64,000 nt of DNA. Source: Flaviflexus ciconiae (GTDB taxonomy: Bacteria > Actinomycetota > Actinomycetes > Actinomycetales > Actinomycetaceae). Location: positions 2,294,001-2,358,000 of the forward strand of contig NZ_CP034593.1 in the NCBI RefSeq assembly GCF_003971195.1. The letters are read 5' to 3'. Below the pieces are notes generated by a model. The model ran no database searches and was not told the DNA's origin. It worked only from the letters and a program-made list of their open reading frames with translations. The first letter of the stretch is position 1. Each line of letters begins with the position of its first letter. The translations under genes and the position numbers were made by a program. Of this stretch, positions 1 through 64,000 are shown piece by piece.

Positions 1-491
1 ACCTTCGGCTTCCCTCCGGCGGTAATGAGACTCTCGGCGAGCCGGAGCACCTTCTCTTCCTCGTCTCGTACCCGCACGGTGATGCGATTATCGCTCAAGA
101 AATCCGTGACCATGACAAGATCGCCAACTTCGTCGAAGCTCTCGCTCGAAATCACGCACATATGCTCGTTGAGAATAACCTCGCGACCGGGATAAAGGCA
201 GGCGCGGGGTACGGTATCCGCCACGGCGCAACGAAGTTTCCGACCGCTAACAATGACATCAACGGTGCGCTCTGGCTTATTGGTGGCTGCGATGACGCCA
301 AACGTGTTGGGTGCGGTAGTTAGCTGGCGGACCTGGTCGTGAAGAGCTGCTAGCTCTTGACGAGAGGCGCGCAACGCCGATGCCAGCCGGGCATTGTTTC
401 GGACAAGCGTGTCGTAGTCGGCAGACACGTCTTCGACCTGCGCTGCCGAGTCCTTATCGTTCACACTTGTGGTAGCTAAAGAATTATCCAT
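1..491 (-). CDS. arc: Proteasome-type AAA ATPase ARC/Mpa, N-terminal part (cut by window edge)
   Basis: The leftward frame starts at ATG 491 and runs off the window. The first ~50 residues are acidic and helical (coiled-coil type, e.g. RNNARLASALRASRQELAAL). They are followed by an OB-like segment with the family words NTFGVI, GGRK-like SGRKLR, VILNEH and EEEKVLRLAESL. In this family the coiled coil recruits substrate (in proteasome-bearing actinobacteria, pupylated protein) and the hexamer unfolds it. The AAA domain lies outside the window. A purine-rich GAGGTCAGGGA lies just upstream of the start. It is divergent from the TetR gene across a 200-base region. Confidence 0.85.
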   Translation of the reverse strand, partial: MDNSLATTSVNDKDSAAQVEDVSADYDTLVRNNARLASALRASRQELAALHDQVRQLTTAPNTFGVIAATNKPERTVDVIVSGRKLRCAVADTVPRACLYPGREVILNEHMCVISSESFDEVGDLVMVTDFLSDNRITVRVRDEEEKVLRLAESLITAGGKPK

Positions 492-691
492 GCGATCGTC
501 CCTGACCTCATCTCAAAATTTCTAGCACAAGCGTACCATTCTGTGCGATTATTGGTTTGGGACCTTCGGGTAAAAGCAGATTATGCCACGAGTTCGCGGA
601 CTGGCAGATCTGCATGGTTCCCCGGTTTGACCATGGCTTTGGGTTAGGATCGGGCACGTAGTAGGCGCAAGTGGCGGAGGAGGGAAGAAGC

Positions 692-1279
692 GTGACCGAG
701 TCGGCGCGATTGACTAAGGGCGAGCAGCGACGGCAGTCCATCGTGGAGGCTGCCGCAAAGATACTCAATGAAGAAGGGCCTGCGGGCGTAACTCATCGAA
801 AAGTGGCGACGCGAGCGTCAGCCTCCCTTTCTGCGACAACGTACTATTTTACGGGGCTCGACGACCTGCTGGGGCAGGCCGCTACTTTAAACTTTGGTCG
901 CTGGGTCGCTCGCGCTAACCGTGTTGTTGAAACTCTCGAAGAGAGCGGTCCGCCGCAGTCGGTGGATCAAGCTGTTGATGTGATCCTGCGAGCCTGCCTC
1001 CCCGAGGATGAAAATCTGGAGAACCACTACGTCCAACTGGTTGCGGCCACGGAATTCCCGGAAGTGCACAAGCAGTACAACAAGAGCCGAAACCTTCTTG
1101 ATGAGGCCATTGAGCAGGTCCTGTCGTGGATGAAAAGTTCTGTTTCGGCCCAACTCGTGTTGACGATTGTTGACGGCGCTGCTGTACAGGCAATTTCTGA
1201 AGGCCGGGATGTTCGCGAAACTGCACGTGAGCGAGTACGCGAGTTCTTCATCCGTGTCGGCGCAATCCCCCTGAAATGA
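692..1279 (+). CDS. TetR-family transcriptional regulator
   Basis: This is a 195-residue protein. The N-terminal ~50 residues form a TetR_N helix-turn-helix (RRQSIVEAAAKILNEEG, then GVTHRKVA and TTYYFTGLDDL). The remainder is a helical ligand/dimer domain. I chose GTG 692 because a strong GGAGGAGGG lies at 676-684; a longer GTG start at 671 would run through that site. It is divergent from arc. The ligand and targets cannot be read from sequence. The ~210 bases after it show no gene or clear terminator. Confidence 0.85.
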   Translation: MTESARLTKGEQRRQSIVEAAAKILNEEGPAGVTHRKVATRASASLSATTYYFTGLDDLLGQAATLNFGRWVARANRVVETLEESGPPQSVDQAVDVILRACLPEDENLENHYVQLVAATEFPEVHKQYNKSRNLLDEAIEQVLSWMKSSVSAQLVLTIVDGAAVQAISEGRDVRETARERVREFFIRVGAIPLK

Positions 1280-1490
1280 TTCGAAGGTGCTGGGTGACGG
1301 ATCCTCTACGGGCAGTCACCTAGAACTCCCACTGGATGCTGGGTTACGTTCTCCAGAATCCCCGGAGGCTCGTGGTACTGGGGTCCGGAGATTCGGGGTA
1401 CTAGGAGAATCGTGTACGTCAGATTGCCGCAGTGTGAAGACGGCCAGATTGCCTGTGCGGTCTATAATCAGAAGTTTGAACTGGGCCGAC

Positions 1491-2741
1491 TTAGAAGGTT
1501 GTTTCCGTCGGAGTTGGGTAATTCTGAATTAGCGCCTTGAGCTGGTTGAAGTCAGCAGCATAGCGGTAGGCGAATCGCTTAAAATTGGGGTCCTTCGAGT
1601 AGGAGAGCGGGTGTACTGGGCGGCGCTTAAGCATGAGCTTTACAAGGTGCCTACGCAGGTCCTTGTCCCTGACCCAGCGGAGCACCGTTACCGGTGGAAC
1701 AAAAGCATAAACGCCTTCTTTTTCGGCAACGATGGGAGGAAGCGCAATGTCGTCAATGAAGTCGGCAACCATAGCCCGGGCCAGGTTTACGCCTCCAACC
1801 ACGGAATAGTAGGAGCCGCGACCCCATCTCGGATTCACGTCGAGAACGTGCGGCATATTGGTGCGGGAATCAATCTTGATGTCGATTGAGAAAAAGCCAC
1901 GAAGTCCGAGAGCATCAATCATTTCCCCGGCTATTCGACGGAGTTCCGGGTGGTCGGTGACGTGAATAATCCCGGCATTACCAATGAATGAACTCTGGTG
2001 CAGGCCAAGTATCTGGCGACCGGTGGCGATAGCGGTGATGGTGCCGCGGGAATCAACATAGCCCGTCACAATCCATGACTGCGTGTCATCACCCACCACC
2101 ATGTCCTGGACAAGCATGACACCCGCGAATCCTGCGTCTTGGATCTTGGCCAGGGTTTTCATGGCCGAATCCAGATCGGGTGCGTCATAGGCCTTGCGCT
2201 GGCCAGAGAACTGTAACTTGCCGTAGTCCATCCCACCATCGCGGGGTTTAATGACAGCGGGGAACGTAATCGATTCCAGGAGCCCCGGCCATGTCCCTGC
2301 ATCCGTATCCAGGGGGACCGGAACCGTTGTTATTGTGGGAAGCCCACGTTCTTTGCAGATCGCGTTGACGACGGCCTTGTCGGATGCTCGCTCGACCGTT
2401 TCCGTGGGTGCAAGTGGAATGACATAGCCGGCCTTCTCTAACCGGTCCCGGTAGTTGAGGACAAGATCAACGTCCCGATCCATGAACGGCATGATGATTG
2501 GGGTTCGGTCTGTGTCAGCGATCTTCTCGAGAGTTTCGATCATGAGCTGATCATTGAGGGTGCCGCCCCGACCAACATAGACAGGATCGATGATGTTCGA
2601 ATGGGAAATAGACCCGCGCGACATGCCGGAAACGCTGACCGAAGTGCATCCGAAAGCTTCGTGGAACATTCTCGCGCACGAATAGGTGCCAACATCCGTG
2701 CCGAGGAGAACGGGCATGAGTTCCGGTCGAGAGATTGCCAT
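1491..2741 (-). CDS. ATP-grasp carboxylate-amine ligase-like protein
   Basis: A protein of 416 residues. The N-terminus (PVLLGTDVGTYSCARMFHEAF) and the segments FPAVIKPRDGGMDYG (ATP-grasp lysine strand), VMLVQDMVVGDD and VLDVNPRWGRGSYY (metal-binding acidic/Asn end) fit the D-aspartate ligase-like branch of ATP-grasp carboxylate-amine ligases, some of which attach residues to peptidoglycan stem peptides. The substrate is unknown. The open frame continues upstream into antisense of the neighbouring oxidoreductase, so I placed the start at ATG 2741, where family similarity begins; no strong ribosome site supports it. The gene is divergent from the DsbA-like gene. Confidence 0.75.
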   Translation of the reverse strand: MAISRPELMPVLLGTDVGTYSCARMFHEAFGCTSVSVSGMSRGSISHSNIIDPVYVGRGGTLNDQLMIETLEKIADTDRTPIIMPFMDRDVDLVLNYRDRLEKAGYVIPLAPTETVERASDKAVVNAICKERGLPTITTVPVPLDTDAGTWPGLLESITFPAVIKPRDGGMDYGKLQFSGQRKAYDAPDLDSAMKTLAKIQDAGFAGVMLVQDMVVGDDTQSWIVTGYVDSRGTITAIATGRQILGLHQSSFIGNAGIIHVTDHPELRRIAGEMIDALGLRGFFSIDIKIDSRTNMPHVLDVNPRWGRGSYYSVVGGVNLARAMVADFIDDIALPPIVAEKEGVYAFVPPVTVLRWVRDKDLRRHLVKLMLKRRPVHPLSYSKDPNFKRFAYRYAADFNQLKALIQNYPTPTETTF

Positions 2742-2873
2742 AGATCGAGTCTGCCACAGCCGGGGCAGGCGATGCTTGATAGAAGATTCCCGTTTCTGCT
2801 GATAAGCAAATCTGTTCCGGATAAGAACCGGTTTGCTTACCATGGTGTGGATCAACCAAGAGATGGGTGAAGT

Positions 2874-3512
2874 ATGAGCGCGGATATGCGTATTGACCTC
2901 TGGACAGACATCGTGTGCCCGTTCTGCTACATCGGCGAAGCCCGCCTTAGGCGTGCACTTGAAGAAGAAGGAATCACCGCTGATATTCGGCTCCGTTCGT
3001 TTGAGCTTGACCCCACCGTGACCGAACACGTGAGCGGCATGGACCACCTTGCGGCAGGCAAGGGTGTGGCCCGCGAGCAGGTGGAGCAGATGGAAGGTCA
3101 GATGCGCCAGATAGCGGAGGTTGAAGGCCTCACGTACGAAACCGACCGCATGATGGGACCAACGGTTCCCGCCCACCGGATCGCCCAGTACGCGACCCAG
3201 CAGGGAACCGACAAGGGCGTGGCCTACTTCCGGGCAGTTCAGACCGGATACTTCGAAGGCAAGCTCAACCCTTTCGACACCGAGGCTCTCCTCGATGTTG
3301 CAGAACAGCAGGGCCTCGATCGTGAAGGCGCAGCGGCTGCCCTGGAGGATGAGCGGTACCTGACCCTGGTGCGACAGGACCAGCAGTTTGCCCGGCAACT
3401 TGGCGTCAACGGAGTTCCCTACATTCTTCTTGACCAGAAGCTTGCCATTCCCGGAGCTGTCAGCCTTGACCAGTTCATCGGAGCTCTCCGCCAGGTTAAG
3501 GAGCTCGCATGA
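2874..3512 (+). CDS. DsbA-family (FrnE-like) thiol oxidoreductase
   Basis: This 212-residue protein has a thioredoxin fold. The active site CPFC occurs near residue 18 (DIVCPFCYIGEARL), and the C-terminal cis-proline region reads NGVPYILLDQKLAIPGA. It has no signal peptide, so it is the cytoplasmic FrnE/DsbA-like type. The start is ATG 2874 behind GGGTGAAG. It overlaps the next small gene by four bases (ATGA), so the two are probably translated together. The substrate is unknown. Confidence 0.85.
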   Translation: MSADMRIDLWTDIVCPFCYIGEARLRRALEEEGITADIRLRSFELDPTVTEHVSGMDHLAAGKGVAREQVEQMEGQMRQIAEVEGLTYETDRMMGPTVPAHRIAQYATQQGTDKGVAYFRAVQTGYFEGKLNPFDTEALLDVAEQQGLDREGAAAALEDERYLTLVRQDQQFARQLGVNGVPYILLDQKLAIPGAVSLDQFIGALRQVKELA

Positions 3513-3718
3513 CCTCCGGCTTTGACGGGCTCGACCTCTCCAAACTCGTCACCCTTGAAGGTGCCGAAGGTGACGTCTGCGGACCTGACGGATGTATGCC
3601 GGCCGACCTCGGCAGCGCTCAGCAGAACGTCACTATTGGCGAAGCGGGAGTGGCCGGTGCGGTTGCCGCCGGATTCGGTACAACTTCAGATGAGCAGGAA
3701 GGCTTCGCGGACAAGTAA
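3509..3718 (+). CDS. Small conserved-looking protein, unknown function
   Basis: A 69-residue acidic protein, rich in Gly and Ala, translationally coupled (ATGA) to the DsbA-like gene. It contains two cysteines in CGPDGC. No recognised domain or membrane segment. A competing frame exists at 3522-3722, but its composition (Arg/Ser-rich) is less natural and it lacks the coupling. The pairing suggests a role connected with the oxidoreductase, which is inference only. Confidence 0.6.
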   Translation: MTSGFDGLDLSKLVTLEGAEGDVCGPDGCMPADLGSAQQNVTIGEAGVAGAVAAGFGTTSDEQEGFADK

Positions 3719-3814
3719 CTGACCTTAGGTGTTAGCCGGGTCAGCCCCCGGTCAGAACCCTCATTGACCAGGTCGTGACAGTGACCGAACCGGCGTTCGT
3801 CAAGCTGGGAATTA

Positions 3815-3858
3815 AGAGTGGTGGGTCCTCGACCAAACGATCAAGGTCCCACCACTCT
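3815..3858. terminator. Bidirectional terminator between convergent genes
   Basis: A perfect 11-bp inverted repeat, AGAGTGGTGGG (3815-3825) and CCCACCACTCT (3848-3858), surrounds a 22-base loop. It lies between the end of the 3509-3718 gene and the end of the leftward ABC operon. The flanks are A/T-biased (AATTA before, ATT after) but there is no long U-run. Confidence 0.6.
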
Positions 3859-3910
3859 ATTCCGAGGGATCCGCAGGGGGATTCTCCTCTGTTACCAGGA
3901 CATTCAGCTA

Positions 3911-5992
3911 CTAGAAGGGCATGCCACCGCTTTCGGGGAGAGCAGGAGTGTCCAGGGTTGGCTCATCATCCGGGTCTTCACCCTGGGTGAACTGGGACAT
4001 GTAGAGCCGGTAGTACGCGCCCTCCTGTTTGAGCAGGCCCTCGTGAGTTCCCTGCTCAACAATCGCGCCTTCTTCCATAACCAGGATGATGTCGGCTTCG
4101 CGGATCGTGGAGAGCCGGTGTGCGATCACGAAGGAGGTGCGGTCGGTTCGCAGTGCCGCCATGGCCTGCTGAACAAGAAGCTCGGTTCGGGTATCGACAG
4201 ACGAGGTTGCCTCGTCCAGAATCAGCAGTGCCGGCTGAGCAATGAACGCTCGCGCAATTGTGATCAGCTGACGTTCGCCGGTGGAAATGTTCTCGCCGCC
4301 GTCTTCGATGATGGTGTCGTAACCGTCGGGGAGCGTGTGAACGAAACGATCGACATACGTGGCCTTTGCAGCTGCGATGACCTCTTCGTCAGTTGCGTCG
4401 AGCCGGCCGTACCGGATGTTGTCCATGATGGTTCCGCCGAATAGGACAGCGTCCTGGAGGACCATGCCAATCCGGGAGCGTAGCTCACCGCGTTCGAGAA
4501 GTAGCGTGTCGACGCCGTCTAGGCGGATCTGGCCGGATTGGATCTCGTAGAACCGCATGATGAGGTTGACGAGCGTCGTCTTACCGGCACCCGTCGGACC
4601 AACAATTGCAACGACCTGGCCAGGCTCTGCCGTGAGCGACAGGTCGGTGATCAGAGGTTTGTCGGGACTGTACGAGAAGGCGACGTGATCGAACTCGATA
4701 CGGCCCTCTACGGGCTCGGAGAGAATCGCCGGCTGGGGTCCCGACGGGTCGAGGACTCCCTGGTCGGCAAGTTCCTGCAGGTCCGGATCCTGCTCATCAG
4801 CATCGAGAAGCTCGAAGATGCGTTCGGCAGAGGCCACGCCGGAGATCAGCATGTTGGCCATGCCGGCGACCTGGCCGAGCGGCTGGTTAAACTCGCGCGA
4901 GTACTGGATGAAAGCAGTCACGGCGCCGAGAGTCATCTGTCCGTTGGCGACACGCAGACCGCCGACAACGGCGATGCCCACGTAGCCGAGGTAGTTCACC
5001 CACTGCATGATCGGCATGATCATGCCCGAATAGAACTGGGCCTTAAACGAAGCCTCGTAGAGTTCCTCGTTCCGTTCATCGAAACGTTCACCCATCTGCT
5101 CTTGGCGGCCAAAAACCGTCACAAGATCGTGGCCCGTGAACGATTCTTCGATATGTCCGTTGAGCCGGCCCGTATGCCGCCACTGGCTCGTAAACATCTT
5201 CTGGGAGCGGGTGCCAATAATGCCGACGACAATTCCCGACAGGGGAAGAGCAATGAGGGCGATAAGGGCGAGCTGCCAGGACAGGGAGAACATCATGAAG
5301 ATGATGCCGATGATGGTGAGAACCGAGTAGATGACAGAGGTGAAAGCCTGCTGCATCGCGTTCTGCACGTTGTCGACATCGTTCGTGGTGCGCGACAGAA
5401 TGTCACCGCGCGAGTTCGTATCGAAGTAGGCCAGGGGAAGGCGGTTAACTTTCCTCTCAATGTCCTCCCTCATGCGGAACACCATGCGCATGACAATGTC
5501 GTTGAGAATCCTGCCCTGCAACCACATGAAGAACTGGGCAACAACATACATGCCCAAAACGATGGCGATGAGCCGGCCAAGTTCACCGAAGTCAATGCCC
5601 GCTCCGGGCGTGAACTGCATGCCGGACAGCATGTCGACGAGCTGAGCTTCCCCGGCCGCGGCCAGTCCCGCGATGACATCTTCGCGAGAAACCCCTTCCG
5701 GCATGCCGGAAGAAATGAAGCCGCCAAAGATGACATTCATGGCGTCGCCAAGGATGGACGGTGCCCACACGCTGAGAACAACGGCAATGACCACCATGAT
5801 GAAAACCACGGTCAGGGCAATTCGTTCCCGAGCAAACAGGCCCAAAAGGCGAATAGCCGATGGCCAAAATGCTTTCGCCTTGCGAGGCGGCGCAGCGTCG
5901 CCCCAGTCACCCATGTCAACCGAGTCCTGTAGCTCCTCGATCTCCTGGTCGGTCAGCGTGCCGTCATTCTTGGCGTTCTTATCGGTGCTCAT
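3911..5992 (-). CDS. ABC exporter half-transporter, subunit with catalytic Walker B
   Basis: A 693-residue fused membrane/ATPase subunit. Residues ~45-360 hold six membrane helices with the type-I exporter fold. The nucleotide domain (~420-660) has Walker A GPTGAGKTT, Walker B ILDEATSSVD with the catalytic Glu, and H-loop IAHRLST. Its signature is degenerate (STGERQ instead of LSGGQ). The start ATG 5992 overlaps the stop of the upstream subunit (ATGA), so the two are coupled. Paired with its partner it matches heterodimeric exporters of the TM287/288, BmrCD or LmrCD kind. The substrate is unknown. Confidence 0.9.
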   Translation of the reverse strand: MSTDKNAKNDGTLTDQEIEELQDSVDMGDWGDAAPPRKAKAFWPSAIRLLGLFARERIALTVVFIMVVIAVVLSVWAPSILGDAMNVIFGGFISSGMPEGVSREDVIAGLAAAGEAQLVDMLSGMQFTPGAGIDFGELGRLIAIVLGMYVVAQFFMWLQGRILNDIVMRMVFRMREDIERKVNRLPLAYFDTNSRGDILSRTTNDVDNVQNAMQQAFTSVIYSVLTIIGIIFMMFSLSWQLALIALIALPLSGIVVGIIGTRSQKMFTSQWRHTGRLNGHIEESFTGHDLVTVFGRQEQMGERFDERNEELYEASFKAQFYSGMIMPIMQWVNYLGYVGIAVVGGLRVANGQMTLGAVTAFIQYSREFNQPLGQVAGMANMLISGVASAERIFELLDADEQDPDLQELADQGVLDPSGPQPAILSEPVEGRIEFDHVAFSYSPDKPLITDLSLTAEPGQVVAIVGPTGAGKTTLVNLIMRFYEIQSGQIRLDGVDTLLLERGELRSRIGMVLQDAVLFGGTIMDNIRYGRLDATDEEVIAAAKATYVDRFVHTLPDGYDTIIEDGGENISTGERQLITIARAFIAQPALLILDEATSSVDTRTELLVQQAMAALRTDRTSFVIAHRLSTIREADIILVMEEGAIVEQGTHEGLLKQEGAYYRLYMSQFTQGEDPDDEPTLDTPALPESGGMPF

Positions 5993-7746
5993 GCGAGCTC
6001 CTCCTGACTGATCTGAGAATCCACGATCTCCCGGTACGTATCGGAACTAGCAAGCAGCTCCTCGTGGGTTCCGCGGTCAACGATCCGGCCCTCCTCGAGA
6101 ACCAGGATTTGGTCGGCCTCGGTAATCGTTGAGACTCGCTGGGCAACGATAATGACGGTGGCGCCCTCGGTGTAGTTGTTCAACGCGGCCCGGAGATTCG
6201 CATCGGTTGTCACATCCAGCGCGGAGAACGAATCATCAAAAAGGTAGATTCTGGGGCGGGCCGTGAGGGCGCGCGCAATACAGAGGCGCTGGCGCTGACC
6301 ACCCGACACATTCGTGCCGCCCTGGGAAACAGCGGACTCAAGCCCGGTTGCGAGAGCATCCCCGGAACCGGTACTGCGATCCTTCACAAACTCAGTCGCC
6401 TGAGCAGTATCGAGAGCCTCCCACATGTCCTCCTCAGTAGCGCCGGGTGCTCCGAAACGCAGATTGTCGGCAACGGAACCCGAGAACAGGTAGGGGCGCT
6501 GAGGTACGAGACCCACGGCCCCGGTCAACGTACTGCGGCTCAAGCTGTTGACGGGGACACCGTCAATAAGAATCTCGCCAGCCGTGGTGTCGTACAGCCG
6601 GGGAATAAGATTAATGAGAGTGGACTTGCCAGAACCGGTGGAACCGATGATCGCCGTTGTCTTACCCGGGCGGGCAGTAAACGAAATTTCGTCAATAACT
6701 GGTGAGTCGGCACCCGGGTAGGAGAAGGAAACGTTCCGAAACTCGACAGCACCGTCGGTGCTATCGGGAACCCGCGGACTGGTCGGCTCAAGGACGGAGG
6801 TGTCGGTGTCCAGAACCTCACCGATACGGCGGGCACAGATAATCGCGCGCGGGAAAATCATGAACATGAAGGTACCCATCATGACAGCGACCAGGATCTG
6901 CAAAAGGTACTGCATGAAAGCGGTCAGTGAACCGACGTCGACCAAGTTCTGATCGACACGGTGGCCGCCGAACCACAGGACCGCTACTGTTGCCAGGTGC
7001 AGAATGATCGTGACCAGCGGTCCCATGATGACAAACAGCCGGCCGATACGAACCGAAATATCGGTAAGTGTTGAGTTGGCGTCCGTGAACCGGTCTGTCT
7101 CGTAGCGCTCGCGGCGGAAAGCTCGAACAACGCGAATACCCATAATCTGTTCGCGCATCACGCCATTGATTGAGTCGATCGCGTCCTGCATCTTCTGGAA
7201 CAGCGGCATGAGGATCGTCATGAGGATGACAAGGATGACGAGAAGGACCGGAACTGACGCCCACACGAGCCAGGACAGGCCGGGATCCTCCCGGATTGCC
7301 ATGACAATCCCACCGACGGACATGATTGGCACCATGACAACGAAGTTCAACGTCATAAGCAGGACCATCTGGACCTGCTGCACATCGTTCGTCCCACGGG
7401 TGATGAGAGTCGGCGCGCCAAACTTAGCGATCTCCTCCGATGAGAAAGAATCAACCTTCGAGTAGACGGCCTTGCGCAGGTCCCGTCCCACAGACATCGA
7501 AGCGCGCGCACCAAACCAGACGGCAAAAACTGCCGTAACCAGCTGGACGAGGGCAACAACAAGCATGACCCCGCCCGTGCGCCAAATGTAGTCCGTGTCG
7601 CCGAGGGCAACACCCTCATCAATGATGTCGGCGTTGAGGCTCGGCAAATAGAGCGTGGCGAGTGTCGTCAAGGTCTGCAGGACCACGACAGCAACCACCT
7701 GCCCCGAATAAGGCCGCAAATAGTGGCGGATAAGCTTCCAGAGCAT
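5989..7746 (-). CDS. ABC exporter half-transporter, subunit with degenerate Walker B and H-loop
   Basis: A 585-residue fused permease/ATPase when started at ATG 7746 (MLWKLIRHYLRPY); an upstream in-frame start at 7818 adds an unlikely 24 residues. Walker A is GSTGSGKST and the signature is canonical VSGGQRQR. Walker B reads YLFDDSFSALD (Asp in place of catalytic Glu) and the H-loop reads AQRVST (Gln in place of His). Together with the degenerate signature of the partner, this predicts one non-hydrolytic and one active ATP site. It is the first gene of the two-gene operon. Confidence 0.9.
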   Translation of the reverse strand: MLWKLIRHYLRPYSGQVVAVVVLQTLTTLATLYLPSLNADIIDEGVALGDTDYIWRTGGVMLVVALVQLVTAVFAVWFGARASMSVGRDLRKAVYSKVDSFSSEEIAKFGAPTLITRGTNDVQQVQMVLLMTLNFVVMVPIMSVGGIVMAIREDPGLSWLVWASVPVLLVILVILMTILMPLFQKMQDAIDSINGVMREQIMGIRVVRAFRRERYETDRFTDANSTLTDISVRIGRLFVIMGPLVTIILHLATVAVLWFGGHRVDQNLVDVGSLTAFMQYLLQILVAVMMGTFMFMIFPRAIICARRIGEVLDTDTSVLEPTSPRVPDSTDGAVEFRNVSFSYPGADSPVIDEISFTARPGKTTAIIGSTGSGKSTLINLIPRLYDTTAGEILIDGVPVNSLSRSTLTGAVGLVPQRPYLFSGSVADNLRFGAPGATEEDMWEALDTAQATEFVKDRSTGSGDALATGLESAVSQGGTNVSGGQRQRLCIARALTARPRIYLFDDSFSALDVTTDANLRAALNNYTEGATVIIVAQRVSTITEADQILVLEEGRIVDRGTHEELLASSDTYREIVDSQISQEELA

Positions 7747-8027
7747 AAATGTCGCTTTCAGAAAGAAACGTGGACCTGGCGTGAAGTAGGCTGAGCCCTC
7801 CGGGTGGACTGCCGACAAGATAAAGTACCAGACCCTTGACCTACAGGGAAGACTCCTCTAATGCGGGATTCGTTCCGTGATTCAAAGCCAGGAAATTGTC
7901 GGTGACGAAGGGGTATGGAGCGTCCAAAAATGTCGGGTAAACGGATCGCGTATAAGGCAGGTACGGACACCCGTGGCAATTGGTTGTGTGCAGACTAGGC
8001 TGTGGACAACTGCAACAGGGGAAAACG

Positions 8028-8681
8028 ATGCAGATGAGTTACATCGGCACAGATGTGTATATCGCAATTCCGGAGCGGGGCCAGCAGGGTCTGCCGCCAT
8101 TCCCTGGCGACCTCGTCAATGCGCAGACGCTCGCACAAGATCGGTTTGCGATGTTTGCAGAAAATCCCGGCGGAGCAATCCACCCGGCAAGCGAGCACCT
8201 CGGTGCCATCATCGACTATCCGGAATGGCCGTCCCTCATGCTCCGAGGAACCTTTGTCGACAGCCATCTGATTCGTATCATCGACGAGCTCCCCGACTGG
8301 GCAGTGTTCGGCCCCCACGGGAAAGCCATCGAAGACCTGATCGACCAGTACCTGTTTCTCGACGATGAAGGAAAAGACTCATTCCACGCCGTCGAGCAAA
8401 CCGGTAGACAGGTACTTGCCGACTATTCTCGGACTCGTCATGAAACCGGATTCATTGAATGTATCTTTGATGGGACGGTCTTTGACGGCCAGTATGCGAT
8501 GGCATGTCGGGCACTGTACTTCCTTGCCAACTCATCATGCGTGACAGGTCCGCTCGCGCTCGTTGCATGCATTATTCTCCGCGACAGTCTCGGCGAAGGA
8601 ACCTACGACCAGCTTGTCGAGCCCTACCGCGTCGCCAACATCCCATTTGCCGACCCTCGTGATGAGAGTACTGGACACTAA
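8028..8681 (+). CDS. Unknown protein, 217 residues
   Basis: The frame opens with MQMSYIGTDVYIAI at ATG 8028 behind AGGGGAAAA. Composition is typical of a soluble globular protein with an acidic C-terminus. I see no signal peptide, membrane helix or catalytic motif I can name. It stands alone, divergent from the ABC exporter operon, with ~240 non-coding bases after it. Confidence 0.65.
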   Translation: MQMSYIGTDVYIAIPERGQQGLPPFPGDLVNAQTLAQDRFAMFAENPGGAIHPASEHLGAIIDYPEWPSLMLRGTFVDSHLIRIIDELPDWAVFGPHGKAIEDLIDQYLFLDDEGKDSFHAVEQTGRQVLADYSRTRHETGFIECIFDGTVFDGQYAMACRALYFLANSSCVTGPLALVACIILRDSLGEGTYDQLVEPYRVANIPFADPRDESTGH

Positions 8682-8921
8682 GCCCACCATTGCTCTCTGA
8701 AACAGCGGGACGCGCTGATGAGGGTATGACCCTCCTCCATAGTCGCAGAAGTGCTAGATAATCCGGCACGCGCCCGAGCTGAAAATACCCTGAGTGGAAG
8801 ATGAAAGGTTTCTCATCTGAAACTCCTCTTCGCTTCATATCTGCTCGCTTGAATATAAGCATCAAGGAAATCCCACGGGAACTCAGGCCCCGTTACTAGC
8901 GGCAATAGGAAGTAGGAAAAA

Positions 8922-9500
8922 ATGTCACGCAAACTGTGGATCGCCACCGGCACACTCGGCGCCCTCTCGATCTTCGCAGGCACTGGCCTCGCGGTTGCCG
9001 ACTCGAACAACGACCAGGTCACCCCCGCGGTCCAGCTCCAAAACAACTCCGTACAGGACTCGAACTCAACGGCTTCTGCACGTTCGGCACAGACCACAGT
9101 CTCCGCCGTCTCCACGCAGTCGGCCAAGAGCACGCAGTCCGCCAAGTCGGCAGTGTCGACCCCGTCGGCAAAGTCCGCGGTCTCTGCTGCTTCCCCGGCA
9201 CCCGCCCCGAACGTCATCAACGTCTCGGCAGCTTCCCCGGTCTCGGCTGTCTCCCCGGTTTCGGCTCCGTCCGCTGCATCGCCTGCTCCGGCACGTCAGC
9301 CCGCCACGACGCAGCCCGCACCCGTTAAGAAGGCGCCGGTCCAGGCACCGGCCCCCGTCTACTCGGCACCCTCACCGGTGTCAGCACCTTCCCCGGTTTC
9401 GGCTCCGTCCCCGGTCTCCGCTCCCTCAGCTGATTCCGGATACTCAGCACCTTCGGCTGACTCGGGCTGGTCCGCCCCGTCCGCTGACTCGGGTGACTGA
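8922..9500 (+). CDS. Exported Ser/Ala/Pro-rich repeat protein
   Basis: A 192-residue protein. Residues 1-28 form a signal peptide (SRKLW basic start, hydrophobic LGALSIFAGTGLAVA). The rest is almost entirely low-complexity: SAKS/STQSAKS units first, then SAASPV, SAPSPV and finally SAPSADSG units. Such regions in actinobacteria are usually cell-wall-spanning or heavily O-glycosylated stalks. No sortase motif or C-terminal membrane helix is present, so it is probably released or loosely bound. The start ATG 8922 follows AGGAAGTAGG. Confidence 0.75.
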   Translation: MSRKLWIATGTLGALSIFAGTGLAVADSNNDQVTPAVQLQNNSVQDSNSTASARSAQTTVSAVSTQSAKSTQSAKSAVSTPSAKSAVSAASPAPAPNVINVSAASPVSAVSPVSAPSAASPAPARQPATTQPAPVKKAPVQAPAPVYSAPSPVSAPSPVSAPSPVSAPSADSGYSAPSADSGWSAPSADSGD

Positions 9501-9600
9501 TCCGGGCAACCACTGAATTCGGGCGATGCTCCTGTCGAGGTAGTTGGGGGCGAAACCCAATTCTTCACAAGAACACAGGTACCGCACTAAGGAGGATGAA

Positions 9601-9789
9601 ATGACTAGCAAGCTTCGGATTGCAGCTCTTATGGCAGCAATTCTCAGCATGGCATCGGGCGCCGGCGTGGCGTACGCGATGAATGCTGACGATAGTGAGC
9701 CGCGCGTCCTCATCACCGTCAAGGGCGGTAACTACGACGAGGATGACCAGCAGCAGGAAAACCCGGCCACAGAGTTTCCTGCTCCCTGA
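9601..9789 (+). CDS. Small exported protein, unknown function
   Basis: A 62-residue protein started at ATG 9601 behind a strong AAGGAGGATGAA. An N-terminal signal-like segment (SKLRIAALMAAILSMASGAGVAYA) with AYA before the mature region suggests cleavage near residue 25. The remaining ~37 residues are very acidic (NYDEDDQQQE). It lies 100 bases after the repeat protein and shares the same export design, so the two may be co-expressed. Confidence 0.65.
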   Translation: MTSKLRIAALMAAILSMASGAGVAYAMNADDSEPRVLITVKGGNYDEDDQQQENPATEFPAP

Positions 9790-9816
9790 CAGTGACCGAT
9801 CAGGCGGCTCATCCGC

Positions 9817-9859
9817 CAGTGAGGGCCCGGCTCCATCTGATAGAACCGGGCCCTCACTG
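9817..9859. terminator. Strong bidirectional hairpin between convergent genes
   Basis: A perfect 14-bp inverted repeat, CAGTGAGGGCCCGG (9817-9830) and CCGGGCCCTCACTG (9846-9859), surrounds a 15-base loop. It separates the small exported-protein gene from the leftward VOC gene. Confidence 0.75.
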
Positions 9860-9895
9860 GTCATTGCCACTCAGCGGCTGAAGAGTTCAATCGGG

Positions 9896-10672
9896 TTAGT
9901 CCATGCCGTCAAGATTGGCTTCCCACAGGCCGTAGGGGACCCCTGCAGGGGTCGTTGCGTAGGTGAACCTGCCCATTTCACCCATGTCAACGAACTCTTC
10001 GTCGGCAGTTCCACCGTTTTCGCGAACGAGGTCCGCTGACTTGTCGAGATCGTCAGTGAAAAGTGAAACAAACCAGGTGGCTTTGGTGTTCCCGTCCTGT
10101 TGTGGGAACGCAAAACCGTATGCGTCTGCCGGTGCTCCGGGCACCTTGATCGTCCAGTATTCGTCGCCGTGATTGACCAAATCCAGATCGAAAGCGTTGG
10201 CGTAGAAAGCGGCTGAGGTGGCTGGGTCGGGGCTGAGGTGCTCGAACCAGAACGGTGAACCGGGGACCATCATGACGTCAATCCCGTTAAAGGTGATCGG
10301 CTCCCACAGCCCAAAGTGAGCTCCGGAAGGATCCTTGAGGAAAACTTGCTTGCCGAGCTCCATCACTTGCTGGATCTCAACGCCATCCATTGCGATAACT
10401 TCCGCACCGAGTTCCTTAACTCGCGCGAGTGCGCTCTCAATCTTGTCGACCGAGATCCAGACATCTATTGCGTCTGGTTCGGACTCTTCCGCTGGCACTG
10501 GCCAGATTCCGCTAACTGGCTTTCCTGCGATGGAGGCGATTGCGTATCCTCCCATTGCTGGATCGCCTGGAGGAATCTCCCATCCAGCTGTTCGGCGAAA
10601 AAATTCGGTACCGGAATCCAGGTCATTGAACTCCACCTGCATCCAACAGGGGGTTCCGTGTGTAAATTCCAT
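9896..10672 (-). CDS. VOC-superfamily protein with two glyoxalase-like domains
   Basis: A protein of 258 residues made of two similar βαβββ modules. The first starts with GTPCWMQVEFNDLDSGTEFF and ends KDPSGAHFGLWEP; the second starts with GSPFWFEHLSPDPATSAAFY and ends ATTPAGVPYGLWEA. The repeated 'phe-tyr-gly-leu-trp' ends are typical of the CFP30B-like glyoxalase/bleomycin-resistance branch. The start ATG 10672 is chosen for GGGAGG seven bases upstream. The reaction is unknown. Confidence 0.8.
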   Translation of the reverse strand: MEFTHGTPCWMQVEFNDLDSGTEFFRRTAGWEIPPGDPAMGGYAIASIAGKPVSGIWPVPAEESEPDAIDVWISVDKIESALARVKELGAEVIAMDGVEIQQVMELGKQVFLKDPSGAHFGLWEPITFNGIDVMMVPGSPFWFEHLSPDPATSAAFYANAFDLDLVNHGDEYWTIKVPGAPADAYGFAFPQQDGNTKATWFVSLFTDDLDKSADLVRENGGTADEEFVDMGEMGRFTYATTPAGVPYGLWEANLDGMD

Positions 10673-10689
10673 AACACCTCCCAAGTGTG

Positions 10690-11327
10690 AGACCTACGTT
10701 ACAACCCCTGTCTGGTAGAGGGTAGTGGAAAATGTGGGGACTTGGGGCTGGGAGTCGAAGTCGGTAAATCGATCCGGAGTCCGAGCGGAAACTTTCTGCA
10801 AGCGCGCTTTCACTTCGAGATTTCCGTTCGTAACTTGGGTGAAAGTCAGGAGGCCTAGGTTCCCAGAGTTCAACTCGCATCAGTGTGAGGGGCCGACCAT
10901 GTCTCTGTGATAAGAAGATGTGGAGGCCTCGATCTTGGTGCCCGTCCGAACAACAAGTAAAGGCTCTTAAGGGGTGATGCCTGAGGATTTGGAATGAGTC
11001 TTGATCCGTCTTTAGAGAACCCTGGCTGAATCATCTGTGGCTGTTGTGGGCTGCTTACATAAGGCCCCGAATGTCCTCGGAATTCCAACATGATTCGTCT
11101 TGTCGCATCGTCCTTCCCGACATTTGCGTGTACGGCCCAACCGTATATTTACTCTGTCACCACATACTCGGTCTGGCGGACGAGAGGAAGTGTTGCTTGC
11201 GCCATCAACTCAAGTTGCACGCTCAGGCCCATCTGGCCCTACACACAAGGACGTGCAGTTGAAGATCGCGCGTAATTCGCGCTCCGCGGCATCGCTGGCC
11301 TGGGGCGGGATGGTATAGCGCAAGGCG
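10690..11327. other. About 640 bases without a recognisable gene
   Basis: Short open frames exist on both strands, but none has a plausible start, ribosome site or natural composition. One 20-base stretch (from 10889) resembles the terminator stem of tRNA-Ser(GCT) at 12119. The region adjoins the broken NYN gene and is probably decayed DNA. Confidence 0.4.
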
Positions 11328-11960
11328 TTAGTGCCACTTGTCGGGGCGTTGATAGGGTTTTCCGTTCTTCGTGAACTTGTCCGGCAGCTGGGCATTGCGG
11401 ATCTTTGCTACGCCTATTTGAAAGGAGGCTGGCATCAATTCTTTGAGTTCGGATGATGAGCGCTTTGGAGGAAAGGCGCAAAAAATGAACATGTTTGATC
11501 GGATTTTCCTGGCAGCTCGAACTGCTGGGGCAACGGCACTGTCCGCAGAAACTATCATTGCGGTATCGAAGATGTCTTTGGCAACGTCTACGACTATCGA
11601 TGTTGCAAGGTTGACGTCCGTTTCCTTTTCCTCGTAGCTGATGCATTTGTGGCCACACTTAAAGCAGCGCCGTTCCTTTTGCTGATACCGGCCATGAATT
11701 ACTTCAAGGATTGTGGGATTAGCGGCGACCAGGGCGTCTAGGTAATGGTCTTGTCTGCTTTGTGCGTCAGGGTCGTTGAGTACGGAAGAGGTAAAGTACT
11801 TGACGGATACGAGTCTCTGGCGTGGGCGCAGCGATCTAGACAGCTTTACGACATTCAGCTACAGATTTGCACGGTTACTACTGTCGTGTAGGCCGTGGTA
11901 CAGGTTGAATCCATCGATATAAACGGCCAGGCGCTCCTGCTGGGAGTTCTCGTTCACCAT
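11328..11960 (-). pseudogene. NYN-domain (PIN-like) RNase gene interrupted by an amber codon
   Basis: Reading left from ATG 11960, the first 33 codons give LAVYIDGFNLYHGLHDSS, the classic NYN start with its metal-binding Asp. Codon 34 is TAG (11859-11861), where relatives usually have a Trp. The same frame then continues without another stop to TAA 11328: LNVVKLSRSLRP, KYFTSSV, a CFKCGHK-CISYEEKETDVNLA segment, SADSAVAPAV, FPPKRSSSEL and a NGKPYQRPDKW tail. The total is 210 codons, the normal length. One substitution (TGG to TAG) therefore breaks an otherwise intact gene. Confidence 0.75.
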
Positions 11961-11973
11961 TTGGTATTTCGCC

Positions 11974-12071
11974 TTGGCTTTCGCTGTTTACCGGGTATTG
12001 TCAACTCATACCACGCTTCGGTTGCAAACACGACTGAAGTCCGACGGCCCCTTTCCGAAGGGGCCGTTTTT
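11974..12071 (+). promoter_or_regulatory. Promoter-like pair plus intrinsic terminator; possible small RNA
   Basis: TTGGCT (11974-11979) and TATTGT (11996-12001) are spaced by 16 bases. About 40 bases downstream lies a clean rightward terminator: stem ACGGCCCCTT (12044-12053), loop TCCG, stem AAGGGGCCGT (12058-12067) and a TTTTT run. No coding frame lies between, so a ~65-nt transcript is possible. The terminator is clear; the promoter is weak. Confidence 0.4.
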
Positions 12072-12118
12072 GTTTGCGCCCACAATGATCGAGCAAGCCG
12101 GAACGTCTAAACGCAAAA

Positions 12119-12146
12119 GGGCCGACCATGTTTCCATGATCGGCCC
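12119..12146 (-). terminator. Native terminator of tRNA-Ser(GCT), now separated from it by the prophage
   Basis: Read leftward, this is GGGCCGATCATG, loop GAAA, CATGGTCGGCCC, then TTTTG: a 12-bp stem with one mismatch and a U-run. It lies immediately left of the attL copy of the tRNA 3' end. It would have terminated the tRNA gene before the phage inserted. Confidence 0.7.
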
Positions 12147-12151
12147 GATTT

Positions 12152-12172
12152 GCGGAGACGGAGGGATTTGAA
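12152..12172. repeat. attL core, duplicated 3' end of tRNA-Ser(GCT)
   Basis: The 21 bases beginning GCGGAGACGGAGG and ending GATTTGAA match 50923-50943 exactly. They correspond to the T-loop, T-stem 3' strand, acceptor 3' strand and discriminator of the tRNA (leftward orientation). Identity stops right after this point on both sides. Confidence 0.85.
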
Positions 12173-12178
12173 ACAAGA

Positions 12179-12216
12179 CCCCTAGATACTGGTGTTATAC
12201 CAACGATCTACCGGGG
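12179..12216. other. Long hairpin with tRNA-like layout beside attL
   Basis: CCCCTAGAT (12179-12187) pairs with ATCTA-CC-GGGG (12206-12216, two-base bulge). An inner TGGT/ACCA hairpin lies inside it. On the minus strand, GGTAGAT followed by GTTGG-TATAACA-CCAGT imitates a tRNA D-loop and anticodon arm, but U33 and a matching acceptor strand are missing. It is a phage-side structure or a decayed tRNA copy, not a functional tRNA. Confidence 0.35.
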
Positions 12217-12230
12217 CAGTGGCCTAACAA

Positions 12231-12238
12231 TGTATCCC
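12231..12238 (+). promoter_or_regulatory. Candidate integrase arm-type site (left)
   Basis: The octamer TGTATCCC lies 58 bases inside attL. The same octamer occurs three times within 140-180 bases inside attR, all in one orientation. After excision these would flank the attP core, as arm-type integrase sites do. Confidence 0.4.
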
Positions 12239-12272
12239 TCAAGTGTCCCTGAGTCCTTCACTTCGTGCAGGC

Positions 12273-12644
12273 TTAAGCAACATTTGCCAACCGCCGCCGA
12301 TACGCCTCTACAATCCAATCCGTCACGTCGAGCTCATCAGCGATCCCGTGCACGTCACTTCCATGGATCCGCTCAGCCAACCGATACTCCGCCTCACTGA
12401 TGAGTAGTCCTGCAGCATGCTCATCCACCCAAGCCTCACGCGCCGGCTCACACGGCCCATCATGCCCAAACCACGCATGCACCGCCTCATGAGCAAGAGT
12501 GCAACGCTGCCACCTAGGCGAGAGTCTGGCGTCCACGATGATCAGCCGCTGCTCATGCCAATACGCTCCCGGCTTCGGGTAAGGCAGGAAGACTACGTGC
12601 ACGCCCTCACGCTCGAGGGCCGCAATCAACTCAAGATCGGTCAC
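12273..12644 (-). CDS. ImmA/IrrE-family metallopeptidase
   Basis: A 123-residue protein with the zinc motif HEAVH (LAHEAVHAWFG) and a downstream glutamate-containing helix (VDEHAAGLLI). In phages and mobile elements such peptidases cleave a repressor to trigger induction. It is the last gene of the leftward lysogeny operon, which supports that role here. The only available start is GTG 12644, with no ribosome site, so it may depend on coupling or leaderless translation. The end is at TTA 12273. Confidence 0.8.
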   Translation of the reverse strand: MTDLELIAALEREGVHVVFLPYPKPGAYWHEQRLIIVDARLSPRWQRCTLAHEAVHAWFGHDGPCEPAREAWVDEHAAGLLISEAEYRLAERIHGSDVHGIADELDVTDWIVEAYRRRLANVA

Positions 12645-12683
12645 GTAATGGAGCGTAAACGATGGTGAGGGCGAATAGGTGCC

Positions 12684-13153
12684 TCAGTTATCTTCGGCTT
12701 CCCCGTCCTCACCGATAGGTTCCTCGACGTCAGGCGATAGAAAATCGATCTCCAAACCGTCCGGAGGGATTTCAATTTTGCACGGGGAATCATTGCAATT
12801 GTTGCGGCCATACTCGGAGCAACTGCGAGCCAGAGCACTGGCATGGCAAAGTCTTTGAACTCTGCAGAGAGCGCCGAGAATCGCTTATTAGCCACGTCGC
12901 CCCTAACGTCACCGATCTCTCCAGTGATATCAAGAACTACTTGAGCCGTTCCCGCCGCCATCCACTCGCCCTCAGACAAGCGGACGTCCAATGTATAGAC
13001 TATTTGAGTGAAGTTTGCTTCGCCGGAATCGTCGCTGGAGGGATCAGCAAAAAGTTTTACGTAAGACTTGACCGCCGCATCGTCACCGTGAGTGTTTAGA
13101 TTATCAATTGGTGACACCATTATGCGGATAAGGCTCGATGAACTGATATGCAC
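12684..13153 (-). CDS. SecB-like chaperone of a toxin-antitoxin-chaperone operon (frameshifted)
   Basis: GTG 13153 overlaps the antitoxin stop (TAGTG) behind GGGCGGGAG. The frame gives a β-rich N-terminus (NFTQIVYTLDVRLSEGEW, AQVVLDITGEIG) and then SAEFKDFAMPVLW. Near 12824 the frame must slip by -1 to continue as ARSCSEYG, CKIEIPPDGLEIDF and an acidic tail ending at TGA 12684. Without the slip the frame turns into an unnatural basic sequence ending at 12641. The spliced pattern 'FA-x-x-VLW-x-x-R ... IEIPP' resembles the C-terminal part of SecB-like chaperones. The assignment is by fold-pattern recognition and moderate. Confidence 0.45.
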
Positions 13154-13617
13154 TAACGACTCCCGCCCAGGGGGCCAGCATGCTTCTGGGGTGTTCCCGA
13201 AGTCCAAGGCTGCCACGATTCCGTTTCCTTAATCAGAGACTCAAGTCTGCGAACATCAGAGGCCCGCTCTAAGGAATCAGCGTTATGCTCGAACTGGCTA
13301 TTAGTGTCATATTCTGATGTGTCTGAGCCTTGCATGCAAGGATGACCGTCAGCAAGCTGGACGTTGTAGTGAATCTCTGCACCGATGGCTACGGCATACT
13401 CCCGTAACGTCCTGCGGCGGACATCTGCCCGACCGGTCTCCAGTCTCGAGATGTTAGCCTGGTCTGTGCCCATTATTCTGGCAACGACCTTCTGAGTTAG
13501 ACCGAGGGGCTCCCTTGAGCGACGAATGTCAACTAGAGCTTCAAGGACTTCCTCGTCCCGCAAGGCCTGATCCACTGCCCATTCAAATACCTGCTCTTCC
13601 GTCAGTCTTATTGTCAT
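13153..13617 (-). CDS. HigA-like antitoxin with XRE helix-turn-helix and C-terminal extension
   Basis: A 154-residue protein. Residues ~35-85 form the helix-turn-helix (LTQKVVARIMGTDQANISRLETGRADV) followed by HigA-like YAVAIGAEIHYNV. About 60 further residues, acidic and ending with ESWQPWTSGTPQ, are longer than a simple antitoxin. In known toxin-antitoxin-chaperone systems such an extension binds the SecB-like chaperone. The start ATG 13617 has a strong GGTGAGGAGGG site. Its own promoter and palindrome lie upstream, and it overlaps the chaperone start by one base. Confidence 0.65.
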   Translation of the reverse strand: MTIRLTEEQVFEWAVDQALRDEEVLEALVDIRRSREPLGLTQKVVARIMGTDQANISRLETGRADVRRRTLREYAVAIGAEIHYNVQLADGHPCMQGSDTSEYDTNSQFEHNADSLERASDVRRLESLIKETESWQPWTSGTPQKHAGPLGGSR

Positions 13618-13659
13618 GGTCCCTCCTCACCTCTATTCGTTTACAACATGGTGTCATAA

Positions 13660-13689
13660 ATTCTATGCTCGATATGGCATTTTCGCCAT
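13660..13689 (-). promoter_or_regulatory. Promoter and palindromic operator before the antitoxin gene
   Basis: Read leftward, TGGCGA (13688-13683) and TAGAAT (13665-13660) are spaced by 17 bases. ATGGC-gaaaat-GCCAT (13674-13689), a palindrome, covers the -35 element. This suits autorepression by the HTH antitoxin and would give the antitoxin a promoter separate from the toxin gene. Confidence 0.4.
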
Positions 13690-13705
13690 GCGGATAACGT
13701 CACAA

Positions 13706-14299
13706 CTAAGTAACGCGCCGCTTTCGATGCCATGCCCAGCCGCGATCGCAAGCGCTATATATTCGGCCGTCTTGCAGCCTCTTTTGCGTGGCGTATGACG
13801 GGTTCTCCGCTCTCGACTTTATATGTTTAAGCTGTGATCCGAGACTAACCAGAAGGCTCGTGCTCGCAGGTTCGGCGTAGTAAATGCGGCATAACCACTC
13901 TTTCCCATCGAACCGGAGAGGCTCAGGAACGCGTATCTCAAACACGTCGGGATGGTCCCTTGTTCGAACAGTATGTCCTTTTTCGCCCCAGTGGTCGTCG
14001 TCATCCTGACTGAGCTTTCCTCCCGCTGCCTTCCTGAGGGCCACTTCGATTTCGGCTTTCATATACCCTCGCCTCTCAGTCGGAATAGATTCTCTGTCGT
14101 AGTCCGCGTCAAGATCCTCATTTAGGTAGCATGGCATGTCGTGCCAGGAGCGGTTTGGCTGGTTCCCGTCAAAGAACTCTCCTACATGTAACCACTTATA
14201 AGGCATCGGGGTTCGAGTGCACGATCGAAGCTTCTTATTCTGGTGCGAATAGCGCTCACGACGAGCGTGGTCATGGGGATCCCTCATTCTGCTACTCAT
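13706..14299 (-). CDS. HigB/Gp49-like toxin candidate
   Basis: A 197-residue protein started at ATG 14299, which overlaps the repressor stop and has GGGAGAAGAGAATCAGG before it. The C-terminal ~90 residues (VFEIRVPEPLRFDGKEWLCRIYYAEP, TSLLVSLGSQLKHIK, TQKRLQDG) follow the β-strand and Lys/Gln pattern of HigB/RelE-type mRNA interferases. The N-terminal ~90 residues are acidic and unrecognised. It sits directly before the HigA-like gene, as HigB does, though with an 88-base gap holding a promoter. Moderate assignment. Confidence 0.45.
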   Translation of the reverse strand: MSSRMRDPHDHARRERYSHQNKKLRSCTRTPMPYKWLHVGEFFDGNQPNRSWHDMPCYLNEDLDADYDRESIPTERRGYMKAEIEVALRKAAGGKLSQDDDDHWGEKGHTVRTRDHPDVFEIRVPEPLRFDGKEWLCRIYYAEPASTSLLVSLGSQLKHIKSRAENPSYATQKRLQDGRIYSACDRGWAWHRKRRVT

Positions 14300-15074
14300 C
14301 CTGATTCTCTTCTCCCACACCGTTGTGGGGGTCTAGCTGTGCATGCGGGGACGCTGCCGGGGTGTAGTCCGATTGGAGCACCTCAGCCAGTTTCGCCTGC
14401 GCAACATCGTCATAGGCGACAGCAGGATCCGGGGTAGCTGCGCTCGCGGCCGCAGACTTCTCCTGTTCAGTAGGCGCGCTCGTGGGCGTGGGTTCGGTGT
14501 CTCGTCTCTGCAGTGGTGCGAACTTCTCGATGATCTTGTGTGCCCATTCGAGCCTCTCTTTGTCGCTCATCCCCGCTAGTTCCGAGGGCTGGGAGCGTGA
14601 TTGCTCAATGCGATCGGAAACAAACTCAAAAGCTTCCTCAGCTACATCGAGAAGCGCGGTCACAGTGAAGTCATCGCGATCGCCCACCCTGCGGTCAATA
14701 TAGATGGTGAAGGTAAGACGGTCCTCGCTTACGGAGATGTCATAGTCGTTTGTGCCGGCACTTACGCCCTCGATGTCTTCATCATCAAAGCCCTCTTCAA
14801 CCGCTTCGTCAGTGTCGACGTGATCCTCGAGAGGGTAAGGGGGCAATCCATTTAGAACTCCTTGGGAGGAACCAAGTTTCCAGTTGAGCGCCCGGTCGAT
14901 TTTGAAGAGGGTGGAGTCGCGGTAGGAGTCGCGACGAGCGTTTTCGATTTCACCAACCATGCGTGGAGATAGGTCTGCCTTCTCCGCTAACTCGCGTTGG
15001 GTGTCAATGCCCAAGGTTGCGCGTCGTTGAGTGACGGCTTGCGCGAGGGCTTGTGTATCGACGTTCGGATTCAT
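14292..15074 (-). CDS. Phage repressor-type XRE protein
   Basis: A 260-residue protein with an N-terminal helix-turn-helix (RRATLGIDTQRELAEKADLSPRMVGEIENARRDSY), a middle acidic segment and an Ala/Pro/Glu-rich C-terminal tail. It is the first gene of the leftward operon, opposite a Cro-like gene across an operator-rich gap, the position of the lysogeny repressor. The downstream ImmA/IrrE gene suggests that induction may occur by proteolysis. Confidence 0.8.
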   Translation of the reverse strand: MNPNVDTQALAQAVTQRRATLGIDTQRELAEKADLSPRMVGEIENARRDSYRDSTLFKIDRALNWKLGSSQGVLNGLPPYPLEDHVDTDEAVEEGFDDEDIEGVSAGTNDYDISVSEDRLTFTIYIDRRVGDRDDFTVTALLDVAEEAFEFVSDRIEQSRSQPSELAGMSDKERLEWAHKIIEKFAPLQRRDTEPTPTSAPTEQEKSAAASAATPDPAVAYDDVAQAKLAEVLQSDYTPAASPHAQLDPHNGVGEENQDE

Positions 15075-15265
15075 TCCTCAATCGTGCCGGAAACGGATAG
15101 GAACATCAAAAGTAATTTTGCAGGAACAAACAGGAGACACGCCGGAAACCCGCGCCTGTAATTACAGACTTGTTCTCCTTTCTGACCTGCGAAAACACGC
15201 ACAATAAGGAACGTTCCTATGCAATATTGTTGCTCGTGCCAATTTGTTCCTGTAGGGTCGTGGGC
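15075..15265. promoter_or_regulatory. Divergent immunity operator region
   Basis: The gap between the repressor and Cro-like genes contains repeated GGAAC words: TAGGAACATC (15098-15107), CAGGAACAAA (15121-15130), the palindrome GGAACGTTCC (15208-15217) and TTTGTTCCTG (15243-15252, the exact inverse of the second). A separate perfect palindrome, CTGTAATTACAG, lies at 15156-15167. Spacing suggests several repressor/Cro sites. I could not fix the promoters. Confidence 0.55.
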
Positions 15266-15634
15266 ATGAAAAGGAACAAGCAGGAATGTGAAGCGGAAAG
15301 AATCGGAACGACGCTCCGCACAATCCGTGAACTTCGCGGATTCACGCAAGACGAGTTCGCCAATGAACTACTAATTTCACGCCCGTATCTGACGAATATT
15401 GAGCTCGGACGAAAGCCACTTAGCGAAAAACTACTCACCAAGGCATCTGAGGTTCTCAACGTCCGCCCAATCGCAATCATCCGTGAAGGCTACTTCGACG
15501 CCGACGAAGCTACGCGCCAGATCGAAGAGAACAAGCTCCGCAAGGATCTGAAAGCCGCGCAGGACCAAATCAAGCGGATGTCAAAACAACTCGAAGATTT
15601 ATCGCTGCGCCTCCCTCAGGGTGTGACGGCATGA
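15266..15634 (+). CDS. Cro-like XRE regulator with coiled-coil tail
   Basis: A 122-residue protein. Residues ~10-65 are a helix-turn-helix (LRGFTQDEFANELLISRPYLTNIELGRKPL). Residues ~85-118 are heptad-like (LRKDLKAAQDQIKRMSKQLEDLSL). I used ATG 15266, since the longer open frame runs back through the operators. It is the first rightward early gene and overlaps the next gene by four bases. Confidence 0.75.
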   Translation: MKRNKQECEAERIGTTLRTIRELRGFTQDEFANELLISRPYLTNIELGRKPLSEKLLTKASEVLNVRPIAIIREGYFDADEATRQIEENKLRKDLKAAQDQIKRMSKQLEDLSLRLPQGVTA

Positions 15635-16221
15635 CCACTCCCACCACCAGCATGCAAGGCGGGTTCTACCTCTATCTTGTCGAGTTTGGCTCAAACCTCA
15701 CGAAGGTAGGCATTACCGGCAATCCTAAAGAGAGGATCCGCCAACATCGTTACACAGGTAAGCGAATCGGGCATCCAATGCAACGCGTGTGGATTTCTGA
15801 GTACCCCCACCTTGAAGCAAAAGTCAACGAGCTGACCATCAAAGGGGATAGTCAAACCGAACTCCTGCAACGGTCATTCGATTCGTGCCTCGCTCAAGCA
15901 GAGACACTACCCAAGACACGAGGCACGACCCCGTCCTACTTTGCAGAGCTCCTCGCGCCGGCGGCACTTAAGCAGTTCCTCAAGTTTCGAGACATGTCCT
16001 ATGGACAGCTTGCAGCGAAGTCTGGTTGCTCAAAGGCCCTTATTGGTCACCTTGCAGCTGGGCGGCGTGACGGCACTGGAAACGAAATCGCCCAGGCTAT
16101 CTGCCAAGCGATTGACATCCCCATTGAGGCGCTATTCAAACCAAGAACCACCGACGCAACATCCAGCGATGCACGTTTAGCGGTTGTAGCCAGCCGGAAC
16201 AACGGAAAGACCGCCGCGTAG
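15631..16221 (+). CDS. GIY-YIG-like / XRE helix-turn-helix fusion protein
   Basis: A 196-residue protein. Residues ~11-80 resemble the GIY-YIG (T5orf172/MUG113-type) fold: FYLYLVEFGSNLTKVGITGNPKERIRQHRYTG, with the paired tyrosines, the following Lys-Val-Gly and the Arg helix. Residues ~115-165 form an XRE helix-turn-helix (MSYGQLAAKSGCSKALIGHLAAG). It is coupled (ATGA) to the Cro-like gene. It may be a sequence-targeted nuclease or a regulator that retains a nuclease fold. Confidence 0.65.
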   Translation: MTTPTTSMQGGFYLYLVEFGSNLTKVGITGNPKERIRQHRYTGKRIGHPMQRVWISEYPHLEAKVNELTIKGDSQTELLQRSFDSCLAQAETLPKTRGTTPSYFAELLAPAALKQFLKFRDMSYGQLAAKSGCSKALIGHLAAGRRDGTGNEIAQAICQAIDIPIEALFKPRTTDATSSDARLAVVASRNNGKTAA

Positions 16222-16257
16222 CAGCGCGACGGTCCCAATCGAAAGGAATTAGCTTTC

Positions 16258-17031
16258 ATGTCTCACCTTACAGCAGTCCCCTTCCACGGGACCAATATCC
16301 ACGCAGTCAAGAATGACGACGGCATCCACATCGCGGTCCGTCCGGTCTGCGAATCCCTCGGGCTCGACTACTCCGGGCAACTCCAGCGTCTCAAGCGCCA
16401 ACCGTGGGCCTCCGTGGGTGTTATGCCCACGCAGGTACCCGGCGATGTCCAGTCGCGTGAGGTCACCTTCGTGGATCGTCGGACGTTCACCATGTGGCTC
16501 GCCACCATCCAAACCAGCCGCATCAAAAACGAAGCAGCACGTGAACTCCTCGAGGCTTACCAATGCGAAGCCGCTGACACCCTCGACAAATACTTCCACG
16601 AGGGTGGAGTCATCAACCCGCGCGCTAGCGAGCACCAGGTGAACGCGATCATCCGGCAAGCCCAAATGAAGATGGAACTCTGCCAAGCAGCCAAAGGCCT
16701 CATCCACGCCGACCACCTCGAAGCTAGGGCCCGGATTGTTCTCGCTGAAGGGCTCGGTGAGAAGCCTGTCCTCGACCGCGAGAAGAGGCCTCTCTATGTT
16801 CAGGCATACCTCGAGCAGAAGAACCTTTCCACCAGCCAGCTCCGCAAGGTAGCCGGCACATTCGGGAAACGATTGAAGGCCGCCTACACGCTGCGTCACG
16901 GTAAGGCACCTGGCCAGTACCCGCTACAGATCAAGAACGGTCAGATCAAGAACGTCAACGCCTACACCGAAGCTGACCGCCCCCTCATGGACGAGATCTG
17001 GACCGATTACTACGCACAGGTGGCGTCATGA
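16258..17031 (+). CDS. Phage antirepressor (P22 Ant-type N-terminal domain)
   Basis: This 257-residue protein opens with the P22_AR_N pattern: FHGTNIHAVKNDDGIHIAVRPVCESLGLDYSGQLQRLKRQPW, then VDRRTFTMWLATI and LLEAYQCEAADTLDKYF. A C-terminal domain (LRKVAGTFGKRLKAAY) ends the protein. Such proteins inactivate the lysogeny repressor. The start ATG 16258 follows AAAGGAATTAG. The next small gene overlaps its stop. Confidence 0.8.
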   Translation: MSHLTAVPFHGTNIHAVKNDDGIHIAVRPVCESLGLDYSGQLQRLKRQPWASVGVMPTQVPGDVQSREVTFVDRRTFTMWLATIQTSRIKNEAARELLEAYQCEAADTLDKYFHEGGVINPRASEHQVNAIIRQAQMKMELCQAAKGLIHADHLEARARIVLAEGLGEKPVLDREKRPLYVQAYLEQKNLSTSQLRKVAGTFGKRLKAAYTLRHGKAPGQYPLQIKNGQIKNVNAYTEADRPLMDEIWTDYYAQVAS

Positions 17032-17204
17032 CCGAACGTCACGTCACCTCGCACCCGTGGGAGCCCGGCCGCATCGCACTCTATCAAGGCGATCCATTCG
17101 GTGAAGACCGGATCCTGCTCGCCATCATCACCACCAGTGAAGCCGTCAAGCTCATCAAATCTCTCGCTGACTCGATCGAAGGAACCTCCTCATGGCTCAA
17201 GTAA
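17028..17204 (+). CDS. Small phage protein, unknown
   Basis: A 58-residue product (start MTERHVTSHPWEPGRIALYQ, end GTSSWLK). It is coupled by ATGA to the antirepressor stop and overlaps the next start by 13 bases. It contains one short αβ-like unit (ILLAIITTSEAVKLIKSLAD). No known family. Confidence 0.55.
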   Translation: MTERHVTSHPWEPGRIALYQGDPFGEDRILLAIITTSEAVKLIKSLADSIEGTSSWLK

Positions 17205-17506
17205 AAGACTTATTCGTCAAAATTAATCCCTCCCTCAAAGTCAAACATGATCGCGCCATCCTGGACCTCGAAGACCTCCGTCTTGGTCCCAGTTTCAGTG
17301 TTGGTGATGTACGCCTGCCCGTCATCCACGAGAACGACGGTGATCTCGTCATGAATTCACTAGCTCAGAAATGGGTTGACCAGGCCTATGCCCTGATCCA
17401 GCACCCCTCCGATGCGCCGACGAGCCCGGCCCGGATCCGCACCGCTGTTTTCTGCCTCCAACGGGCCATCAAGCTCAGTCACCAGCCGCCAGGGGAGACA
17501 GCATGA
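17192..17506 (+). CDS. Phage early protein, unknown
   Basis: A 104-residue soluble protein. The ribosome site GAAGGAACC lies inside the preceding gene. No recognised motif. The C-terminal half has an amphipathic helix (PARIRTAVFCLQRAIKLS). It is the last rightward gene before the opposing glycine-zipper gene. Confidence 0.55.
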   Translation: MAQVKDLFVKINPSLKVKHDRAILDLEDLRLGPSFSVGDVRLPVIHENDGDLVMNSLAQKWVDQAYALIQHPSDAPTSPARIRTAVFCLQRAIKLSHQPPGETA

Positions 17507-17526
17507 ACACCCTTCGCTGGGGCCAG

Positions 17527-18015
17527 CTACTGATTGGTGAGGTTGATTCCAACCGCGGCCGCCGCGGCTCCAATGCTTGTACCTGCAGCAGTCCCGAAAC
17601 TGGTCGCGAAGCTCTCTATGAACTTGCCGGTGCCCGACTTGCCAGCAACGTCTTCCCGAACGCTCTTGATCTCGTCTCGAAGGGAGTCGAGTTCACCCTG
17701 GAGTTCGGAACGACTGTCAACGGAACCACTTTCCGGTTCCGCCTGCTCCACGAGGCTGGTCAGACGATCGAGGGACTCCGCAAGGACGGTTACCCGACTA
17801 TCGATCTTCTTGGTGTCGCTCGCAAGCTCACGATATGCCCTGATGCACAGTTCGATCCCGATCTTGCATTGTGCAATCCAAGCAGTGTGCAACGTGCTTA
17901 TATCGCCTCCGTTGCGACCCACGTCGTTGATGACCTTGTTCCAGGATTCAAGCTGTTCTTGCAGGAGCTCGAGACTCTGTTCCCTGAGCGGCAACGCTTT
18001 CCTGTAGTCAACCAT
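17527..18015 (-). CDS. Coiled-coil protein with glycine-zipper C-terminus, inserted against the operon
   Basis: A 162-residue protein read leftward. Residues ~1-120 are helical, with heptads (REQSLELLQEQLESWNKVIND, VTVLAESLDRLTSLVEQAE, ELDSLRDEIKSVREDVAGK). The C-terminus (FGTAAGTSIGAAAAAVG) has GxxxGxxxG spacing typical of membrane-inserting glycine zippers. The start ATG 18015 has GAGGAGGAAGA before it. A rightward frame over the same DNA has unnatural composition and is rejected. Opposite orientation inside the early operon is typical of an independently expressed lysogenic ('moron') gene, for example for superinfection exclusion; this is inference. Confidence 0.7.
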   Translation of the reverse strand: MVDYRKALPLREQSLELLQEQLESWNKVINDVGRNGGDISTLHTAWIAQCKIGIELCIRAYRELASDTKKIDSRVTVLAESLDRLTSLVEQAEPESGSVDSRSELQGELDSLRDEIKSVREDVAGKSGTGKFIESFATSFGTAAGTSIGAAAAAVGINLTNQ

Positions 18016-18017
18016 TC

Positions 18018-18066
18018 TTCCTCCTCAGTAGGTGTGACTAGCACTCCTCAGCCTACTGAGGAGGAA
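18018..18066. repeat. Perfect 15-bp inverted repeat covering the ribosome site of the leftward gene
   Basis: TTCCTCCTCAGTAGG (18018-18032) and CCTACTGAGGAGGAA (18052-18066) are exact inverse copies around a 19-base loop. The left arm contains the Shine-Dalgarno of the gene starting at 18015. A transcript beginning upstream of both arms would hide that site in a stem; one starting in the loop would not. Confidence 0.7.
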
Positions 18067-18113
18067 CCCCCAGCGTCCCCAGAATCACGTGATGCGGGGG
18101 AGGTGAACCAGAA

Positions 18114-18329
18114 ATGAGCACTCCTCTGCAGGATCGGCGTGAAGCCGAAACTCGGATGGTTTCGAAACAACGCGCAGCCGAACTCCTCGACGTCGGCATC
18201 GATTTCATTTCAGCCCGCATCGCCGACGGAACAATTCCCGCCGTGAAACTCGGCCACCGCACCGTCCGCATACGCCTGAAAGACCTAGAAACCTTCATGA
18301 ACCAACGCCCCTGGCGCAACCCCGCATAA
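18114..18329 (+). CDS. Excisionase-type DNA-binding protein
   Basis: A 71-residue protein with a MerR/excisionase-like winged helix: VSKQRAAELLDVGIDFISARIADGTIPAVKLGHRTVRIRLKDLETFM. The size and fold suit an Xis or a small early regulator. The start is ATG 18114; an internal ATG at 18156 would still keep the domain. Confidence 0.65.
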   Translation: MSTPLQDRREAETRMVSKQRAAELLDVGIDFISARIADGTIPAVKLGHRTVRIRLKDLETFMNQRPWRNPA

Positions 18330-18333
18330 AAAA

Positions 18334-18363
18334 GTCCCCCACCTGCAGCAACAAGCGGGGGAC
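18334..18363. terminator. GTCCCCC/GGGGGAC hairpin with A-run on its left
   Basis: A seven-bp stem (18334-18340 with 18357-18363) is preceded by AAAAAA. Read leftward it ends in TTTTTT, so it can terminate leftward transcription entering the glycine-zipper region. Rightward it lacks a U-run. Confidence 0.5.
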
Positions 18364-18404
18364 CAAAGACAGCCAAACAAACTATCTAACCCAAAGGATA
18401 CCCC

Positions 18405-18641
18405 ATGCGACTGAAACAAAAACTCTCAGACCCCTCTGCTAGAAACCCACGCTTCCAAGGTCTGTTCGAGTGCGAGCACTGTGGCCACCTCGACAAGGCC
18501 AACGCATATAACGACATCCACTTCTGGGAAGACGTCATGCCCTACATGCAATGCCCTTCCTGCCGCCGCGACTCAACTGCCGTCGCCTGCGAGCCCCGCG
18601 CGGACGGGCATGGCTGCACCTGCGGAAAGACGGGAGCCTGA
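18405..18641 (+). CDS. Small zinc-ribbon-like phage protein
   Basis: A 78-residue protein with CEHC (residue ~24) and CPSC (~51) pairs arranged as a zinc ribbon, plus a Cys-rich tail (HGCTCGKTG). The start ATG 18405 follows AAAGGA. Nucleic-acid or protein binding is possible. The early operon contains several such proteins. Confidence 0.6.
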   Translation: MRLKQKLSDPSARNPRFQGLFECEHCGHLDKANAYNDIHFWEDVMPYMQCPSCRRDSTAVACEPRADGHGCTCGKTGA

Positions 18642-18644
18642 CCC

Positions 18645-18806
18645 ATGAAACCCGCCATCATCTACGCGACCTTGACCCTTGTCGCAGCAGCACTCTGGGC
18701 AACGCATCTGCCGAGCCCTAACCCCATCAATGGGAGCTTCATCGGGATGTGCGCCGCGCTTGGCATGCTCGGACACTCCCTCATGAACGTGGAGGTCACG
18801 AAATGA
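18645..18806 (+). CDS. Small membrane protein
   Basis: A 53-residue product with two hydrophobic stretches (AIIYATLTLVAAALWA and FIGMCAALGMLGHSLM). It overlaps the next start by ATGA. No known function. Confidence 0.5.
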   Translation: MKPAIIYATLTLVAAALWATHLPSPNPINGSFIGMCAALGMLGHSLMNVEVTK

Positions 18807-18982
18807 CCACCTACCAGTTCCCCGCAGAACCCGCGGGTCCGGTCTGGGACCGTGAAGGCCGTAAATGGGCACGTGAATTCGTCCTCTGGACCACACTCAG
18901 CGGACCCGGCTACAAGTACTCATCGTGGCTTGGCCTGCTCTACGAGCAAGGTCCCCTCACTGACGAGGAGCCAATCACATGA
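18803..18982 (+). CDS. Small phage protein, unknown
   Basis: A 59-residue protein rich in aromatic residues (VWDREGRKWAREFVLWTTL). Start and stop both overlap neighbours (ATGA), which marks it as a real operon member. Confidence 0.55.
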   Translation: MTTYQFPAEPAGPVWDREGRKWAREFVLWTTLSGPGYKYSSWLGLLYEQGPLTDEEPIT

Positions 18983-19230
18983 TCCGCATCGCAGACATCC
19001 TCACCGAATACGCCGATGCGTTCGCGACCGGCGACCGTGACCCGCACCTATCGAATATCTCAACGGATTTGATGGTGATCGCAGCGGCGATCCACGGCGG
19101 GAAGGGCCGTCCCCTTGTCACGGACCACGGAGCTCGCAGGCTGCGCCGCGAAATCTTGATCTGCATTCACGGACGTGGGCACTGGGCAACAGAATGCACC
19201 CCGGCCTGCCGTGAAGGGAGCACAGCATGA
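18979..19230 (+). CDS. Small phage protein, unknown
   Basis: An 83-residue protein in the overlapping chain. It has a helical N-terminus and a C-terminus with two cysteines and a histidine (HGRGHWATECTPAC). No family recognised. Confidence 0.5.
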   Translation: MIRIADILTEYADAFATGDRDPHLSNISTDLMVIAAAIHGGKGRPLVTDHGARRLRREILICIHGRGHWATECTPACREGSTA

Positions 19231-19493
19231 ACACTCAGCTCTGGCTCGCACTCATCATCACGGGCATCAACGTGGCGTGCACGCTCGTCAACGTCTGGCC
19301 GCTCCTACGCGAACGCCGGGCCCGTAAGCGCGTGCAGCAGGTCATTTCCCGTGTCCGCTCCGGCCTGCCCCACATCACCGAACTGGCTGAAGCCCACCAT
19401 GCCGGCGACGTCGCGAAAGCGGACCAGATTCGCACCCATCTAGCGAACGAGCACGGTATTCACGTCGGGGAACTTCCAGGGGAGGAGGTATGA
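19227..19493 (+). CDS. Single-span membrane protein, unknown
   Basis: An 88-residue protein. Residues ~5-27 form one membrane helix (LWLALIITGINVACTLVNVWPLL), followed by a basic stretch (RERRARKRVQQ) on the cytoplasmic side and a helical tail. It is linked by ATGA on both sides. Confidence 0.55.
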   Translation: MNTQLWLALIITGINVACTLVNVWPLLRERRARKRVQQVISRVRSGLPHITELAEAHHAGDVAKADQIRTHLANEHGIHVGELPGEEV

Positions 19494-20473
19494 ACCCGTT
19501 CATTACCCTCACCTTCGGGAAGGACGGGACAGCACTCACTGTCCGTGGGAAGTCGATCTTTATCGCGATCCCTGAGACCGCGAAACTGGTTGATCATCTG
19601 CGGATGCTTGAAATCCGGCCCCGCCGCGCCTGGCTCGAGCCCGTTCATTTGAAGAATGGCATCATCTCCACCCCCAAGGGCCAAATCCATGTCACCACTG
19701 GTGGCCCCACCGTGAAGACCCCGTTCTCAATCGACGACGCCGAGACGCTTGCAGACTTGCTGCTTGAGTTCGAGCAGGCCCGTAAGGCACAGATCCAGCC
19801 CTGTTCGATCTGCGGGGAAGCCCTACCTCCAGGCCAGTCTGAGCCTGCACATTCTCCATGTGCAGCGAAGCAGGCTGAAGCTCAAGCGAAGGTACTCACC
19901 TCGAAACCTACGGCCCCGCAGCGAGTCTGTGGGGAATGCGGTGAGCCACTAACCAAGGACGCCACCCCGAGGAGCCTCTACCACCCGGTATGCGCCTATA
20001 AGCGGAAGAACCGGCTCCAGAAAGAACGCCAACGCGCACGCCGCGCAAGTGGCGCCCAGCAGGCCGTGACGAAGGTGCGTCCGTGCCGCGAATGTGGCCA
20101 GCCACTACCGGCCGACGTGTACAGCTCCACGCTCTATCACGCCGAATGTGCAGCCTTGCGGACAGTACGGGCCCGTAAGCGCAAGCGCAAGCCCGCGATC
20201 CCCTGTGCCAAATGTGGGTCCATGATTGCCGAGCCCTACGGCACCCAGCGTTATTGCGAGGCCTGCGCCGCGAAACCCCGGCGCGAGGTGATCGAGTGCG
20301 AGACCTGCCAAACCCGGATCGAGACGCCCGCTAGCAGGCAACGCTTCTGCAAGCCCTGCGCCCAGCGAAGGCGTGAAACCTACTACGTCCGTGTTGGTCG
20401 CTTCCGCTATCTCGAGCAGAAGAAGCAGATGGACGAAGCCCGCAAACAACTCAGTGAAGGAACCACATCATGA
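19490..20473 (+). CDS. Multi-zinc-ribbon phage protein
   Basis: A 327-residue protein. The first ~100 residues are a β-rich domain (LTVRGKSIFIAIP). A string of zinc knuckles then follows: CSICGEALP, CGECGEPL, CRECGQPLP, CAKCGSMIAE and CETCQTRIE, each with a downstream Cys pair (e.g. CEACAAK, CKPCAQR). Separating segments are very basic (RKNRLQKERQRARR, RARKRKRKP). This points to nucleic-acid binding. It is large for this part of a phage operon and I do not recognise the family. Confidence 0.6.
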   Translation: MNPFITLTFGKDGTALTVRGKSIFIAIPETAKLVDHLRMLEIRPRRAWLEPVHLKNGIISTPKGQIHVTTGGPTVKTPFSIDDAETLADLLLEFEQARKAQIQPCSICGEALPPGQSEPAHSPCAAKQAEAQAKVLTSKPTAPQRVCGECGEPLTKDATPRSLYHPVCAYKRKNRLQKERQRARRASGAQQAVTKVRPCRECGQPLPADVYSSTLYHAECAALRTVRARKRKRKPAIPCAKCGSMIAEPYGTQRYCEACAAKPRREVIECETCQTRIETPASRQRFCKPCAQRRRETYYVRVGRFRYLEQKKQMDEARKQLSEGTTS

Positions 20474-21147
20474 CCACCCTCCAGAATCAGAATCTGGATG
20501 AAGCCCTCCTTGCCTTCCACAAGGAACTCCCAGACGATCTCAACGCCGCCCAGGCACGCAGACTCCTCGCAGAGCAGGGAATCATCTTCTTCTGCACACC
20601 AGTGATCGAAGAAGAAGGCAGGATCACCCTCACCGGCAAACTCATCCACGTCGACTCCGGTGACGAACTCAAAGCCGAGTTCCCACTCTTCTATGACAAC
20701 GACTTCCCCCGCTCAGCCCAGACGCTGTCTGACGGGCTCCTGCACCTCCTAGCAGGCCTCCCCGCCGCTCGTCCCGCTCCACAAGCGCAGCGCCCCACAA
20801 CCCCCGCAACATCTGCTTCCCAGGCCTCACAGGCAACGAATGCGGTGCGACAGGCCCGCCCCACCCCCAAGCCCGGACAAGGCCCCATGACTCCCAGTCA
20901 GTGGCAGGCAATCCACGGCAGATTCAAGACCCTCGGCATCATCGACGCCGACAAACAAATCGGCCACATCTCCCATGCAACAAACAAAAGAATCACCAAG
21001 GCCGCCGACATGACCGCCGCTGACGCGTCCGCAGTCATCACCCACCTCGACCAACTCATCAAAGACGAAGCCGACCGCAGGGCAGAAGCAGGCCGCCAAG
21101 CCGCACAGACCCCCACCCACGAACCCGAACCAGAAGACGCAGCATGA
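20470..21147 (+). CDS. ERF-like single-strand annealing protein candidate
   Basis: A protein of 225 residues. The N-terminal domain (GRITLTGKLIHVDSGDELKAEFPLF) has the β-hairpin character of ERF/Rad52-type phage recombinases. A Pro/Ala-rich linker leads to a C-terminal module (MTPSQWQAIHGRFKTLGI, ITKAADMTAADASAVITHLDQL) that commonly ends such proteins. SSB and RusA genes downstream fit a recombination set. The core domain match is weak. Confidence 0.45.
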   Translation: MTTLQNQNLDEALLAFHKELPDDLNAAQARRLLAEQGIIFFCTPVIEEEGRITLTGKLIHVDSGDELKAEFPLFYDNDFPRSAQTLSDGLLHLLAGLPAARPAPQAQRPTTPATSASQASQATNAVRQARPTPKPGQGPMTPSQWQAIHGRFKTLGIIDADKQIGHISHATNKRITKAADMTAADASAVITHLDQLIKDEADRRAEAGRQAAQTPTHEPEPEDAA

Positions 21148-21308
21148 CCACCGAACCCACACGACTCTACGTCCCACCCACAACAAAACTCGCACTCGCG
21201 GATGCCGTGATCGAGGCGATGACGCCGTTCATTCTGCAGACCGTGAAACACCCGCAGCTCCTCATGGCTGAGGGGGAACCCCGCGACGACTCAGAAGAGA
21301 TGGACTGA
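21144..21308 (+). CDS. Small acidic phage protein
   Basis: A 54-residue product (MTTEPTRLYVPPTTKLAL to DDSEEMD) coupled by ATGA to the previous gene, with the next start four bases after its stop. Unknown role. Confidence 0.5.
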   Translation: MTTEPTRLYVPPTTKLALADAVIEAMTPFILQTVKHPQLLMAEGEPRDDSEEMD

Positions 21309-21311
21309 CTC

Positions 21312-22248
21312 ATGGCGAAAATGCGTGGCATCAAGCCGGAAGCCTTCACGGACGACAAAGTCCTTGAGCTGAGCCCTCTTGCTCGCTGGCTGTTCGTGGG
21401 CATGTGGACCCAGGCCTGCGACAACGGCCACCTGGACGACAAACCAGTCCAGTTGAAGGTTCGACTCCTCCCTGTCGATAACTGCGACGTGGAAGCTCTC
21501 ATCCAGGAACTGCTCGACACGGGGCAGGTGACTCGTCACGACGGCTGGCTCAAGGTCGAGAACCTGTCAGAGCACCAAAGGATCGATCGCCGTTACCTGT
21601 CCCTGTGTAAGTGGTGTGAACACGATGAGGATGCCCTCTACTACCCAGACGACAAGTCCACCCGTCGGGCACCCAAGGCAACGCCTTCCATCCAGCCTTC
21701 AGCCCAGCGTGCACCCGACGAGACCACAGAGGGCGCGCCCCGTGACCCCGACGAGAACCCACCGGAACCACATGGCGAACCCAACGGGCACCCAACGGGC
21801 ACACGACGGGGACACGACGGGGACACGACGGGCACCCAACGTGTGCACGACGTAGAAGGTGAAGGTGAAGGTGAGAAGAAGGTGAAGGTGAATAACCCCC
21901 CTACCCCCAAGGGGGAGCCCGTCCCGTTCCCGGGCCGTGCGCCTCCCCGAGGACTGGCAGCCAAACGACACGCACCGGAAGATCGCGTCCGAGGTCGGGG
22001 TAGACCTCGAGGCGGAGGCCGTGAAGATGCGTGACTGGGCCGCAGCAGGAGGCAAGACCGCGAAAGACTGGGACGCCAGGTTCCGGAACTGGCTACGCAA
22101 AGCTGGGGAACTCCGGCCGAGAGCGAGCAGCGGCTACACCGGCCCACCTGGAGTATCCCGGATGGATCTCTGGGCCCAATCCGCCCAGAACCTCAACCAG
22201 CGCATGTCCCCGGGTCCGTCGATGTTCGCCATCGAAGGCGGTGCCTAG
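21312..22248 (+). CDS. Phage replication initiator-like protein, split by a frameshift
   Basis: The first frame (21312-22034) gives an N-terminal winged-helix module typical of phage replication proteins: MRGIKPEAFTDDKVLELSPLARWLFVGMWTQACDNGHL. A second frame (+1, open from 21892 to 22248) gives the expected C-terminal module: RLPEDWQPNDTHRKIASEVGVDLEAEAVKMRDW, DWDARFRNWLRKAG. In intact relatives these belong to one chain. The switch must lie between 21892 and 21937, where three C/G runs occur (CCCCCC, CCCCC, GGGGG). A GTG at 21937 could alternatively start the C-terminal part on its own. The linker region encodes the iterons. Confidence 0.65.
21782..21891 (+). repeat. 11-bp iterons followed by GGTGAA repeats; candidate replication origin
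   Basis: Six 11-bp units run from 21782 to 21847: two of the form CAACGGGCACM, two exact CGACGGGGACA, one CGACGGGCACC and a diverged CAACGTGTGCA, plus a partial CGACG. They are followed by a purine-rich run of GGTGAA hexamers to ~21891. Eleven is not a multiple of three, so the repeat is not maintained for protein sequence. Iterons within the initiator gene followed by a skewed tract match the lambda O/ori layout. Confidence 0.6.
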
Positions 22249-22250
22249 CG

Positions 22251-22736
22251 ATGAATCCTCAAGCTCGCCGTGACCTCGCCGCCCGAGTGCTCGCAACCGC
22301 CGCATCATGCGACAACCGCAGGCTCGCCTCCGATGACGAACGCCAAATGGCAGTGGCGTTCTGGGCGGAAGCCTTGCATCCCGAGACGACGCTCGCTGAT
22401 GCCACGAACGCCGTCATCGAGCACTACGCCACCACCACCGACTGGCTCATGCCCGCCCATGTCAACAAACTCACCGCAACCTACCGCCGCGAGCGCTTGC
22501 TCGACACTGAGGTGCCGTATCCGCCCGGCCTGGCTGATAGTCCCCAGCTGGAGAACGAATGGCGTAGAGCCTGGCATCAGGCCGTGAAGCAGGGTGCGAG
22601 TCCGGAGACTGCGCAGGGTCTGGCGTGGGAGCGGATCGGGAGAACGCCGCCCCGGGAACTTCCCGCTGCTCCGACTGCTGACGTTAAAGCTGCTCTTGCC
22701 CGATTTAAAACTACTTTCGGAAGGAAAACTCGATGA
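22251..22736 (+). CDS. Helicase-loader-like phage replication accessory protein (tentative)
   Basis: A 161-residue helical protein with a pattern often found next to phage initiators: ERQMAVAFWAEALHPETTLADATNAVIEHYATTTDWLMPAHVNKL, then an Arg-rich helix and a C-terminal basic tail (RFKTTFGRKTR). The small helicase-loading/G39P-like proteins share this layout. It overlaps the SSB gene by ATGA. Confidence 0.45.
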   Translation: MNPQARRDLAARVLATAASCDNRRLASDDERQMAVAFWAEALHPETTLADATNAVIEHYATTTDWLMPAHVNKLTATYRRERLLDTEVPYPPGLADSPQLENEWRRAWHQAVKQGASPETAQGLAWERIGRTPPRELPAAPTADVKAALARFKTTFGRKTR

Positions 22737-23215
22737 ATGAACCCACCCTGACCGTGACCGGTAATCTCACTGGTGACCCTGAACTGCGCTACGTTGCCTC
22801 GGGTATCCCGGTTGTGAACTTCACTGTCGCGGCCACGCCCAGGACGTACAACAAGCAAACCCAGCAGTGGGATGACGGCGAAGCGATGTTCATTCGTTGC
22901 ACTGCCTGGCGCGAACACGCAGAGAACATTGCGAACAGTCTCAGCAAGGGCACTCGAGTTCTCGTCACAGGTCGCTTCTCAGTCCGTTCGTACGAGCACG
23001 AAGGCCATAAGCGCACCAGTCTCGAACTCCAAATCGACGACATCGGCCCATCCCTGCGCTACGCCACCACCCAGGTGACCCGCAAATCGTCACAAAACCA
23101 GGCCCAGGGCGCACACGCAGGGCAGTCTGGCACCTCGGGTATAGACGCACCCCTGGGAGGCCCCCAAAACGACCCCTGGACAACCAGCAACTTCGACGAC
23201 ACCCCACCCTTCTGA
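22733..23215 (+). CDS. ssb: Single-stranded DNA-binding protein
   Basis: A 160-residue OB-fold SSB: LTVTGNLTGDPELRYVASGIPVVNFTVA, FIRCTAWREHAENIANSLSKGTRVLVTGRF, SLELQIDDIGPSLRYAT. A flexible Gln/Gly linker follows, with the acidic C-terminal tip DDTPPF that binds partner proteins. It lies between the loader-like gene and rusA. Confidence 0.9.
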   Translation: MNEPTLTVTGNLTGDPELRYVASGIPVVNFTVAATPRTYNKQTQQWDDGEAMFIRCTAWREHAENIANSLSKGTRVLVTGRFSVRSYEHEGHKRTSLELQIDDIGPSLRYATTQVTRKSSQNQAQGAHAGQSGTSGIDAPLGGPQNDPWTTSNFDDTPPF

Positions 23216-23226
23216 GAGCCACAGCC

Positions 23227-23607
23227 ATGACAGACCCAACCGAAACATTCACCCTCACCATCCCCAAAACCGACTGGCTCACCCAAAACGCCCGCGAACA
23301 CTGGGCCACCACAGCACGCAAGAAAAAAGCAATCCGCATGCGCTCGCGGCTTGAGGCACGTCGTCAGGGACTGTCACGGCGGACGGAGAGGACTCTCTCC
23401 ACGATCCTCGTCGGGTATCCATCTGCTCGTCGTGCGGATCCGGAGAACGCAGCGCCCACGATCAAAGCCGCGATCGATGGACTCGTGGATGCCGGCATCC
23501 TCATCGACGACAACTCCACATGGTGGGCACACGGGACCGACCGTGACCCTGAGAAGACCGAGCCAGGCATGTACCGGCTCACGATCACGATGGAGACAGC
23601 AGCATGA
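23227..23607 (+). CDS. RusA-like Holliday-junction resolvase
   Basis: A 126-residue protein with the RusA core ADPENAAPTIKAAIDGLVDAGILIDDNS, containing the acidic metal-binding residues, after an N-terminal β-strand FTLTIPKTDWLTQN with the Asn common to phage RusA. A basic helix (ARKKKAIRMRSR) lies between them. It would resolve or debranch phage DNA before packaging. Confidence 0.8.
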   Translation: MTDPTETFTLTIPKTDWLTQNAREHWATTARKKKAIRMRSRLEARRQGLSRRTERTLSTILVGYPSARRADPENAAPTIKAAIDGLVDAGILIDDNSTWWAHGTDRDPEKTEPGMYRLTITMETAA

Positions 23608-23654
23608 TGACCACCACGCACTGGATGACCTTCATGAAGGAGACAGCAGCATGA
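23592..23654 (+). repeat. Duplicated start region (16-bp direct repeat, 47 bp apart)
   Basis: GGAGACAGCAGCATGA occurs at 23592-23607 and 23639-23654. Each copy carries a ribosome site and an ATGA start/stop overlap. The interval encodes only a 16-codon frame, so a small duplication of the rusA end/start junction is likely. Confidence 0.5.
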
Positions 23655-23800
23655 GACGCGATAAAAACTGCCCGTTCTGCGAGATCATCTCAGGCGCAAC
23701 CCCAGTGGACGCGAATGCGATCAAGACCCCCGGCTATATGGATCTCATCAGTCTGATTATGAAACGTCTCGGACTCAACCCCGAAGAGGAACAAGCATGA
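23651..23800 (+). CDS. 49-residue protein with a HIT-like N-terminal motif
   Basis: It starts at ATG 23651 behind GGAGACAGCAGC. The N-terminus (KNCPFCEIISGATPVDANAI) resembles the opening zinc-binding segment of HIT-family hydrolases (C-x-FC-x-II-x-G), but the catalytic HxHxH part is absent. The C-terminus is a short helix and an acidic end. It overlaps the next gene by ATGA. Confidence 0.5.
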   Translation: MRRDKNCPFCEIISGATPVDANAIKTPGYMDLISLIMKRLGLNPEEEQA

Positions 23801-23943
23801 CGCTGGACGACTACACCCGAATGATCCCCGAAGAACATCGCGACGGATTCATTGTCATGATCCTCCGAGACCGAATCAAGGCCGAACTACGCGGCTTCCA
23901 GACAGGACAGCAACAAGGCATCCACATAGGACAGGGACACTAA
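23797..23943 (+). CDS. Small phage protein, unknown
   Basis: A 48-residue product (MTLDDYTRMIPEEHRDGFIV, ending QQQGIHIGQGH). Start and stop overlap neighbours, so translation is coupled. No family. Confidence 0.45.
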   Translation: MTLDDYTRMIPEEHRDGFIVMILRDRIKAELRGFQTGQQQGIHIGQGH

Positions 23944-24610
23944 TGACTGACGTCGACACTCTCCGCACCCAGCTCGACGACCTCATCACCTGGTGGCCAC
24001 ACCTCACCGACCACGCCGCCACCCTCCACGGCATCACCGGCCACGGACTCAACCTCACCGCCACCCCACACACAGGAACCTCCAGCGTCGAAACCGCAGC
24101 CACCGAACACATCCACCTCACCAACATCACCACCCCACTCGAAACCATCGCAACCGAATGGGCATGGCGCGGCCACCACCACGACGGCAACCTCCTCACA
24201 TACCTGCGCTCGCGGCTCTCCTGGGCCGCCAACCATTTCCCCTGGAACCAGTCTGTGAAGTCGTCGGTGAGCTCCATGCGAAAGTTGCCGTCCTGACCGG
24301 GCACGCACCCGCACGAACCGACATGACGTGCCCTGGCTGCGGTGAGGCACGCCTGCGACGACTCGAGGATCAAATGCTGTACTGCCCAGTCTGCGACCTC
24401 ACACGCACCCCGGACGAAGTTGAAGCACTCACGAAGTGGAGAGCCGCGAGCGCTGACCTTAGTGTGCGGCCAAGGGAAGCAGCGAAGCTTTTAGGGATTC
24501 CAGAGCAGACGGTTTATGCGTGGGTCCGCCGCGGCCTGCTCAATCGCAGGGATGGGCTTGTGAGCCTGGCCGATGTCGCCAGCGTCAGGAAGGAGGAAAA
24601 GAATGACTGA
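23943..24610 (+). CDS. Phage zinc-finger / helix-turn-helix protein, frameshifted
   Basis: The first frame (from ATG 23943) encodes VDTLRTQLDDLITWWPHLTD through WAANHFPW and then dies at 24296. The -1 frame continues naturally as EPVCEVVGELHAKVAVLTG, a zinc finger (CPGCGEARL, CPVCDLTR) and a MerR/Xis-like helix-turn-helix (SVRPREAAKLLGIPEQTVYAWVRRGLL), ending at 24610. The joined product has the known architecture of actinophage proteins of ~220 residues. The switch falls at TTTCCCC (24237-24243), either a missing C or a slippery -1 heptamer. Confidence 0.6.
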
Positions 24611-24830
24611 ACTGAACGCCCTCGAAGAACAGGTTCTCGTTTTCGAAGAAACCTGGGACCACTCCCTAGCGAAACCAGAAGCCATCCGCCGGCAGTTTGG
24701 CTGGTCCTCATTCCGCTATCATCTCGTCCTCAACCGGCTCCTCGATTCACCCGCCGCTATCCTCCACCACCCTGTCCTCGTCGCCAGACTCCGCAGCTTA
24801 AGAGACTCGCGACAAGCCGAACGAAAATGA
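24603..24830 (+). CDS. DUF3263-type small helical protein
   Basis: A 75-residue protein matching the DUF3263 layout: EEQVLVFEETWDHSLAKPEAIRRQFGWSSFRYHLVLNRLLDSPAA, LVARLRSLRDSRQAER. This family is common in actinobacteria and their phages and resembles a sigma-like DNA-binding helical unit. The start ATG 24603 overlaps the previous stop and has AGGAGGAAAAG. Confidence 0.7.
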   Translation: MTELNALEEQVLVFEETWDHSLAKPEAIRRQFGWSSFRYHLVLNRLLDSPAAILHHPVLVARLRSLRDSRQAERK

Positions 24831-24831
24831 C

Positions 24832-24860
24832 TTCAACTTTGCCCAACCACGGTGCATAAT
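24832..24860 (+). promoter_or_regulatory. Promoter candidate
   Basis: TTCAAC (24832-24837) and CATAAT (24855-24860) are spaced by 17 bases in the first sizeable gap (76 bases) of the early operon, before the 24907 gene. The -10 is good; the -35 is weak. Confidence 0.35.
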
Positions 24861-24906
24861 TAATTGAGGGCGGAAGCATGCCCAAGGTTCAGAGAAGAGC
24901 TAAAAA

Positions 24907-25080
24907 ATGTCAGACTTTCAGATTCCGTGCCCAAAGTGCGGCAGGAACACGGGCGTTAAACTCGAAGACGTCGCGAAGCAACGGACCGTCAGTTGCCCCG
25001 CTGGGCACCTCTTTGAACTTGTTGATGACGGTGGAGGAGCAAAGGACGTTGTCGACCTGTTGAAGAAGTTCGGACGATGA
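24907..25080 (+). CDS. Small zinc-ribbon protein
   Basis: A 57-residue product with CPKC near the N-terminus and C-x3-GH (CPAGHLF) 21 residues later, a plausible zinc knuckle, and a basic C-terminal helix. It is coupled by ATGA to the next gene. Confidence 0.55.
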   Translation: MSDFQIPCPKCGRNTGVKLEDVAKQRTVSCPAGHLFELVDDGGGAKDVVDLLKKFGR

Positions 25081-25559
25081 ACGAGCGAACAGTTAAACCC
25101 TTCTGGAAGCGTCCACTAGGGATTACACTCATCGTCCTCGCCGTCATCGTGATCCTCGGTCCCATCCTTAATGCGCTTGGATTCGGTGACACGACCGAAG
25201 CCAATACAGACATAATTGCGACAGATAGCGAGACCGAACCTGAAGAGACCCAGGAGCCTACTCCTGCCACGACAGAGGAGACCGATACGGTGGCTGAAGA
25301 GGACATCACCGACTGGGTGAAGGGGCTGCGCACGGACAAGGCTGAACTCATCGAGTCAGCGACCCGAGAAGACAGTGGCGAGATCCGAGTGCGCACCAAC
25401 ATCGTTGACCCTCGCGTCCAAGGCATCTCGCCCGAAGGAACCGACGCTCTCGCCATCTGCATCGCCATCGCAGATCAGGGCGAAGATCGCGTGTGGATCT
25501 ATGAGGCTGACGGCACAACATTCGTTTACATGCGTGATGGGATCTGCACTGAAGCATAA
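25077..25559 (+). CDS. Membrane-anchored phage protein, unknown
   Basis: A 160-residue protein. A basic start is followed by one membrane helix (~13-35, LGITLIVLAVIVILGPILNALGF), an acidic Glu/Thr linker and an extracytoplasmic αβ domain (ALAICIAIADQGEDRVWIYEADGTTFVYM) with one cysteine pair candidate. It could be a lysogenic surface protein. Unknown family. Confidence 0.55.
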   Translation: MNERTVKPFWKRPLGITLIVLAVIVILGPILNALGFGDTTEANTDIIATDSETEPEETQEPTPATTEETDTVAEEDITDWVKGLRTDKAELIESATREDSGEIRVRTNIVDPRVQGISPEGTDALAICIAIADQGEDRVWIYEADGTTFVYMRDGICTEA

Positions 25560-25577
25560 GATGCCAGGAGGTGGCCA

Positions 25578-25862
25578 GTGTCTGACAGGATCAGGAACGG
25601 TACAGGCCACCGAGCATACCGACGCAAGCGCACCCAGCTCCGCAACCACTACCAGCGCAACGGCCTAACCTGCGACTGGTGCGGGAAGCCGTTCGACTGG
25701 ACCATCGCCGACTACAACCACCCCGAAGCCTTCACCGTTGACCACCCGAACGCTCTCGCCAACGGCGGGCACCTTGTCAAACAAGACTTCGTCGGCATGC
25801 ATCGCGAATGCAACCGCCTCAAAGGCGCGATGGTGGTCCCGGTGATCCGTCCAGCGTCCTAA
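25578..25862 (+). CDS. HNH endonuclease
   Basis: A 94-residue HNH protein: CDWCGKPFDW zinc knuckle, TVDHPNALANGG (first His), HRECNRLKG (final Asn/His region). The start GTG 25578 follows AGGAGGTGG. Its position directly before the terminase genes is that of HNH proteins needed for cos cleavage in HK97-like phages. Confidence 0.85.
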   Translation: MSDRIRNGTGHRAYRRKRTQLRNHYQRNGLTCDWCGKPFDWTIADYNHPEAFTVDHPNALANGGHLVKQDFVGMHRECNRLKGAMVVPVIRPAS

Positions 25863-25889
25863 AAAGTTTTCTGAAATATTTTGCACCTA

Positions 25890-25916
25890 CCCCGTCCATA
25901 AAATTATTGGGCGGGG
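25890..25916. other. CCCCGTCC/GGGCGGGG hairpin in the gap before terminase; possible cos region
   Basis: The 140-base gap between HNH and small terminase contains this 8-bp G/C hairpin (one G-T pair) around an AT-rich loop. In HNH-bearing cos phages the packaging site lies here. It could equally be a terminator. Confidence 0.3.
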
Positions 25917-26003
25917 TTGACTGCCTCGCCCTGGGCCGCCTTGGCTATGATCTCTCTCCGCAACTTTTGGGGCGTGTATCCGATTGTGTGGGGGTGGTAT
26001 GTC

Positions 26004-26435
26004 ATGGCGCGGGCACTGAAGCCGTGTGGAACGATCGCTGCGTATCGCAGGCACCGGAAGAATGATGAAGATCCCTGCGATCAGTGTCGTGAAGCGAACG
26101 CAGCTGTTCAGCGTGAGCGCAGGAATGCGAAGAAGGCTGAGAAGGCAGAAAAGTTCGCGGCAGAGCTCGAAGTGTCTCAGCCTCTTATCGAACGTGGGGT
26201 TTCTCAGGAGTCTTCGCGTCTGTCGGATCTTGAGCGCCAGCGTTTTCTTGTGATGAGCGCTCTCGAGGGCAGCTTTGCTGTCGCGGAGGTGCGGACGATT
26301 CCGCAGCTGTCAAAGGAATTGCGGGAGATCAACCGCGAGATTGAGCAGGTCAAGGCTGAGGGCCAGGAGGAGGTTGATCCGCTTGCAGAGTTCTTCAACG
26401 CGGACGTCATCGACCTTCACACTGCCTCGGGTTGA
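26004..26435 (+). CDS. Terminase small subunit
   Basis: A 143-residue protein starting ARALKPCGTIAAYRRHRKNDEDPCDQCREA, the Cys-bearing DNA-binding start common in actinophage small terminases, followed by a basic coiled coil (RERRNAKKAEKAEKFA) and a helical C-terminus (LSKELREINREIEQVKAEG). The start ATG 26004 is preceded by GGGGGTGG. It overlaps the large subunit by 53 bases. Confidence 0.7.
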   Translation: MARALKPCGTIAAYRRHRKNDEDPCDQCREANAAVQRERRNAKKAEKAEKFAAELEVSQPLIERGVSQESSRLSDLERQRFLVMSALEGSFAVAEVRTIPQLSKELREINREIEQVKAEGQEEVDPLAEFFNADVIDLHTASG

Positions 26436-27960
26436 TAAGCGTCCTCGCTCGGTCGGGTCACATGGTCCGACGGTCATCCGGTTTTGTGAGGCTGTCGGAG
26501 TCTCACTGTTCGACTGGCAGAAGCATGTCATTGACGCGACGTTCGCGGTCAATGATCAGGGGGAGTGGGCGGCGAACGAGTTCGGGCTGCTTGTATCTCG
26601 CCAGAACGGGAAGGGCGAGATCCTCGTCGCGTACACGCTCGCGCACCTGTTCTTGTTTCCGCGGGCCGATAATCGACGGAAGACAATCTTGTATTCAGCG
26701 CATGAAGTGAAGACGTCGGATGACGGGTTCGAGCGGATCCGGTCGATCATTGAGGCCTCTCCGTCGCTCATGGCTCGTGTAGCCCATATTTATCTTGCGA
26801 ACGGGAAGGGGTCGATCCGGCTCAAGCCTCGCAAGGGGCAGAAGATGGGTGACCGCGTCCTGTTCGTTGCCCGCTCGAAATCGTCTGGGCGTGGCTTCTC
26901 TGGTGACGTCATCATCCAGGACGAGGCACAGGAAGAGTCGAAACAAGCGCACACGGCCCTCACCTACACGCAGTCGGCGGTACCGAACCGGCAGGAATTC
27001 TTCTGCGGAACGGTCCCCGAGGAGGGCGTGAACGATTCTGAAGTGTTCGAGGGAGTCCGTGATCGTGGCCGTTCGGAAGAGGAATCACGAACCGGCTGGA
27101 TGGAATGGTCCCCTGTTGGGTCGGAGAACCCGGAGACGGTGGATTCGATCGATTTCAGTGATGAAGATGTGTGGCTTGAGGCTAATCCGTCGTCGCCGTT
27201 CCTGATCAAGCTTGACACGATCCAGGACCAGTTCGATCGTGACGTGTCACCGAATAAGGAAAGTTTCGCGCGGGAGCGGCTCTCGATCTGGCCTGACCGA
27301 GCCGAGGTCTCGGAAGAAGAGAAACAGGCGAATGACCTGGATCTTGAGAAGTGGGGTGAGGGAGTGATCCCTGCCCGACTCGGCAGCAGGGTTGTCCTCG
27401 CTGTTGTTCTCGGTCCCGGTGGTGGCTATTCCACGATCGCGGGCGGACAGAGGCTCGATGATGATCGGATCTTTGTTGAACACCTCGATACGCGGGTGCA
27501 GACAAGGTGGGTAGCGGACAGGCTCGTTGAGCTGCAGAAGAAGCATGCAGCGGTCCTCGTTGTTCTCGACGACAAGAACGCGGCCCCCATTATTCCGAGT
27601 TTGCAGAAAGCACGGGTCAAGTTCATGTCGATGAGCATGAACGAGATCGGTGCGGCCTACAACCTTTTCATCGAGCACGTGAACGATGGGGTGGTGGCAC
27701 ACCCTGACCAGGCTGAGGTTGTGATCGCGATCCAGAACGCGGTCCCGCGCGTCATGAGCAAGGTGGCGGATTTGAAGACGTGGACGCAAGGCGACCCTCT
27801 TGAGCCTGTGACGTCGTTGCAGGCAATGACGCTCGCCTTGTGGGGAGTGCAGAAAGCTGAGACCCGCTCATCGAGCCGGCCTCCTGCAGATCCGGTCCAA
27901 GTTGTTGAAAGAGATTCCCTCGGATTGTCGGGCGTGGATCTGTTGAATGTTCGTTTCTGA
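26383..27960 (+). CDS. Terminase large subunit
   Basis: About 525 residues from TTG 26383, which has AGGAGGAGG nine bases upstream inside the small-subunit gene; upstream codons in this frame are antisense-like. ATPase: adenine/Walker A region GLLVSRQNGKGEILVAYTLAH, Walker B VIIQDEAQEES, coupling segment FCGTVPEEG. The nuclease domain contains acidic positions near VVLDDKNAAPII. The motor packages DNA into the prohead with the portal. Confidence 0.85.
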   Translation: MQSSSTRTSSTFTLPRVDKRPRSVGSHGPTVIRFCEAVGVSLFDWQKHVIDATFAVNDQGEWAANEFGLLVSRQNGKGEILVAYTLAHLFLFPRADNRRKTILYSAHEVKTSDDGFERIRSIIEASPSLMARVAHIYLANGKGSIRLKPRKGQKMGDRVLFVARSKSSGRGFSGDVIIQDEAQEESKQAHTALTYTQSAVPNRQEFFCGTVPEEGVNDSEVFEGVRDRGRSEEESRTGWMEWSPVGSENPETVDSIDFSDEDVWLEANPSSPFLIKLDTIQDQFDRDVSPNKESFARERLSIWPDRAEVSEEEKQANDLDLEKWGEGVIPARLGSRVVLAVVLGPGGGYSTIAGGQRLDDDRIFVEHLDTRVQTRWVADRLVELQKKHAAVLVVLDDKNAAPIIPSLQKARVKFMSMSMNEIGAAYNLFIEHVNDGVVAHPDQAEVVIAIQNAVPRVMSKVADLKTWTQGDPLEPVTSLQAMTLALWGVQKAETRSSSRPPADPVQVVERDSLGLSGVDLLNVRF

Positions 27961-27973
27961 ATGGAGGTGACCG

Positions 27974-29281
27974 ATGTCGGAAATCGGGTACGCCGTTCCC
28001 GCTGCTGGAAGCATGGGTGGCTGGAACACACTGACGCAAGCTGACGATGAAGAGAATCTTGACCTCCAGTTCCCGCAATCCACGAGCGTGTTCAAACGGA
28101 TGCGGCGTGAAGAAACACAACTCCAAACTGTCTTGAAGGCGGTCAAGCTCCCGATCTTGCGGTCGAACTGGCGGCTGAACGCTGACGGCGTGGACCCTGA
28201 AGTGACTACCTTTGTGGCACAAAACTTGGGGCTCCCTGTCGATGGGCAGACGGATGGGAAGCGACTCCGGTCGCGTGGCAGGTTCTCCTGGCTGGAACAC
28301 CTCCGGCTAGCCCTGACCAGCCTCGACTTTGGGTTCGCCTTCTTCGAGCAAGTCTATGAAGCCCGGGACGATGGGCGGCTGTGGATCCGGAAACTCGGCT
28401 ACCGGCCCCAGGCAACAATCGCGCAAATCAACGTTGCAGCCGATGGCGGGCTTGTCTCCGTTGAGCAAGGACTCGATGGTGGACGTAACGCGAAGATCCC
28501 CGTCAACCGGCTCGTGGCCTACGTGAATGAGCGTGAGGGTGCGGCCTGGTCAGGCACCTCCGTCCTGCGAAGCTCTTACAAATACTGGTTGCTGAAAGAC
28601 CGTCTCCTGAGAGTCCAGGCCATGACCGTGGAACGAAACGGTCTCGGCATCCCTGTCGTGACCGCACCTCCCCGTGATGACGGACCCTACGGGGATGATG
28701 CGCAGCTCGTCGCACGCGAGAAACAGCAGATCGCGGAAGGACAGAAGATCGCGTCCGGGCTACGTGCAGGAGAGACCGCCGGCGCATCACTCCCACATGG
28801 CAGTGACCTGAAGCTTCTGGGCGTGCAGGGTCAGTTGCCGGACGCAGCCGAACCCATCAAGTACTACGACGAGCAGATGGCCAAATCGGCGTTGGCGCAT
28901 TTCTTGACGCTCGGGACGCAGACCGGTTCGTGGGCTCTCGGCACAACGTTTGCGGACTTCTTCACCATGTCGTTACAGACGGTGGCGAAGCAGATCGCGG
29001 AAACCGCGACAGCTCACATTATTGAAGACCTCGTGGACCTGAACTTCGGTGAAACTGTTCCGGCACCCTCGATCGTGTTTGACGAGATTGGTTCACAAAC
29101 GCCTCCGACCGCGCAAGCTTTGCAGTCGCTGGTCCAGACCGGAGTGATCCGGCCCGACGATGCCCTAGAGGAATTCATGCGGAACAGGTTCGGGCTCCCC
29201 GCTGCCGACACTGGGACGGCAAGGGAATTCAAAGGAACAATCATGAGCCCGAAGGAGGCAGACCATGAGCAAGACCTATAG
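27974..29281 (+). CDS. Portal protein (DUF935/Mu gp29-like)
   Basis: A 435-residue protein with the features of the DUF935 portal group: QFPQSTSVFKRMRREETQLQTVLKAVKLPI, FAFFEQVYEARDDGRLWIRKLGYRP, AAWSGTSVLRSSYKYWLLKDRLLRVQAM and a late EDLVDLNFG-type helix. The start ATG 27974 follows GGAGGTGA. It overlaps the protease gene by 17 bases. Confidence 0.8.
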   Translation: MSEIGYAVPAAGSMGGWNTLTQADDEENLDLQFPQSTSVFKRMRREETQLQTVLKAVKLPILRSNWRLNADGVDPEVTTFVAQNLGLPVDGQTDGKRLRSRGRFSWLEHLRLALTSLDFGFAFFEQVYEARDDGRLWIRKLGYRPQATIAQINVAADGGLVSVEQGLDGGRNAKIPVNRLVAYVNEREGAAWSGTSVLRSSYKYWLLKDRLLRVQAMTVERNGLGIPVVTAPPRDDGPYGDDAQLVAREKQQIAEGQKIASGLRAGETAGASLPHGSDLKLLGVQGQLPDAAEPIKYYDEQMAKSALAHFLTLGTQTGSWALGTTFADFFTMSLQTVAKQIAETATAHIIEDLVDLNFGETVPAPSIVFDEIGSQTPPTAQALQSLVQTGVIRPDDALEEFMRNRFGLPAADTGTAREFKGTIMSPKEADHEQDL

Positions 29282-30437
29282 ACCGAACAATGACTGGTTT
29301 CAGATCACCAACACAACCGAGGGTGGGCGCTCGACCGCGCGCCTCGATATATATGACGAGATCGGGTACTGGGGCACGGATACACAGACTGTCGCACGGC
29401 AGCTCCGAGGACTCGAAGCCGATCAGCTTGACGTGCATATCAACTCCAACGGAGGGGATGCCTTCGCGGGGATCGCGATCATGAACATCCTCCGTGACTT
29501 CCCCGGTGACGTGACCGTGACGATCGACGGGATCGCGGCAAGTGCAGCGTCTGTGATCGCGATGTGTGGCGACAAGATTGTCATGAATCGTGGGTCACAG
29601 ATGATGATCCACGACGCATCAGGATTCTGTTACGGCGACGCAGCAGAGATGGCGAAGATGATCGAATCTCTCGACGTTGTCTCTGACTCAATCGCGGATG
29701 TCTATGCTGGCCGCGCTGGCGGGACACGTGAGCAGTGGCGCGAGGTGATGAAGTCCGAGCAGTGGTATCGCGCTGAGGAAGCAGTCACTGCCGGCCTAGC
29801 TGATGAAGTTGCTGACAGCGAAGAGGCTGAGATCTCGAATCAACGTCTCATGATTTTTAACCATGCGGGGCGAGACGAGGCTCCTGCTCCGTTCATGCCG
29901 CAGACGACGCACGAAGATTTCCAGGCCGAGCCTGGGAAACCCAAAGAAAACACAAGAAAGGAAGACACTATGTCTGACGCTCTGAAGAACGGGATCCGCG
30001 AACGGCTCGGCATGACCGCCCAGGTCGCCGACATCACGGATGACATGTTCCTCGCAGCCCTCGATGAAGCTCTCAACGAAGGCGACACCAAGGTTGAAGC
30101 TCATCTGCCTGAAGGCACCTCACTCATCGAGACCGCTGTCCTCGAACAGATCCAGGCTGACGCGACTGCCGGCCGAGCGGCTCTCGAAGCACAGGAAACC
30201 GCAGCGCGCGAGGCTCGAGTAGATGCTGCAGTAAAGGCTGGGAAGATCCCGCCCGCTCGTCGTGAACATTGGCTCAACGCGCTCAAGGCTGACGAGGAAG
30301 GTGCAGGTGCGGTCCTGGACTCGCTCGAACCTGGCCTGATCCCGCTCGCTGCGGTGGGTGTCGATCATGACCCTGAAATGACCGAAGACGACAAAACCTA
30401 CAACGCCCTGTTCGGCGAGAAGAAGAAGGAGGCCTAG
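29265..30437 (+). CDS. ClpP-like prohead protease with C-terminal scaffold
   Basis: A 390-residue protein. Residues ~45-190 are ClpP-like: VHINSNGGDAFAGIAIMNIL, catalytic Ser in IAASAASVIAMCGD, catalytic His in MMIHDASGF, then AEEAVTAGLADEV. After residue ~235 comes a helical acidic segment (scaffold-like) ending KKKEA. A ribosome site and ATG within the gene would make the scaffold alone. It cleaves scaffold and capsid proteins during prohead maturation. Confidence 0.8.
   Translation: MSKTYRPNNDWFQITNTTEGGRSTARLDIYDEIGYWGTDTQTVARQLRGLEADQLDVHINSNGGDAFAGIAIMNILRDFPGDVTVTIDGIAASAASVIAMCGDKIVMNRGSQMMIHDASGFCYGDAAEMAKMIESLDVVSDSIADVYAGRAGGTREQWREVMKSEQWYRAEEAVTAGLADEVADSEEAEISNQRLMIFNHAGRDEAPAPFMPQTTHEDFQAEPGKPKENTRKEDTMSDALKNGIRERLGMTAQVADITDDMFLAALDEALNEGDTKVEAHLPEGTSLIETAVLEQIQADATAGRAALEAQETAAREARVDAAVKAGKIPPARREHWLNALKADEEGAGAVLDSLEPGLIPLAAVGVDHDPEMTEDDKTYNALFGEKKKEA
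29970..30437 (+). CDS. Nested scaffold protein from an internal start
   Basis: In the protease frame, ATG 29970 (MSDALKNGIRERLGM) is preceded by AAGAAAGGAAG at a good distance. The 155-residue product is acidic and helical (QADATAGRAALEAQETAAREAR). This repeats the lambda C/Nu3 arrangement, where scaffold is the in-frame C-terminal part of the protease. Confidence 0.5.
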   Translation: MSDALKNGIRERLGMTAQVADITDDMFLAALDEALNEGDTKVEAHLPEGTSLIETAVLEQIQADATAGRAALEAQETAAREARVDAAVKAGKIPPARREHWLNALKADEEGAGAVLDSLEPGLIPLAAVGVDHDPEMTEDDKTYNALFGEKKKEA

Positions 30438-30439
30438 AC

Positions 30440-30796
30440 ATGGCTGATTACCTGCCCCTGTACCGTCCCGGTCACACCGTGACGTTCAATGTGTCCGCTG
30501 ACGTGGTCGGTGGACAGCCCGTCGAAGTTGGTGACGCTGACTGGTCCGTCCAGCCTGCAGCGGCTGGCTCAACCACCGTGGTTGGTGTGGCCGGTCACGA
30601 TGCCGCGGTTGGTGACAAGCTGACCGTTGAGGTCGGCAAGGTCATCCACGAGTTCGTAGCTTCTGGCGCTGTCGCTCGTGGAGCGAAGCTTGCGGCCGCG
30701 GCTGATGGCAAGGTTGCGACCGCTGCTGAGGGTGGCCTGTGGCTTGCCCTGAATTCTGTTTCCGATGGTGGCCTTGTGGCCGCGCTCCAGCTCTAA
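30440..30796 (+). CDS. Head decoration/capsid cement protein (DUF2190-like)
   Basis: A 118-residue β-rich protein of low complexity (GHTVTFNVSADVVGGQPVEVGD, GHDAAVGDKLTVEVGKVIHEFVASGAVARGAKLAAAADGKV), the layout of DUF2190 cement proteins. It lies between the protease and major capsid genes. Confidence 0.75.
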   Translation: MADYLPLYRPGHTVTFNVSADVVGGQPVEVGDADWSVQPAAAGSTTVVGVAGHDAAVGDKLTVEVGKVIHEFVASGAVARGAKLAAAADGKVATAAEGGLWLALNSVSDGGLVAALQL

Positions 30797-30812
30797 GAAA
30801 GAAGGCAATATT

Positions 30813-31718
30813 ATGGCTGTTTACCCTATGACTCAGAGCCAGGTGTCCGCGGCGACGTCGGACCAGGTTCTGACCTTCCTGCAGCGTCCCACTCTCGTGG
30901 CACGCCGACTGTCTGAGATCCTTGCAGCTCAGCAGTTCCTGTCCCTGTTCCTCCTCACCGGCCGATTCCCGATCCAGGGTGGTGCGATCGCAGTTCCGAA
31001 GAACGAGTCGATCCGCACCAAGCGTGGCACGACCACTGTGGCTCCCGGTGCGGAATACCAGCTCACCACGATGAACGATCGTGAATACGACATCTACACT
31101 TCCAGCAAGGAAGGCATCGCAACCGAGGTCACCGATGAGGAAGTGTCGCGCTCCGCGATGCAGCCCATCCAGGACGCGCTCGCATTCCTCCAGACGGAGA
31201 TGATCTTCTCCGCTGACGATGTCGCCATGGGCGTCATCGCCTCTTCAGTCACCCAGTCCCACACGGGCGCGACGTGGGATAACGGGAAGGCTGTCCTTGC
31301 GGATGCGGAAGCTGTGAAGGCGAAGGCCCGGGCACTGCGCCTCGGTTACCAGATCGACACCGCGGTCCTGCCCGGTGAACTCTACGCAGCTGTCCTGCCT
31401 GAGCTTATCGAGATCCTGCCCTCGTCAGCAGACAACGCTGTGACCGGTGCGTTCCCCACCATTGGTGGGATCACGTGGGTCTCGGACGACACCGGCACCC
31501 TGTCGGATCCGCTGTTCGTGGACCGTCAACGTCTGGGCGGGGTCGCTCGTGAGAGTATCCAGTCACCGGGCTATGCGGCTGTCGGTAACGATACGGGCGT
31601 TGAGATCAAGACGTTCCGCGTCGAAGGTGCAGACAAGACCCGCATCCAGGCGCGTAACCCTCACGTCCCGATCGTCACGAATCCTCTCGCGGGATATGTG
31701 GTGGGAGGTGTGTCCTAA
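30813..31718 (+). CDS. Major capsid protein
   Basis: A 301-residue protein from ATG 30813 (MAVYPMTQSQVSAATSDQVL), behind AGAAAGAAGG. It has HK97-fold character: an N-terminal helix, a central β region (TGRFPIQGGAIAVPKN, EYDIYTSSKEGIATEVTDEE) and a C-terminal domain ending NPLAGYVVGGVS. Its position and size support the call. The downstream gene overlaps its stop (TAATG). Confidence 0.8.
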   Translation: MAVYPMTQSQVSAATSDQVLTFLQRPTLVARRLSEILAAQQFLSLFLLTGRFPIQGGAIAVPKNESIRTKRGTTTVAPGAEYQLTTMNDREYDIYTSSKEGIATEVTDEEVSRSAMQPIQDALAFLQTEMIFSADDVAMGVIASSVTQSHTGATWDNGKAVLADAEAVKAKARALRLGYQIDTAVLPGELYAAVLPELIEILPSSADNAVTGAFPTIGGITWVSDDTGTLSDPLFVDRQRLGGVARESIQSPGYAAVGNDTGVEIKTFRVEGADKTRIQARNPHVPIVTNPLAGYVVGGVS

Positions 31719-32110
31719 TGACGCATGTTGTCACCGGTGCAGCCGTCCGTGTCGCAGTCCCCACACGCCAGAAAGGGATCTGGGAAGCTCGGATTCTCAA
31801 GAAGGGTGACCTCGTCCCGGGACATGCCCGTAAGAAGGACCTGGAGTGGCTTGTCGAGCGTGGCTTTATTGCCGAGGTGCAGGCCGAGACAGACAAGGCC
31901 GAAGAGAAGGAAACCTCCCCAACCGGGGAGGTTCTTTTCGATCCGAACGACCACAAGGCTGACGACGTGATCGCCTACCTGGAATCGGCTGACGAGGATG
32001 AGCGCGCCCGTGTGCTCGCTGTCGAGGCAGAAGGCAAGGACCGGAAGGGTATCCGGGACTGGCAGCCGGAAATGGCGGAGCCGGAAGAATCCGAAGCTGA
32101 GGACGAGTAG
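31718..32110 (+). CDS. Head-tail joining region protein, unknown
   Basis: A 130-residue protein with a β-rich N-terminus (KGIWEARILKKGDLVPGHARKKDLEWLVERGFI) and a very acidic C-terminal half. It is translated by overlap with the capsid gene. Similar small proteins follow the capsid gene in many siphophages. Confidence 0.6.
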   Translation: MTHVVTGAAVRVAVPTRQKGIWEARILKKGDLVPGHARKKDLEWLVERGFIAEVQAETDKAEEKETSPTGEVLFDPNDHKADDVIAYLESADEDERARVLAVEAEGKDRKGIRDWQPEMAEPEESEAEDE

Positions 32111-32126
32111 GTGAGTGGAGGGAACC

Positions 32127-32519
32127 ATGACTGAACTTCTTGACAAGCTAGAACTTTCCAGCTTGGTTCCCGAGCTCAAGGATCCGTGGCTGTCCCTGTT
32201 TCTTGACGCGGCGAACGCAGGGGTGGCTCGCATCGCCCCACATGCTGCCGAAGATACAGGGGTGGCTGCGGAAGCCCGGCTGATCGTTGTGCGCGCGATC
32301 CAGCGTGTTTTCAACACGAAGGCCTGGGTCCGGTCGCAGTCTGCCGGCCCTTTCAGCATCTCCTACGTCACCAACGGCTACGGGCTGTTCGACTCCAACG
32401 ACAAGGCTGAACTCGCAGCCCTCGGCCCCGTCCTACCGGGCGCTCTACCATCCGGGAATTTCCCGGAGCCAGGTGACTACGACCGGCTCTTCGCTCGACC
32501 TGGGAAGCGGTGGTTCTAA
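32127..32519 (+). CDS. Head-tail connector (adaptor-like)
   Basis: A 130-residue, mainly helical protein (AAEARLIVVRAIQRVFNTKAWV) ending GNFPEPGDYDRLFARPGKRWF, a layout of gp6/gp15-like adaptors under the portal. The start ATG 32127 follows GGAGGGAACC; a GTG at 32115 is also in frame. Confidence 0.65.
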   Translation: MTELLDKLELSSLVPELKDPWLSLFLDAANAGVARIAPHAAEDTGVAAEARLIVVRAIQRVFNTKAWVRSQSAGPFSISYVTNGYGLFDSNDKAELAALGPVLPGALPSGNFPEPGDYDRLFARPGKRWF

Positions 32520-32857
32520 TGTGGAATCACGGAGAACAAGTCGTGTGGCATCGCCACGGAGTGACCGGTAAGGACTCGTATAGCCGGCCAATCCTGGGTT
32601 TCACGGACGAGCCGCTGGAGAACGTCGTGGTTGCGCCAGGTTCCTCGTCGGAGTCCCGCTCCACCTCGAATCCTTCCCGGCTCTCCACCCAGATGAGCAT
32701 TCTGCTCACCAGCGACCCAGGCATTAGCGACCAGGATGAATTCACGATCCGTGGCCGCCGGTACGCCGTCGAGGGTGATCCTGAAGGTGGCTGGGTAAAC
32801 CCATTCACCGGGACCAGCTTTGGTACCGAAATCAATCTGAAGAAGGTGACGGGCTGA
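32519..32857 (+). CDS. Head closure/stopper protein candidate
   Basis: A 112-residue β-rich protein (EQVVWHRHGVTGKDSYSRP, DEFTIRGRRYAVEGDPEGGWVNPFTG) with the pattern of SPP1 gp16-type stoppers. The start overlaps the previous stop (TAATG). Confidence 0.65.
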   Translation: MWNHGEQVVWHRHGVTGKDSYSRPILGFTDEPLENVVVAPGSSSESRSTSNPSRLSTQMSILLTSDPGISDQDEFTIRGRRYAVEGDPEGGWVNPFTGTSFGTEINLKKVTG

Positions 32858-33174
32858 TGGCCAAGATTAAGTTCAATCAGAAAGGGTTCCAGAAGCTCCG
32901 TAAGGAACCCAAGCTCCAAGACCTGGTCAATAAGCTTGCTCATGACGTCGCAGTCGAAGCGTCGAAGGCCGCTAGCGGGGATCCTCTGCCTGTCTTTGAT
33001 CAGGGCTCTCCTCCTCCTGGGGGACGGTCTGGCTATCAGGTGACTGAGCTGGCTCTTGAGGATCCACGTGGCGCTACATCGGTCATGGCGGTCGGAGCCG
33101 GGCATCACCACAACAGGAAGCATTCCTCACTCCTGCGTGGTGTCTCTGTGGTGGCGGCGAAAAATCGTGGTTGA
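32857..33174 (+). CDS. HK97 gp10-like neck protein
   Basis: A 105-residue basic protein starting KIKFNQKGFQKLRKEPKLQDLVNKLAHDVAVEA, then GAGHHHNRKHSSLLRG. The size, charge and gene order match the gp10-like tail-completion family. Confidence 0.65.
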   Translation: MAKIKFNQKGFQKLRKEPKLQDLVNKLAHDVAVEASKAASGDPLPVFDQGSPPPGGRSGYQVTELALEDPRGATSVMAVGAGHHHNRKHSSLLRGVSVVAAKNRG

Positions 33175-33565
33175 GATCATTCGGGGCCGCGACCCACAAC
33201 TCGAAGCCCTCCGATATTTGTCAGCGTGGTTTCCGGAAATTCAGGTGGAAGTCCCGTCCGGCTGGACCGGTGACGGACTCCTCGTTGTTGTACAGGACGC
33301 TGGTGGATCAGGCGGCTACGACATCGTTCTCGACGACATTCTCATACGGTTCCTGGTGTTTCATCCGGACCAGGAAACAGCCTCCAGCAATGCACGGACC
33401 CTGCATGGTCTCGTTAAACGCTGGGGTGAAGAACACGCGGGTGTTTCGTTTCGTGACACGATCCAGCGCCCCACCTATGACCCGGACCCCGACACTGGGG
33501 TCCCGGCCTACACCATGACTGTCCGTCTCGTTTTCCGTGCGGAAACAGTGACGGTCACGCCCTAA
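33167..33565 (+). CDS. Tail terminator protein candidate
   Basis: A 132-residue protein from GTG 33167 (VEIIRGRDPQLEALRYLSAWFPEIQVEV), overlapping the previous stop. It has αβ character and ends PAYTMTVRLVFRAE. Tail-terminator proteins occupy this place directly before the tail tube gene. Confidence 0.65.
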   Translation: MVEIIRGRDPQLEALRYLSAWFPEIQVEVPSGWTGDGLLVVVQDAGGSGGYDIVLDDILIRFLVFHPDQETASSNARTLHGLVKRWGEEHAGVSFRDTIQRPTYDPDPDTGVPAYTMTVRLVFRAETVTVTP

Positions 33566-33623
33566 CAGACTGGGGCGAACCCTCAAGGAGAGATGACGCA
33601 AACGTATTTCCTAAGGAGGAAAA

Positions 33624-34205
33624 ATGGCAGAAGGAACCTCTGCAATTCTGGCAGGAGCCCCAGTCGATGCGACCGGTGGAGTCCTGACTGCACCGATCGG
33701 AACGACCGGACCCACCTCAGCAATCGACGCGATCGCGGACTTCATCAAGACAGGTTTTGTCGGTGAAGACGGCATCACGAAGACTGTTGATGCGTCTGAC
33801 GAAAAGATCAAGGCATGGGGCGGCTCCACAGTGAAGATCGTCCGATCTGAACACTCGGTCACCTATGCGTTCACTTTCCTAGAGTCGGCGAACGCAACCG
33901 TTCTCAAGCTTATCCACGGTGAAGAAAACGTCATCATCACGCCTCCCACGGCGGATCATGGCGGGCAGGTTGAGATTCGTGAACGCGGGGAACTCATCGA
34001 ACGCCAAGAATTCGTGTTTGACATGAAGGACGGGAAAACCCGGATCCGTGAATTCGTCCCAGATGGGCAGCTGTCCCATACAGGCGATGTGCAGTTCGTG
34101 CACTCCGCGATCATTTCCTACACCGTGACCATCGAGGCGTTCCCCGATGGTGATGGCGTGAAGGCCTACAGCTACATGGACGACGGCGCGACTACCGCCG
34201 CCTAA
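33624..34205 (+). CDS. Major tail tube protein
   Basis: A 193-residue β-rich protein (ILAGAPVDATGGVLTAPIGTTGPTSAIDAI, VTYAFTFLESANATVLKLIHGEENV, SYTVTIEAFPDGDGVKAYSYMDDG). AAGGAGGAAAA immediately before ATG 33624 indicates high expression. A strong hairpin follows the gene. Confidence 0.8.
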   Translation: MAEGTSAILAGAPVDATGGVLTAPIGTTGPTSAIDAIADFIKTGFVGEDGITKTVDASDEKIKAWGGSTVKIVRSEHSVTYAFTFLESANATVLKLIHGEENVIITPPTADHGGQVEIRERGELIERQEFVFDMKDGKTRIREFVPDGQLSHTGDVQFVHSAIISYTVTIEAFPDGDGVKAYSYMDDGATTAA

Positions 34206-34210
34206 TGACC

Positions 34211-34261
34211 GGTGTTCGGGGCGGGAATCTGATTTGCGTCGTCTCGCCCGCCTCGAACACC
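34211..34261 (+). terminator. Strong hairpin after the tail tube gene
   Basis: GGTGTTCGGGGCGGG (34211-34225) pairs with CCCGCCTCGAACACC (34247-34261), 15 bp with one G-T pair, followed by TTAAACCCCTCATTTTT. It probably attenuates transcription after the abundant capsid and tube genes. Confidence 0.6.
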
Positions 34262-34315
34262 TTAAACCCCTCATTTTTCGAGATTGACGCACACATTTTT
34301 TGAGAGAAGGACGCA

Positions 34316-34624
34316 ATGGCAGCCAAGAAAACTAAGAAGTTTGTTCGTAAAACCGAGAAGAAGATCGAGATGGTCTCCTTCACCCTCCCCGAGATCTATG
34401 GGGACGCTGAGTTTGTCCTCCCGGACACCGACCAGATGCCGATCAAGGCGCAGCGCATGATCCGCCGCAATGACGCCAACGGCATCATCGAATTCCTGCA
34501 GGATGCTGGGGTCGATGCTGAAACGATTGATGCGATTGATGCGCTCGATGCGGCAGAGTTTGTTGAGCTGTCGAAGGCGTGGGGCGAAGCGTCGGGGATT
34601 GATCTCCCAAAATCGCGGGCCTGA
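34316..34624 (+). CDS. Tail assembly chaperone (short form, G-like)
   Basis: A 102-residue protein with a basic start (KKTKKFVRKTEKKIE), FTLPEIYGDAEFVLPDTDQMPIKAQRMI and an acidic helical end, typical of the short tail assembly chaperone made before the tape measure. The reading frame ends at 34624, just past a slippery heptamer. Confidence 0.75.
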   Translation: MAAKKTKKFVRKTEKKIEMVSFTLPEIYGDAEFVLPDTDQMPIKAQRMIRRNDANGIIEFLQDAGVDAETIDAIDALDAAEFVELSKAWGEASGIDLPKSRA

Positions 34625-35019
34625 TCGACCTGCACGATGAACACTCGGAAGGGTTTGAAGCGACCCTGATCGAGCGCGGCCTGCGATGGCGCGACGTCGG
34701 CACACCGGCGTTCCGGTGGTCTGACTGTTACGCCATCGTCGCCACGCTGCCATGGGACGCTCCATTGACTCGGCAAGCGAACGAGCATTGGGAATGGGGA
34801 AACCCTCTTCATCAGCTTCTTGCGATTATCGCGGAGGCAACCCACAACGGGAACGTCTACCAGTTCTCGAAGAAAAAGACGCTCAGCAAGAAGGATCTGC
34901 TGCGGATCCCACGGCCCGGCGACAGCACGAAGTTGCAAGAGAAACTCGGCGGCGAACCTGTCCCGCTCGATGAGCTCACGGTGTGGCTGGGGCCAGGCTG
35001 GGCGGAACTGCTGGCATGA
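34316..35019 (+). CDS. Tail assembly chaperone, -1 frameshift fusion (GT-like)
   Basis: A slip back by one base after codon 99 (at 34612) continues as IAGLIDLHDEHSEGFEATLIERGLRWRDVG, FRWSDCYAIVATLPWDAPLTR and stops at 35019, giving about 234 residues. The extension has no good start of its own, and its position before the tape measure gene is that of the lambda G-GT arrangement. Confidence 0.7.
34606..34612 (+). promoter_or_regulatory. Programmed -1 frameshift heptamer CCCAAAA
   Basis: In the zero frame it is read C-CCA-AAA, the X-XXY-YYZ form. It lies four codons before the zero-frame stop and joins the two chaperone frames exactly. Confidence 0.75.
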
Positions 35020-35034
35020 CTTTGGAGGTGGCTC

Positions 35035-38000
35035 GTGGCAAAAGGTATCGAACTCGCGACCGCATACGTTTCTCTTGCGATTGAATCGTCAGATCTCGCG
35101 AAGACGATCGGCACACAATTCGGTGACGTTGAGCGACGGGTTGCTCCCAAGGCTGGTAAGAGCATTGGGAAGGCGATGGCGAAGGGTTTCGAGGCGGAAG
35201 CCCCGGACCTTACGAGACTGGAGCGTGACTTCGAGGACGCCCAGAAGCGGATCGTTCAGGCTGAGGAACGTGCCACCACCGAGCAGGAAAACCTTGCCCG
35301 TAAGGTTGAGATCGCGCAGCAGAAGAAAACTGAAGCGGTCGAGAAGTACGGCGAGGAATCCAGCCAGGCACTGACTGCGATCGACCGGCTGATCATTGCT
35401 GAGCAGAAGCTCGAAGCCGCCAGCATGAAGGCGGAAGACGAGCAGCGCAAACTCAACCTCGCGCTCGAGGATTCTGAGAAGAAGCTCAAGGCCGCGAAAG
35501 ACGAAACTGACGATCTGAGCGATAGTGCTGAAGACTCGGGCAAAAAGTGGGGCCGATTCAAAGACTCGCTCGACAAAGCCCTAACCGGCGACTTTTCGGG
35601 TGCGTTCGACAACCTGAAAAAGACCGCCAACCAGTCAGCAGATGATGTGGGTGAGTCTTTCACTGAGATGGGGTCCGAGTCCGGGACCGGCTTCTCTGGT
35701 AAATTCTCCTCTGGTGTGGCTGGCGCGATCGGCGGCCTCATCGCCGCTGCGGGGATTGGGACGATCATCTCGGACGCCATCTTCGACAGCATGGATGACG
35801 AGAAGAACGCCGACCGTATGCAAGCCAGTCTTGGCTTGTCTGAGGCAGATGCGCAGGCTTACGCCGATATCGTTTCTGACATTTACTCTGAGGGCTGGGG
35901 ATCCGACAAGAGCGAAGTGCAGTCCGGCATCGAATCGTTCCTTTCATGGTCGCCCGAACTAAAGGCCGACTCGGATGCCCTAGATGACGTGACCACAAAG
36001 GCACTCGCACTCTCGGACGCATTCGCCTTGGACGTCGCGGATTCAGCCCAGATCGCAGGACAAATGGTCATGAGCGGACTGGCCGGGGACACGGCTGAAG
36101 CCCTCGACCTTCTTGCCGCAGGCATGCAGAAAGTCCCCGTCTCACTCCGCGACGAATACACGGACGCAATTCAGGAGTACGCGCCGCACCTGGCGAGCCT
36201 GGGTTTTACTGGCGAACACGCATTTTCCCTACTCGCGTCCAGCGCCGAAATGGGGCAGTACGGCATTGATAAAACCGGTGACGCGATGAAGGAGTTCGCG
36301 ATCCGGGCAACCGACGGGTCCAAAGCCTCCGAGGAGGCCTATGACCTCATTGGGCTCAAATCTGATGAGATGGCTAATGCAATCCTCGCTGGCGGTGACG
36401 ATGCTGCAATTGCCCTTGGGAAGATCACGAACGGGCTGCTCGATATCGAAGATCCGGCCGAGCAGGCTGAAGCCGCTATAGCCCTCTTTGGAACCCCACT
36501 TGAAGACCTAGGAGTTGAGAATATCCCTGAGTTCCTGGAGGGAATCGACGGGATGTACCACGGGCTAGGTGACGTTGACGGCCGGGCCCAGGATGTCGCT
36601 GACACGCTCTCGGATAACACCTCTACCGAGGTTGAGAAGGTTAAGCGCGGCTTCTCGGAGTGGTCGACGGAGATCGGTGACAACCTCATCGTGAAGCTCA
36701 AGGACGGCTATGAGTGGATCGACGAGAAAATTGGTCCGGTTATCCAGTGGCTCTCCGACGAGATTATTCCTCCGGTTGTGGACGCATTCACGAACATTTG
36801 GGAGACCCTCGAGGAGGAAGTGTTCCCTGCACTGCAAGAACTTTGGCGGGTCCTCCAGGAGGATCTCGGCCCGTCGTTCACGATGTTTAAGGACCTCGTT
36901 GTTCTATCGTGGGACCTCATCTGGGGCGCAATCTCGCTCGCGTGGGATCTTATCTCCGGGGTCTTTACCTCTATCGTGCAATTCCTCTCCGGGGACTTCT
37001 CCGGCGCATGGGAGACGATCAAGGACACCGTGGTCGGCGTGTGGGACACGATCTGGAACAAGATCAAGGGGATCTGGAACGACAACATTTACCCGTTTCT
37101 TGCGAAAGTGGGCGGATGGTTTGTTGAGAACCTTCAGGGTCCGATTGAGACTGTCGTCGAGAAGATCGGTGATGCCTGGAACTGGTTGACGGACCTGTTC
37201 AAGACGCCGATCAACTGGATTATTGACTACGTGATCAACGGGGCAGTCCGGCCCGTTGTCAACACGGTCGCTTCTGCTCTCGGCCTGGACTGGCAGATGG
37301 GCGAGGTGTCGAGGATCGCCATGTCGAGCCCTTCACGGTCGGCTCGCCGCGTTGGCGGCCCTCAGACTGGTGGGACTCTCACGTCAAACCGGGCTTTCGC
37401 TGATGGCGGTTTTGCTGCTCCTGGTTGGGCTCTTGTCGGTGAAGAAGGCCCTGAGCTGGTGAACTTCTTGCGTCCCGGACGTGTCTATACGGCGGATGAG
37501 ACGGCGGAGGCTTTCCGGGCCATGACCACCGGGACTCCGGGCGACCTACAACGTGCAGCGGGATCTAGCCCGGCTTCGTCGTTGCTGCCGATGGGTGACA
37601 ACAAGGATCCGAGCGTGTTTGACCGTATCGGTGGTGCGTGGTCGGACATTTGGCGTGGCACGTGGTCTGCTGTCACGAATGTGGCCGGCAAGGCGATCGA
37701 GTTTGTTCGGGGCGCATTGGGCGACGCGGCCGCTCTCGCATTGAACCCAGTCAAGGGCGCGATCCGTGACAACGTCGGAATCCCGTTCGTGCGTGACGGT
37801 TTCATTAACCGGATCGACTCGGTCATTAACTGGGTTAAGGGCGTTGACGAAGGTAAGGGCTCGATCAACGGGGTCCCGGTCACGGATGTGATCAGCCCGA
37901 TCCTTGAGGACCTGCGGGCGGCCGGTGCATACGGCAGCCAGTACGCTGACCAAATCGCAGCCCTCACCACCTCCGGTAGCGCCCGTCCCGTCACAGGTGG

Positions 38001-38585
38001 CGTACTCACGTCCCTGTTCGGTCCCCGCTGGGGCGGATTCCATGCCGGCATCGACTGGGCCGTCCCTGTTGGGACCCCCGTCCGTGCCTGGCGCGACGGT
38101 GTGATCACGAATCAGGGCTGGGATACTCTCGCGGGGCGTACCGGCTTCGGCAAGGTCCTCGCCCACGCCGGCGGATTCGGCTCCTACTACGGTCACCTCT
38201 CAAGGCTGCTTGGCTTTCCGGGTGACAGGGTTCGAGCTGGTGACGTCATCGGCTATTCCGGTAACACCGGTAACTCGACTGGCCCGCATCTGCATTTTGA
38301 GATCTCGAAGGGTGGGCCGCATAACGTGGTCAACCCGCTGCGGTATCTCTTTGATAGTGGGGGTGGTTGGAGCCGGGTGAGACTGTGGTGTCGAACCAGA
38401 CCCACCGGCCGGAAGCGGTCTTGTCACCAGCCCAAACAGATGCGTTCTTGGCTCTGGCTGAGGCCGCCACTGAACGACGAGACACGTTCCCGAGGACACT
38501 TGTTCTCCAGGTTGGTGAACGAGAGTTCACGGCCTACGTGGATGAGCGTGCTGAACTGTCGCATGTGACAGCGGGGAGGTATTAG
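35035..38585 (+). CDS. Tape measure protein with M23 peptidase domain, C-terminus frameshifted
   Basis: About 1180 residues from GTG 35035 (GGAGGTGG upstream). It has an N-terminal coiled coil (EDAQKRIVQAEERATTEQEN), a Gly-rich membrane-like segment (GVAGAIGGLIAAAGIGTIIS), a TMP repeat core, hydrophobic Trp/Ile segments, and an M23 metallopeptidase domain (FHAGIDWAVPVGTPVRA, YGHLSR, GPHLHFEISKGG) that can cut peptidoglycan during DNA entry. After YLFDSGGG (38358) the zero frame becomes unnatural and ends at 38568. The -1 frame gives the expected EPGETVVSNQTHRPEAVLSP tail to 38585; one G seems missing in GGGGG at 38359-38363. Confidence 0.85.
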
Positions 38586-38587
38586 CA

Positions 38588-39301
38588 ATGTTGATTCGAG
38601 TCGAACAGTCGCGTGTCATAGTCGATCCAGAAGGAGTCACGGGCGGAGAGATTATCGGCAGATCCACGATAACCGGCGAGACCTGGGTTGCGGCACGAGA
38701 GTCTCCAGGGCGGGCGTTTGTCGACTGGCAGGCGCCCCTCGGGGAACCGGTCGTTTATCGTCATGGGGGTGTGGAGACTCCGGTCGCTAGCTTGGAGTCG
38801 TTTCGGCGTGATGAACTCTCCTCAATTGACGGACGTCTTGTCGCCCCGATTGACCGCTCAAATAGCCGTGAATGGCAGGTTGAGCGGGACATACACGAGT
38901 TCTGGCCAAAGGGCGGGTCGAGACCTCTCATTTTGCGGGGCGGCCCTAACCGGCAGTCGGAGCCGATCACGTTCGGAGCTGACGCAGCGGCCTCGAGCAT
39001 GATTGAACGTCTTCTTGAGGAGCCGTTCCTCGTGGTGCGGCACAACCGTGTGAGATGCCCGGTCCGGAACTGCTCAATTCCCGCTGTCCGCCTGTTCTCG
39101 ACCCGTAACGGGTCTGTTCGTTATCTCGGACAGGACTATAACGGTGAGTTTAATGAGTGGGTTTTAGAAGGTGTGGAGCCGCGTCCTCCTGCCACGCCGG
39201 TGCCTGCCCGGACGTGGGCGGATATCGCGCAGGAACATGCGTCGTGGGCTGATGTGGCAGCTAACCATGGGTCGTGGGCTGGGGTTAGGGACGGTGCGTG
39301 A
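38588..39301 (+). CDS. Distal tail-like minor tail protein
   Basis: A 237-residue protein directly after the tape measure. It is β-rich (IRVEQSRVIVDPEGVTGGEIIG) with a short tandem C-terminal repeat of the form TWADIAQEHASWADVAANHGSW. Position suggests the distal tail or adaptor protein at the tail tip. Confidence 0.6.
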   Translation: MLIRVEQSRVIVDPEGVTGGEIIGRSTITGETWVAARESPGRAFVDWQAPLGEPVVYRHGGVETPVASLESFRRDELSSIDGRLVAPIDRSNSREWQVERDIHEFWPKGGSRPLILRGGPNRQSEPITFGADAAASSMIERLLEEPFLVVRHNRVRCPVRNCSIPAVRLFSTRNGSVRYLGQDYNGEFNEWVLEGVEPRPPATPVPARTWADIAQEHASWADVAANHGSWAGVRDGA

Positions 39302-40359
39302 TGGCTGCGGTACCGTCGCCGGTTGAGTTGGATGGTGGCCGGTTCTGGTGCACGGCGTCAGTTGAGCTGGCCGGCCATAGCGTGACGCTCCCCGTTTCGG
39401 CGGGCCGTATCGTGTGGCAGGCAGACCAGTGGCCAGGCACGCAAATATCTGGACTCACCGTGCCGAGGTTCGATGACGAGGACACGGATGTTTACGGCGC
39501 GGGCCTAGTCGGTTCGGATGGGCACCGTGTCCGTATCCAAGCCAACGCGGAAAGCGCTGCGGGGTCTTGGTCGTGGGGTCTGGGTGAGTTCCTGGTGAAC
39601 CGGGTGACGCCTGGGCCTGTCTCGCTTGAGATTGACGCGATCGACCTGACTGAACTCGTGATCCGGCATGAAGCCCGCGTCCCAAGACCAGTGCATCAGA
39701 CTGCTCGTCCCGTCGAGGTCATGGCAACATTGCTCGCTGAGGACAACATCAACTTCTGGTTCGACCCGTCGTTGCCGTTGCCTCGTATTCGTGACGGGTT
39801 CGCGCTCGGCACCGATAGGGGCGAAACCTTACAGGAACTCTCCACAATGTGGGGAGTATTTCTTTATCCCCATTCGACGGGCGGACTCGGCGCGTTCCCG
39901 TTACCGTCCGGGCCGATCAGTGAGCCGGTAGCGCGATTCAGCGAACTAGACGCGTCGGATTCCGCACCGATTATTGACAGTGTTCTTGATTTGGATCGGT
40001 CGCAGATTTTTAATCATGTCATCGTCCCTGTCCGTGATAGCGAGAAGGTCGCTGAGGCGTATCAGACGACCGGGTGTTATGCGGTGGATCGGTATGGCTG
40101 GCAGTCTCTGCGGCTCGACTCCAACGCGGTTGGTCATTATGCGGAGGCGCAGGGGATGGCACTCACTCAACTCGCCAAGTCGTTGTTGCGGACGGTGACG
40201 AGGCCGGTCGAGTCGGTCCCAGATTGGCGAGTAGCCCCGTATTCCCCGGTTGCTGTTGAGACCCATGCGGATGGGGAACAGTGGGGCCGGGTCACTGGTT
40301 TCGAGTTACCGCTCACACATGGCGAGACAGCGGTTTATCACGTCGGGATGGAGGTCTAA
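39301..40359 (+). CDS. Tail tip/baseplate hub-like protein
   Basis: A 352-residue protein. It has a β-rich N-terminal domain (SVELAGHSVTLPVSAGRIVW), then SLEIDAIDLTELVIRHEARVPRP and a hub-like central part (LLAEDNINFWFDPSLPLP, LQELSTMWGVFLYP), typical of actinophage minor tail proteins after the distal tail protein. ATG 39301 overlaps the previous stop. Confidence 0.6.
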   Translation: MAAVPSPVELDGGRFWCTASVELAGHSVTLPVSAGRIVWQADQWPGTQISGLTVPRFDDEDTDVYGAGLVGSDGHRVRIQANAESAAGSWSWGLGEFLVNRVTPGPVSLEIDAIDLTELVIRHEARVPRPVHQTARPVEVMATLLAEDNINFWFDPSLPLPRIRDGFALGTDRGETLQELSTMWGVFLYPHSTGGLGAFPLPSGPISEPVARFSELDASDSAPIIDSVLDLDRSQIFNHVIVPVRDSEKVAEAYQTTGCYAVDRYGWQSLRLDSNAVGHYAEAQGMALTQLAKSLLRTVTRPVESVPDWRVAPYSPVAVETHADGEQWGRVTGFELPLTHGETAVYHVGMEV

Positions 40360-42275
40360 ATGGTTCGCCCTAATGAACTGAGTTTTGCGCGCAGGGGAGC
40401 GTTGTCGAAGCTCGCCGCACGTCGGCAGGGTGCGCGTCCGTCCCAGTTGACTGCCGTGTTTGTTGGTCTCGATGCGGAGCGTGACGACCGGGCGGTTGTG
40501 TCGTTTGACGGCTCCGAGGTTTCGGTTTTGGCTGGCCCGGTGAAGATGACCCCCGGCGCGCTCTGCGCGGTCGAGGTTGATTCCGCGAATGCTCCTGTGC
40601 GTGTTCTTGGTCCCGTCACGGTCCGCCCCGAAGGCCTAGACGAGGATGTTCCTGCACCTGACCCGGTGACGGCCATGCCTGAACTGGCACCGCACGAGGG
40701 TATGAGTGAGGCCGATAAGCAGATCCTGGATGATGCGGTCGAGGATTTGGGCGAGGCGCAACAGACCCTCACATGGGCTGAACCCATGTTTAACCTACTT
40801 TCTGACCTGGGTGCCGAAACGGATGACCCCCACCAGTTTGCAAGCAACCTAGCCACGTATCTCGAGATCCCGCTCGACCAGATCAAGATCGTGGACAATC
40901 GCGGTGCAGACGGTGACGTAATTGTGGAGCTCTATGACGCGCTGATCGTTGAAAAGTTCCTGCTGGCCACTGAAGTGATCACTGAAACGATGTTGGCGAA
41001 GAAGTCGGTGACCGCTCCAGCGTTAAACGTCGTCCACACGGACCCGAACACGGGTTATGGGTTCCGGCTGGAGCCGGAGGGGCTCACGATCCTGGACGCC
41101 GACGGAAACGTTGTCATATCGCTCCGCGCCGATATGGCGAATTATTTCGGGATCATTAAAGATGGCGGGTTCGTTGCCAGTATTGACCCGGACGGGAATA
41201 TTACCGGCAACAACATCGCCGTGAATGGTGAACTTACGTATGACAGCCGCGAGTTGTCAGAGATCTTGGCGGAGTTCCCTCGTGGCCTGGTTTCGATGTC
41301 CCGGAATACGGCTGACGCGTCGATCGGGTCTAGTGAGGGCCGGTTGCTCGCTACCACGTTCATTACCCCTGAAGATAACCGGATGATTGAAATCCGGGTG
41401 ATGGGGCGCATCTCGAACAGTGCCACCAGGAGGGCCGCGCTCCGGCTCCGGCAATCGTCCGGCGATACGGTCACGCCCCTCAATTCGGCCCAGAAAACAT
41501 GGTACTTGCACACCGATTGGGCAGAATCGTTTGACCTTTCTGTGGTTCGGTCCACGTCGGAGTGGGGATGGAATCCGGGCGAGATGATCACGGTCGGCCT
41601 GTTCATCGAGTCGTTGAATAGTGGTGAATCAATCGGGTTTCCGTTCACGGCCGGTCAAGAAATCAGCGTGAGGGATGTGGGGCCGTGGCAAGCGATCCAG
41701 GGTCATGCGCCGTGGGTCCCGCGTCCGGTGGCGGAACCGGGACGGGCGAACAGGACAAGAAGGGCGAATCTGCTCGAACACTGAGGCGTACCGCCACGTG
41801 GGTGCAGTCTTTCGTGGGCAACGGGAGCCCTTATGTTTATCGGCCGACTGGTTCGACAGACGTAGGGAAAACCCGCGCATATCAAGGCCTGCAACCAAGA
41901 ACGTCGAACGGGAATATGCGTTCCATGATCGGTTTCGGTGATGTGACCGCGGCGTTGGAGGGGGCGACCGTAACCGGGGTCAGGGTGAAGCTCAAAAATA
42001 TGCACACGTTCGCGAACAACGGCGGGACCGCATACGTCGGACTCCACGGACGCGCGTCGAATGAGGAGACGTGGGGATTCTCCGTGCAGTCAGCCACCAA
42101 CCAGGCTTACGCCAAAGGCTCCTCGCATGAGATCAAAATCCCTAGCGCATATTGGGGTGGTTTCATCACTGGCTCCTATCGCGGAATCACCCTCTACACC
42201 AACGTCGCCAGTAATGCGCGTTACGGGTATTGGGACGGCAGCAATGCCGAACTAATCATCGACTACCGCAAATAA
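40360..42275 (+). CDS. Large minor tail/fibre protein, frameshifted near 41670
   Basis: The zero frame (40360-41784) gives an oligosaccharide-binding-like N-terminus, a helical connector, then β-fibre repeats (GYGFRLEPEGLTILDADGNVV, GFVASIDPDGNITGNNIAVNGEL). At DVG (GTGGGGCC, 41669-41676) the natural sequence passes to the -1 frame (AVASDPGSCAVGPASGGGTGTG, then TATWVQSFVGNGSPYVYRP, ending LIIDYRK at 42275). Restoring one G joins them into ~638 residues: a structural fibre with a C-terminal β-sandwich probably contacting the host surface. Confidence 0.65.
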
Positions 42276-42291
42276 CCCCCACCAACCTAAG

Positions 42292-42316
42292 CCCCGCCAC
42301 CTAGCGGGGTTGTCTT
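42292..42316 (+). terminator. CCCCGC/GCGGGG hairpin with TTGTCTT
   Basis: A six-bp G/C stem (42292-42297 with 42304-42309), a six-base loop and a T-rich tail lie between two tail genes. A partial terminator is likely. Confidence 0.55.
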
Positions 42317-42340
42317 ATCCCCTTTTTTAGGAGGCTCATT

Positions 42341-43018
42341 GTGGCTCTCGATCTTTTGAAACGCGCTATCCCCGACTCGAGCGACCCTGCGGATGCGACT
42401 GTGGCGTTCGAGCAGTTTTCGCTCACTGTCCGCCCAACTGATTGTGCGACGGTGACGGAAGCGAACACGATCGCAGGGCAGCTCTCTACGGCTGGTGCGA
42501 CGCAGGCGTTTCCGTTCTTCGTGTTCGTGCAAGACTTACAGAGGCATATGTGTCTCACTGCGCCGGGCGAGGAATGGATCATCCTCGGCGGCCGGTTGCA
42601 TGGTGCGACCGCCAACATCCGCAGGTTTTGCCCGAACGGGACACTAACCGAACTCCACGTCTCCGGGAGCGGGTTCACAAAACAGTCCGTGGGTTTCACG
42701 CGGCATGCAGACGGCGGCATTATGATCCCCGAAACTGGGCTGTATTTCATCCGGTTCTCCGCCTCTGTCGTGGGCATTAACTCAGCGACCGCAGGCCGGC
42801 GCTTCCTCTCCTTGAACGTGAATGGCAACTCGACGGGCGGAAATATCGAGTTTGAGGGAGGGACCAGCACGAAGCTCTTTGACTTGCTCGAACTCAACCA
42901 GGGCGACAGCGTCATGCCAATGGCCTACCAGCAGACCGGGCAGCAGCGAGACGTGGTTGGGATTATGACGGTCGCACAACATTTGACGCCATCCTGGACG
43001 GTGGTGGCAGGATCATGA
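42341..43018 (+). CDS. Minor tail/fibre protein
   Basis: A 225-residue protein from GTG 42341 behind TTAGGAGG. The C-terminal half is a β-sandwich, C1q/TNF-like in rhythm (GGIMIPETGLYFIRFSASVVGINS, RRFLSLNVNGNSTGGNIEF, LLELNQGDSVMPMAYQQTG), as in phage fibre heads. The next gene overlaps by ATGA. Confidence 0.6.
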   Translation: MALDLLKRAIPDSSDPADATVAFEQFSLTVRPTDCATVTEANTIAGQLSTAGATQAFPFFVFVQDLQRHMCLTAPGEEWIILGGRLHGATANIRRFCPNGTLTELHVSGSGFTKQSVGFTRHADGGIMIPETGLYFIRFSASVVGINSATAGRRFLSLNVNGNSTGGNIEFEGGTSTKLFDLLELNQGDSVMPMAYQQTGQQRDVVGIMTVAQHLTPSWTVVAGS

Positions 43019-43455
43019 ATCAGTCTTTTGCGCGGCGTGTATGGTCGCGGATTCATGAACCGAGGGCAATCGCGGTATTACAGGCATCCGCGTATCTGGT
43101 TCTCGGGCTGGGTGGCCTGACTGTGTTCCATACCGCTCCGCAAAGCGTAGAAGGGCAAATCGGCGCGGTCTCGATGATGGTTCTCGCCACGATGATCACG
43201 GTCTCCACGACACTCGGCATACCCGCCGCGTTGTTTGGGTGGCAGTGGCTAGAACGAATAATTTCAGCCGGTGTGATTATGAGCGCAGGCTTGTACGGCT
43301 GGATCATCGTTTCTCTCCAAATCGCCGGGTCGGGGAACCGGTTCTTGCAGCTCTCATTCGTGATCGCCGCGATCTTCCACCAGATTATCCGGCTCGTGAG
43401 GATCGCTGGACCGCCCTATAACCGGGAATTAGCCATCACACCCGCAAGCCCGTAA
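43015..43455 (+). CDS. Four-helix membrane protein of the lysis region
   Basis: A 146-residue protein with four hydrophobic helices (AVLQASAYLVLGLGGLTVF, SMMVLATMITVSTTLGIPAAL, IISAGVIMSAGLYGWIIVSL, LSFVIAAIFHQII). It lies upstream of the endolysin, so a holin or accessory membrane role is possible. Confidence 0.6.
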   Translation: MNQSFARRVWSRIHEPRAIAVLQASAYLVLGLGGLTVFHTAPQSVEGQIGAVSMMVLATMITVSTTLGIPAALFGWQWLERIISAGVIMSAGLYGWIIVSLQIAGSGNRFLQLSFVIAAIFHQIIRLVRIAGPPYNRELAITPASP

Positions 43456-43467
43456 GGAGCGCATGTT

Positions 43468-43743
43468 TTGGATGCAACGATCACGGTCGCGCTCATCAAC
43501 CTCGCGGGTGGCGGTCTCGGAGTTCTCATCTTGCAGGGCGGCTGGAAATGGATACGCGGGCACTATAGCGCGGTCCAGGACGCGGAGGACAAGGCGGAGG
43601 AAGCCCGCAAAGCCCTCGCGGATTTACGCCACGAGTACGACTACCTCCGGGCGTGGATTCTCGCCCAGCCACTCACTGAGGATCAGCTGAGCAGGATCCC
43701 GAAAGCCCCTGATAGGTCCAGGCACAAGGATAAACGAGACTAG
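43468..43743 (+). CDS. Small membrane/coiled-coil protein of the lysis region
   Basis: A 91-residue protein from TTG 43468 (AAGGAGCG upstream). It has one N-terminal membrane helix (TVALINLAGGGLGVLILQGGWKWI) and then a charged coiled coil (SAVQDAEDKAEEARKALADLRHEYDYLRAW). The layout suits a holin-like or spanin-like partner in a Gram-positive phage. A terminator follows directly. Confidence 0.6.
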   Translation: MDATITVALINLAGGGLGVLILQGGWKWIRGHYSAVQDAEDKAEEARKALADLRHEYDYLRAWILAQPLTEDQLSRIPKAPDRSRHKDKRD

Positions 43744-43766
43744 CCCGCCACACGGCGGGATTTTTT
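43744..43766 (+). terminator. CCCGCC-ACAC-GGCGGG hairpin with TTTTTT
   Basis: A six-bp G/C stem (43744-43749 with 43754-43759), a four-base loop and six T lie just before the endolysin gene. Confidence 0.75.
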
Positions 43767-43784
43767 ATGCCTAAAGGAGGCGCT

Positions 43785-44705
43785 ATGGCTCGCACTATGA
43801 AGCCGATTAGTGAGTGGACGGTGTGGGATCCGGTGACGGGCCGGTCCAATGTTCCAATCCGACCCCGCATGATGACGATTCATACGGCGGTCACGAACTC
43901 GCCGGATATTTATGGTCCTGGCCTGGGTCCGGGCCGCACACATTCGCATTTCTATAACCCTAAATCGGGGAAGATGCGGCAGCACCAGGAGATTAACCGG
44001 AAGGCCTTCGCGGACGGCGACGGCAACAACTACTGCGTTTCGGTGGAGCATTGGGACGGCTACCCGAATGGTGCACCGGGTTATTGGAAACATGGTAGCG
44101 ATGTTCCTCCGCTGACTGATAGCCAGATTGAGAATGATGCGCGCTTGTTCGCGCACCTCGTCAAGCACTTCAATCTCCCGAACCGGATCGCCACCCCGAA
44201 CAATCTCACCGGACTCGGCTGGCACCGGCTCGGAATCAAGGGCAACTGGCGACCCTATAACCCGGCTGATTTAAAGACGTGGACCGGTAACCAGTCTGGC
44301 GTGAAATTCAGCAATGCGTTCGGTAAAGCCTGTCCTGGTGATCGACGTATCGACCAGATACGAGAAATCTATGCACGCGCCCAGGAATATTTGACCCCCA
44401 CTAAACCCGCTCCGAAACCGAAACCAACACCGAAAGAAGAGAAGGATTTTCTGATGGCACTCACCGACAACGAACAACGAGAGCTCCTGCGACTCGCACG
44501 CACGGGCAAGGATGATGACGTGAAGATCAAGACCGCCATCCAGCGCCTGGAAGCAGAGGTCGCGGAGATTAAGGCCGAACTGACTGACATCGACGCGAAT
44601 ACGGTCGGCGGGAAGGTGTGGCGCACGAATGCGGCGATGGGCCGTGCCGAAAAAGCCAGGCTAGAGGCCGAAGCAGCTGAACCGGAGGAGGGCACCAATG
44701 ACTAA
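43785..44705 (+). CDS. Endolysin, N-acetylmuramoyl-L-alanine amidase type
   Basis: 306 residues from ATG 43785 behind AAAGGAGG. It has an amidase_2-like catalytic domain (~1-190): MMTIHTAVTNSPDI (zinc His), THSHFYNPKSGKMRQHQEINRKAFADGDGN, VSVEHWDGYPNG, GWHRLGIKGNWRP. A Pro/Lys hinge (TKPAPKPKPTPKEEKDF) leads to a helical C-terminal domain. An internal ATG with a ribosome site lies at the hinge (44454). It cuts the sugar-peptide bond of the wall at lysis. Confidence 0.85.
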   Translation: MARTMKPISEWTVWDPVTGRSNVPIRPRMMTIHTAVTNSPDIYGPGLGPGRTHSHFYNPKSGKMRQHQEINRKAFADGDGNNYCVSVEHWDGYPNGAPGYWKHGSDVPPLTDSQIENDARLFAHLVKHFNLPNRIATPNNLTGLGWHRLGIKGNWRPYNPADLKTWTGNQSGVKFSNAFGKACPGDRRIDQIREIYARAQEYLTPTKPAPKPKPTPKEEKDFLMALTDNEQRELLRLARTGKDDDVKIKTAIQRLEAEVAEIKAELTDIDANTVGGKVWRTNAAMGRAEKARLEAEAAEPEEGTND

Positions 44706-44991
44706 CCAGTCTCAGCCGGGTCAGCCGACGCAGGTTGCGCACCCGTGGCGAGCCGTACTCAGAACGTTCGTAGCAGCGGTCGTTGGAGCTGCGATCACGT
44801 GGCTGGCTGGGGTCGGTATTGATCTCGAAACCCTTGAACCCGCAATCACCGAGTCCATCACGTATGGGCTGTTCACTCTCGTGACGGGCGTGGTGACTGG
44901 CGTTCTCGCACACCCCGCCGTCAATGAGTGGGTGGAGCGGTTCCTGCCGTTCCTCGCGACCGGCGTCCACACAGAGAAGGAGCAGAACTAA
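44698..44991 (+). CDS. Holin
   Basis: A 97-residue protein with two membrane helices (VLRTFVAAVVGAAITWLAG and YGLFTLVTGVVTGVLAHPAV) and a charged C-terminus, overlapping the endolysin stop. This is the standard holin layout and position. Confidence 0.75.
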   Translation: MTNQSQPGQPTQVAHPWRAVLRTFVAAVVGAAITWLAGVGIDLETLEPAITESITYGLFTLVTGVVTGVLAHPAVNEWVERFLPFLATGVHTEKEQN

Positions 44992-45752
44992 TGACGCGCG
45001 TCCCTGTGCACGGCGTGTTCACACGCCTCGACGGCTCCCCTGACACGGGCACAATCATCGTCACAACCTCCCGCAAACCCATCCAGGTCGAGGGCGAGGT
45101 TATTTCCGGCCCGCAGGCGTTCCCGATCCAGTCTGACGGCATTGTCACGTTTGAGCTGCCGGTGTCTGATGACCCGGTGAATGGTGAAGCCTGGACCTAC
45201 AACCTGCGTGGTGACCTCGCCCAGGGAACGTGGGTGCTGAACGGGCTCGCAATCCCCGTCGGGACCACAGAGGTTGATCTCGCTAACCCACCCAGCGGTG
45301 TGCAGCGCATGTACCCTACCCGGCAGGAGTGGGAGAAGCTGATCGGCCCGGTCGTAGATGGCGCGGTTGACGCAGCTGATCGTGCTGAATCAGCGCGGGA
45401 GGAGGCCGAGGCGACGATTGTGGCGCAGGGCGACTGGACTGGCACCATCGACCTGACGGCGCTTGCGGTCCGCCCGAATTATCTCACGGCGACGCTGACT
45501 GGTGACGTGACGCTGACGCTTCCTACGCCGGGGCCTGAACGCGCTTTCACCGTCACACTCGACCTCGCCCAAGACTCGACGGGTAGCCGGACACTGAGTC
45601 TGCCGGGTGTCGCGTCCGCGTGGGCCACGCCCATCGTGCCCCATCCTGACCCCGCATCACGCACCATCATCCATCTCATGTGGACCGGGACCACCTGGGT
45701 GGGCATGGTTGCCGCTACGAACATTGGTATCCCTAGTGAGGGTGGTGTCTAA
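44991..45752 (+). CDS. Tail-associated protein with collar-like C-terminus
   Basis: 253 residues from ATG 44991 (TAATG overlap with holin). The N-terminal β domain is THVFTRLDGSPDTGTIIV-like (residues ~8-100), and a short coiled coil (VDAADRAESAREEAEATI) leads to a β-sandwich (LTATLTGDVTLTLPTPGPERAFTVTLDL) typical of tail fibre tips. Its place after the lysis genes resembles late receptor-binding genes. Confidence 0.6.
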   Translation: MTRVPVHGVFTRLDGSPDTGTIIVTTSRKPIQVEGEVISGPQAFPIQSDGIVTFELPVSDDPVNGEAWTYNLRGDLAQGTWVLNGLAIPVGTTEVDLANPPSGVQRMYPTRQEWEKLIGPVVDGAVDAADRAESAREEAEATIVAQGDWTGTIDLTALAVRPNYLTATLTGDVTLTLPTPGPERAFTVTLDLAQDSTGSRTLSLPGVASAWATPIVPHPDPASRTIIHLMWTGTTWVGMVAATNIGIPSEGGV

Positions 45753-46016
45753 ATGACTGCACAGGAAAGGCTTGATGCGGTGACGGTCGAGCTCGAGGCG
45801 GCAGGCGCACGGGTTTTTTCCGTGGCCCCTCTCGCCGACCCGGACGCGCCGCATGTGGTTGTGGCGCATGACGTTAGGGTATCGTCCCCAACTCCCCAGG
45901 TTCACGCCGAGGCGACGGCTATCTTGGCTGCGCACCGGGTCCCTACCGACGGCCTGGTCCCCTGGGTGGACCCGACTATCGAGGAAGGAGAAACCGGTGA
46001 GAGCATCGATCACTGA
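45753..46016 (+). CDS. Small phage protein, unknown
   Basis: An 87-residue protein with a helical N-terminus and HVVVAHDVRVSSPTPQVHAEATAILAAHRV. It starts immediately after the previous stop and overlaps the next start. Confidence 0.55.
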   Translation: MTAQERLDAVTVELEAAGARVFSVAPLADPDAPHVVVAHDVRVSSPTPQVHAEATAILAAHRVPTDGLVPWVDPTIEEGETGESIDH

Positions 46017-46485
46017 CCGGCGGCTCGAAGCAATCGCAGGGAAACCCGGACTGGTCACTCAAGCACCGACATGGACCGAGCGGGGAGACAACGCTTTCGC
46101 GGTTTTCGTCGGGGAGCTGAAAGCGCCAGACCCCGAGCACCAAGTCGCACTCCAATCCCGAGAATTAGAGGGATCACCAGCAACCCACAACATCTGGCTA
46201 GGGGCGGGAAGTACGGTACCCACTTTCACTGGGGGCGCTAAGAGTCTCACACTCATGCCCGGCCTCGTGGCAGGCACGATCCCGCTCACGGACAAATCCA
46301 TGGGGCTCGGTATGAACTACATACCCGCTCAATCATGGAAAGGCAGTTTCGCGGCCGCGGCCTACGTGCGTGTGCTGACTGGCGCCGAGGCTCTGGCGGT
46401 CGCACGCTCTCTCTCTCTCTCTCTCTCTCTCTCGCTCTCTCTCAGGGCTGACGCAAGCCACGCTGATTGGTGCGTGGCAGCATGA
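45997..46485 (+). CDS. Phase-variable tail protein (RAxxTDxR family, member 1)
   Basis: 162 residues from GTG 45997 (GAGGAAGGAG upstream). It begins RASITDRRLEAIAG, shared with the two following genes, and continues as a β-rich domain (GDNAFAVFVGELKAPD, AKSLTLMPGLVAGTIPLTD). Near the C-terminus a (CT)13 tract encodes alternating Leu-Ser, so changes in repeat number shift the frame. In the present phase it stops at 46485, overlapping the next start (ATGA). Confidence 0.65.
   Translation: MRASITDRRLEAIAGKPGLVTQAPTWTERGDNAFAVFVGELKAPDPEHQVALQSRELEGSPATHNIWLGAGSTVPTFTGGAKSLTLMPGLVAGTIPLTDKSMGLGMNYIPAQSWKGSFAAAAYVRVLTGAEALAVARSLSLSLSLSLSLRADASHADWCVAA
46407..46443 (+). repeat. (CT)13 microsatellite plus (CT)4 inside a tail gene
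   Basis: An unbroken CT run of 27 bases (46407-46433) is followed by G and another short CT run. Gain of one unit moves translation into a frame open to 46864 (next residues GLTQATLIGAWQHESRDH); loss of one unit gives a stop at 46449-46451. This is the classic structure of slipped-strand phase variation. Confidence 0.8.
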
Positions 46486-46847
46486 GAGCCGCGACCACCG
46501 ACAGCCGCCTGTTTCTGCCGGTATTCCAGCAGGGATGGACCAGAGGCGGGAAACCGATCACCGTCGAGGACCTAGAACCGGACGGCAGTCTCATCCCGAA
46601 CGGCTTCGTGGTCTCCCCAACCTTCCCTGTCCCTGTGGGGACGGGTTGGAAGCGGGAAGTGAATCACCGCGGCTGGACAAGCTCAACAGCCGGAATCCAT
46701 CTCCGAGATCAAGACAATCTACTCCTCGCGGACCTACCAGCCGGGGATGTCAGAAGAGCCGTCCCCGAAGGAACGGTCACTGCCCGGATCTATCTCTACG
46801 GGGCGATAGCTATTCATCCAGGGATCGAAATCATCTTTACACCCTAA
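46482..46847 (+). CDS. Tail protein, RAxxTDxR family member 2
   Basis: 121 residues from ATG 46482, overlapping the phase-variable gene. It begins RAATTDSRLFLPVFQQG and ends in a β-rich domain (AVPEGTVTARIYLYGAIAIHPGIEIIF), resembling a carbohydrate-binding sandwich. Likely receptor-binding by position and fold rhythm. Confidence 0.6.
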   Translation: MRAATTDSRLFLPVFQQGWTRGGKPITVEDLEPDGSLIPNGFVVSPTFPVPVGTGWKREVNHRGWTSSTAGIHLRDQDNLLLADLPAGDVRRAVPEGTVTARIYLYGAIAIHPGIEIIFTP

Positions 46848-46860
46848 CTGGCGGTGTGTC

Positions 46861-47382
46861 GTGAGGGCCGCGACCGCGGACTCCAGGTTTGGGAACCCTG
46901 TCGTCAATCTTGCTCTCGACCCCTTGTTTACTGCAGGCCCAGGAGGTTGGGTCGGTGGTGTGATTGAGCATTGGGAACCTGGGAAACTCACTGTCACAGG
47001 TGGGTACACTCCAAAGATCAGTGTGGAACCCGGCACGATCGTCTCGGTCCTCGTCGATATCACGACCGTAACCGGCGACGAGCGAATAGGGATTCACGAT
47101 ACCGAGTTCGGTTCCGGTGCCTTCAACTTTGAGGGTGATTTCCGGACTATGTCTGGCCCCCTCTCCGCGGGGCGCTTCACGCTTAAGCGCAGGATCTTGA
47201 CGGACGGATTCCGCGTCCGAACAGGGTTGTCCGGTAGGGCAGTGTCGGTCACCATGAGCGGACTCTCAGTCACGGAAGGACGGATGGTTCTTGCCGGGAT
47301 TGTGCACGGCGACCAATATGATGCGCGGTGGCTCGGGGCCAGACACAACTCCCCGTCCGTCGGATACCCACAACCTCGCTAG
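46861..47382 (+). CDS. Tail protein, RAxxTDxR family member 3
   Basis: 173 residues from GTG 46861. It begins RAATADSRFGNPVVNLALDP and contains a jelly-roll-like region (TPKISVEPGTIVSVLVDITTV, AVSVTMSGLSVTEGRMVLAGI). Third of the tandem paralogues and last late gene before the terminator. Confidence 0.6.
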   Translation: MRAATADSRFGNPVVNLALDPLFTAGPGGWVGGVIEHWEPGKLTVTGGYTPKISVEPGTIVSVLVDITTVTGDERIGIHDTEFGSGAFNFEGDFRTMSGPLSAGRFTLKRRILTDGFRVRTGLSGRAVSVTMSGLSVTEGRMVLAGIVHGDQYDARWLGARHNSPSVGYPQPR

Positions 47383-47499
47383 CCTCAACGCGGCTACGCA
47401 CACAGATCCCTGAAACCATGCGGTTATCCACAGGCTCTACCTTGAGCCTGCAAGCTCGAGCTATATCGCCTTAGACTGGACATTGGCCACACCAATTGC

Positions 47500-47557
47500 G
47501 CCCCTTCTTGCCCACCCCTTTCCGTTACCTCGGGGAAAGCAAGAAGGGGCACTATTT
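47500..47557 (+). terminator. Late operon terminator
   Basis: GCCCCTTCTTGC (47500-47511) and GCAAGAAGGGGC (47539-47550) form a perfect 12-bp outer stem with an additional inner CTTTCC/GGAAAG stem, followed by ACTATTTTTA. It closes the structural/lysis operon. Confidence 0.8.
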
Positions 47558-47643
47558 TTATGCCTTGACACTTGATTCCGGGGCTTCAAGGCTACCGGCT
47601 AGAAACAGTTCTGCGTTGCGTTCCCCTGCGCGACGGTGGGTGT

Positions 47644-47865
47644 ATGGATAAAGAAACAATGCTCACCTATTGGGAGCTGATGGGTCCTGGCCGGGCCGAC
47701 GAAGATCGCCGCAACCTCCACGAAATGCCCGCAACACCCGAGGTGCTCATCCTCCGGGCATGGGCGAGCGAGGCCCTCCAAGCGCACCACGCATGGCGGG
47801 CCGAACACTATCCAAAACGAGTGGCGGCGCATCGTGCAGTACCTTCGGCTAAAGTTGAGCAATAG
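47644..47865 (+). CDS. Small helical protein, unknown
   Basis: 73 residues from ATG 47644 (MDKETMLTYWELMGPGRADE). The C-terminal half (ILRAWASEALQAHHAWRAEHYP) is closely mirrored by a gene fragment at 49434-49532 in the same prophage, so it belongs to a family with two copies here. Weak ribosome site. Confidence 0.5.
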   Translation: MDKETMLTYWELMGPGRADEDRRNLHEMPATPEVLILRAWASEALQAHHAWRAEHYPKRVAAHRAVPSAKVEQ

Positions 47866-47910
47866 AAGCGTAGGGACACGTAAGAGCTGATTTGGCAGAA
47901 TGGCGAGAAC

Positions 47911-48618
47911 ATGAACATCCCAGTCAACATCTACTGTGACGAAAGCACCCATCTCCCCAGTGACGGACATCCGTTCATGGTGCAAGGCGCCATTGTCTGT
48001 CCGCTAAGCGAATCCGATGGCGCTCACCGGCGACTTATCGAAATTAGGCAACGTCATGGTCTAACAGGCGACTTTGAGATCAAGTGGAACAAGATCTCGC
48101 CAGCGAAGTTGAGCTTCTACCTCGACGTCGTCGATTACTTCTTTGATGACGACGACCTAGGGTTTAGGGCTGTGGTTTCCCGAAAGAAGGGGCTTGACCA
48201 CGCATCCTTCGACCAGACTCACGATGACTGGTACTACAAGATGCTGTTCTATCTCATCCGTAATGTCCTTCCGGCCAGTAGCGAGGCATACATTTATCTG
48301 GACAAAAAGGACACTAAAGGGGGCTCTAAAGTCGACCGCCTTCATCAAGTGATCGCAAATGCCCGCTTCGATTTCGACCGTCAGAAAATTCGACGGCTCC
48401 AAATTGTCGAATCGCACCATGTCGGCTTGATGCAACTTGCGGACGTACTAATTGGCGCTGTGAACTACGCCAATCGTGGTCTCTCGGGAAATGTTGCCAA
48501 AGAGGAAATTGTGCAACGGGTGCGAGATCGCGCGGGCATTACTTTGACACAGACAACCTTGCTGAGCGCGACGAAGTTTAATCTCTTTAAGTGGACGCCA
48601 AGAGGGGAAGAGCTGTGA
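47911..48618 (+). CDS. DUF3800-family protein
   Basis: A 235-residue protein with the DUF3800 signature: IYCDES start (N-terminal acidic motif), middle FRAVVSRKKGLDH, YLDKKDTKGG, and HHVGLMQLADVLIGAVNYA near the C-terminus. The fold is RNase H-like, with acidic residues placed for metal binding. Such genes are frequent in prophage accessory loci and defence islands. Its stop overlaps the next gene's GTG, so the two form an operon. Confidence 0.75.
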   Translation: MNIPVNIYCDESTHLPSDGHPFMVQGAIVCPLSESDGAHRRLIEIRQRHGLTGDFEIKWNKISPAKLSFYLDVVDYFFDDDDLGFRAVVSRKKGLDHASFDQTHDDWYYKMLFYLIRNVLPASSEAYIYLDKKDTKGGSKVDRLHQVIANARFDFDRQKIRRLQIVESHHVGLMQLADVLIGAVNYANRGLSGNVAKEEIVQRVRDRAGITLTQTTLLSATKFNLFKWTPRGEEL

Positions 48619-49130
48619 AGACGCCTCCGATGCTTCCCAGACTCGCCTCTTTCAGAATGGACGAACGCGAATATTTGGACTTTCTGTACTCACAGTTCAT
48701 GGAGTCCCTCGTTCACGAAGCACCTCCATGGAAAGACGGGTTATCCCGGGTTAGACTCCGACGCTACCCTGAAGTAGATGGGAGGCACCAGTGCTTTTGG
48801 CATATCGTCTCGGGCAGCGAAGACAAGAACTCTGAGCGGACTCTGGATGAAGAACGCTGCATCAGGCTGCCATGGGTTCGATACTTCATCGACGAGTTCA
48901 CGAGCCACTATCCGAGATACGTTGATATCCTGTGGTGGATTGATCGTAAGCGCGCAAGACACCCAAGATACGTCCTCTCGAACTCCGATTTTTCCTTTGT
49001 CGTAATCGTCGAAGAGCGACCTACTTACGCATTGTTAGTTACGGCGTTCCATGTCGAGAGAGACCGCCGGAGAAGAAAGTTCCAAGACGAGTTCATCGCG
49101 TTCTGGCAAAAGCAGAAGCCGCTCGCGTAG
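48615..49130 (+). CDS. PBECR-like nuclease candidate (partner of DUF3800 gene)
   Basis: 171 residues from GTG 48615 behind AGAGGGGAAGAGC. The core follows a pattern I associate with phage Barnase/EndoU/ColicinE5-D/RelE-like (PBECR) nucleases: CFWHIVSG, DEERCIRLPWVRYFIDEF, VDILWWIDRKR, DFSFVVIVEERPTYALLVTAFHVERDRRRRKFQDEFIAFW. Arg/His-rich positions could be catalytic. It overlaps DUF3800 by four bases. The function as a toxin or antiphage effector is inference. Confidence 0.5.
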   Translation: MKTPPMLPRLASFRMDEREYLDFLYSQFMESLVHEAPPWKDGLSRVRLRRYPEVDGRHQCFWHIVSGSEDKNSERTLDEERCIRLPWVRYFIDEFTSHYPRYVDILWWIDRKRARHPRYVLSNSDFSFVVIVEERPTYALLVTAFHVERDRRRRKFQDEFIAFWQKQKPLA

Positions 49131-49289
49131 CGAACGGCCTCAGATACTCCTTCAACACATGGTTGATGAGCTACCTAAAAGGTAACAAGTTTAGCGTTAT
49201 TTTCCAAGCTAATGGGAATCTGTGCATTACGAGACCGGTTTCTTGATGCTGGCAAGCAGGCCACCGCCAGGCCGAGGCGACCTACAGAC

Positions 49290-49436
49290 TTATGAGCCGA
49301 GTAGTTTCTTGAATGCGGTGTCCATCGCGTCCGCAGCACCCGAGAGCCGCGCCGCGTCGTCGTGCGTGTAATGCTCCGTCATGTCAATACTGCTGTGCCC
49401 CATCATGAGTTGCCTATCCGACTCCGACACGTTCTC
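49290..49436 (-). pseudogene. C-terminal remnant of a second tyrosine integrase
   Basis: The leftward frame ending at 49290 reads SESDRQLMMGHSSIDMTEHYTHDDAARLS and ends FKKLLGS. It has the final HxxS and catalytic Tyr of an integrase, but lacks everything upstream. The intact integrase at 49597 has a different C-terminus, so this is a leftover of another element. Confidence 0.65.
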
Positions 49437-49532
49437 ACCCTCCAGGCATGGGCAGAAGAAACGCTGGAGCGGCATCATGCATGGCGGGCACAGCACCGAC
49501 CCGACTTGGTTGAGGAGGCGGGGAGTATTTAA
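49434..49532 (+). pseudogene. Fragment related to the 47644-47865 gene
   Basis: Rightward, this reads LTLQAWAEETLERHHAWRAQ followed by HRPDLVEEAGSI and a stop. It parallels ILRAWASEALQAHHAWRAEH of the small gene 1.6 kb upstream. No start remains. It abuts the integrase remnant on the other strand, marking a recombination junction. Confidence 0.55.
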
Positions 49533-49596
49533 AAGCTGGTAATAATATGACAACCGCGCGATAAGACGCGGATTTATCACACGAAAACAAACACTC

Positions 49597-50721
49597 TTAG
49601 ACTCCGCCCATCCGCGAGGACAGCTCCCTATCCCGCGTAGCCGTCGCATGTTGATAAATGGCAACAGTCGCAGGATCAGCGTGCCCCGCACGAGCCATGA
49701 GATCAGCTGTTGTCGCACCCGCCCTGCCAAACAACGTGAGCCCAATATGGCGGAGGTCGTGGAATCTCATCGGAGGTAGTCCAACCTTCATCGCGGCTTT
49801 ATTGAGATCCCGACGCAACACCCGGTCGGATAGGTAGCCGTTTGGGCCGCGCGGCCGGTGAAAGAGCAATGCGTCGAGAGCTGGCGCAGTAAAGCTCTCA
49901 AGATGGTACTGAATAATCGGGAGCGCCTGAGGTGGGATGGAAGGGGAACGATAGCCAGCATCTGACTTGGGTGGACCAATCGACAGGCCGCCGTTTGGTG
50001 CGCGCTTGACGCTCTTGGTCACGTGCACAACTCCAGTTTCCAGATCAATGTCAGCGCGTTCGAGCGCGGCGATCTCGCCGTAGCGAAGTGAGACCCATGA
50101 TCCAAGAGCCCCCGCTGCGCGAGTGTCTTCCGGGAAAGCGTCGATCAGCTCGATGAGCTGTGTGGGTGTGATCATGTGGAAATTTCGTTTCGGAGGCGTC
50201 TTACTCATCGCCCCTTTCACTTTTACTGGGTTCTCGGCTATCAGGCCTTCTTCGACTGCTGCGCCCATACATGCAGAGAAGGACCTGATGACGTTTTTTG
50301 CTGTTTCTTCGGACCGGGTTTCGAGGACGTGCTGAAATTTTTCCGTGCATACCTGCGGGGTTACGTCAGTGAGGGCGAGGTGCCCGAAATCCGGCAATAT
50401 ATGGACCTTGAAAATGCTGCGGTACGCTCTGAGGCTGTTGGGGGAGCGCTTCGCCTTCTCCTGCCGCGAATACCAGGCCTCATACCAAGCCCGCACTGTC
50501 CAGCTCTGATCTGTATCGATGGCAGCTGTGCCCGAGCGGGTCTTCCTGGGTGGCTCCCATTCTCCCGCGAGAATAGCTGCCTCGATCTTGACGAGGTCTG
50601 CTCGTACGGCCTGTTTTGTGCGTTGCGTAGGCGTGTAGTAGGTGCGGCCGTGGCGGCGGTATCGGCCCATGTAGGTGCCGTTCTCGCGCTTGATGAGACT
50701 GCCGAAGTGAGCTCGCGCCAT
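49597..50721 (-). CDS. int: Tyrosine integrase
   Basis: 374 residues. It has an N-terminal AP2-like arm-binding region (GSLIKRENGTYMGRYRRHGRTYYTPTQRTKQ), a core-binding SAM-like domain (~75-165), and a catalytic domain with Arg in SWVSLRYGEIAALERADID, Lys in SIGPPKSDAGYRS, HxxR in RFHDLRHIGLTL, His in AGHAD and Tyr in VAIYQHA. It is encoded next to attR with its start 200 bases from the tRNA, the usual arrangement for integration into a tRNA 3' end. Confidence 0.9.
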   Translation of the reverse strand: MARAHFGSLIKRENGTYMGRYRRHGRTYYTPTQRTKQAVRADLVKIEAAILAGEWEPPRKTRSGTAAIDTDQSWTVRAWYEAWYSRQEKAKRSPNSLRAYRSIFKVHILPDFGHLALTDVTPQVCTEKFQHVLETRSEETAKNVIRSFSACMGAAVEEGLIAENPVKVKGAMSKTPPKRNFHMITPTQLIELIDAFPEDTRAAGALGSWVSLRYGEIAALERADIDLETGVVHVTKSVKRAPNGGLSIGPPKSDAGYRSPSIPPQALPIIQYHLESFTAPALDALLFHRPRGPNGYLSDRVLRRDLNKAAMKVGLPPMRFHDLRHIGLTLFGRAGATTADLMARAGHADPATVAIYQHATATRDRELSSRMGGV

Positions 50722-50743
50722 GACTGCCTGCTTTCCTCAAATT

Positions 50744-50787
50744 TGTATCCCTGTAATGGGTGGCTGGTGTATCCCCAAATGTATCCC
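50744..50787 (+). promoter_or_regulatory. Three TGTATCCC repeats, candidate integrase arm sites
   Basis: Direct copies lie at 50744-50751, 50768-50775 and 50780-50787, between the integrase start and attR, in the same orientation as the copy near attL. They could also overlap the integrase promoter. Confidence 0.45.
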
Positions 50788-50885
50788 AACCACGCCTACG
50801 CATGCCCCTTTATGGCTGTTTATGGGGCGCAGGGTGATTCTCTGAGAGCGCTGGCACGTCAGGGAAAAGTGGCGACATATCAATG

Positions 50886-50917
50886 AAAAACCCCGCCCAT
50901 TCAGTGAACAGGCGGGG
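50886..50917 (-). terminator. Phage-supplied terminator for tRNA-Ser(GCT)
   Basis: Read leftward: CCCCGCC, a 13-base loop, GGCGGGG and TTTTT. It lies immediately inside attR and replaces the host terminator now stranded at 12119-12146. Confidence 0.7.
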
Positions 50918-50922
50918 CCATC

Positions 50923-50943
50923 GCGGAGACGGAGGGATTTGAA
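50923..50943. repeat. attR core within tRNA-Ser(GCT)
   Basis: The 21 bases are identical to 12152-12172. Here they are part of the intact tRNA gene, so integration restores a functional tRNA. Confidence 0.85.
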
Positions 50944-51013
50944 CCCTCGAGGGGCTATACACCCCTACCTCCTTAGCAGGGAGGCGCACTCGACCTGACT
51001 ATGCGACGTCTCC
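50924..51013 (-). tRNA. tRNA-Ser(GCT)
   Basis: 90 nt. Acceptor GGAGACG/CGTCTCC with discriminator G; anticodon loop CTGCTAA (GCT, reads AGC/AGT) on a CTCC/GGAG stem; long class-II variable arm; T-arm GAGGG-TTCAAAT-CCCTC. CCA is not encoded. It is the attachment site of the prophage. Confidence 0.95.
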
Positions 51014-51063
51014 GAGTGCTAGAACCTAGCGCTATCTAGATTACAGGTCGAAGAACTCAGATG

Positions 51064-51618
51064 CTAATAAAGGCCATGGCTGTTGCCGATATCGCTTATT
51101 GCAAAGTCTGAGGGTCGTGGGTTCTCCCACTTGAAAATCACGGTTTCCGTCAGGACGCTCGTGACTCGGTGGAGATTGATGGTCCATATTCCGGAGCGAC
51201 GTGTCCGCATTTCGGTGTCCGTGATTTGAACCAGGCCCGTGATGTGTCCGCTGAGTTTACCGTCCTTCATAATGGCGGTGCCGTCACCGGTTGGTTCCAG
51301 CTCGGCTATCCAGTCGGGGACTGCGAATCCTTCAATCTTGATCTCTTGCGTTGGCCATTCCGGATGAACAAACGATAGGAGGCACGTCGTCCGGTTGAGT
51401 GCCTCTGCCATTGCAAAGGACTGAAGCATGACTGCGGAGTCCGAATCAAGGTCGATTGCGTACTCGTTGGCGGGCCTCGGCAGAAGAGAGGTGGGTTCGG
51501 TGGCGCATCCGACGAGGAACCGAGGATTGAACTCGTTGTCCTTGAGCAGATTGATCCGTCCTGAAAGATCTGCGGAGAACCAGAGGTCGTCCTCCCAGGT
51601 CATTTCGTACATCAGCAT
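51064..51618 (-). CDS. Unknown protein, 184 residues
   Basis: It starts at ATG 51618 behind AAGGA. β-rich soluble sequence (FLVGCATEPTSLLPRP, TCLLSFVHPEWPTQEIKIEGFAVPDWIAELEP), without signal peptide or membrane segment. No family recognised. It follows the methylase-like operon after 168 bases holding three hairpins, so it may be a regulated third gene of that operon or a separate unit. Confidence 0.65.
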   Translation of the reverse strand: MLMYEMTWEDDLWFSADLSGRINLLKDNEFNPRFLVGCATEPTSLLPRPANEYAIDLDSDSAVMLQSFAMAEALNRTTCLLSFVHPEWPTQEIKIEGFAVPDWIAELEPTGDGTAIMKDGKLSGHITGLVQITDTEMRTRRSGIWTINLHRVTSVLTETVIFKWENPRPSDFAISDIGNSHGLY

Positions 51619-51653
51619 TTTCTATCCTTAACGGGTTGGTGTTGCAGTAGTAA

Positions 51654-51764
51654 GGCCCGTGACAACGGGCCATAAATAGGTTTTCTGAAGGAAGCCAAGG
51701 TGCCTTGGCCAGAAATATTTGTGTGGCAAGGGCTCGGAACGCTGTGTCGCGGTTCCGAGCCCTT
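51654..51764 (-). promoter_or_regulatory. Cluster of three hairpins between operon and next gene
   Basis: AAGGGCTCGGAAC/GTTCCGAGCCCTT (13 bp, 51728-51740 with 51752-51764), GCCAAGG/CCTTGGC (51694-51700 with 51703-51709) and GGCCCGT/ACGGGCC (51654-51660 with 51665-51671). The largest is next to the end of the methylase-like gene and may terminate it, though no U-run follows. The others lie in the leader of the next gene. Confidence 0.5.
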
Positions 51765-51786
51765 GAGGAGAGCAATCGGTCGTTGC

Positions 51787-53832
51787 CTACTGAGCGGATG
51801 CCTTACTCGGGTCGAGTTCAACCCCATATCGGATGCCGTCCAGGATAGTTATCCGGAGAGCTTCTGCTTGAGAGACCAGCTTTTGTGCTGTCTCTTCGAT
51901 GTCTCGAACCTTGTTGAGTTCGTTGACCAAAGTTGCTTGGGCCTGCGGTGTCAGTGCGGGAATTTCGGCTTGACGGACTCGGCGCATTGACATGATCGAG
52001 CGTGGTTCGTTTGGTCGGTTGTTCCAGGACCCTGAGAGTGCAGCGAGAAGGAACTCGGGTCTGAGCGCCTCCGGATCCTCAACACGCAGCACCGTCATGA
52101 GTGGTGAAATGGCCCGAGAGCCCTCATGGTCGACCACCGTGATTAACCCGCGGGTTGCCGACACGATAATGTCACCCGGCTTGGTAAGTTCGAGATCGTA
52201 TTTCTTTGCGACGTTCTGAGGGATTGGCTCGGGGAGCTCGCCAGTCGATACGTGCTCTGGTTTGACCGTGCGGTTCTGATATTTTTCGGGCAGTTCACGG
52301 ATGCCTCGGTGATGGCCGGAAACCACCGTGAGCGTGCCCTGTGAGGCAAGCTCGTCGATCGTTACCACCCCAGGATTGCTCGCGGCAGAGAACTTTTCGG
52401 TCAGAAGTGTGCCACCTGGATCAGCCAGGGGAGAAGACAGTACTGCGGCTAGGGCCCCGGCAAAGTCTTCTTGGATCTTGTCCTCATCCACATTCGCATC
52501 TGACACCCATTTGCTGGGACTCAGCGGTGCGTTGCCCTTGAGCAGTTCCGAGTTCGGCACGAATGCCTGAGCGAGCTCGGAACCGGCTGAGTCCTCAGCG
52601 AGAACCCACCCAGCAAGTGCCTCCTCGGGATCTTCGAAATCTCGAGCGTCGATGAAACGAACTTGCAGAGAGCCCTCTTCCGCGGGCCGGAGAGCCCACA
52701 AAGTGAGCGTCATGTGTGACTGCGGAAGCATGTTGGCGGGCAAGGTGGTAATCGACTCGATGTGGTTACCGAGAAGAAGGCTTTCAATGATCTTGTTCTT
52801 TGACGTCAGCTCGGAGAGTCGACTGTGCGGGGCAATGACGAATGCTCGCCCGTTCGGTGCCAGATGAGAAAGAGCATGCTGGATCCAGGCTAGCTCCGCC
52901 TCAATGCGTGACGGGACTCCGTGCGAGAACCGCGGATCATCATCGGCGTGGGCACTATCCCACCGCATGCCAAACGGTGGTTCAATGACAATCGTGTCCG
53001 CGGTCAGGTCCGGAACCGGGTCTTTGGCAAGAGCATCGCCAAGGTGCAGCTCGAGCTCAAGGTCCCGAAGGTAGGCGCGCTGAGCGGCAACATCAATTGC
53101 TGCGGGGTCGATCTCGGAACCGACTAGACGTGTTGCCTTCCCGGATGTTCCTACCTGGAGGAGGACATTCGCGATCCCCGAAGCCGGGTCGTAGACGGTG
53201 CCACCAACTCCCTGAGCTAATGCCGAGAGCAGCCTCGAGGTTCGGGAGCCAATGAATCCGTGCTCGCCCCCGCTCTTGACCTGATGGCGGGTGACCCGCT
53301 CGAGGAGAAGATCGGTAGTTTCCGCTAACTGATCGGTGTCGATACCCGCGATTGTGTTGATCAGCTGCGACAGCGCCTTCTTGTCGATAACTTCGAGTAC
53401 CTCGAGGTCGCTACCCGGCGTCAGGTTAGGCACGCTGTTGCGGAGCGTCGTAAGCATCTCCCGAACCGCGGGCGCCTGCTTACCGGGCTCGAGTGCGATC
53501 AGCAGTTCGAGATTGTCCGAGTTCTGCTTCTTGAGGGCGGCGAGAGCCAGGAGGAGTCGAGTGACCCCATCCAGCGGGGCGGCTCCCCGAACGGTGTTGA
53601 GAAGAGTCCACAGCTGAGCGTCGGGCCTGGGGAGCTCGACCTCGTGGCCGCGCTCCTGCAGCCAGGCAATAACGTCGGTCTGCGAGAAAAGTGGGCGGGC
53701 GTCGGTTCCGCCGACGGGGGAAGGGAAGTCTTCATTGCGTCGGCGCCAGTTGCTGACAACGGGCCTGCTGACCTTGGCCAGCTCGGCAATATCGGATGGG
53801 GAAAGGAGGATAAGGGACGAGTTGATGGTCAT
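51787..53832 (-). CDS. HTH / N6-adenine-methylase-like protein with atypical EPPF motif
   Basis: 681 residues. The N-terminal helix-turn-helix (SPSDIAELAKVSRPVVSNWRRRNEDFPSPVGGTDARPLFSQTDVIAWL) is followed by a helical region. A Rossmann methylase core starts ~200 (YDPASGIANVLLQVG as motif I; VGSEIDPAAIDVAAQRAYL; LGDAL). Motif IV reads IVIEPPFGMRW, with Glu where N6-methylases have Asn, Asp or Ser. A C-terminal specificity-like region (from ~500: LPEPIPQNVAKKYDLELTKPGDIIVSATRG) resembles type I S/M proteins. It overlaps the NYN gene by four bases. DNA binding is likely; catalysis is doubtful. Confidence 0.75.
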   Translation of the reverse strand: MTINSSLILLSPSDIAELAKVSRPVVSNWRRRNEDFPSPVGGTDARPLFSQTDVIAWLQERGHEVELPRPDAQLWTLLNTVRGAAPLDGVTRLLLALAALKKQNSDNLELLIALEPGKQAPAVREMLTTLRNSVPNLTPGSDLEVLEVIDKKALSQLINTIAGIDTDQLAETTDLLLERVTRHQVKSGGEHGFIGSRTSRLLSALAQGVGGTVYDPASGIANVLLQVGTSGKATRLVGSEIDPAAIDVAAQRAYLRDLELELHLGDALAKDPVPDLTADTIVIEPPFGMRWDSAHADDDPRFSHGVPSRIEAELAWIQHALSHLAPNGRAFVIAPHSRLSELTSKNKIIESLLLGNHIESITTLPANMLPQSHMTLTLWALRPAEEGSLQVRFIDARDFEDPEEALAGWVLAEDSAGSELAQAFVPNSELLKGNAPLSPSKWVSDANVDEDKIQEDFAGALAAVLSSPLADPGGTLLTEKFSAASNPGVVTIDELASQGTLTVVSGHHRGIRELPEKYQNRTVKPEHVSTGELPEPIPQNVAKKYDLELTKPGDIIVSATRGLITVVDHEGSRAISPLMTVLRVEDPEALRPEFLLAALSGSWNNRPNEPRSIMSMRRVRQAEIPALTPQAQATLVNELNKVRDIEETAQKLVSQAEALRITILDGIRYGVELDPSKASAQ

Positions 53833-54341
53833 GCGGCTTCCGTGTAGTCAGTCTGCGAGAGCAGATCGTCGAGAAAATAAGTTGTGTTGGCAACGAGCCT
53901 GAGATGTGCAGAAAGGCTGTCAGCCCAGCCGGCGACGGTGACATGCACTCCGTCGGCGCGAAGGGCCGCGATGGCATCGGTAAAGATGTGATCTCCCGAG
54001 ATGATGAGAACCTCGTCGTAGCGGGAGGCAAGATCCTCTGTCTCAAGAATGTTGAGAAGTGCGAGGTCCGCGCCATCATCCCCGTCTTGCATGACAATCC
54101 GGGAACTCTGCCATGTCGCGCCGATATTGACGGCTCCCAGTCGGCAGGTGCCGAAGATCAGCTGATCGGAGTCGTTTACGACACCGCGATTCTCGAAGAG
54201 CTGCTTAGCCCACTGCGCCTGGTCGAGGGTTGTCACGGCACCTCCCACAATATTCTCGATATCGATGAGAACAATCCGGCGACCCCGAGTGGGAATTCCG
54301 AGCCTTGCCATCGTCGCAACATCCGTCAGCATTTCAACCAT
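53829..54341 (-). CDS. NYN-domain nuclease-like protein
   Basis: 170 residues. NYN/PIN-like core: RRIVLIDIENIVGGAV (first acidic residue), GADLALLNILETEDLASRYDEVLIISGDHIF (conserved Asp pairs and SGD), IAALRADGVHVTVAGWADSLSAHLRLVANTTYFL. It is the first gene of a two-gene operon with the methylase-like protein. The family cleaves RNA. With a DNA-binding partner in the same operon, a nucleic-acid surveillance or defence role is plausible but unproven. Confidence 0.75.
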   Translation of the reverse strand: MVEMLTDVATMARLGIPTRGRRIVLIDIENIVGGAVTTLDQAQWAKQLFENRGVVNDSDQLIFGTCRLGAVNIGATWQSSRIVMQDGDDGADLALLNILETEDLASRYDEVLIISGDHIFTDAIAALRADGVHVTVAGWADSLSAHLRLVANTTYFLDDLLSQTDYTEAA

Positions 54342-54350
54342 CTACTTTCT

Positions 54351-54428
54351 GTTAATCAAATTAACTACCTTGCATACTTCAACTATGGGGGAGTGGTTTA
54401 GCAGTTGTCAAGTGTTAATTTGATTCAC
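54351..54428 (-). promoter_or_regulatory. Promoter flanked by twin operator sites
   Basis: Read leftward, a perfect -35 TTGACA (54411-54406), an 18-base spacer and CATAGT (54387-54382). GTTAATCAAATTAAC (54351-54365, palindrome) lies between the expected start of transcription and the gene. Its inverse, matching 14 of 15 positions, lies at 54414-54428 just upstream of -35. Autorepression by the HTH partner protein is a natural reading. Confidence 0.65.
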
Positions 54429-54662
54429 AACTTATTGTTTCATTTATCAACTCATTTCTAGTGCGGGGCAATCCGCTCGACGGGCTATCTGCAGGCTCCT
54501 TTGGGTAGTAAAAGAACCCTTGACTACAAGGGTTCTGAGGAGCGCCAGGTGATTGGCCGCAGGCTTCGGGGAGCGAGCGCTAGCTTGATCCGATGAAGTG
54601 CTTCCAGGATAAGTGGGGGTTCGGACAAACTTTTCTCAGTTTTTCTATCGGGCGGATATGGA

Positions 54663-54709
54663 GATGCAAAAACGGCGACATACTGTTGGTATGCCGCCGT
54701 TTTTGCATC
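54663..54709 (-). terminator. Terminator of tRNA-Ser(TGA)
   Basis: A perfect 15-bp inverted repeat, GATGCAAAAACGGCG (54663-54677) and CGCCGTTTTTGCATC (54695-54709), with an inner CATAC/GTATG. The U-run lies within the right arm. It sits directly after the tRNA 3' end. Confidence 0.8.
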
Positions 54710-54711
54710 CG

Positions 54712-54799
54712 CGGAGGGTGGGGGATTCGAACCCCCGATACGGGATCGCCGTATAACGGTTTTCAAGACCGTCTCATTCGGCCGCTCTGACAACCCTCC
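54712..54799 (-). tRNA. tRNA-Ser(TGA)
   Basis: 88 nt. Acceptor GGAGGGT/ACCCTCC with discriminator G; anticodon loop CTTGAAA (TGA) on a GGT/ACC-closed stem; long variable arm (TACGGCGATCCCGTA); T-arm GGGGG-TTCGAAT-CCCCC. CCA is not encoded. Confidence 0.95.
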
Positions 54800-54860
54800 A
54801 AGCGCATTCCATTGTACTGAGAAACGTGCCCGACATGCACATCGCTGAAACAATGGAGAT

Positions 54861-55796
54861 ATGCAGAACACAATGCTGGCAGTGACAGACGATGCGAACC
54901 TGAGCCCCACCGACCATCCGGTTCCGGCTCCTGGCCCCGGTGAGGTGCTTGTCAGGGTGGAGTATGCGGGGGTGAATCGGGCTGATCTTAGCCAGGTTGC
55001 CGGCAATTATCCGCCGCCTCCAGGAGCATCAAGCATCCTGGGGCTCGAGGTGTCAGGCACGCGTGTCGATACTGGAGAGCGGGTGATGGCTCTCCTGACT
55101 TCTGGCGGTTACGCGCAGTACGTGGCAGTTCCCGAGGGGCAGGTGATGTCCGTCCCGGAAGGGATCGATCAGGAGCGTGCCGCTGCGATCCCGGAGTCCT
55201 TAGCAACAGCATGGTCGAATCTTGTCGACATTCTGAAGGTAGGTAGCGGCGACACTGTTCTCATTCAGGGCGGCTCGGGTTCTCTTGGAACCTTTGCTGT
55301 TCAGTTGGCGCGGGAGCTTGGCGCGAATGTTCTTGCGACCGCTGGAGGGCCAGATCGTTGCCGACAAGTCGAGGAGCTTGGAGCAACAGCCATCGATCAT
55401 CGTGGCGATGTTGCCGAACAGGTTAAGCACCATGCTCCCGATGGTGTTGACGCAATCCTCGATATTGTCGGTTCGGATGTTGGGCAGATGCTGAAGTTAC
55501 TCGCCCTCGAGGGACGCATCGCAATCATCTCCCTCCAGGGCGGGACAAAAGCGGAGATCCCGGTGGGCCTTGTTATGGTAAAGCGTCTGAGTGTTCTCGG
55601 TTCGACGCTACGAAGCCGCCCCAAAGAGGAGAAGGTAGAAATTATCCGTGACGCGGCCGAGTTTGCGTTGCCGCGACTTGCGGACGGCAGGATCGTTCCG
55701 TTCGTTGACCGCGCCTTCCCACTGGGCCAGGCAAAAGAGGCGCACGAGCATGTCAGGTCCGGATCCCCATTTGGGAAAGTGGTCCTGCGAATCTGA
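54861..55796 (+). CDS. Zinc-independent quinone oxidoreductase-like protein (PIG3/MDR family)
   Basis: 311 residues. N-terminal GroES-like domain (PAPGPGEVLVRVEYAGVNRADLSQVAGNYPPPPG). NADP-binding Rossmann domain with VLIQGGSGSLGTFAVQLARELGANVLATAGG (AxGGxG type) and IDHRGDVAEQV. C-terminal end AKEAHEHVRSGSPFGKVVLRI. No zinc ligands, which is the PIG3/quinone-reductase type. It ends 11 bases from the convergent HAD gene. Confidence 0.85.
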   Translation: MQNTMLAVTDDANLSPTDHPVPAPGPGEVLVRVEYAGVNRADLSQVAGNYPPPPGASSILGLEVSGTRVDTGERVMALLTSGGYAQYVAVPEGQVMSVPEGIDQERAAAIPESLATAWSNLVDILKVGSGDTVLIQGGSGSLGTFAVQLARELGANVLATAGGPDRCRQVEELGATAIDHRGDVAEQVKHHAPDGVDAILDIVGSDVGQMLKLLALEGRIAIISLQGGTKAEIPVGLVMVKRLSVLGSTLRSRPKEEKVEIIRDAAEFALPRLADGRIVPFVDRAFPLGQAKEAHEHVRSGSPFGKVVLRI

Positions 55797-55807
55797 AAGC
55801 TGAGTGC

Positions 55808-56683
55808 TTACAGGAGGCGCTCAAGAACGACTGCTAGACCATCATCCTCAACGGAGGCGGTTCTGGCGTTAGCTGCACGATGTACCTTCGGGGTGGCATC
55901 TCCCATGGAAATACCGGTGCCCGCCCATGCCAGCATTCCAATGTCATTGTCGCCGTCTCCCACGGTGAGGACCGACGACAGTGAAATGCTGTGCTCCATG
56001 CGGAGCTTCTCAAGAGCGGTTGCCTTCGATACTCCTTCGGGGGAGATGTCGAGCCATGCGGTCCAGCCGATCGCGTACTCGACGCCGTTCAGGCCAAGAT
56101 TGTCGATCCTGTCCTGAAGCTCTTCGGGGGACAGGTGCGGAGCGCGGACCGTTAGGCGGGTTGCGTCATCACTCGCAAGAGAGTCAATGGGCGTAACAAT
56201 TGACTGGCCTGTGAGTTCTCCCGGAGGGAACTCTGCCGAGACCCTGCGGGGCCCCCAGGCGGGTTCCACTGCGAGAAGGGCGTCGGGGATGTGGGTGGCG
56301 ACGGCCTCGATTTCGGCGGCCGGGTTGAACGTCACGTAGTCTAGCAGGCGCGTGCCAGGGTTGAGTCCGGGTTCGTTTGCTTGCTTGTCCCGCTTAAAGG
56401 TCAGTGCGCCGTTGGCGCACACGGACAGCCCGTCCGGCATCTCCAGCTGTTCGGCAACCAACATCATCCCGTCCACACCGCGACCCGTCGCCATGATGAC
56501 GTGCGTGCCCATATTCAAGTGGGCGTGAATAGCTTCGGCAACGCGCGGGGAGAGCGACGTGTCGTGCCCGATCGTTGTTCCGTCGAGGTCAAGTGCAACC
56601 ATGAGCTCCGGCCCCGCCCCCGGAAGGGAGGACATGGCGTCGCGGAGCCGCGCAGAATCATCTGCGGTGAATTCGACCTTCAC
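55808..56683 (-). CDS. Cof-type HAD hydrolase
   Basis: 291 residues from GTG 56683, which overlaps the serS stop (GTGA). HAD motifs: [11 protein letters not shown] (nucleophile and acid Asp), [11 protein letters not shown] (motif II), KATALEKL (Lys) and [28 protein letters not shown] (motif IV with Cof-type GDGxND). The cap is type C2. Probably a sugar or nucleotide phosphatase; the substrate is open. Confidence 0.85.
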
Positions 56684-57939
56684 GCTGGCTTGATGATGTC
56701 GCGGCCACCGAGGTACGGGCGCAGACCCTCCGGGACGTACAGGCTGCCGTCCTCCTGCTGGTGGTTTTCCAAGATCGCAACAAGCCAGCGCGTTGTGGCG
56801 AGCGTGCCGTTCAACGTGGCGACCGTGCGGGTCTTCCCTTCGTAGCGCTCGCGGACACCGAGGCGGCGTGCCTGGAACGTCGTGCAGTTCGACGTGGATG
56901 TCACTTCCATCCACCGTTCCTGGCTGGGTAGCCAGGCCTCGCAGTCGAACTTCCGCGCTGCGGAGCTGCCGAGATCGCCCGCTGCGGTGTCGATAACGCG
57001 GTAAGGAAGCTCAACCTTGGCGAGCATTTCCTCTTCCCATCCCAGCAAGCGCTGGTGCTCTTCTTCGGCGTCCTCTACCGGGCAGTACGAGAACATCTCG
57101 ACCTTGTTGAACTGGTGGACGCGAATAATGCCGCGGGTGTCCTTACCGTAAGAGCCGGCCTCGCGCCGATAGCATGACGACCATCCTGCGTAACGCTTCG
57201 GACCATCCGAAAGGTCAATGATTTCGCCGGAATGGAACCCGGCAAGGGCTACCTCAGAAGTGCCGACAAGGTACAGGTCGTCTGTCGGCAGGTGATAAAT
57301 CTCGTCTGCGTGTGCCCCGAGGAAACCGGTTCCGCCCATGACTTCCGGCTTCACCAGAGTTGGCGTCATTGTTAGCTTGAAGCCGTTTGCTTCAGCAAGA
57401 TCCGCCGCCGCAGTCAGGAGCGCCAGTTCGAGGCGGGCTCCGATGCCGGTGAGGTAGTAGAAGCGGGATCCGGAAACCTTCGTGCCACGAGCCATGTCGA
57501 TCGCGTCAAGACCCTCGCCAATATCCAGGTGGTCCCTGACCGGGAACGAGAATTCGGGAACTTCGCCGACATGCTTGAGGACCGTGTAGTCGTCCTCGCC
57601 ACCCGACGGTACTCCGTCGACAATGACGTTGGGGATCGAAAGGGCAACTCGCTCATATTCGTCGTTCGCCTCGGATGCGACCTGTTCAAGCTCCTTGACC
57701 TTGGCGGACAGGGCCTGCGCCTGCTCGAGGATTGCCGGTCGTTCCTCGGGAGTCGCCTTCCCGACGGTCCGGGAGAGAGCCTTCTGCTCGGCGCGAGTAT
57801 CCTCGGCGAGTTGCAGGGTCGACCTGCGAGATTCGTCTGCGGTGAGCAGCTGGTCGACAAGTGACTCGTCAGCGCCGCGTGCTCGCTGGGAAGCCTTGAC
57901 TGCATCGGGGTTGTCCCGAACGAAGCGAATATCGATCAT
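56680..57939 (-). CDS. serS: Seryl-tRNA synthetase
   Basis: 419 residues. The N-terminal long coiled-coil arm (~30-100; [44 protein letters not shown]) reads the tRNA-Ser variable arm. Class II core: motif 2 [27 protein letters not shown], serine-site [10 protein letters not shown], motif 3 [17 protein letters not shown]. Length is normal. The start is ATG 57939, divergent from the kinase gene across 34 bases. Confidence 0.95.
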
Positions 57940-57973
57940 GCAACTAGTCTAACCCTCGCTGTATCCTTTCGAT

Positions 57974-59176
57974 ATGTCCTGGGAAGCATGGGTTGGAATC
58001 GCCGCCCTCCTCGTGGCGCTCGCCGCCCTTTTCACGTCCGTCAAAAACCGGCAACTGATTGCGGGCCTGACGGCCCGCCGCGGACCCGCGACGCGTTCCG
58101 AATCCGAGCAGTCCACCGAAGACAAGTCGGGTACGCCGGTTGCCGTCGTGTTCAACCCGTCGAAGAATATTGATTTACCCGCACTCAAGAGACTCGTGAC
58201 GGAACGGGCTGCCGAAACCGGTTACGGGGAGGTTCGCTGGATCGAGACAACGGTTGAGGACCCGGGACTTGGACAGGCCAAGCAGGCCGTGGCCGACGGT
58301 GCGGGGCTCGTTATTGCTGCCGGCGGCGACGGAACGGTACGCATGGTGGCAGAAGGGCTTGCCGGTACCGGCGTTCCACTCGCTGTGATCGCTCTGGGAA
58401 CTGGCAATCTCCTGGCGCGAAACATGGACCTGCCCATCTCATCAACTCGCGACATGGTCAACCTGGCCTTCACCGGTTCGTCCCACGCCGTTGATATGGG
58501 ATACATCGAGGCAGATCCGCTGAGTGAGGCAGAGAAGGTGGAGGCCATGGCCGCCGACCCGGATGCAGCCAGTGTCCCCTCTGGCGAACACGGCTTCGCA
58601 GTGATTGCCGGTCTAGGATTTGATGCCGCCATGGTGGGTGACGCTGACTCGGACCTGAAGTCGAGAATTGGCTGGGTCGCCTACGTCGCTTCCGCGGTAA
58701 AGAACATGAAGGCACAGAAGATCCATGCGGGAGTGACGGCCGGGGATGCAGAACCGGTTGAAATCGATGCTCGCTCAATCATGTTCGCAAACTGCGGCAA
58801 GCTTCCCGGCGGTGTCGTTCTCGCCCCCGACGCGCACCTGGATGACGGCTGGCTGGAACTCGTCATTATCGACACGAAGGGCGGGTTGGTTGGATGGGCG
58901 GACCTGGTGCGCCGCATGGGGCTCGCAGGAATCGGTGTCACCAACGACGGCCTTCCGTCGACCGGAAGAATCGAGATGAGGAAAACCCGTCACGCCTCCG
59001 TTGTCACCGACAGCCCGGCCCGTGTCCAGGTTGACGGTGACGTCCTCGGATATGCCACAACAGTGCGGTCCCGAGTGGTTCCCGGGGACTTCTCGTCCGC
59101 TTCTAATTCTGGCTGTGTTGTCGGCTACTTGCCGAGCAGGTTAGACACCCAGTCGCGGGCCGCGACAAAGTCCTGA
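57974..59176 (+). CDS. Diacylglycerol/lipid kinase-like protein
   Basis: 400 residues. One N-terminal membrane helix (WVGIAALLVALAALFTSV) precedes a DAGK catalytic domain: VAVVFNPSKN, IAAGGDGTVRMVAEGLAGTGVPLAVIALGTGNLLARN, and a second domain with LVIIDTKGGLVGWADLVRRMG. It would phosphorylate a lipid at the membrane. The last 17 codons overlap the convergent pheA end, longer than expected for such pairs. Confidence 0.85.
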   Translation: MSWEAWVGIAALLVALAALFTSVKNRQLIAGLTARRGPATRSESEQSTEDKSGTPVAVVFNPSKNIDLPALKRLVTERAAETGYGEVRWIETTVEDPGLGQAKQAVADGAGLVIAAGGDGTVRMVAEGLAGTGVPLAVIALGTGNLLARNMDLPISSTRDMVNLAFTGSSHAVDMGYIEADPLSEAEKVEAMAADPDAASVPSGEHGFAVIAGLGFDAAMVGDADSDLKSRIGWVAYVASAVKNMKAQKIHAGVTAGDAEPVEIDARSIMFANCGKLPGGVVLAPDAHLDDGWLELVIIDTKGGLVGWADLVRRMGLAGIGVTNDGLPSTGRIEMRKTRHASVVTDSPARVQVDGDVLGYATTVRSRVVPGDFSSASNSGCVVGYLPSRLDTQSRAATKS

Positions 59177-60042
59177 TCTGCAGTGCCTGGGCGTAGCTTG
59201 ACCGGGACCTGTTTGGCGCTCGGGTAGGAGCCGAGGAACTTCACGTGAGGGCTCGTGCGGTGCAGACCGATAAGAACCGCCTGAACTCGCTCGTCCTCAA
59301 CGTGGCCCTCGCAGTCAATGGAGAACTGGTAGCGTCCGAGAGAATCCCCGACCGGGCGGGACTCGATCCGAGACAGGTTCACCCCGCGCGTCGCAAACTG
59401 TTCGAGCATCGCAAGCAGAGCACCTGCCTCATCCGACGGTAGCTGCACCTGCAGGGTTGTCTTATCCGATCCGGTGCGCTCCGGAAGGGCCGTGCCTTCC
59501 CTCCCAGCGCAAATAAACCGCGTGACAGCATCCGGATTGTCGGCAACGCCTTCGGCTATCACTGTCAGACCGTACTGCTCGGCGGACAGTGGATTGCACA
59601 GGACTGCATCGAAGTTCATTGCGCCATCGGCCATGGCCTTCGCAGATCCTGCTGTTGACGTGCCGGGAACGTGAATCGCGTCGTCGAGATTACTGGCGAT
59701 CCAGTTTTGGCACTGCGCCCATGCGTGGGGGTGGGTGGAGATTCGCTTCACCTCGGACAGGTCCATGGGACCCCGAGACGCTAGAACGAACGTGATCGGA
59801 ACCAACATTTCGGCGACAATGCGCAGTCCGCTACCGTTCGATAGCGAATCGATTGTGGCGTTGACCCCGCCCTCGACGGAATTCTCGATCGGAACAACAG
59901 CAAAATCGGTCTCTTCGTTACGGACCATTCGCAGGGCTGCGGGTACGTCAATGGCGGGAATATGTCCCCCCTCATCGGACGAAATCTGCATGAGAGCCAT
60001 GTGCGTGAACGTGCCGCGTGGTCCAAGGTAAGAAAACCGCAT
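59125..60042 (-). CDS. pheA: Prephenate dehydratase
   Basis: 305 residues. The catalytic domain starts FSYLGPRGTFTHMAL and contains FAVVPIENSVEGGVNATIDSL and the TRF motif (DAVTRFICAGRE). The ACT regulatory domain (~200-285) contains RGVNLSRIESRPVGDSLGRYQFSIDCEG (ESRP motif for phenylalanine feedback). It converts prephenate to phenylpyruvate. It is monofunctional, the actinobacterial form. Confidence 0.95.
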   Translation of the reverse strand: MRFSYLGPRGTFTHMALMQISSDEGGHIPAIDVPAALRMVRNEETDFAVVPIENSVEGGVNATIDSLSNGSGLRIVAEMLVPITFVLASRGPMDLSEVKRISTHPHAWAQCQNWIASNLDDAIHVPGTSTAGSAKAMADGAMNFDAVLCNPLSAEQYGLTVIAEGVADNPDAVTRFICAGREGTALPERTGSDKTTLQVQLPSDEAGALLAMLEQFATRGVNLSRIESRPVGDSLGRYQFSIDCEGHVEDERVQAVLIGLHRTSPHVKFLGSYPSAKQVPVKLRPGTADQDFVAARDWVSNLLGK

Positions 60043-60100
60043 GACCCACAGTGTAGTCCCCGAGGAGAACGGGCGGACCGACGCTGGATAAGATCAGGTC

Positions 60101-62208
60101 ATGAGATCGCTCCATGCTGCCTGCCTCGCACTCCTCGTGTGTGCGCTCGCGATCCTTCCGGTGTCCGCACACGCTACCGAGGAGGACCGGCCGATCGTCC
60201 TCATCGGCACTGGTGGAGTCATGTGGGACTACGTTGACCCGGAGACAACCCCCAACCTTTTTGCCCTCTCCGAAGAATCGGCAGTCGGCAACCTGTCGGT
60301 GCGGGCGGTCCACCCGGTCGCCTGTCCCGCCGATGGCTGGCTTACCCTCGGTGCGGGCGAACGCGCCGGTGATGATGAGACGGACAATGGGGCGTGCCGA
60401 CTCCTTGAAGAACCCGTTGACGGAACTGTTCCCCACTGGGAGGACTACGTTGCCTCCGCGGAAAACTCTGCCTACTCACCTCGTCTCGGTCAGCTCGCAG
60501 AGCTCACCGCAGACCGCAACACGCTCGCGCTCGGCCCAGGTGCCGCCATTGCTCTTGCCGACGAGAACGGCACTGTCTCCTCCTATGGTCAGATCGAGGA
60601 TTACCGCGACCTAGCGGAAGGCCAAGACCTTGTTCTCGTCGACATCGGCTCTATGTCTCAGATCGAACCAACTGTTTTCGATGAAACCCAGAACCGGCAG
60701 AAGGGCGATCCGCTAGCTGCTTCGTTCGAAACCCAGGAATGGGATGAGGAAGCGATCCGGGCAGACATGGCAACAATCGATGCCAGGCTCGGAGAGGTTC
60801 TTGATGCAATCGAAGAAACAACGCCCGAGGCGCGGATCATTGTTGCCTCCCTCTCTGACTATTCCGCAACTGCTTCCACCCAGCAGGTGATCATGGAGGT
60901 GACAGGAGAGCCTGGCCTGCTCACCAGCTCAACAACGAGGCGGAGCGGGCTTGTGGCAGCAACCGACCTGCTCCCAACCCTCGTCAATGGTTCTGAAGGT
61001 CCGGGAGATTCGATTGTCGTCGACGCTGGCGGAACAGCGGAAGGGAACCGGGCCGCCGTTACCGAGTTTGACTCCCTCACGAAAGCCATTAAGCCCGCCA
61101 CCGGATGGGTGTATGCCCTGTGGGGCATAAGCTGGCTTCTTGTTTTCTTCGCCACCCTGATCTTCCGAAGGAAACCGGTCCTGCGCGGCGGTGCGCTAGC
61201 TGTGGCCAGCCTGCCCGCCTCGGCCGTGCTCATAAACGTTACTCCCTGGCACACGACGGGCAATCCCACGCTGATGCTGTGCCTAGGAATCGCCGTCGGC
61301 AGCGTGCTAATCGGTATCCTTTCCTATCGCCTACACGGACGTCACCGTGCGGCGCCAGCGGCCCTCGTTGCCGGCCTTGTCCTGCTTTCCTACATGCTTC
61401 CTGTTCTTGTCGGCTCCCCGCTGGCCCTCAACTCTGTCTTTGGTGCGCTCCCGTCGGTCGGCAGGTTTTACGGCATGAACAACATGATGTTTGCGATCGT
61501 GGCGGCAAGCGGGCTCGTGCTCGCCGGCATCATTGCCGAAAAGCTTGCTGATCGTCAGCGTGCGGCGGCCCTGATTGTTGGCTTGGGGCAACTATTGTTT
61601 TTATCGACGGATCTCCCTGGCACGGCACTGACTTTGGCGGGCCACCCGTTCTCGTGGTCGGCTTTCTATTCCTCGCACTGCTCGTGAGCGGCCGCCGGCT
61701 CACCTGGCTCTCGAGCCTTGGCATACTGCTTGCGGGTGTTGCCGTTGCCGCCTTCTTCCTACTCGTTGACTACCTGCGCCCGGTCGAGGACCGCACCCAC
61801 CTGGGTGATTTCGCGCAGTCGATACTGGACGGAACAGCTTTCGACGTTATAGCCCGGAAGGCCATGCAGGTGGTGACCCTGTGGCCGCTACTGCTGGTCT
61901 TCGTCATCATGCTTGCCGTGCTCTGGATGCTGTGGCGGAAGAAAGCACCGATAAGCCTCGGGCAGTTAGTGCACCCGAATGGTGACAGCTGGGTGTGGAC
62001 AATCATTGCCCTCGTTGTCGTACTCCTGGGAGGAACCCTCCTCAACGACTCCGGTCCCATCATCTTCCTCACGGGTGGAATGGTGGCGATTCCCCTCCTT
62101 GCCTCAATCCTCTATTACGGGAAGCCGCTAGGTGCTCGGAAACAGAAGCTGGCGGGTGACACGGATGAGAAAGCCCGGGGATCAAACAGGGATAGCACTA
62201 CGAATTAG
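60101..62208 (+). CDS. Large membrane protein with extracytoplasmic phosphatase-like domain, frameshifted
   Basis: The zero frame (60101-61687) gives a signal peptide (SLHAACLALLVCALAILPVSAHA), a ~340-residue external domain of alkaline-phosphatase-superfamily rhythm (IVLIGTGGVMWDYVDPETTPNLFALS, ARIIVASLSDYS) and several membrane helices. At TTGGGGCA (61584-61591) the expected sequence passes to the -1 frame (ATIVFIDGSPWHGTDFGGPPVLVVGFLFLALLVSG, more helices, end at 62208). One lost G explains it. The intact protein would be ~700 residues. Conserved layout in actinobacteria; function unknown. Confidence 0.65.
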
Positions 62209-62301
62209 CTGAGCGAACATGCCTGAACGGCTGGCTCTCCTCGGCGATGACCCGACTCAGTCAATTGCGTTGCTCAGACGATCACGCAAAGTGAGGTGGT
62301 C

Positions 62302-63102
62302 TCACTCGCTGGTGACGGGCCTGATCTTGTAGGCGCAGAAGGGCTCGCCCGGTCGCTGCGTAGACGGGTCGACTCGATACTGAGAGGTGACGCGGACGCC
62401 GCGGAGGCGCCTCATGTTCACCGCCAGGGCAACATCTCGGTACTGGGCGGCCCGGTGGAGGTGCCCGGAGAAGTCGTTACCGGTGGGACGATGCTGAAGG
62501 TCGCAGGGAATTTCCTGGAGAGTCATGCCGGCAACCAGCATGTCGATCGTCATGGCCGTTTCCACGCCCCATCCTCGCGCCAGAGGCTTTGCGGCCTCGT
62601 AGGCTTCACGGGTCATGCAACGCTGACCAGAGAGCGGCTGGGTCGGTGACCATCCCGTCATGTTCGAGATTGCCTTCCGAGATAGGCCGGTGACGAGGCC
62701 GTGGCCACCCGCACCCGCCTGCTTCGGCAGAACGGCAATCGTGCAGTCCGCTTTGCCGGAGGCGACGGGACCAACGAGAGGAGCAGTCTGAACCGAGGTC
62801 TCGCCAAGATCAGCATCAATGAACATGAGGAGGCGGGGCTGACGCCCCTCCGCATCTCTCATGGCAACCACGGAGGCTCCCGTTTCAAGGGCCGATGCTT
62901 TGCCACGGTTCACGGGGTGGCGGACAACGGTAGCGCCCGCTGCGCGAGCGGCGGACTGGGTGTCGTCGGTGGAGCCATCATCGACCACAACAATGAGGTC
63001 GACGTATGGAATAGCGCGCGCGGCTCGGATTGTCGAGGCGATGAGATCGACCTCGTCCTTTGCCGGAATGACGACAGCGACATGCGCACTTTGGGTGTTC
63101 AC
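62302..63102 (-). CDS. Family 2 glycosyltransferase, GpgS-like
   Basis: 266 residues. GT-A fold: VAVVIPAKDEVDLIASTIRAA, LIVVVDDGSTDDTQSAARAAGATVVRHPVNRGKASALETG, metal-binding FIDADLGET, then SGQRCMTREAYEAA and WGVETAMTIDML. The layout is like glucosyl-3-phosphoglycerate synthase or polyprenyl-phosphate sugar transferases; no membrane helix, favouring the former. Start GTG 63102. Confidence 0.8.
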   Translation of the reverse strand: MNTQSAHVAVVIPAKDEVDLIASTIRAARAIPYVDLIVVVDDGSTDDTQSAARAAGATVVRHPVNRGKASALETGASVVAMRDAEGRQPRLLMFIDADLGETSVQTAPLVGPVASGKADCTIAVLPKQAGAGGHGLVTGLSRKAISNMTGWSPTQPLSGQRCMTREAYEAAKPLARGWGVETAMTIDMLVAGMTLQEIPCDLQHRPTGNDFSGHLHRAAQYRDVALAVNMRRLRGVRVTSQYRVDPSTQRPGEPFCAYKIRPVTSE

Positions 63103-63154
63103 GTCTTTAGCTTATCGCGCTACGGACTGAGAGATTGCCAACAGAATAAAAAAA

Positions 63155-63190
63155 GGGCAGAACGGGCAGTACTATCCACCCGTTCCGCCC
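63155..63190 (-). terminator. Terminator of the DUF5926 gene
   Basis: Read leftward: GGGCGGAACGGG (63190-63179), loop, CCCGTTCTGCCC (63166-63155, one mismatch) and seven T. Confidence 0.85.
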
Positions 63191-63201
63191 AGTTTTGGAC
63201 A

Positions 63202-64000
63202 TTATCGCAGTGTCACCTGTCGAGAAACGATGCCCGAACGGGTGCGTCGCTCCTCGGCGGTGAGTGGCTCGGTCGAATTAATGGCGGCTGTGAACTCCTC
63301 GTTGAACGCCTTCATGGGCTCACCGAGCTCGTCAGCTTCCGTACCGGGGGCCAACTGCCATACGGGGATAAGAAGACCGCATGCCCTGAATGCACCGACG
63401 AAACGAGCGTCCTTATCGAAGCCTTCGCTACGGCTCGACTGGAGGCGTGCCAGCCCGTCAAGGACGCGGTCCTGATCTTCGGGCCGGATCCAGCGAATAA
63501 ACTCGTTCGTCATCCGGCACCAGTAGGCACCGCGGACACCCTCGACTGGTGCCGACGGGATAACGTTCTCGCGGGTCTGTTCGATGGCCTGACGTACGTC
63601 CTCGCGGTCGCGCTCCTCGTCGCTCATCCAGTACGAGAAATCCTCGTACAGGGTGAGTTCAATATCCTTGTCGACCAGGACGTCGGGAAGGCGGGGACCA
63701 GGCTCGGCCAGCTCGGCAGACTGAATAGCTGCGCCAGGCTCAAGCTCGAGGGCGTCGATAATGAGAGCTGCGAGGTCGCGGGATGCGTCACCGGATCCCG
63801 TGACGGTCTGAATGGCAACGAGAAGCTCACCGCTTTCGCGGCGTACCGCGGCCGACATGTTCGGAAGCAGTGTCACCAGGGTGATGTCCCGGCTTCCGTA
63901 CTCTTCAGTTGTCGTTACCGTGGTGGTTGCGGCGGGAATGATTTCCCGCATGGCAACCAGTTCAATCTCTGCCTTGAGGCCCTCGTAGGGGCGCTCAACG
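63202..64000 (-). CDS. DUF5926-type protein, C-terminal part (cut by window edge)
   Basis: The frame is open to the window edge, beginning there with RPYEGLKAEIELVAMREIIPAATTTV, then ITLVTLLPNMSAAVRRESGELLVAIQTVTGSGDASRDLAALIIDALELEPG, the characteristic run of this actinobacterial family. The family's N-terminal SEC-C/zinc segment would lie outside. Function unknown. Confidence 0.75.
   Translation of the reverse strand, partial: VERPYEGLKAEIELVAMREIIPAATTTVTTTEEYGSRDITLVTLLPNMSAAVRRESGELLVAIQTVTGSGDASRDLAALIIDALELEPGAAIQSAELAEPGPRLPDVLVDKDIELTLYEDFSYWMSDEERDREDVRQAIEQTRENVIPSAPVEGVRGAYWCRMTNEFIRWIRPEDQDRVLDGLARLQSSRSEGFDKDARFVGAFRACGLLIPVWQLAPGTEADELGEPMKAFNEEFTAAINSTEPLTAEERRTRSGIVSRQVTLR

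Follow-up and report, generated by a model that had tools for sequence, protein, structure and literature searches.

Introduction

In the PrrC-EcoprrI system the gene for an RNase, the tRNA-Lys anticodon nuclease PrrC, is linked to the genes of a type IC restriction-modification (R-M) system, and, according to excerpts of three papers, PrrC is silenced by EcoprrI and freed by a phage anti-restriction peptide (PMC3874165, PMC3710099, PMC2610378). The PrrC effector is composed of a HEPN nuclease and an ABC ATPase. RNases of the NYN type form a second group, which includes MARF1, VPA0982 and a CRISPR-associated NYN protein from B. fragilis; in the parts of the literature available these share three catalytic aspartates (PMC11346440, PMC6294520), and their partners are RNA-binding domains or CRISPR. 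On the side of the methyltransferases, HsdM-type N6-adenine methyltransferases typically carry NPP(Y/F/W) at motif IV (excerpt of PMC3874165), the catalytic pocket of PacII is formed by AGEF/AAEF and NPP(F/Y), and both M subunits of m6A/m4C type I enzymes keep NPPF or NPPY (both from sections of PMC9613975).

Here we describe a two-gene operon from Flaviflexus ciconiae, located in a stretch of 64,000 nucleotides (contig NZ_CP034593.1, positions 2,294,001 to 2,358,000; in the following, the window), in which a NYN gene is paired with a gene for a methylase-like protein. The aspartates of its NYN protein, a predicted RNase, lie at positions matching those of the NYN RNases named above, but the partner of this protein is methylase-like.

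Results

A NYN gene overlaps a gene for a methylase-like protein

The original prediction had proposed a NYN open reading frame overlapping a 681-residue protein with helix-turn-helix (HTH), methylase and type I-like parts, and both genes are indeed present on the minus strand with matching domains. The first (53829..54341, minus) encodes a 170-aa NYN-domain protein, a predicted RNase, and is joined by a 4-bp overlap (ATGA) to the second (51787..53832, minus), whose 681-aa product has an HTH followed by an HsdM-like core, in which motif IV reads EPPF, and by an HsdS-like half; we read it as a pseudo-methylase.

Pfam NYN matches the 170-aa protein with E 1.1e-6 (29.7 bits, cut-off 24.2), and residues D27, E29, N30, D92, G116, D117 and F120 are invariant among 13 aligned relatives. 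VPA0982 and the NYN domain of MARF1 match the NYN profile weakly (E 0.0014 to 0.016), and D27, D92 and D117 fall at the positions of the catalytic aspartates reported for these two proteins (excerpt of PMC11346440). We predict that the protein is an RNase that has retained its catalytic aspartates.

In the 681-aa protein, Pfam N6_Mtase covers residues 166-398 (E 1.3e-30) and HTH_17 residues 9-61 (E 2.2e-4; 21.9 bits, i.e. below the 27-bit cut-off). A profile built from 12 relatives matches HsdM chains, namely 7vru_A of PacII, the best PDB match, and 7bst_D, and aligns the C-terminal part with the HsdS chains 5ybb_D, 3okg_A and 1yf2_A (E 1.9e-10 to 2.6e-8); Pfam Methylase_S matches five of the 12 relatives (E up to 0.1). 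The protein thus resembles the HsdM and HsdS subunits of type I enzymes such as EcoR124II and PacII (M1/M2) in its profile matches, but it differs from them by an N-terminal HTH, by a single target recognition domain (TRD) in the same chain, by the Glu at motif IV and by the loss of the GExTP motif. Mean pLDDT of the predicted structures is 57.4 for the NYN protein alone and 35.6 for the methylase-like protein alone.

A PADLOC scan of P0001-P0003 returned mad1 and mad2 of the MADS system, both on P0001 only. The mad2 model covers residues 149-404 of the methylase-like protein (E 8.9e-23), which is a generic methylase match weaker than that of the top model PDLC03037 (E 7.5e-42), and the HTH match of mad1 is weak (E 0.015). 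A complete MADS gene set comprises eight genes, and the remaining ones were not identified among P0001-P0003. For the 184-aa open reading frame downstream of the pair (P0003, 51064-51618) domain, PADLOC and homology scans gave no convincing relative.

The pair occupies a variable slot between two tRNA-Ser genes

The slot is bordered upstream by tRNA-Ser(tga) (54711..54799, minus) and downstream by tRNA-Ser(gct) (50923..51013, minus). The latter looks like a prophage attachment site, att-like copies being found at 12154-12174 and 50925-50945. The operon had been described as neighbouring a tRNA used for phage integration; this holds for tRNA-Ser(gct), but the prophage and the pair flank this tRNA gene on opposite sides, the pair being situated between the two tRNA-Ser genes and outside the prophage. 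As the att-like copies bracket approximately 12.15-50.95 kb, prophage cargo can be ruled out as the nature of the pair. A search for near-identical copies of 23 kb of the prophage returned nothing.

In the genus, four of six genomes carry the pair in this slot. The tRNA genes are separated by 3697 bp in the window; in G001, G002 and G004 the distance is 2782, 2918 and 2980 bp, in G003, where the NYN gene stands alone, 1141 bp, and in G005, in whose slot homology searches for either gene found no pair, 491 bp. The proteins of G001, G002 and G004 are 35-47% identical to those of the window, as compared to 64-86% for three flanking genes. The pair appears to evolve fast in a presence/absence slot, which we count in favour of a defence role.

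The gene pair recurs across genera and on plasmids

Among 200 genomes of the family, the window's own counted, the methylase-like gene (E up to 1e-40) is present in seven, and in all seven a NYN gene lies directly upstream on the same strand. NYN relatives (E up to 1e-6) occur in ten of the 200, the three without an adjoining partner being G003 from the same genus, G126 and G186. Of 1962 matched plasmid records 12 were examined. All eight plasmid records with a NYN match carry the pair. The wider searches covered 396 genomes of the order, 396 of the phylum and 394 of the class and in one of them 44 places were listed, 30 with a locus; one of the other 14 was examined. A search of genome_contigs gave one distant locus. 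With the wider genome searches the co-directional loci number 21, so that the search for a conserved pair, suggested as a check along with the original prediction, was answered in its favour. Since homologues of only 24-37% identity hold both genes side by side, the arrangement is more than chance. In family f105 the two genes are divergent in six loci, five of which are close kin. Some loci count less than independently, as L036 and L119 are nearly identical and f21 and f105 include several closely related members.

In the phage records there were 33 matches, all of which cover less than 80% of the query. Scanning viral_contigs with the profile gave four loci whose match is confined to the N-terminal part (at most query residues 9-129), whereas NYN had no match in the same set.

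The HTH-methylase-like genes are not confined to the pair: 36 of 63 family proteins are encoded without a NYN gene, i.e. with none within 400 bp, most loci carrying only about 1.5 kb of flank, and the family consequently has other roles. Such NYN-less relatives are frequent in large-genome families. One of them, L125, belongs to the Glu-type lineage described below and has a PIN-domain gene two overlapping genes downstream, the product of which scores 24.5 bits for PIN (cut-off 23.6) and 26.6 for PIN_3 (cut-off 27).

Glu at motif IV marks a lineage with eroded methylase signatures

Both the Glu in motif IV and the DPASG core, as originally claimed, are seen in the translation and in the alignment: motif I of the window's protein reads YDPASGIA and motif IV IVIEPPFG. 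The first residue of motif IV was compared in 63 family proteins (those aligned from model position 12 or earlier to beyond position 600 with more than 200 bits; L124, a partial sequence, was included manually, L047 and L067, likewise partial and each with Asn, were excluded, and loci repeating an already counted genome were dropped) and is E in 19, N in 17, H in 11, S in 5, A in 5, D in 4, T in 1 and Y in 1. By comparison, it is Asn in 15 of 15 HsdM-type rows, which include two open reading frames of L121 (one at 5811-7319) and four rows from L128-L131. Within the 21 co-directional NYN loci the residue is E in 17, N in 2, H in 1 and D in 1, and all six divergent loci have Asn in a canonical NPPF.

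The proposed alignment of motif IV thus identifies Glu as a conserved residue of a lineage (17/21) and not as a local oddity. Of the 670 alignment columns of the 17 Glu-type co-directional proteins 22 are invariant, the Glu being among them, which rules out a slip or local decay. Equally ruled out is that Glu universally marks the pairing with NYN, as more distant NYN-linked relatives have N, D or H. In the tree the 17 proteins group with the NYN-less L125 (ETPF) and L126 (TPPM) at a support of 80/99, below the starred level, and the window's protein joins its three genus relatives with 98/84. L127, which is NYN-less and sits elsewhere in the tree, also has Glu at motif IV, so Glu arose more than once.

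Two further signatures are affected. The pocket motif (A/G)GE(F/Y/H)xTP, searched as a regular expression, occurs in none of the 63 family members as compared to 13 of 15 HsdM-type rows; TP at its place is found only in L123 among the 17 Glu-type proteins, and several NYN-less and divergent members retain it. The second glycine of motif I (GxG) is present in 5 of the 17 Glu-type proteins, in 38 of the other 46 family proteins and in all 15 HsdM-type rows. The window's protein departs from HsdM at all three sites, i.e. at motif IV (EPPF), in the pocket motif and at GxG (YDPASGIA). As the Glu is conserved and other methylase signatures are eroded, we read the 17 Glu-type proteins as pseudo-methylases and infer that they form a conserved lineage that does not methylate, not an enzyme in decay. 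The loss of methylation that had been envisaged from the Glu is, judged by these signatures, plausible for the Glu-type proteins, but it does not extend to all NYN-linked relatives, in which Glu is not universal.

About half of the co-directional loci adjoin type I restriction-modification genes

In 10 of the 21 co-directional loci the pair is followed by hsdM and hsdS. Four of these are on plasmids (Mycolicibacterium alvei, Dietzia kunjamensis and two C. glutamicum strains), and six in genomes (G007, G134, G132, G1194, G550 and G842, the last with the TRD piece as a separate open reading frame between two methylase genes). hsdR is found in nine of the ten, being split into two open reading frames in L024; the stretch of L023 ends before the place of hsdR. 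In an eleventh locus, L120, hsdM is reduced to a remnant, with a recombinase after it. The remaining ten, without hsd genes directly downstream, are the window, G001, G002, G004, C. comes, C. atrinae, G509, L035 and two Rhodococcus plasmids, which are near-identical and one of which is cut by the end of the record. In L128-L131 an HTH-methylase-like gene without co-directional NYN precedes hsdM and hsdS, and in L129 the NYN gene is divergent.

The HsdM proteins of these loci are 23 to 90% identical and fall into several groups. L023 and L025 share an HsdM of 90% identity and differ in their methylase-like proteins (only 32-33%), so the module behaves as if exchanged between R-M operons.

No hsd genes adjoin the window's pair, i.e. 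the type I set of hsdM, hsdS and hsdR is absent beside it; an hsd operon is located elsewhere in the same genome (G000:C1, about 2514.5 kb). A hsdM above the TIGR00497 cut-off is present in all four genus genomes with the pair, in neither of the two without it and in 67 of 200 genomes of the family, a co-occurrence that is, given the small numbers, suggestive only. The gene of G001 that TIGR00497 hits is truncated; another hsdM of this genome, below the cut-off, lies in an hsdM-hsdS-hsdR operon. The defence character originally assigned to the operon gains from the position of roughly every second co-directional locus immediately before type I genes, but not from a prophage location, as the window's pair lies outside the prophage.

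Paired operator-like palindromes flank a promoter-like site

Two operator-like palindromes of 15 bp each precede the NYN gene. GTGAATCAAATTAAC (54414..54428, minus) lies upstream of the -35 element, and its outer edge, 54428, is also the end of the stretch flagged in the original prediction; GTTAATTTGATTAAC (54351..54365, minus) lies 63 bp from GTGAATCAAATTAAC, just upstream of the NYN start. Between them is a promoter-like site, TTGACA-18-CATAGT (54382..54411, minus), which is weak by itself (one found, mean of 0.5 in shuffled sequences). Elsewhere in the 2.83-Mb genome the pattern GTKAATNNNATTAAC is found only once.

GTKAA-N5-TTMAC at 9 or 10 of 10 positions is found in 10 of 28 regions upstream of NYN genes versus 38 of 3151 background regions. 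Two sites spaced 54-70 bp apart, with a minimum of 8 of 10 matches in each, are present in 10 of the 20 co-directional loci scanned versus 21 of 6424 background regions; as the pattern was fixed after viewing the upstream sequences, the contrast with background is partly circular. L035, in which the NYN frame is broken, was left out of the scan. The pair of sites is absent from the other 10 of the 20 co-directional loci, from L026 and L027, the two scanned NYN genes that have no partner, and from the six divergent loci, four of which, close kin, have GTTGA-N5-TCAAC instead. In ten gaps between the methylase-like gene and hsdM no second operator at 9 or 10 of 10 was found; matches at 8 of 10 occur once in L031 and twice in L124. 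The HTH is the most conserved domain, with a mean pairwise identity of 48% among the 17 Glu-type proteins (methylase core 37%, TRD 26%). Because paired palindromes upstream of NYN are far commoner than in the background, the HTH probably acts in autoregulation, binding the paired palindromes around its own promoter.

Discussion

Our preferred reading, to which we assign a probability of roughly 0.4, is that the pair constitutes a restriction-associated RNase switch, in which a NYN effector is combined with a DNA-binding pseudo-methylase as sensor and regulator and which works like PrrC-EcoprrI. By sequence, the pseudo-methylase keeps the architecture of a type I HsdM fused to a single HsdS-like half for DNA recognition, but has lost signatures of the adenine-methylation pocket. 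With its HTH on the paired palindromes it probably holds down expression of the operon, and it may read the status of DNA or restriction, e.g. unmodified DNA or a phage anti-restriction protein. Once the pseudo-methylase is disturbed, the NYN RNase would be raised or licensed and might cut RNA of the cell or the phage as a second line of defence. In G003 the NYN gene stands alone with intact aspartates. This speaks against a partner whose sole task is to silence NYN, and suggests instead that the RNase is licensed or targeted by it. The PIN-domain gene downstream of the NYN-less L125 favours an RNase as the partner.

By this model a methylase-type DNA-binding complex would hold an RNase, as it does, by analogy and according to the excerpts cited above, in PrrC-EcoprrI. 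The parts are unrelated, however, since PrrC-EcoprrI has a HEPN/ABC-ATPase nuclease encoded inside the hsd operon, whereas the effector here is NYN (PIN-like) and no R-M genes lie beside the window's pair; moreover, a separate HTH/pseudo-HsdM/half-HsdS protein is added, and half of the loci have no adjoining R-M genes. Against the RNase switch stand the ten loci without type I genes, the ten without the operator pair, the NPPF of the divergent loci, the 36 NYN-less proteins among the 63 of the family, the Glu of L127 and the support of 80/99 for the Glu-type lineage.

The alternative that survives best, though we consider it unlikely, is that the pair is a controller of restriction, an HTH-methylase-like repressor and a transcript-trimming NYN protein together bringing a type I R-M operon safely into a new cell on the entry of a plasmid or island. 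Such a role would agree with the placement upstream of hsdM in 10 of 21 co-directional loci, with L128-L131, where the gene precedes hsdM even without co-directional NYN, and with operator-like pairs at the first promoter, but the methylase-like/hsdM gaps lack a site at 9 or 10 of 10 and the window's genus retains the pair without adjoining R-M genes.

Somewhat less probable still is an addiction or toxin-antitoxin module with the NYN RNase as toxin and the methylase-like protein as antitoxin and autorepressor. PIN-fold toxins are well known from VapBC, and an overlapping two-gene operon with operator-like pairs, found on eight plasmid records, would fit this scheme. The usual antitoxins are far smaller than the partner, which is a multidomain protein of 650-700 aa; besides, the lone NYN of G003 has its aspartates intact, and the link to type I R-M would lack an explanation.

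Doubtful to the same degree is a housekeeping regulator that recruited an RNase and has no role in defence. One chromosomal slot in four of six genus genomes and the many NYN-less relatives in large-genome families may be read this way, but an identity of 35-47%, as opposed to 64-86% for the three flanking genes in G001, G002 and G004, the empty slot of G005, the plasmid copies and the R-M neighbours speak against it.

Least of all do we expect that the protein still methylates DNA despite its unusual motif IV, possibly in the manner of the second M subunit found in m6A/m4C type I enzymes: the Asp of motif I and PP(F/L) are for the most part retained, 7vru_A of PacII is the best PDB match and some family members have canonical NPPF or DPPY, but Glu is outside N/D/S, GE(F/Y/H)xTP is gone, as is the second motif-I glycine in 12 of 17, no HsdM adjoins the window's gene, and both M subunits of m6A/m4C enzymes have NPPF/NPPY (excerpt of PMC9613975).

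The conserved pair is, in our view, best placed among restriction-associated RNase systems. No description of a NYN/methylase-like pair was found in the open-access literature searched, most subscription papers and all bioRxiv preprints being outside its reach; NYN does not appear in the main text of PMC8547433, and in PMC3710099 and PMC10853773 it appears in the reference list only. We tentatively propose an undescribed defence module, in which a pseudo-methyltransferase with its own TRD and HTH would have been turned into a sensor controlling a NYN RNase that is exchangeable for PIN, the whole being portable between unrelated type I R-M operons.

If this is true, parts of type I restriction would have been put to new use as a sensor that sets off RNA cleavage. 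Actinobacterial chromosomes and plasmids would then carry a second version of the PrrC logic, independent of the first, and the plasmid copies in C. glutamicum would offer a setting open to testing. Moreover, a group of genes annotated as N-6 DNA methylase should then not be read as methylases, which would have consequences for the annotation of methylomes and of defence genes.

Genomic context of the pair and the wider family

The tRNA-Ser(gct) gene is adjoined by an integrase gene (49597-50721, minus strand), and both borders of a stretch of about 38.8 kb (12154-50945) carry att-like copies of the tRNA gene end. The stretch is probably a prophage; with its positions 26000-49000 as query, no near-identical match was found in the phage records searched. 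Between the pair and tRNA-Ser(gct) lies an ORF of 184 aa (51064-51618), for which the libraries searched gave no convincing relative.

The operator-like palindrome upstream of the NYN gene has one exact match elsewhere in the genome (G000:C1:2587552-2587566; positions 1501-1515 of locus L086), which is located close to unassigned ORFs and may be a chance occurrence.

The same genome contains a type I restriction locus (G000:C1, about 2514.5-2523 kb; L140 7503-15960) with the gene order hsdM, Mrr-type endonuclease, hsdS, hsdR, AAA_13 protein. HsdS is short (180 aa) with a single specificity domain, and the 795-aa AAA_13 protein, scoring 418 bits against this Pfam family, which includes PrrC, is a candidate PrrC/RloC-like protein adjoining restriction genes.

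Among HTH-methylase-like proteins without a nearby NYN gene, whole clades (L103-L112, L115 and further loci from families f21 and f105) have S, A or H at the first position of motif IV. These clades would represent a broader family of methylase-like regulators, in which the catalytic residue is relaxed.
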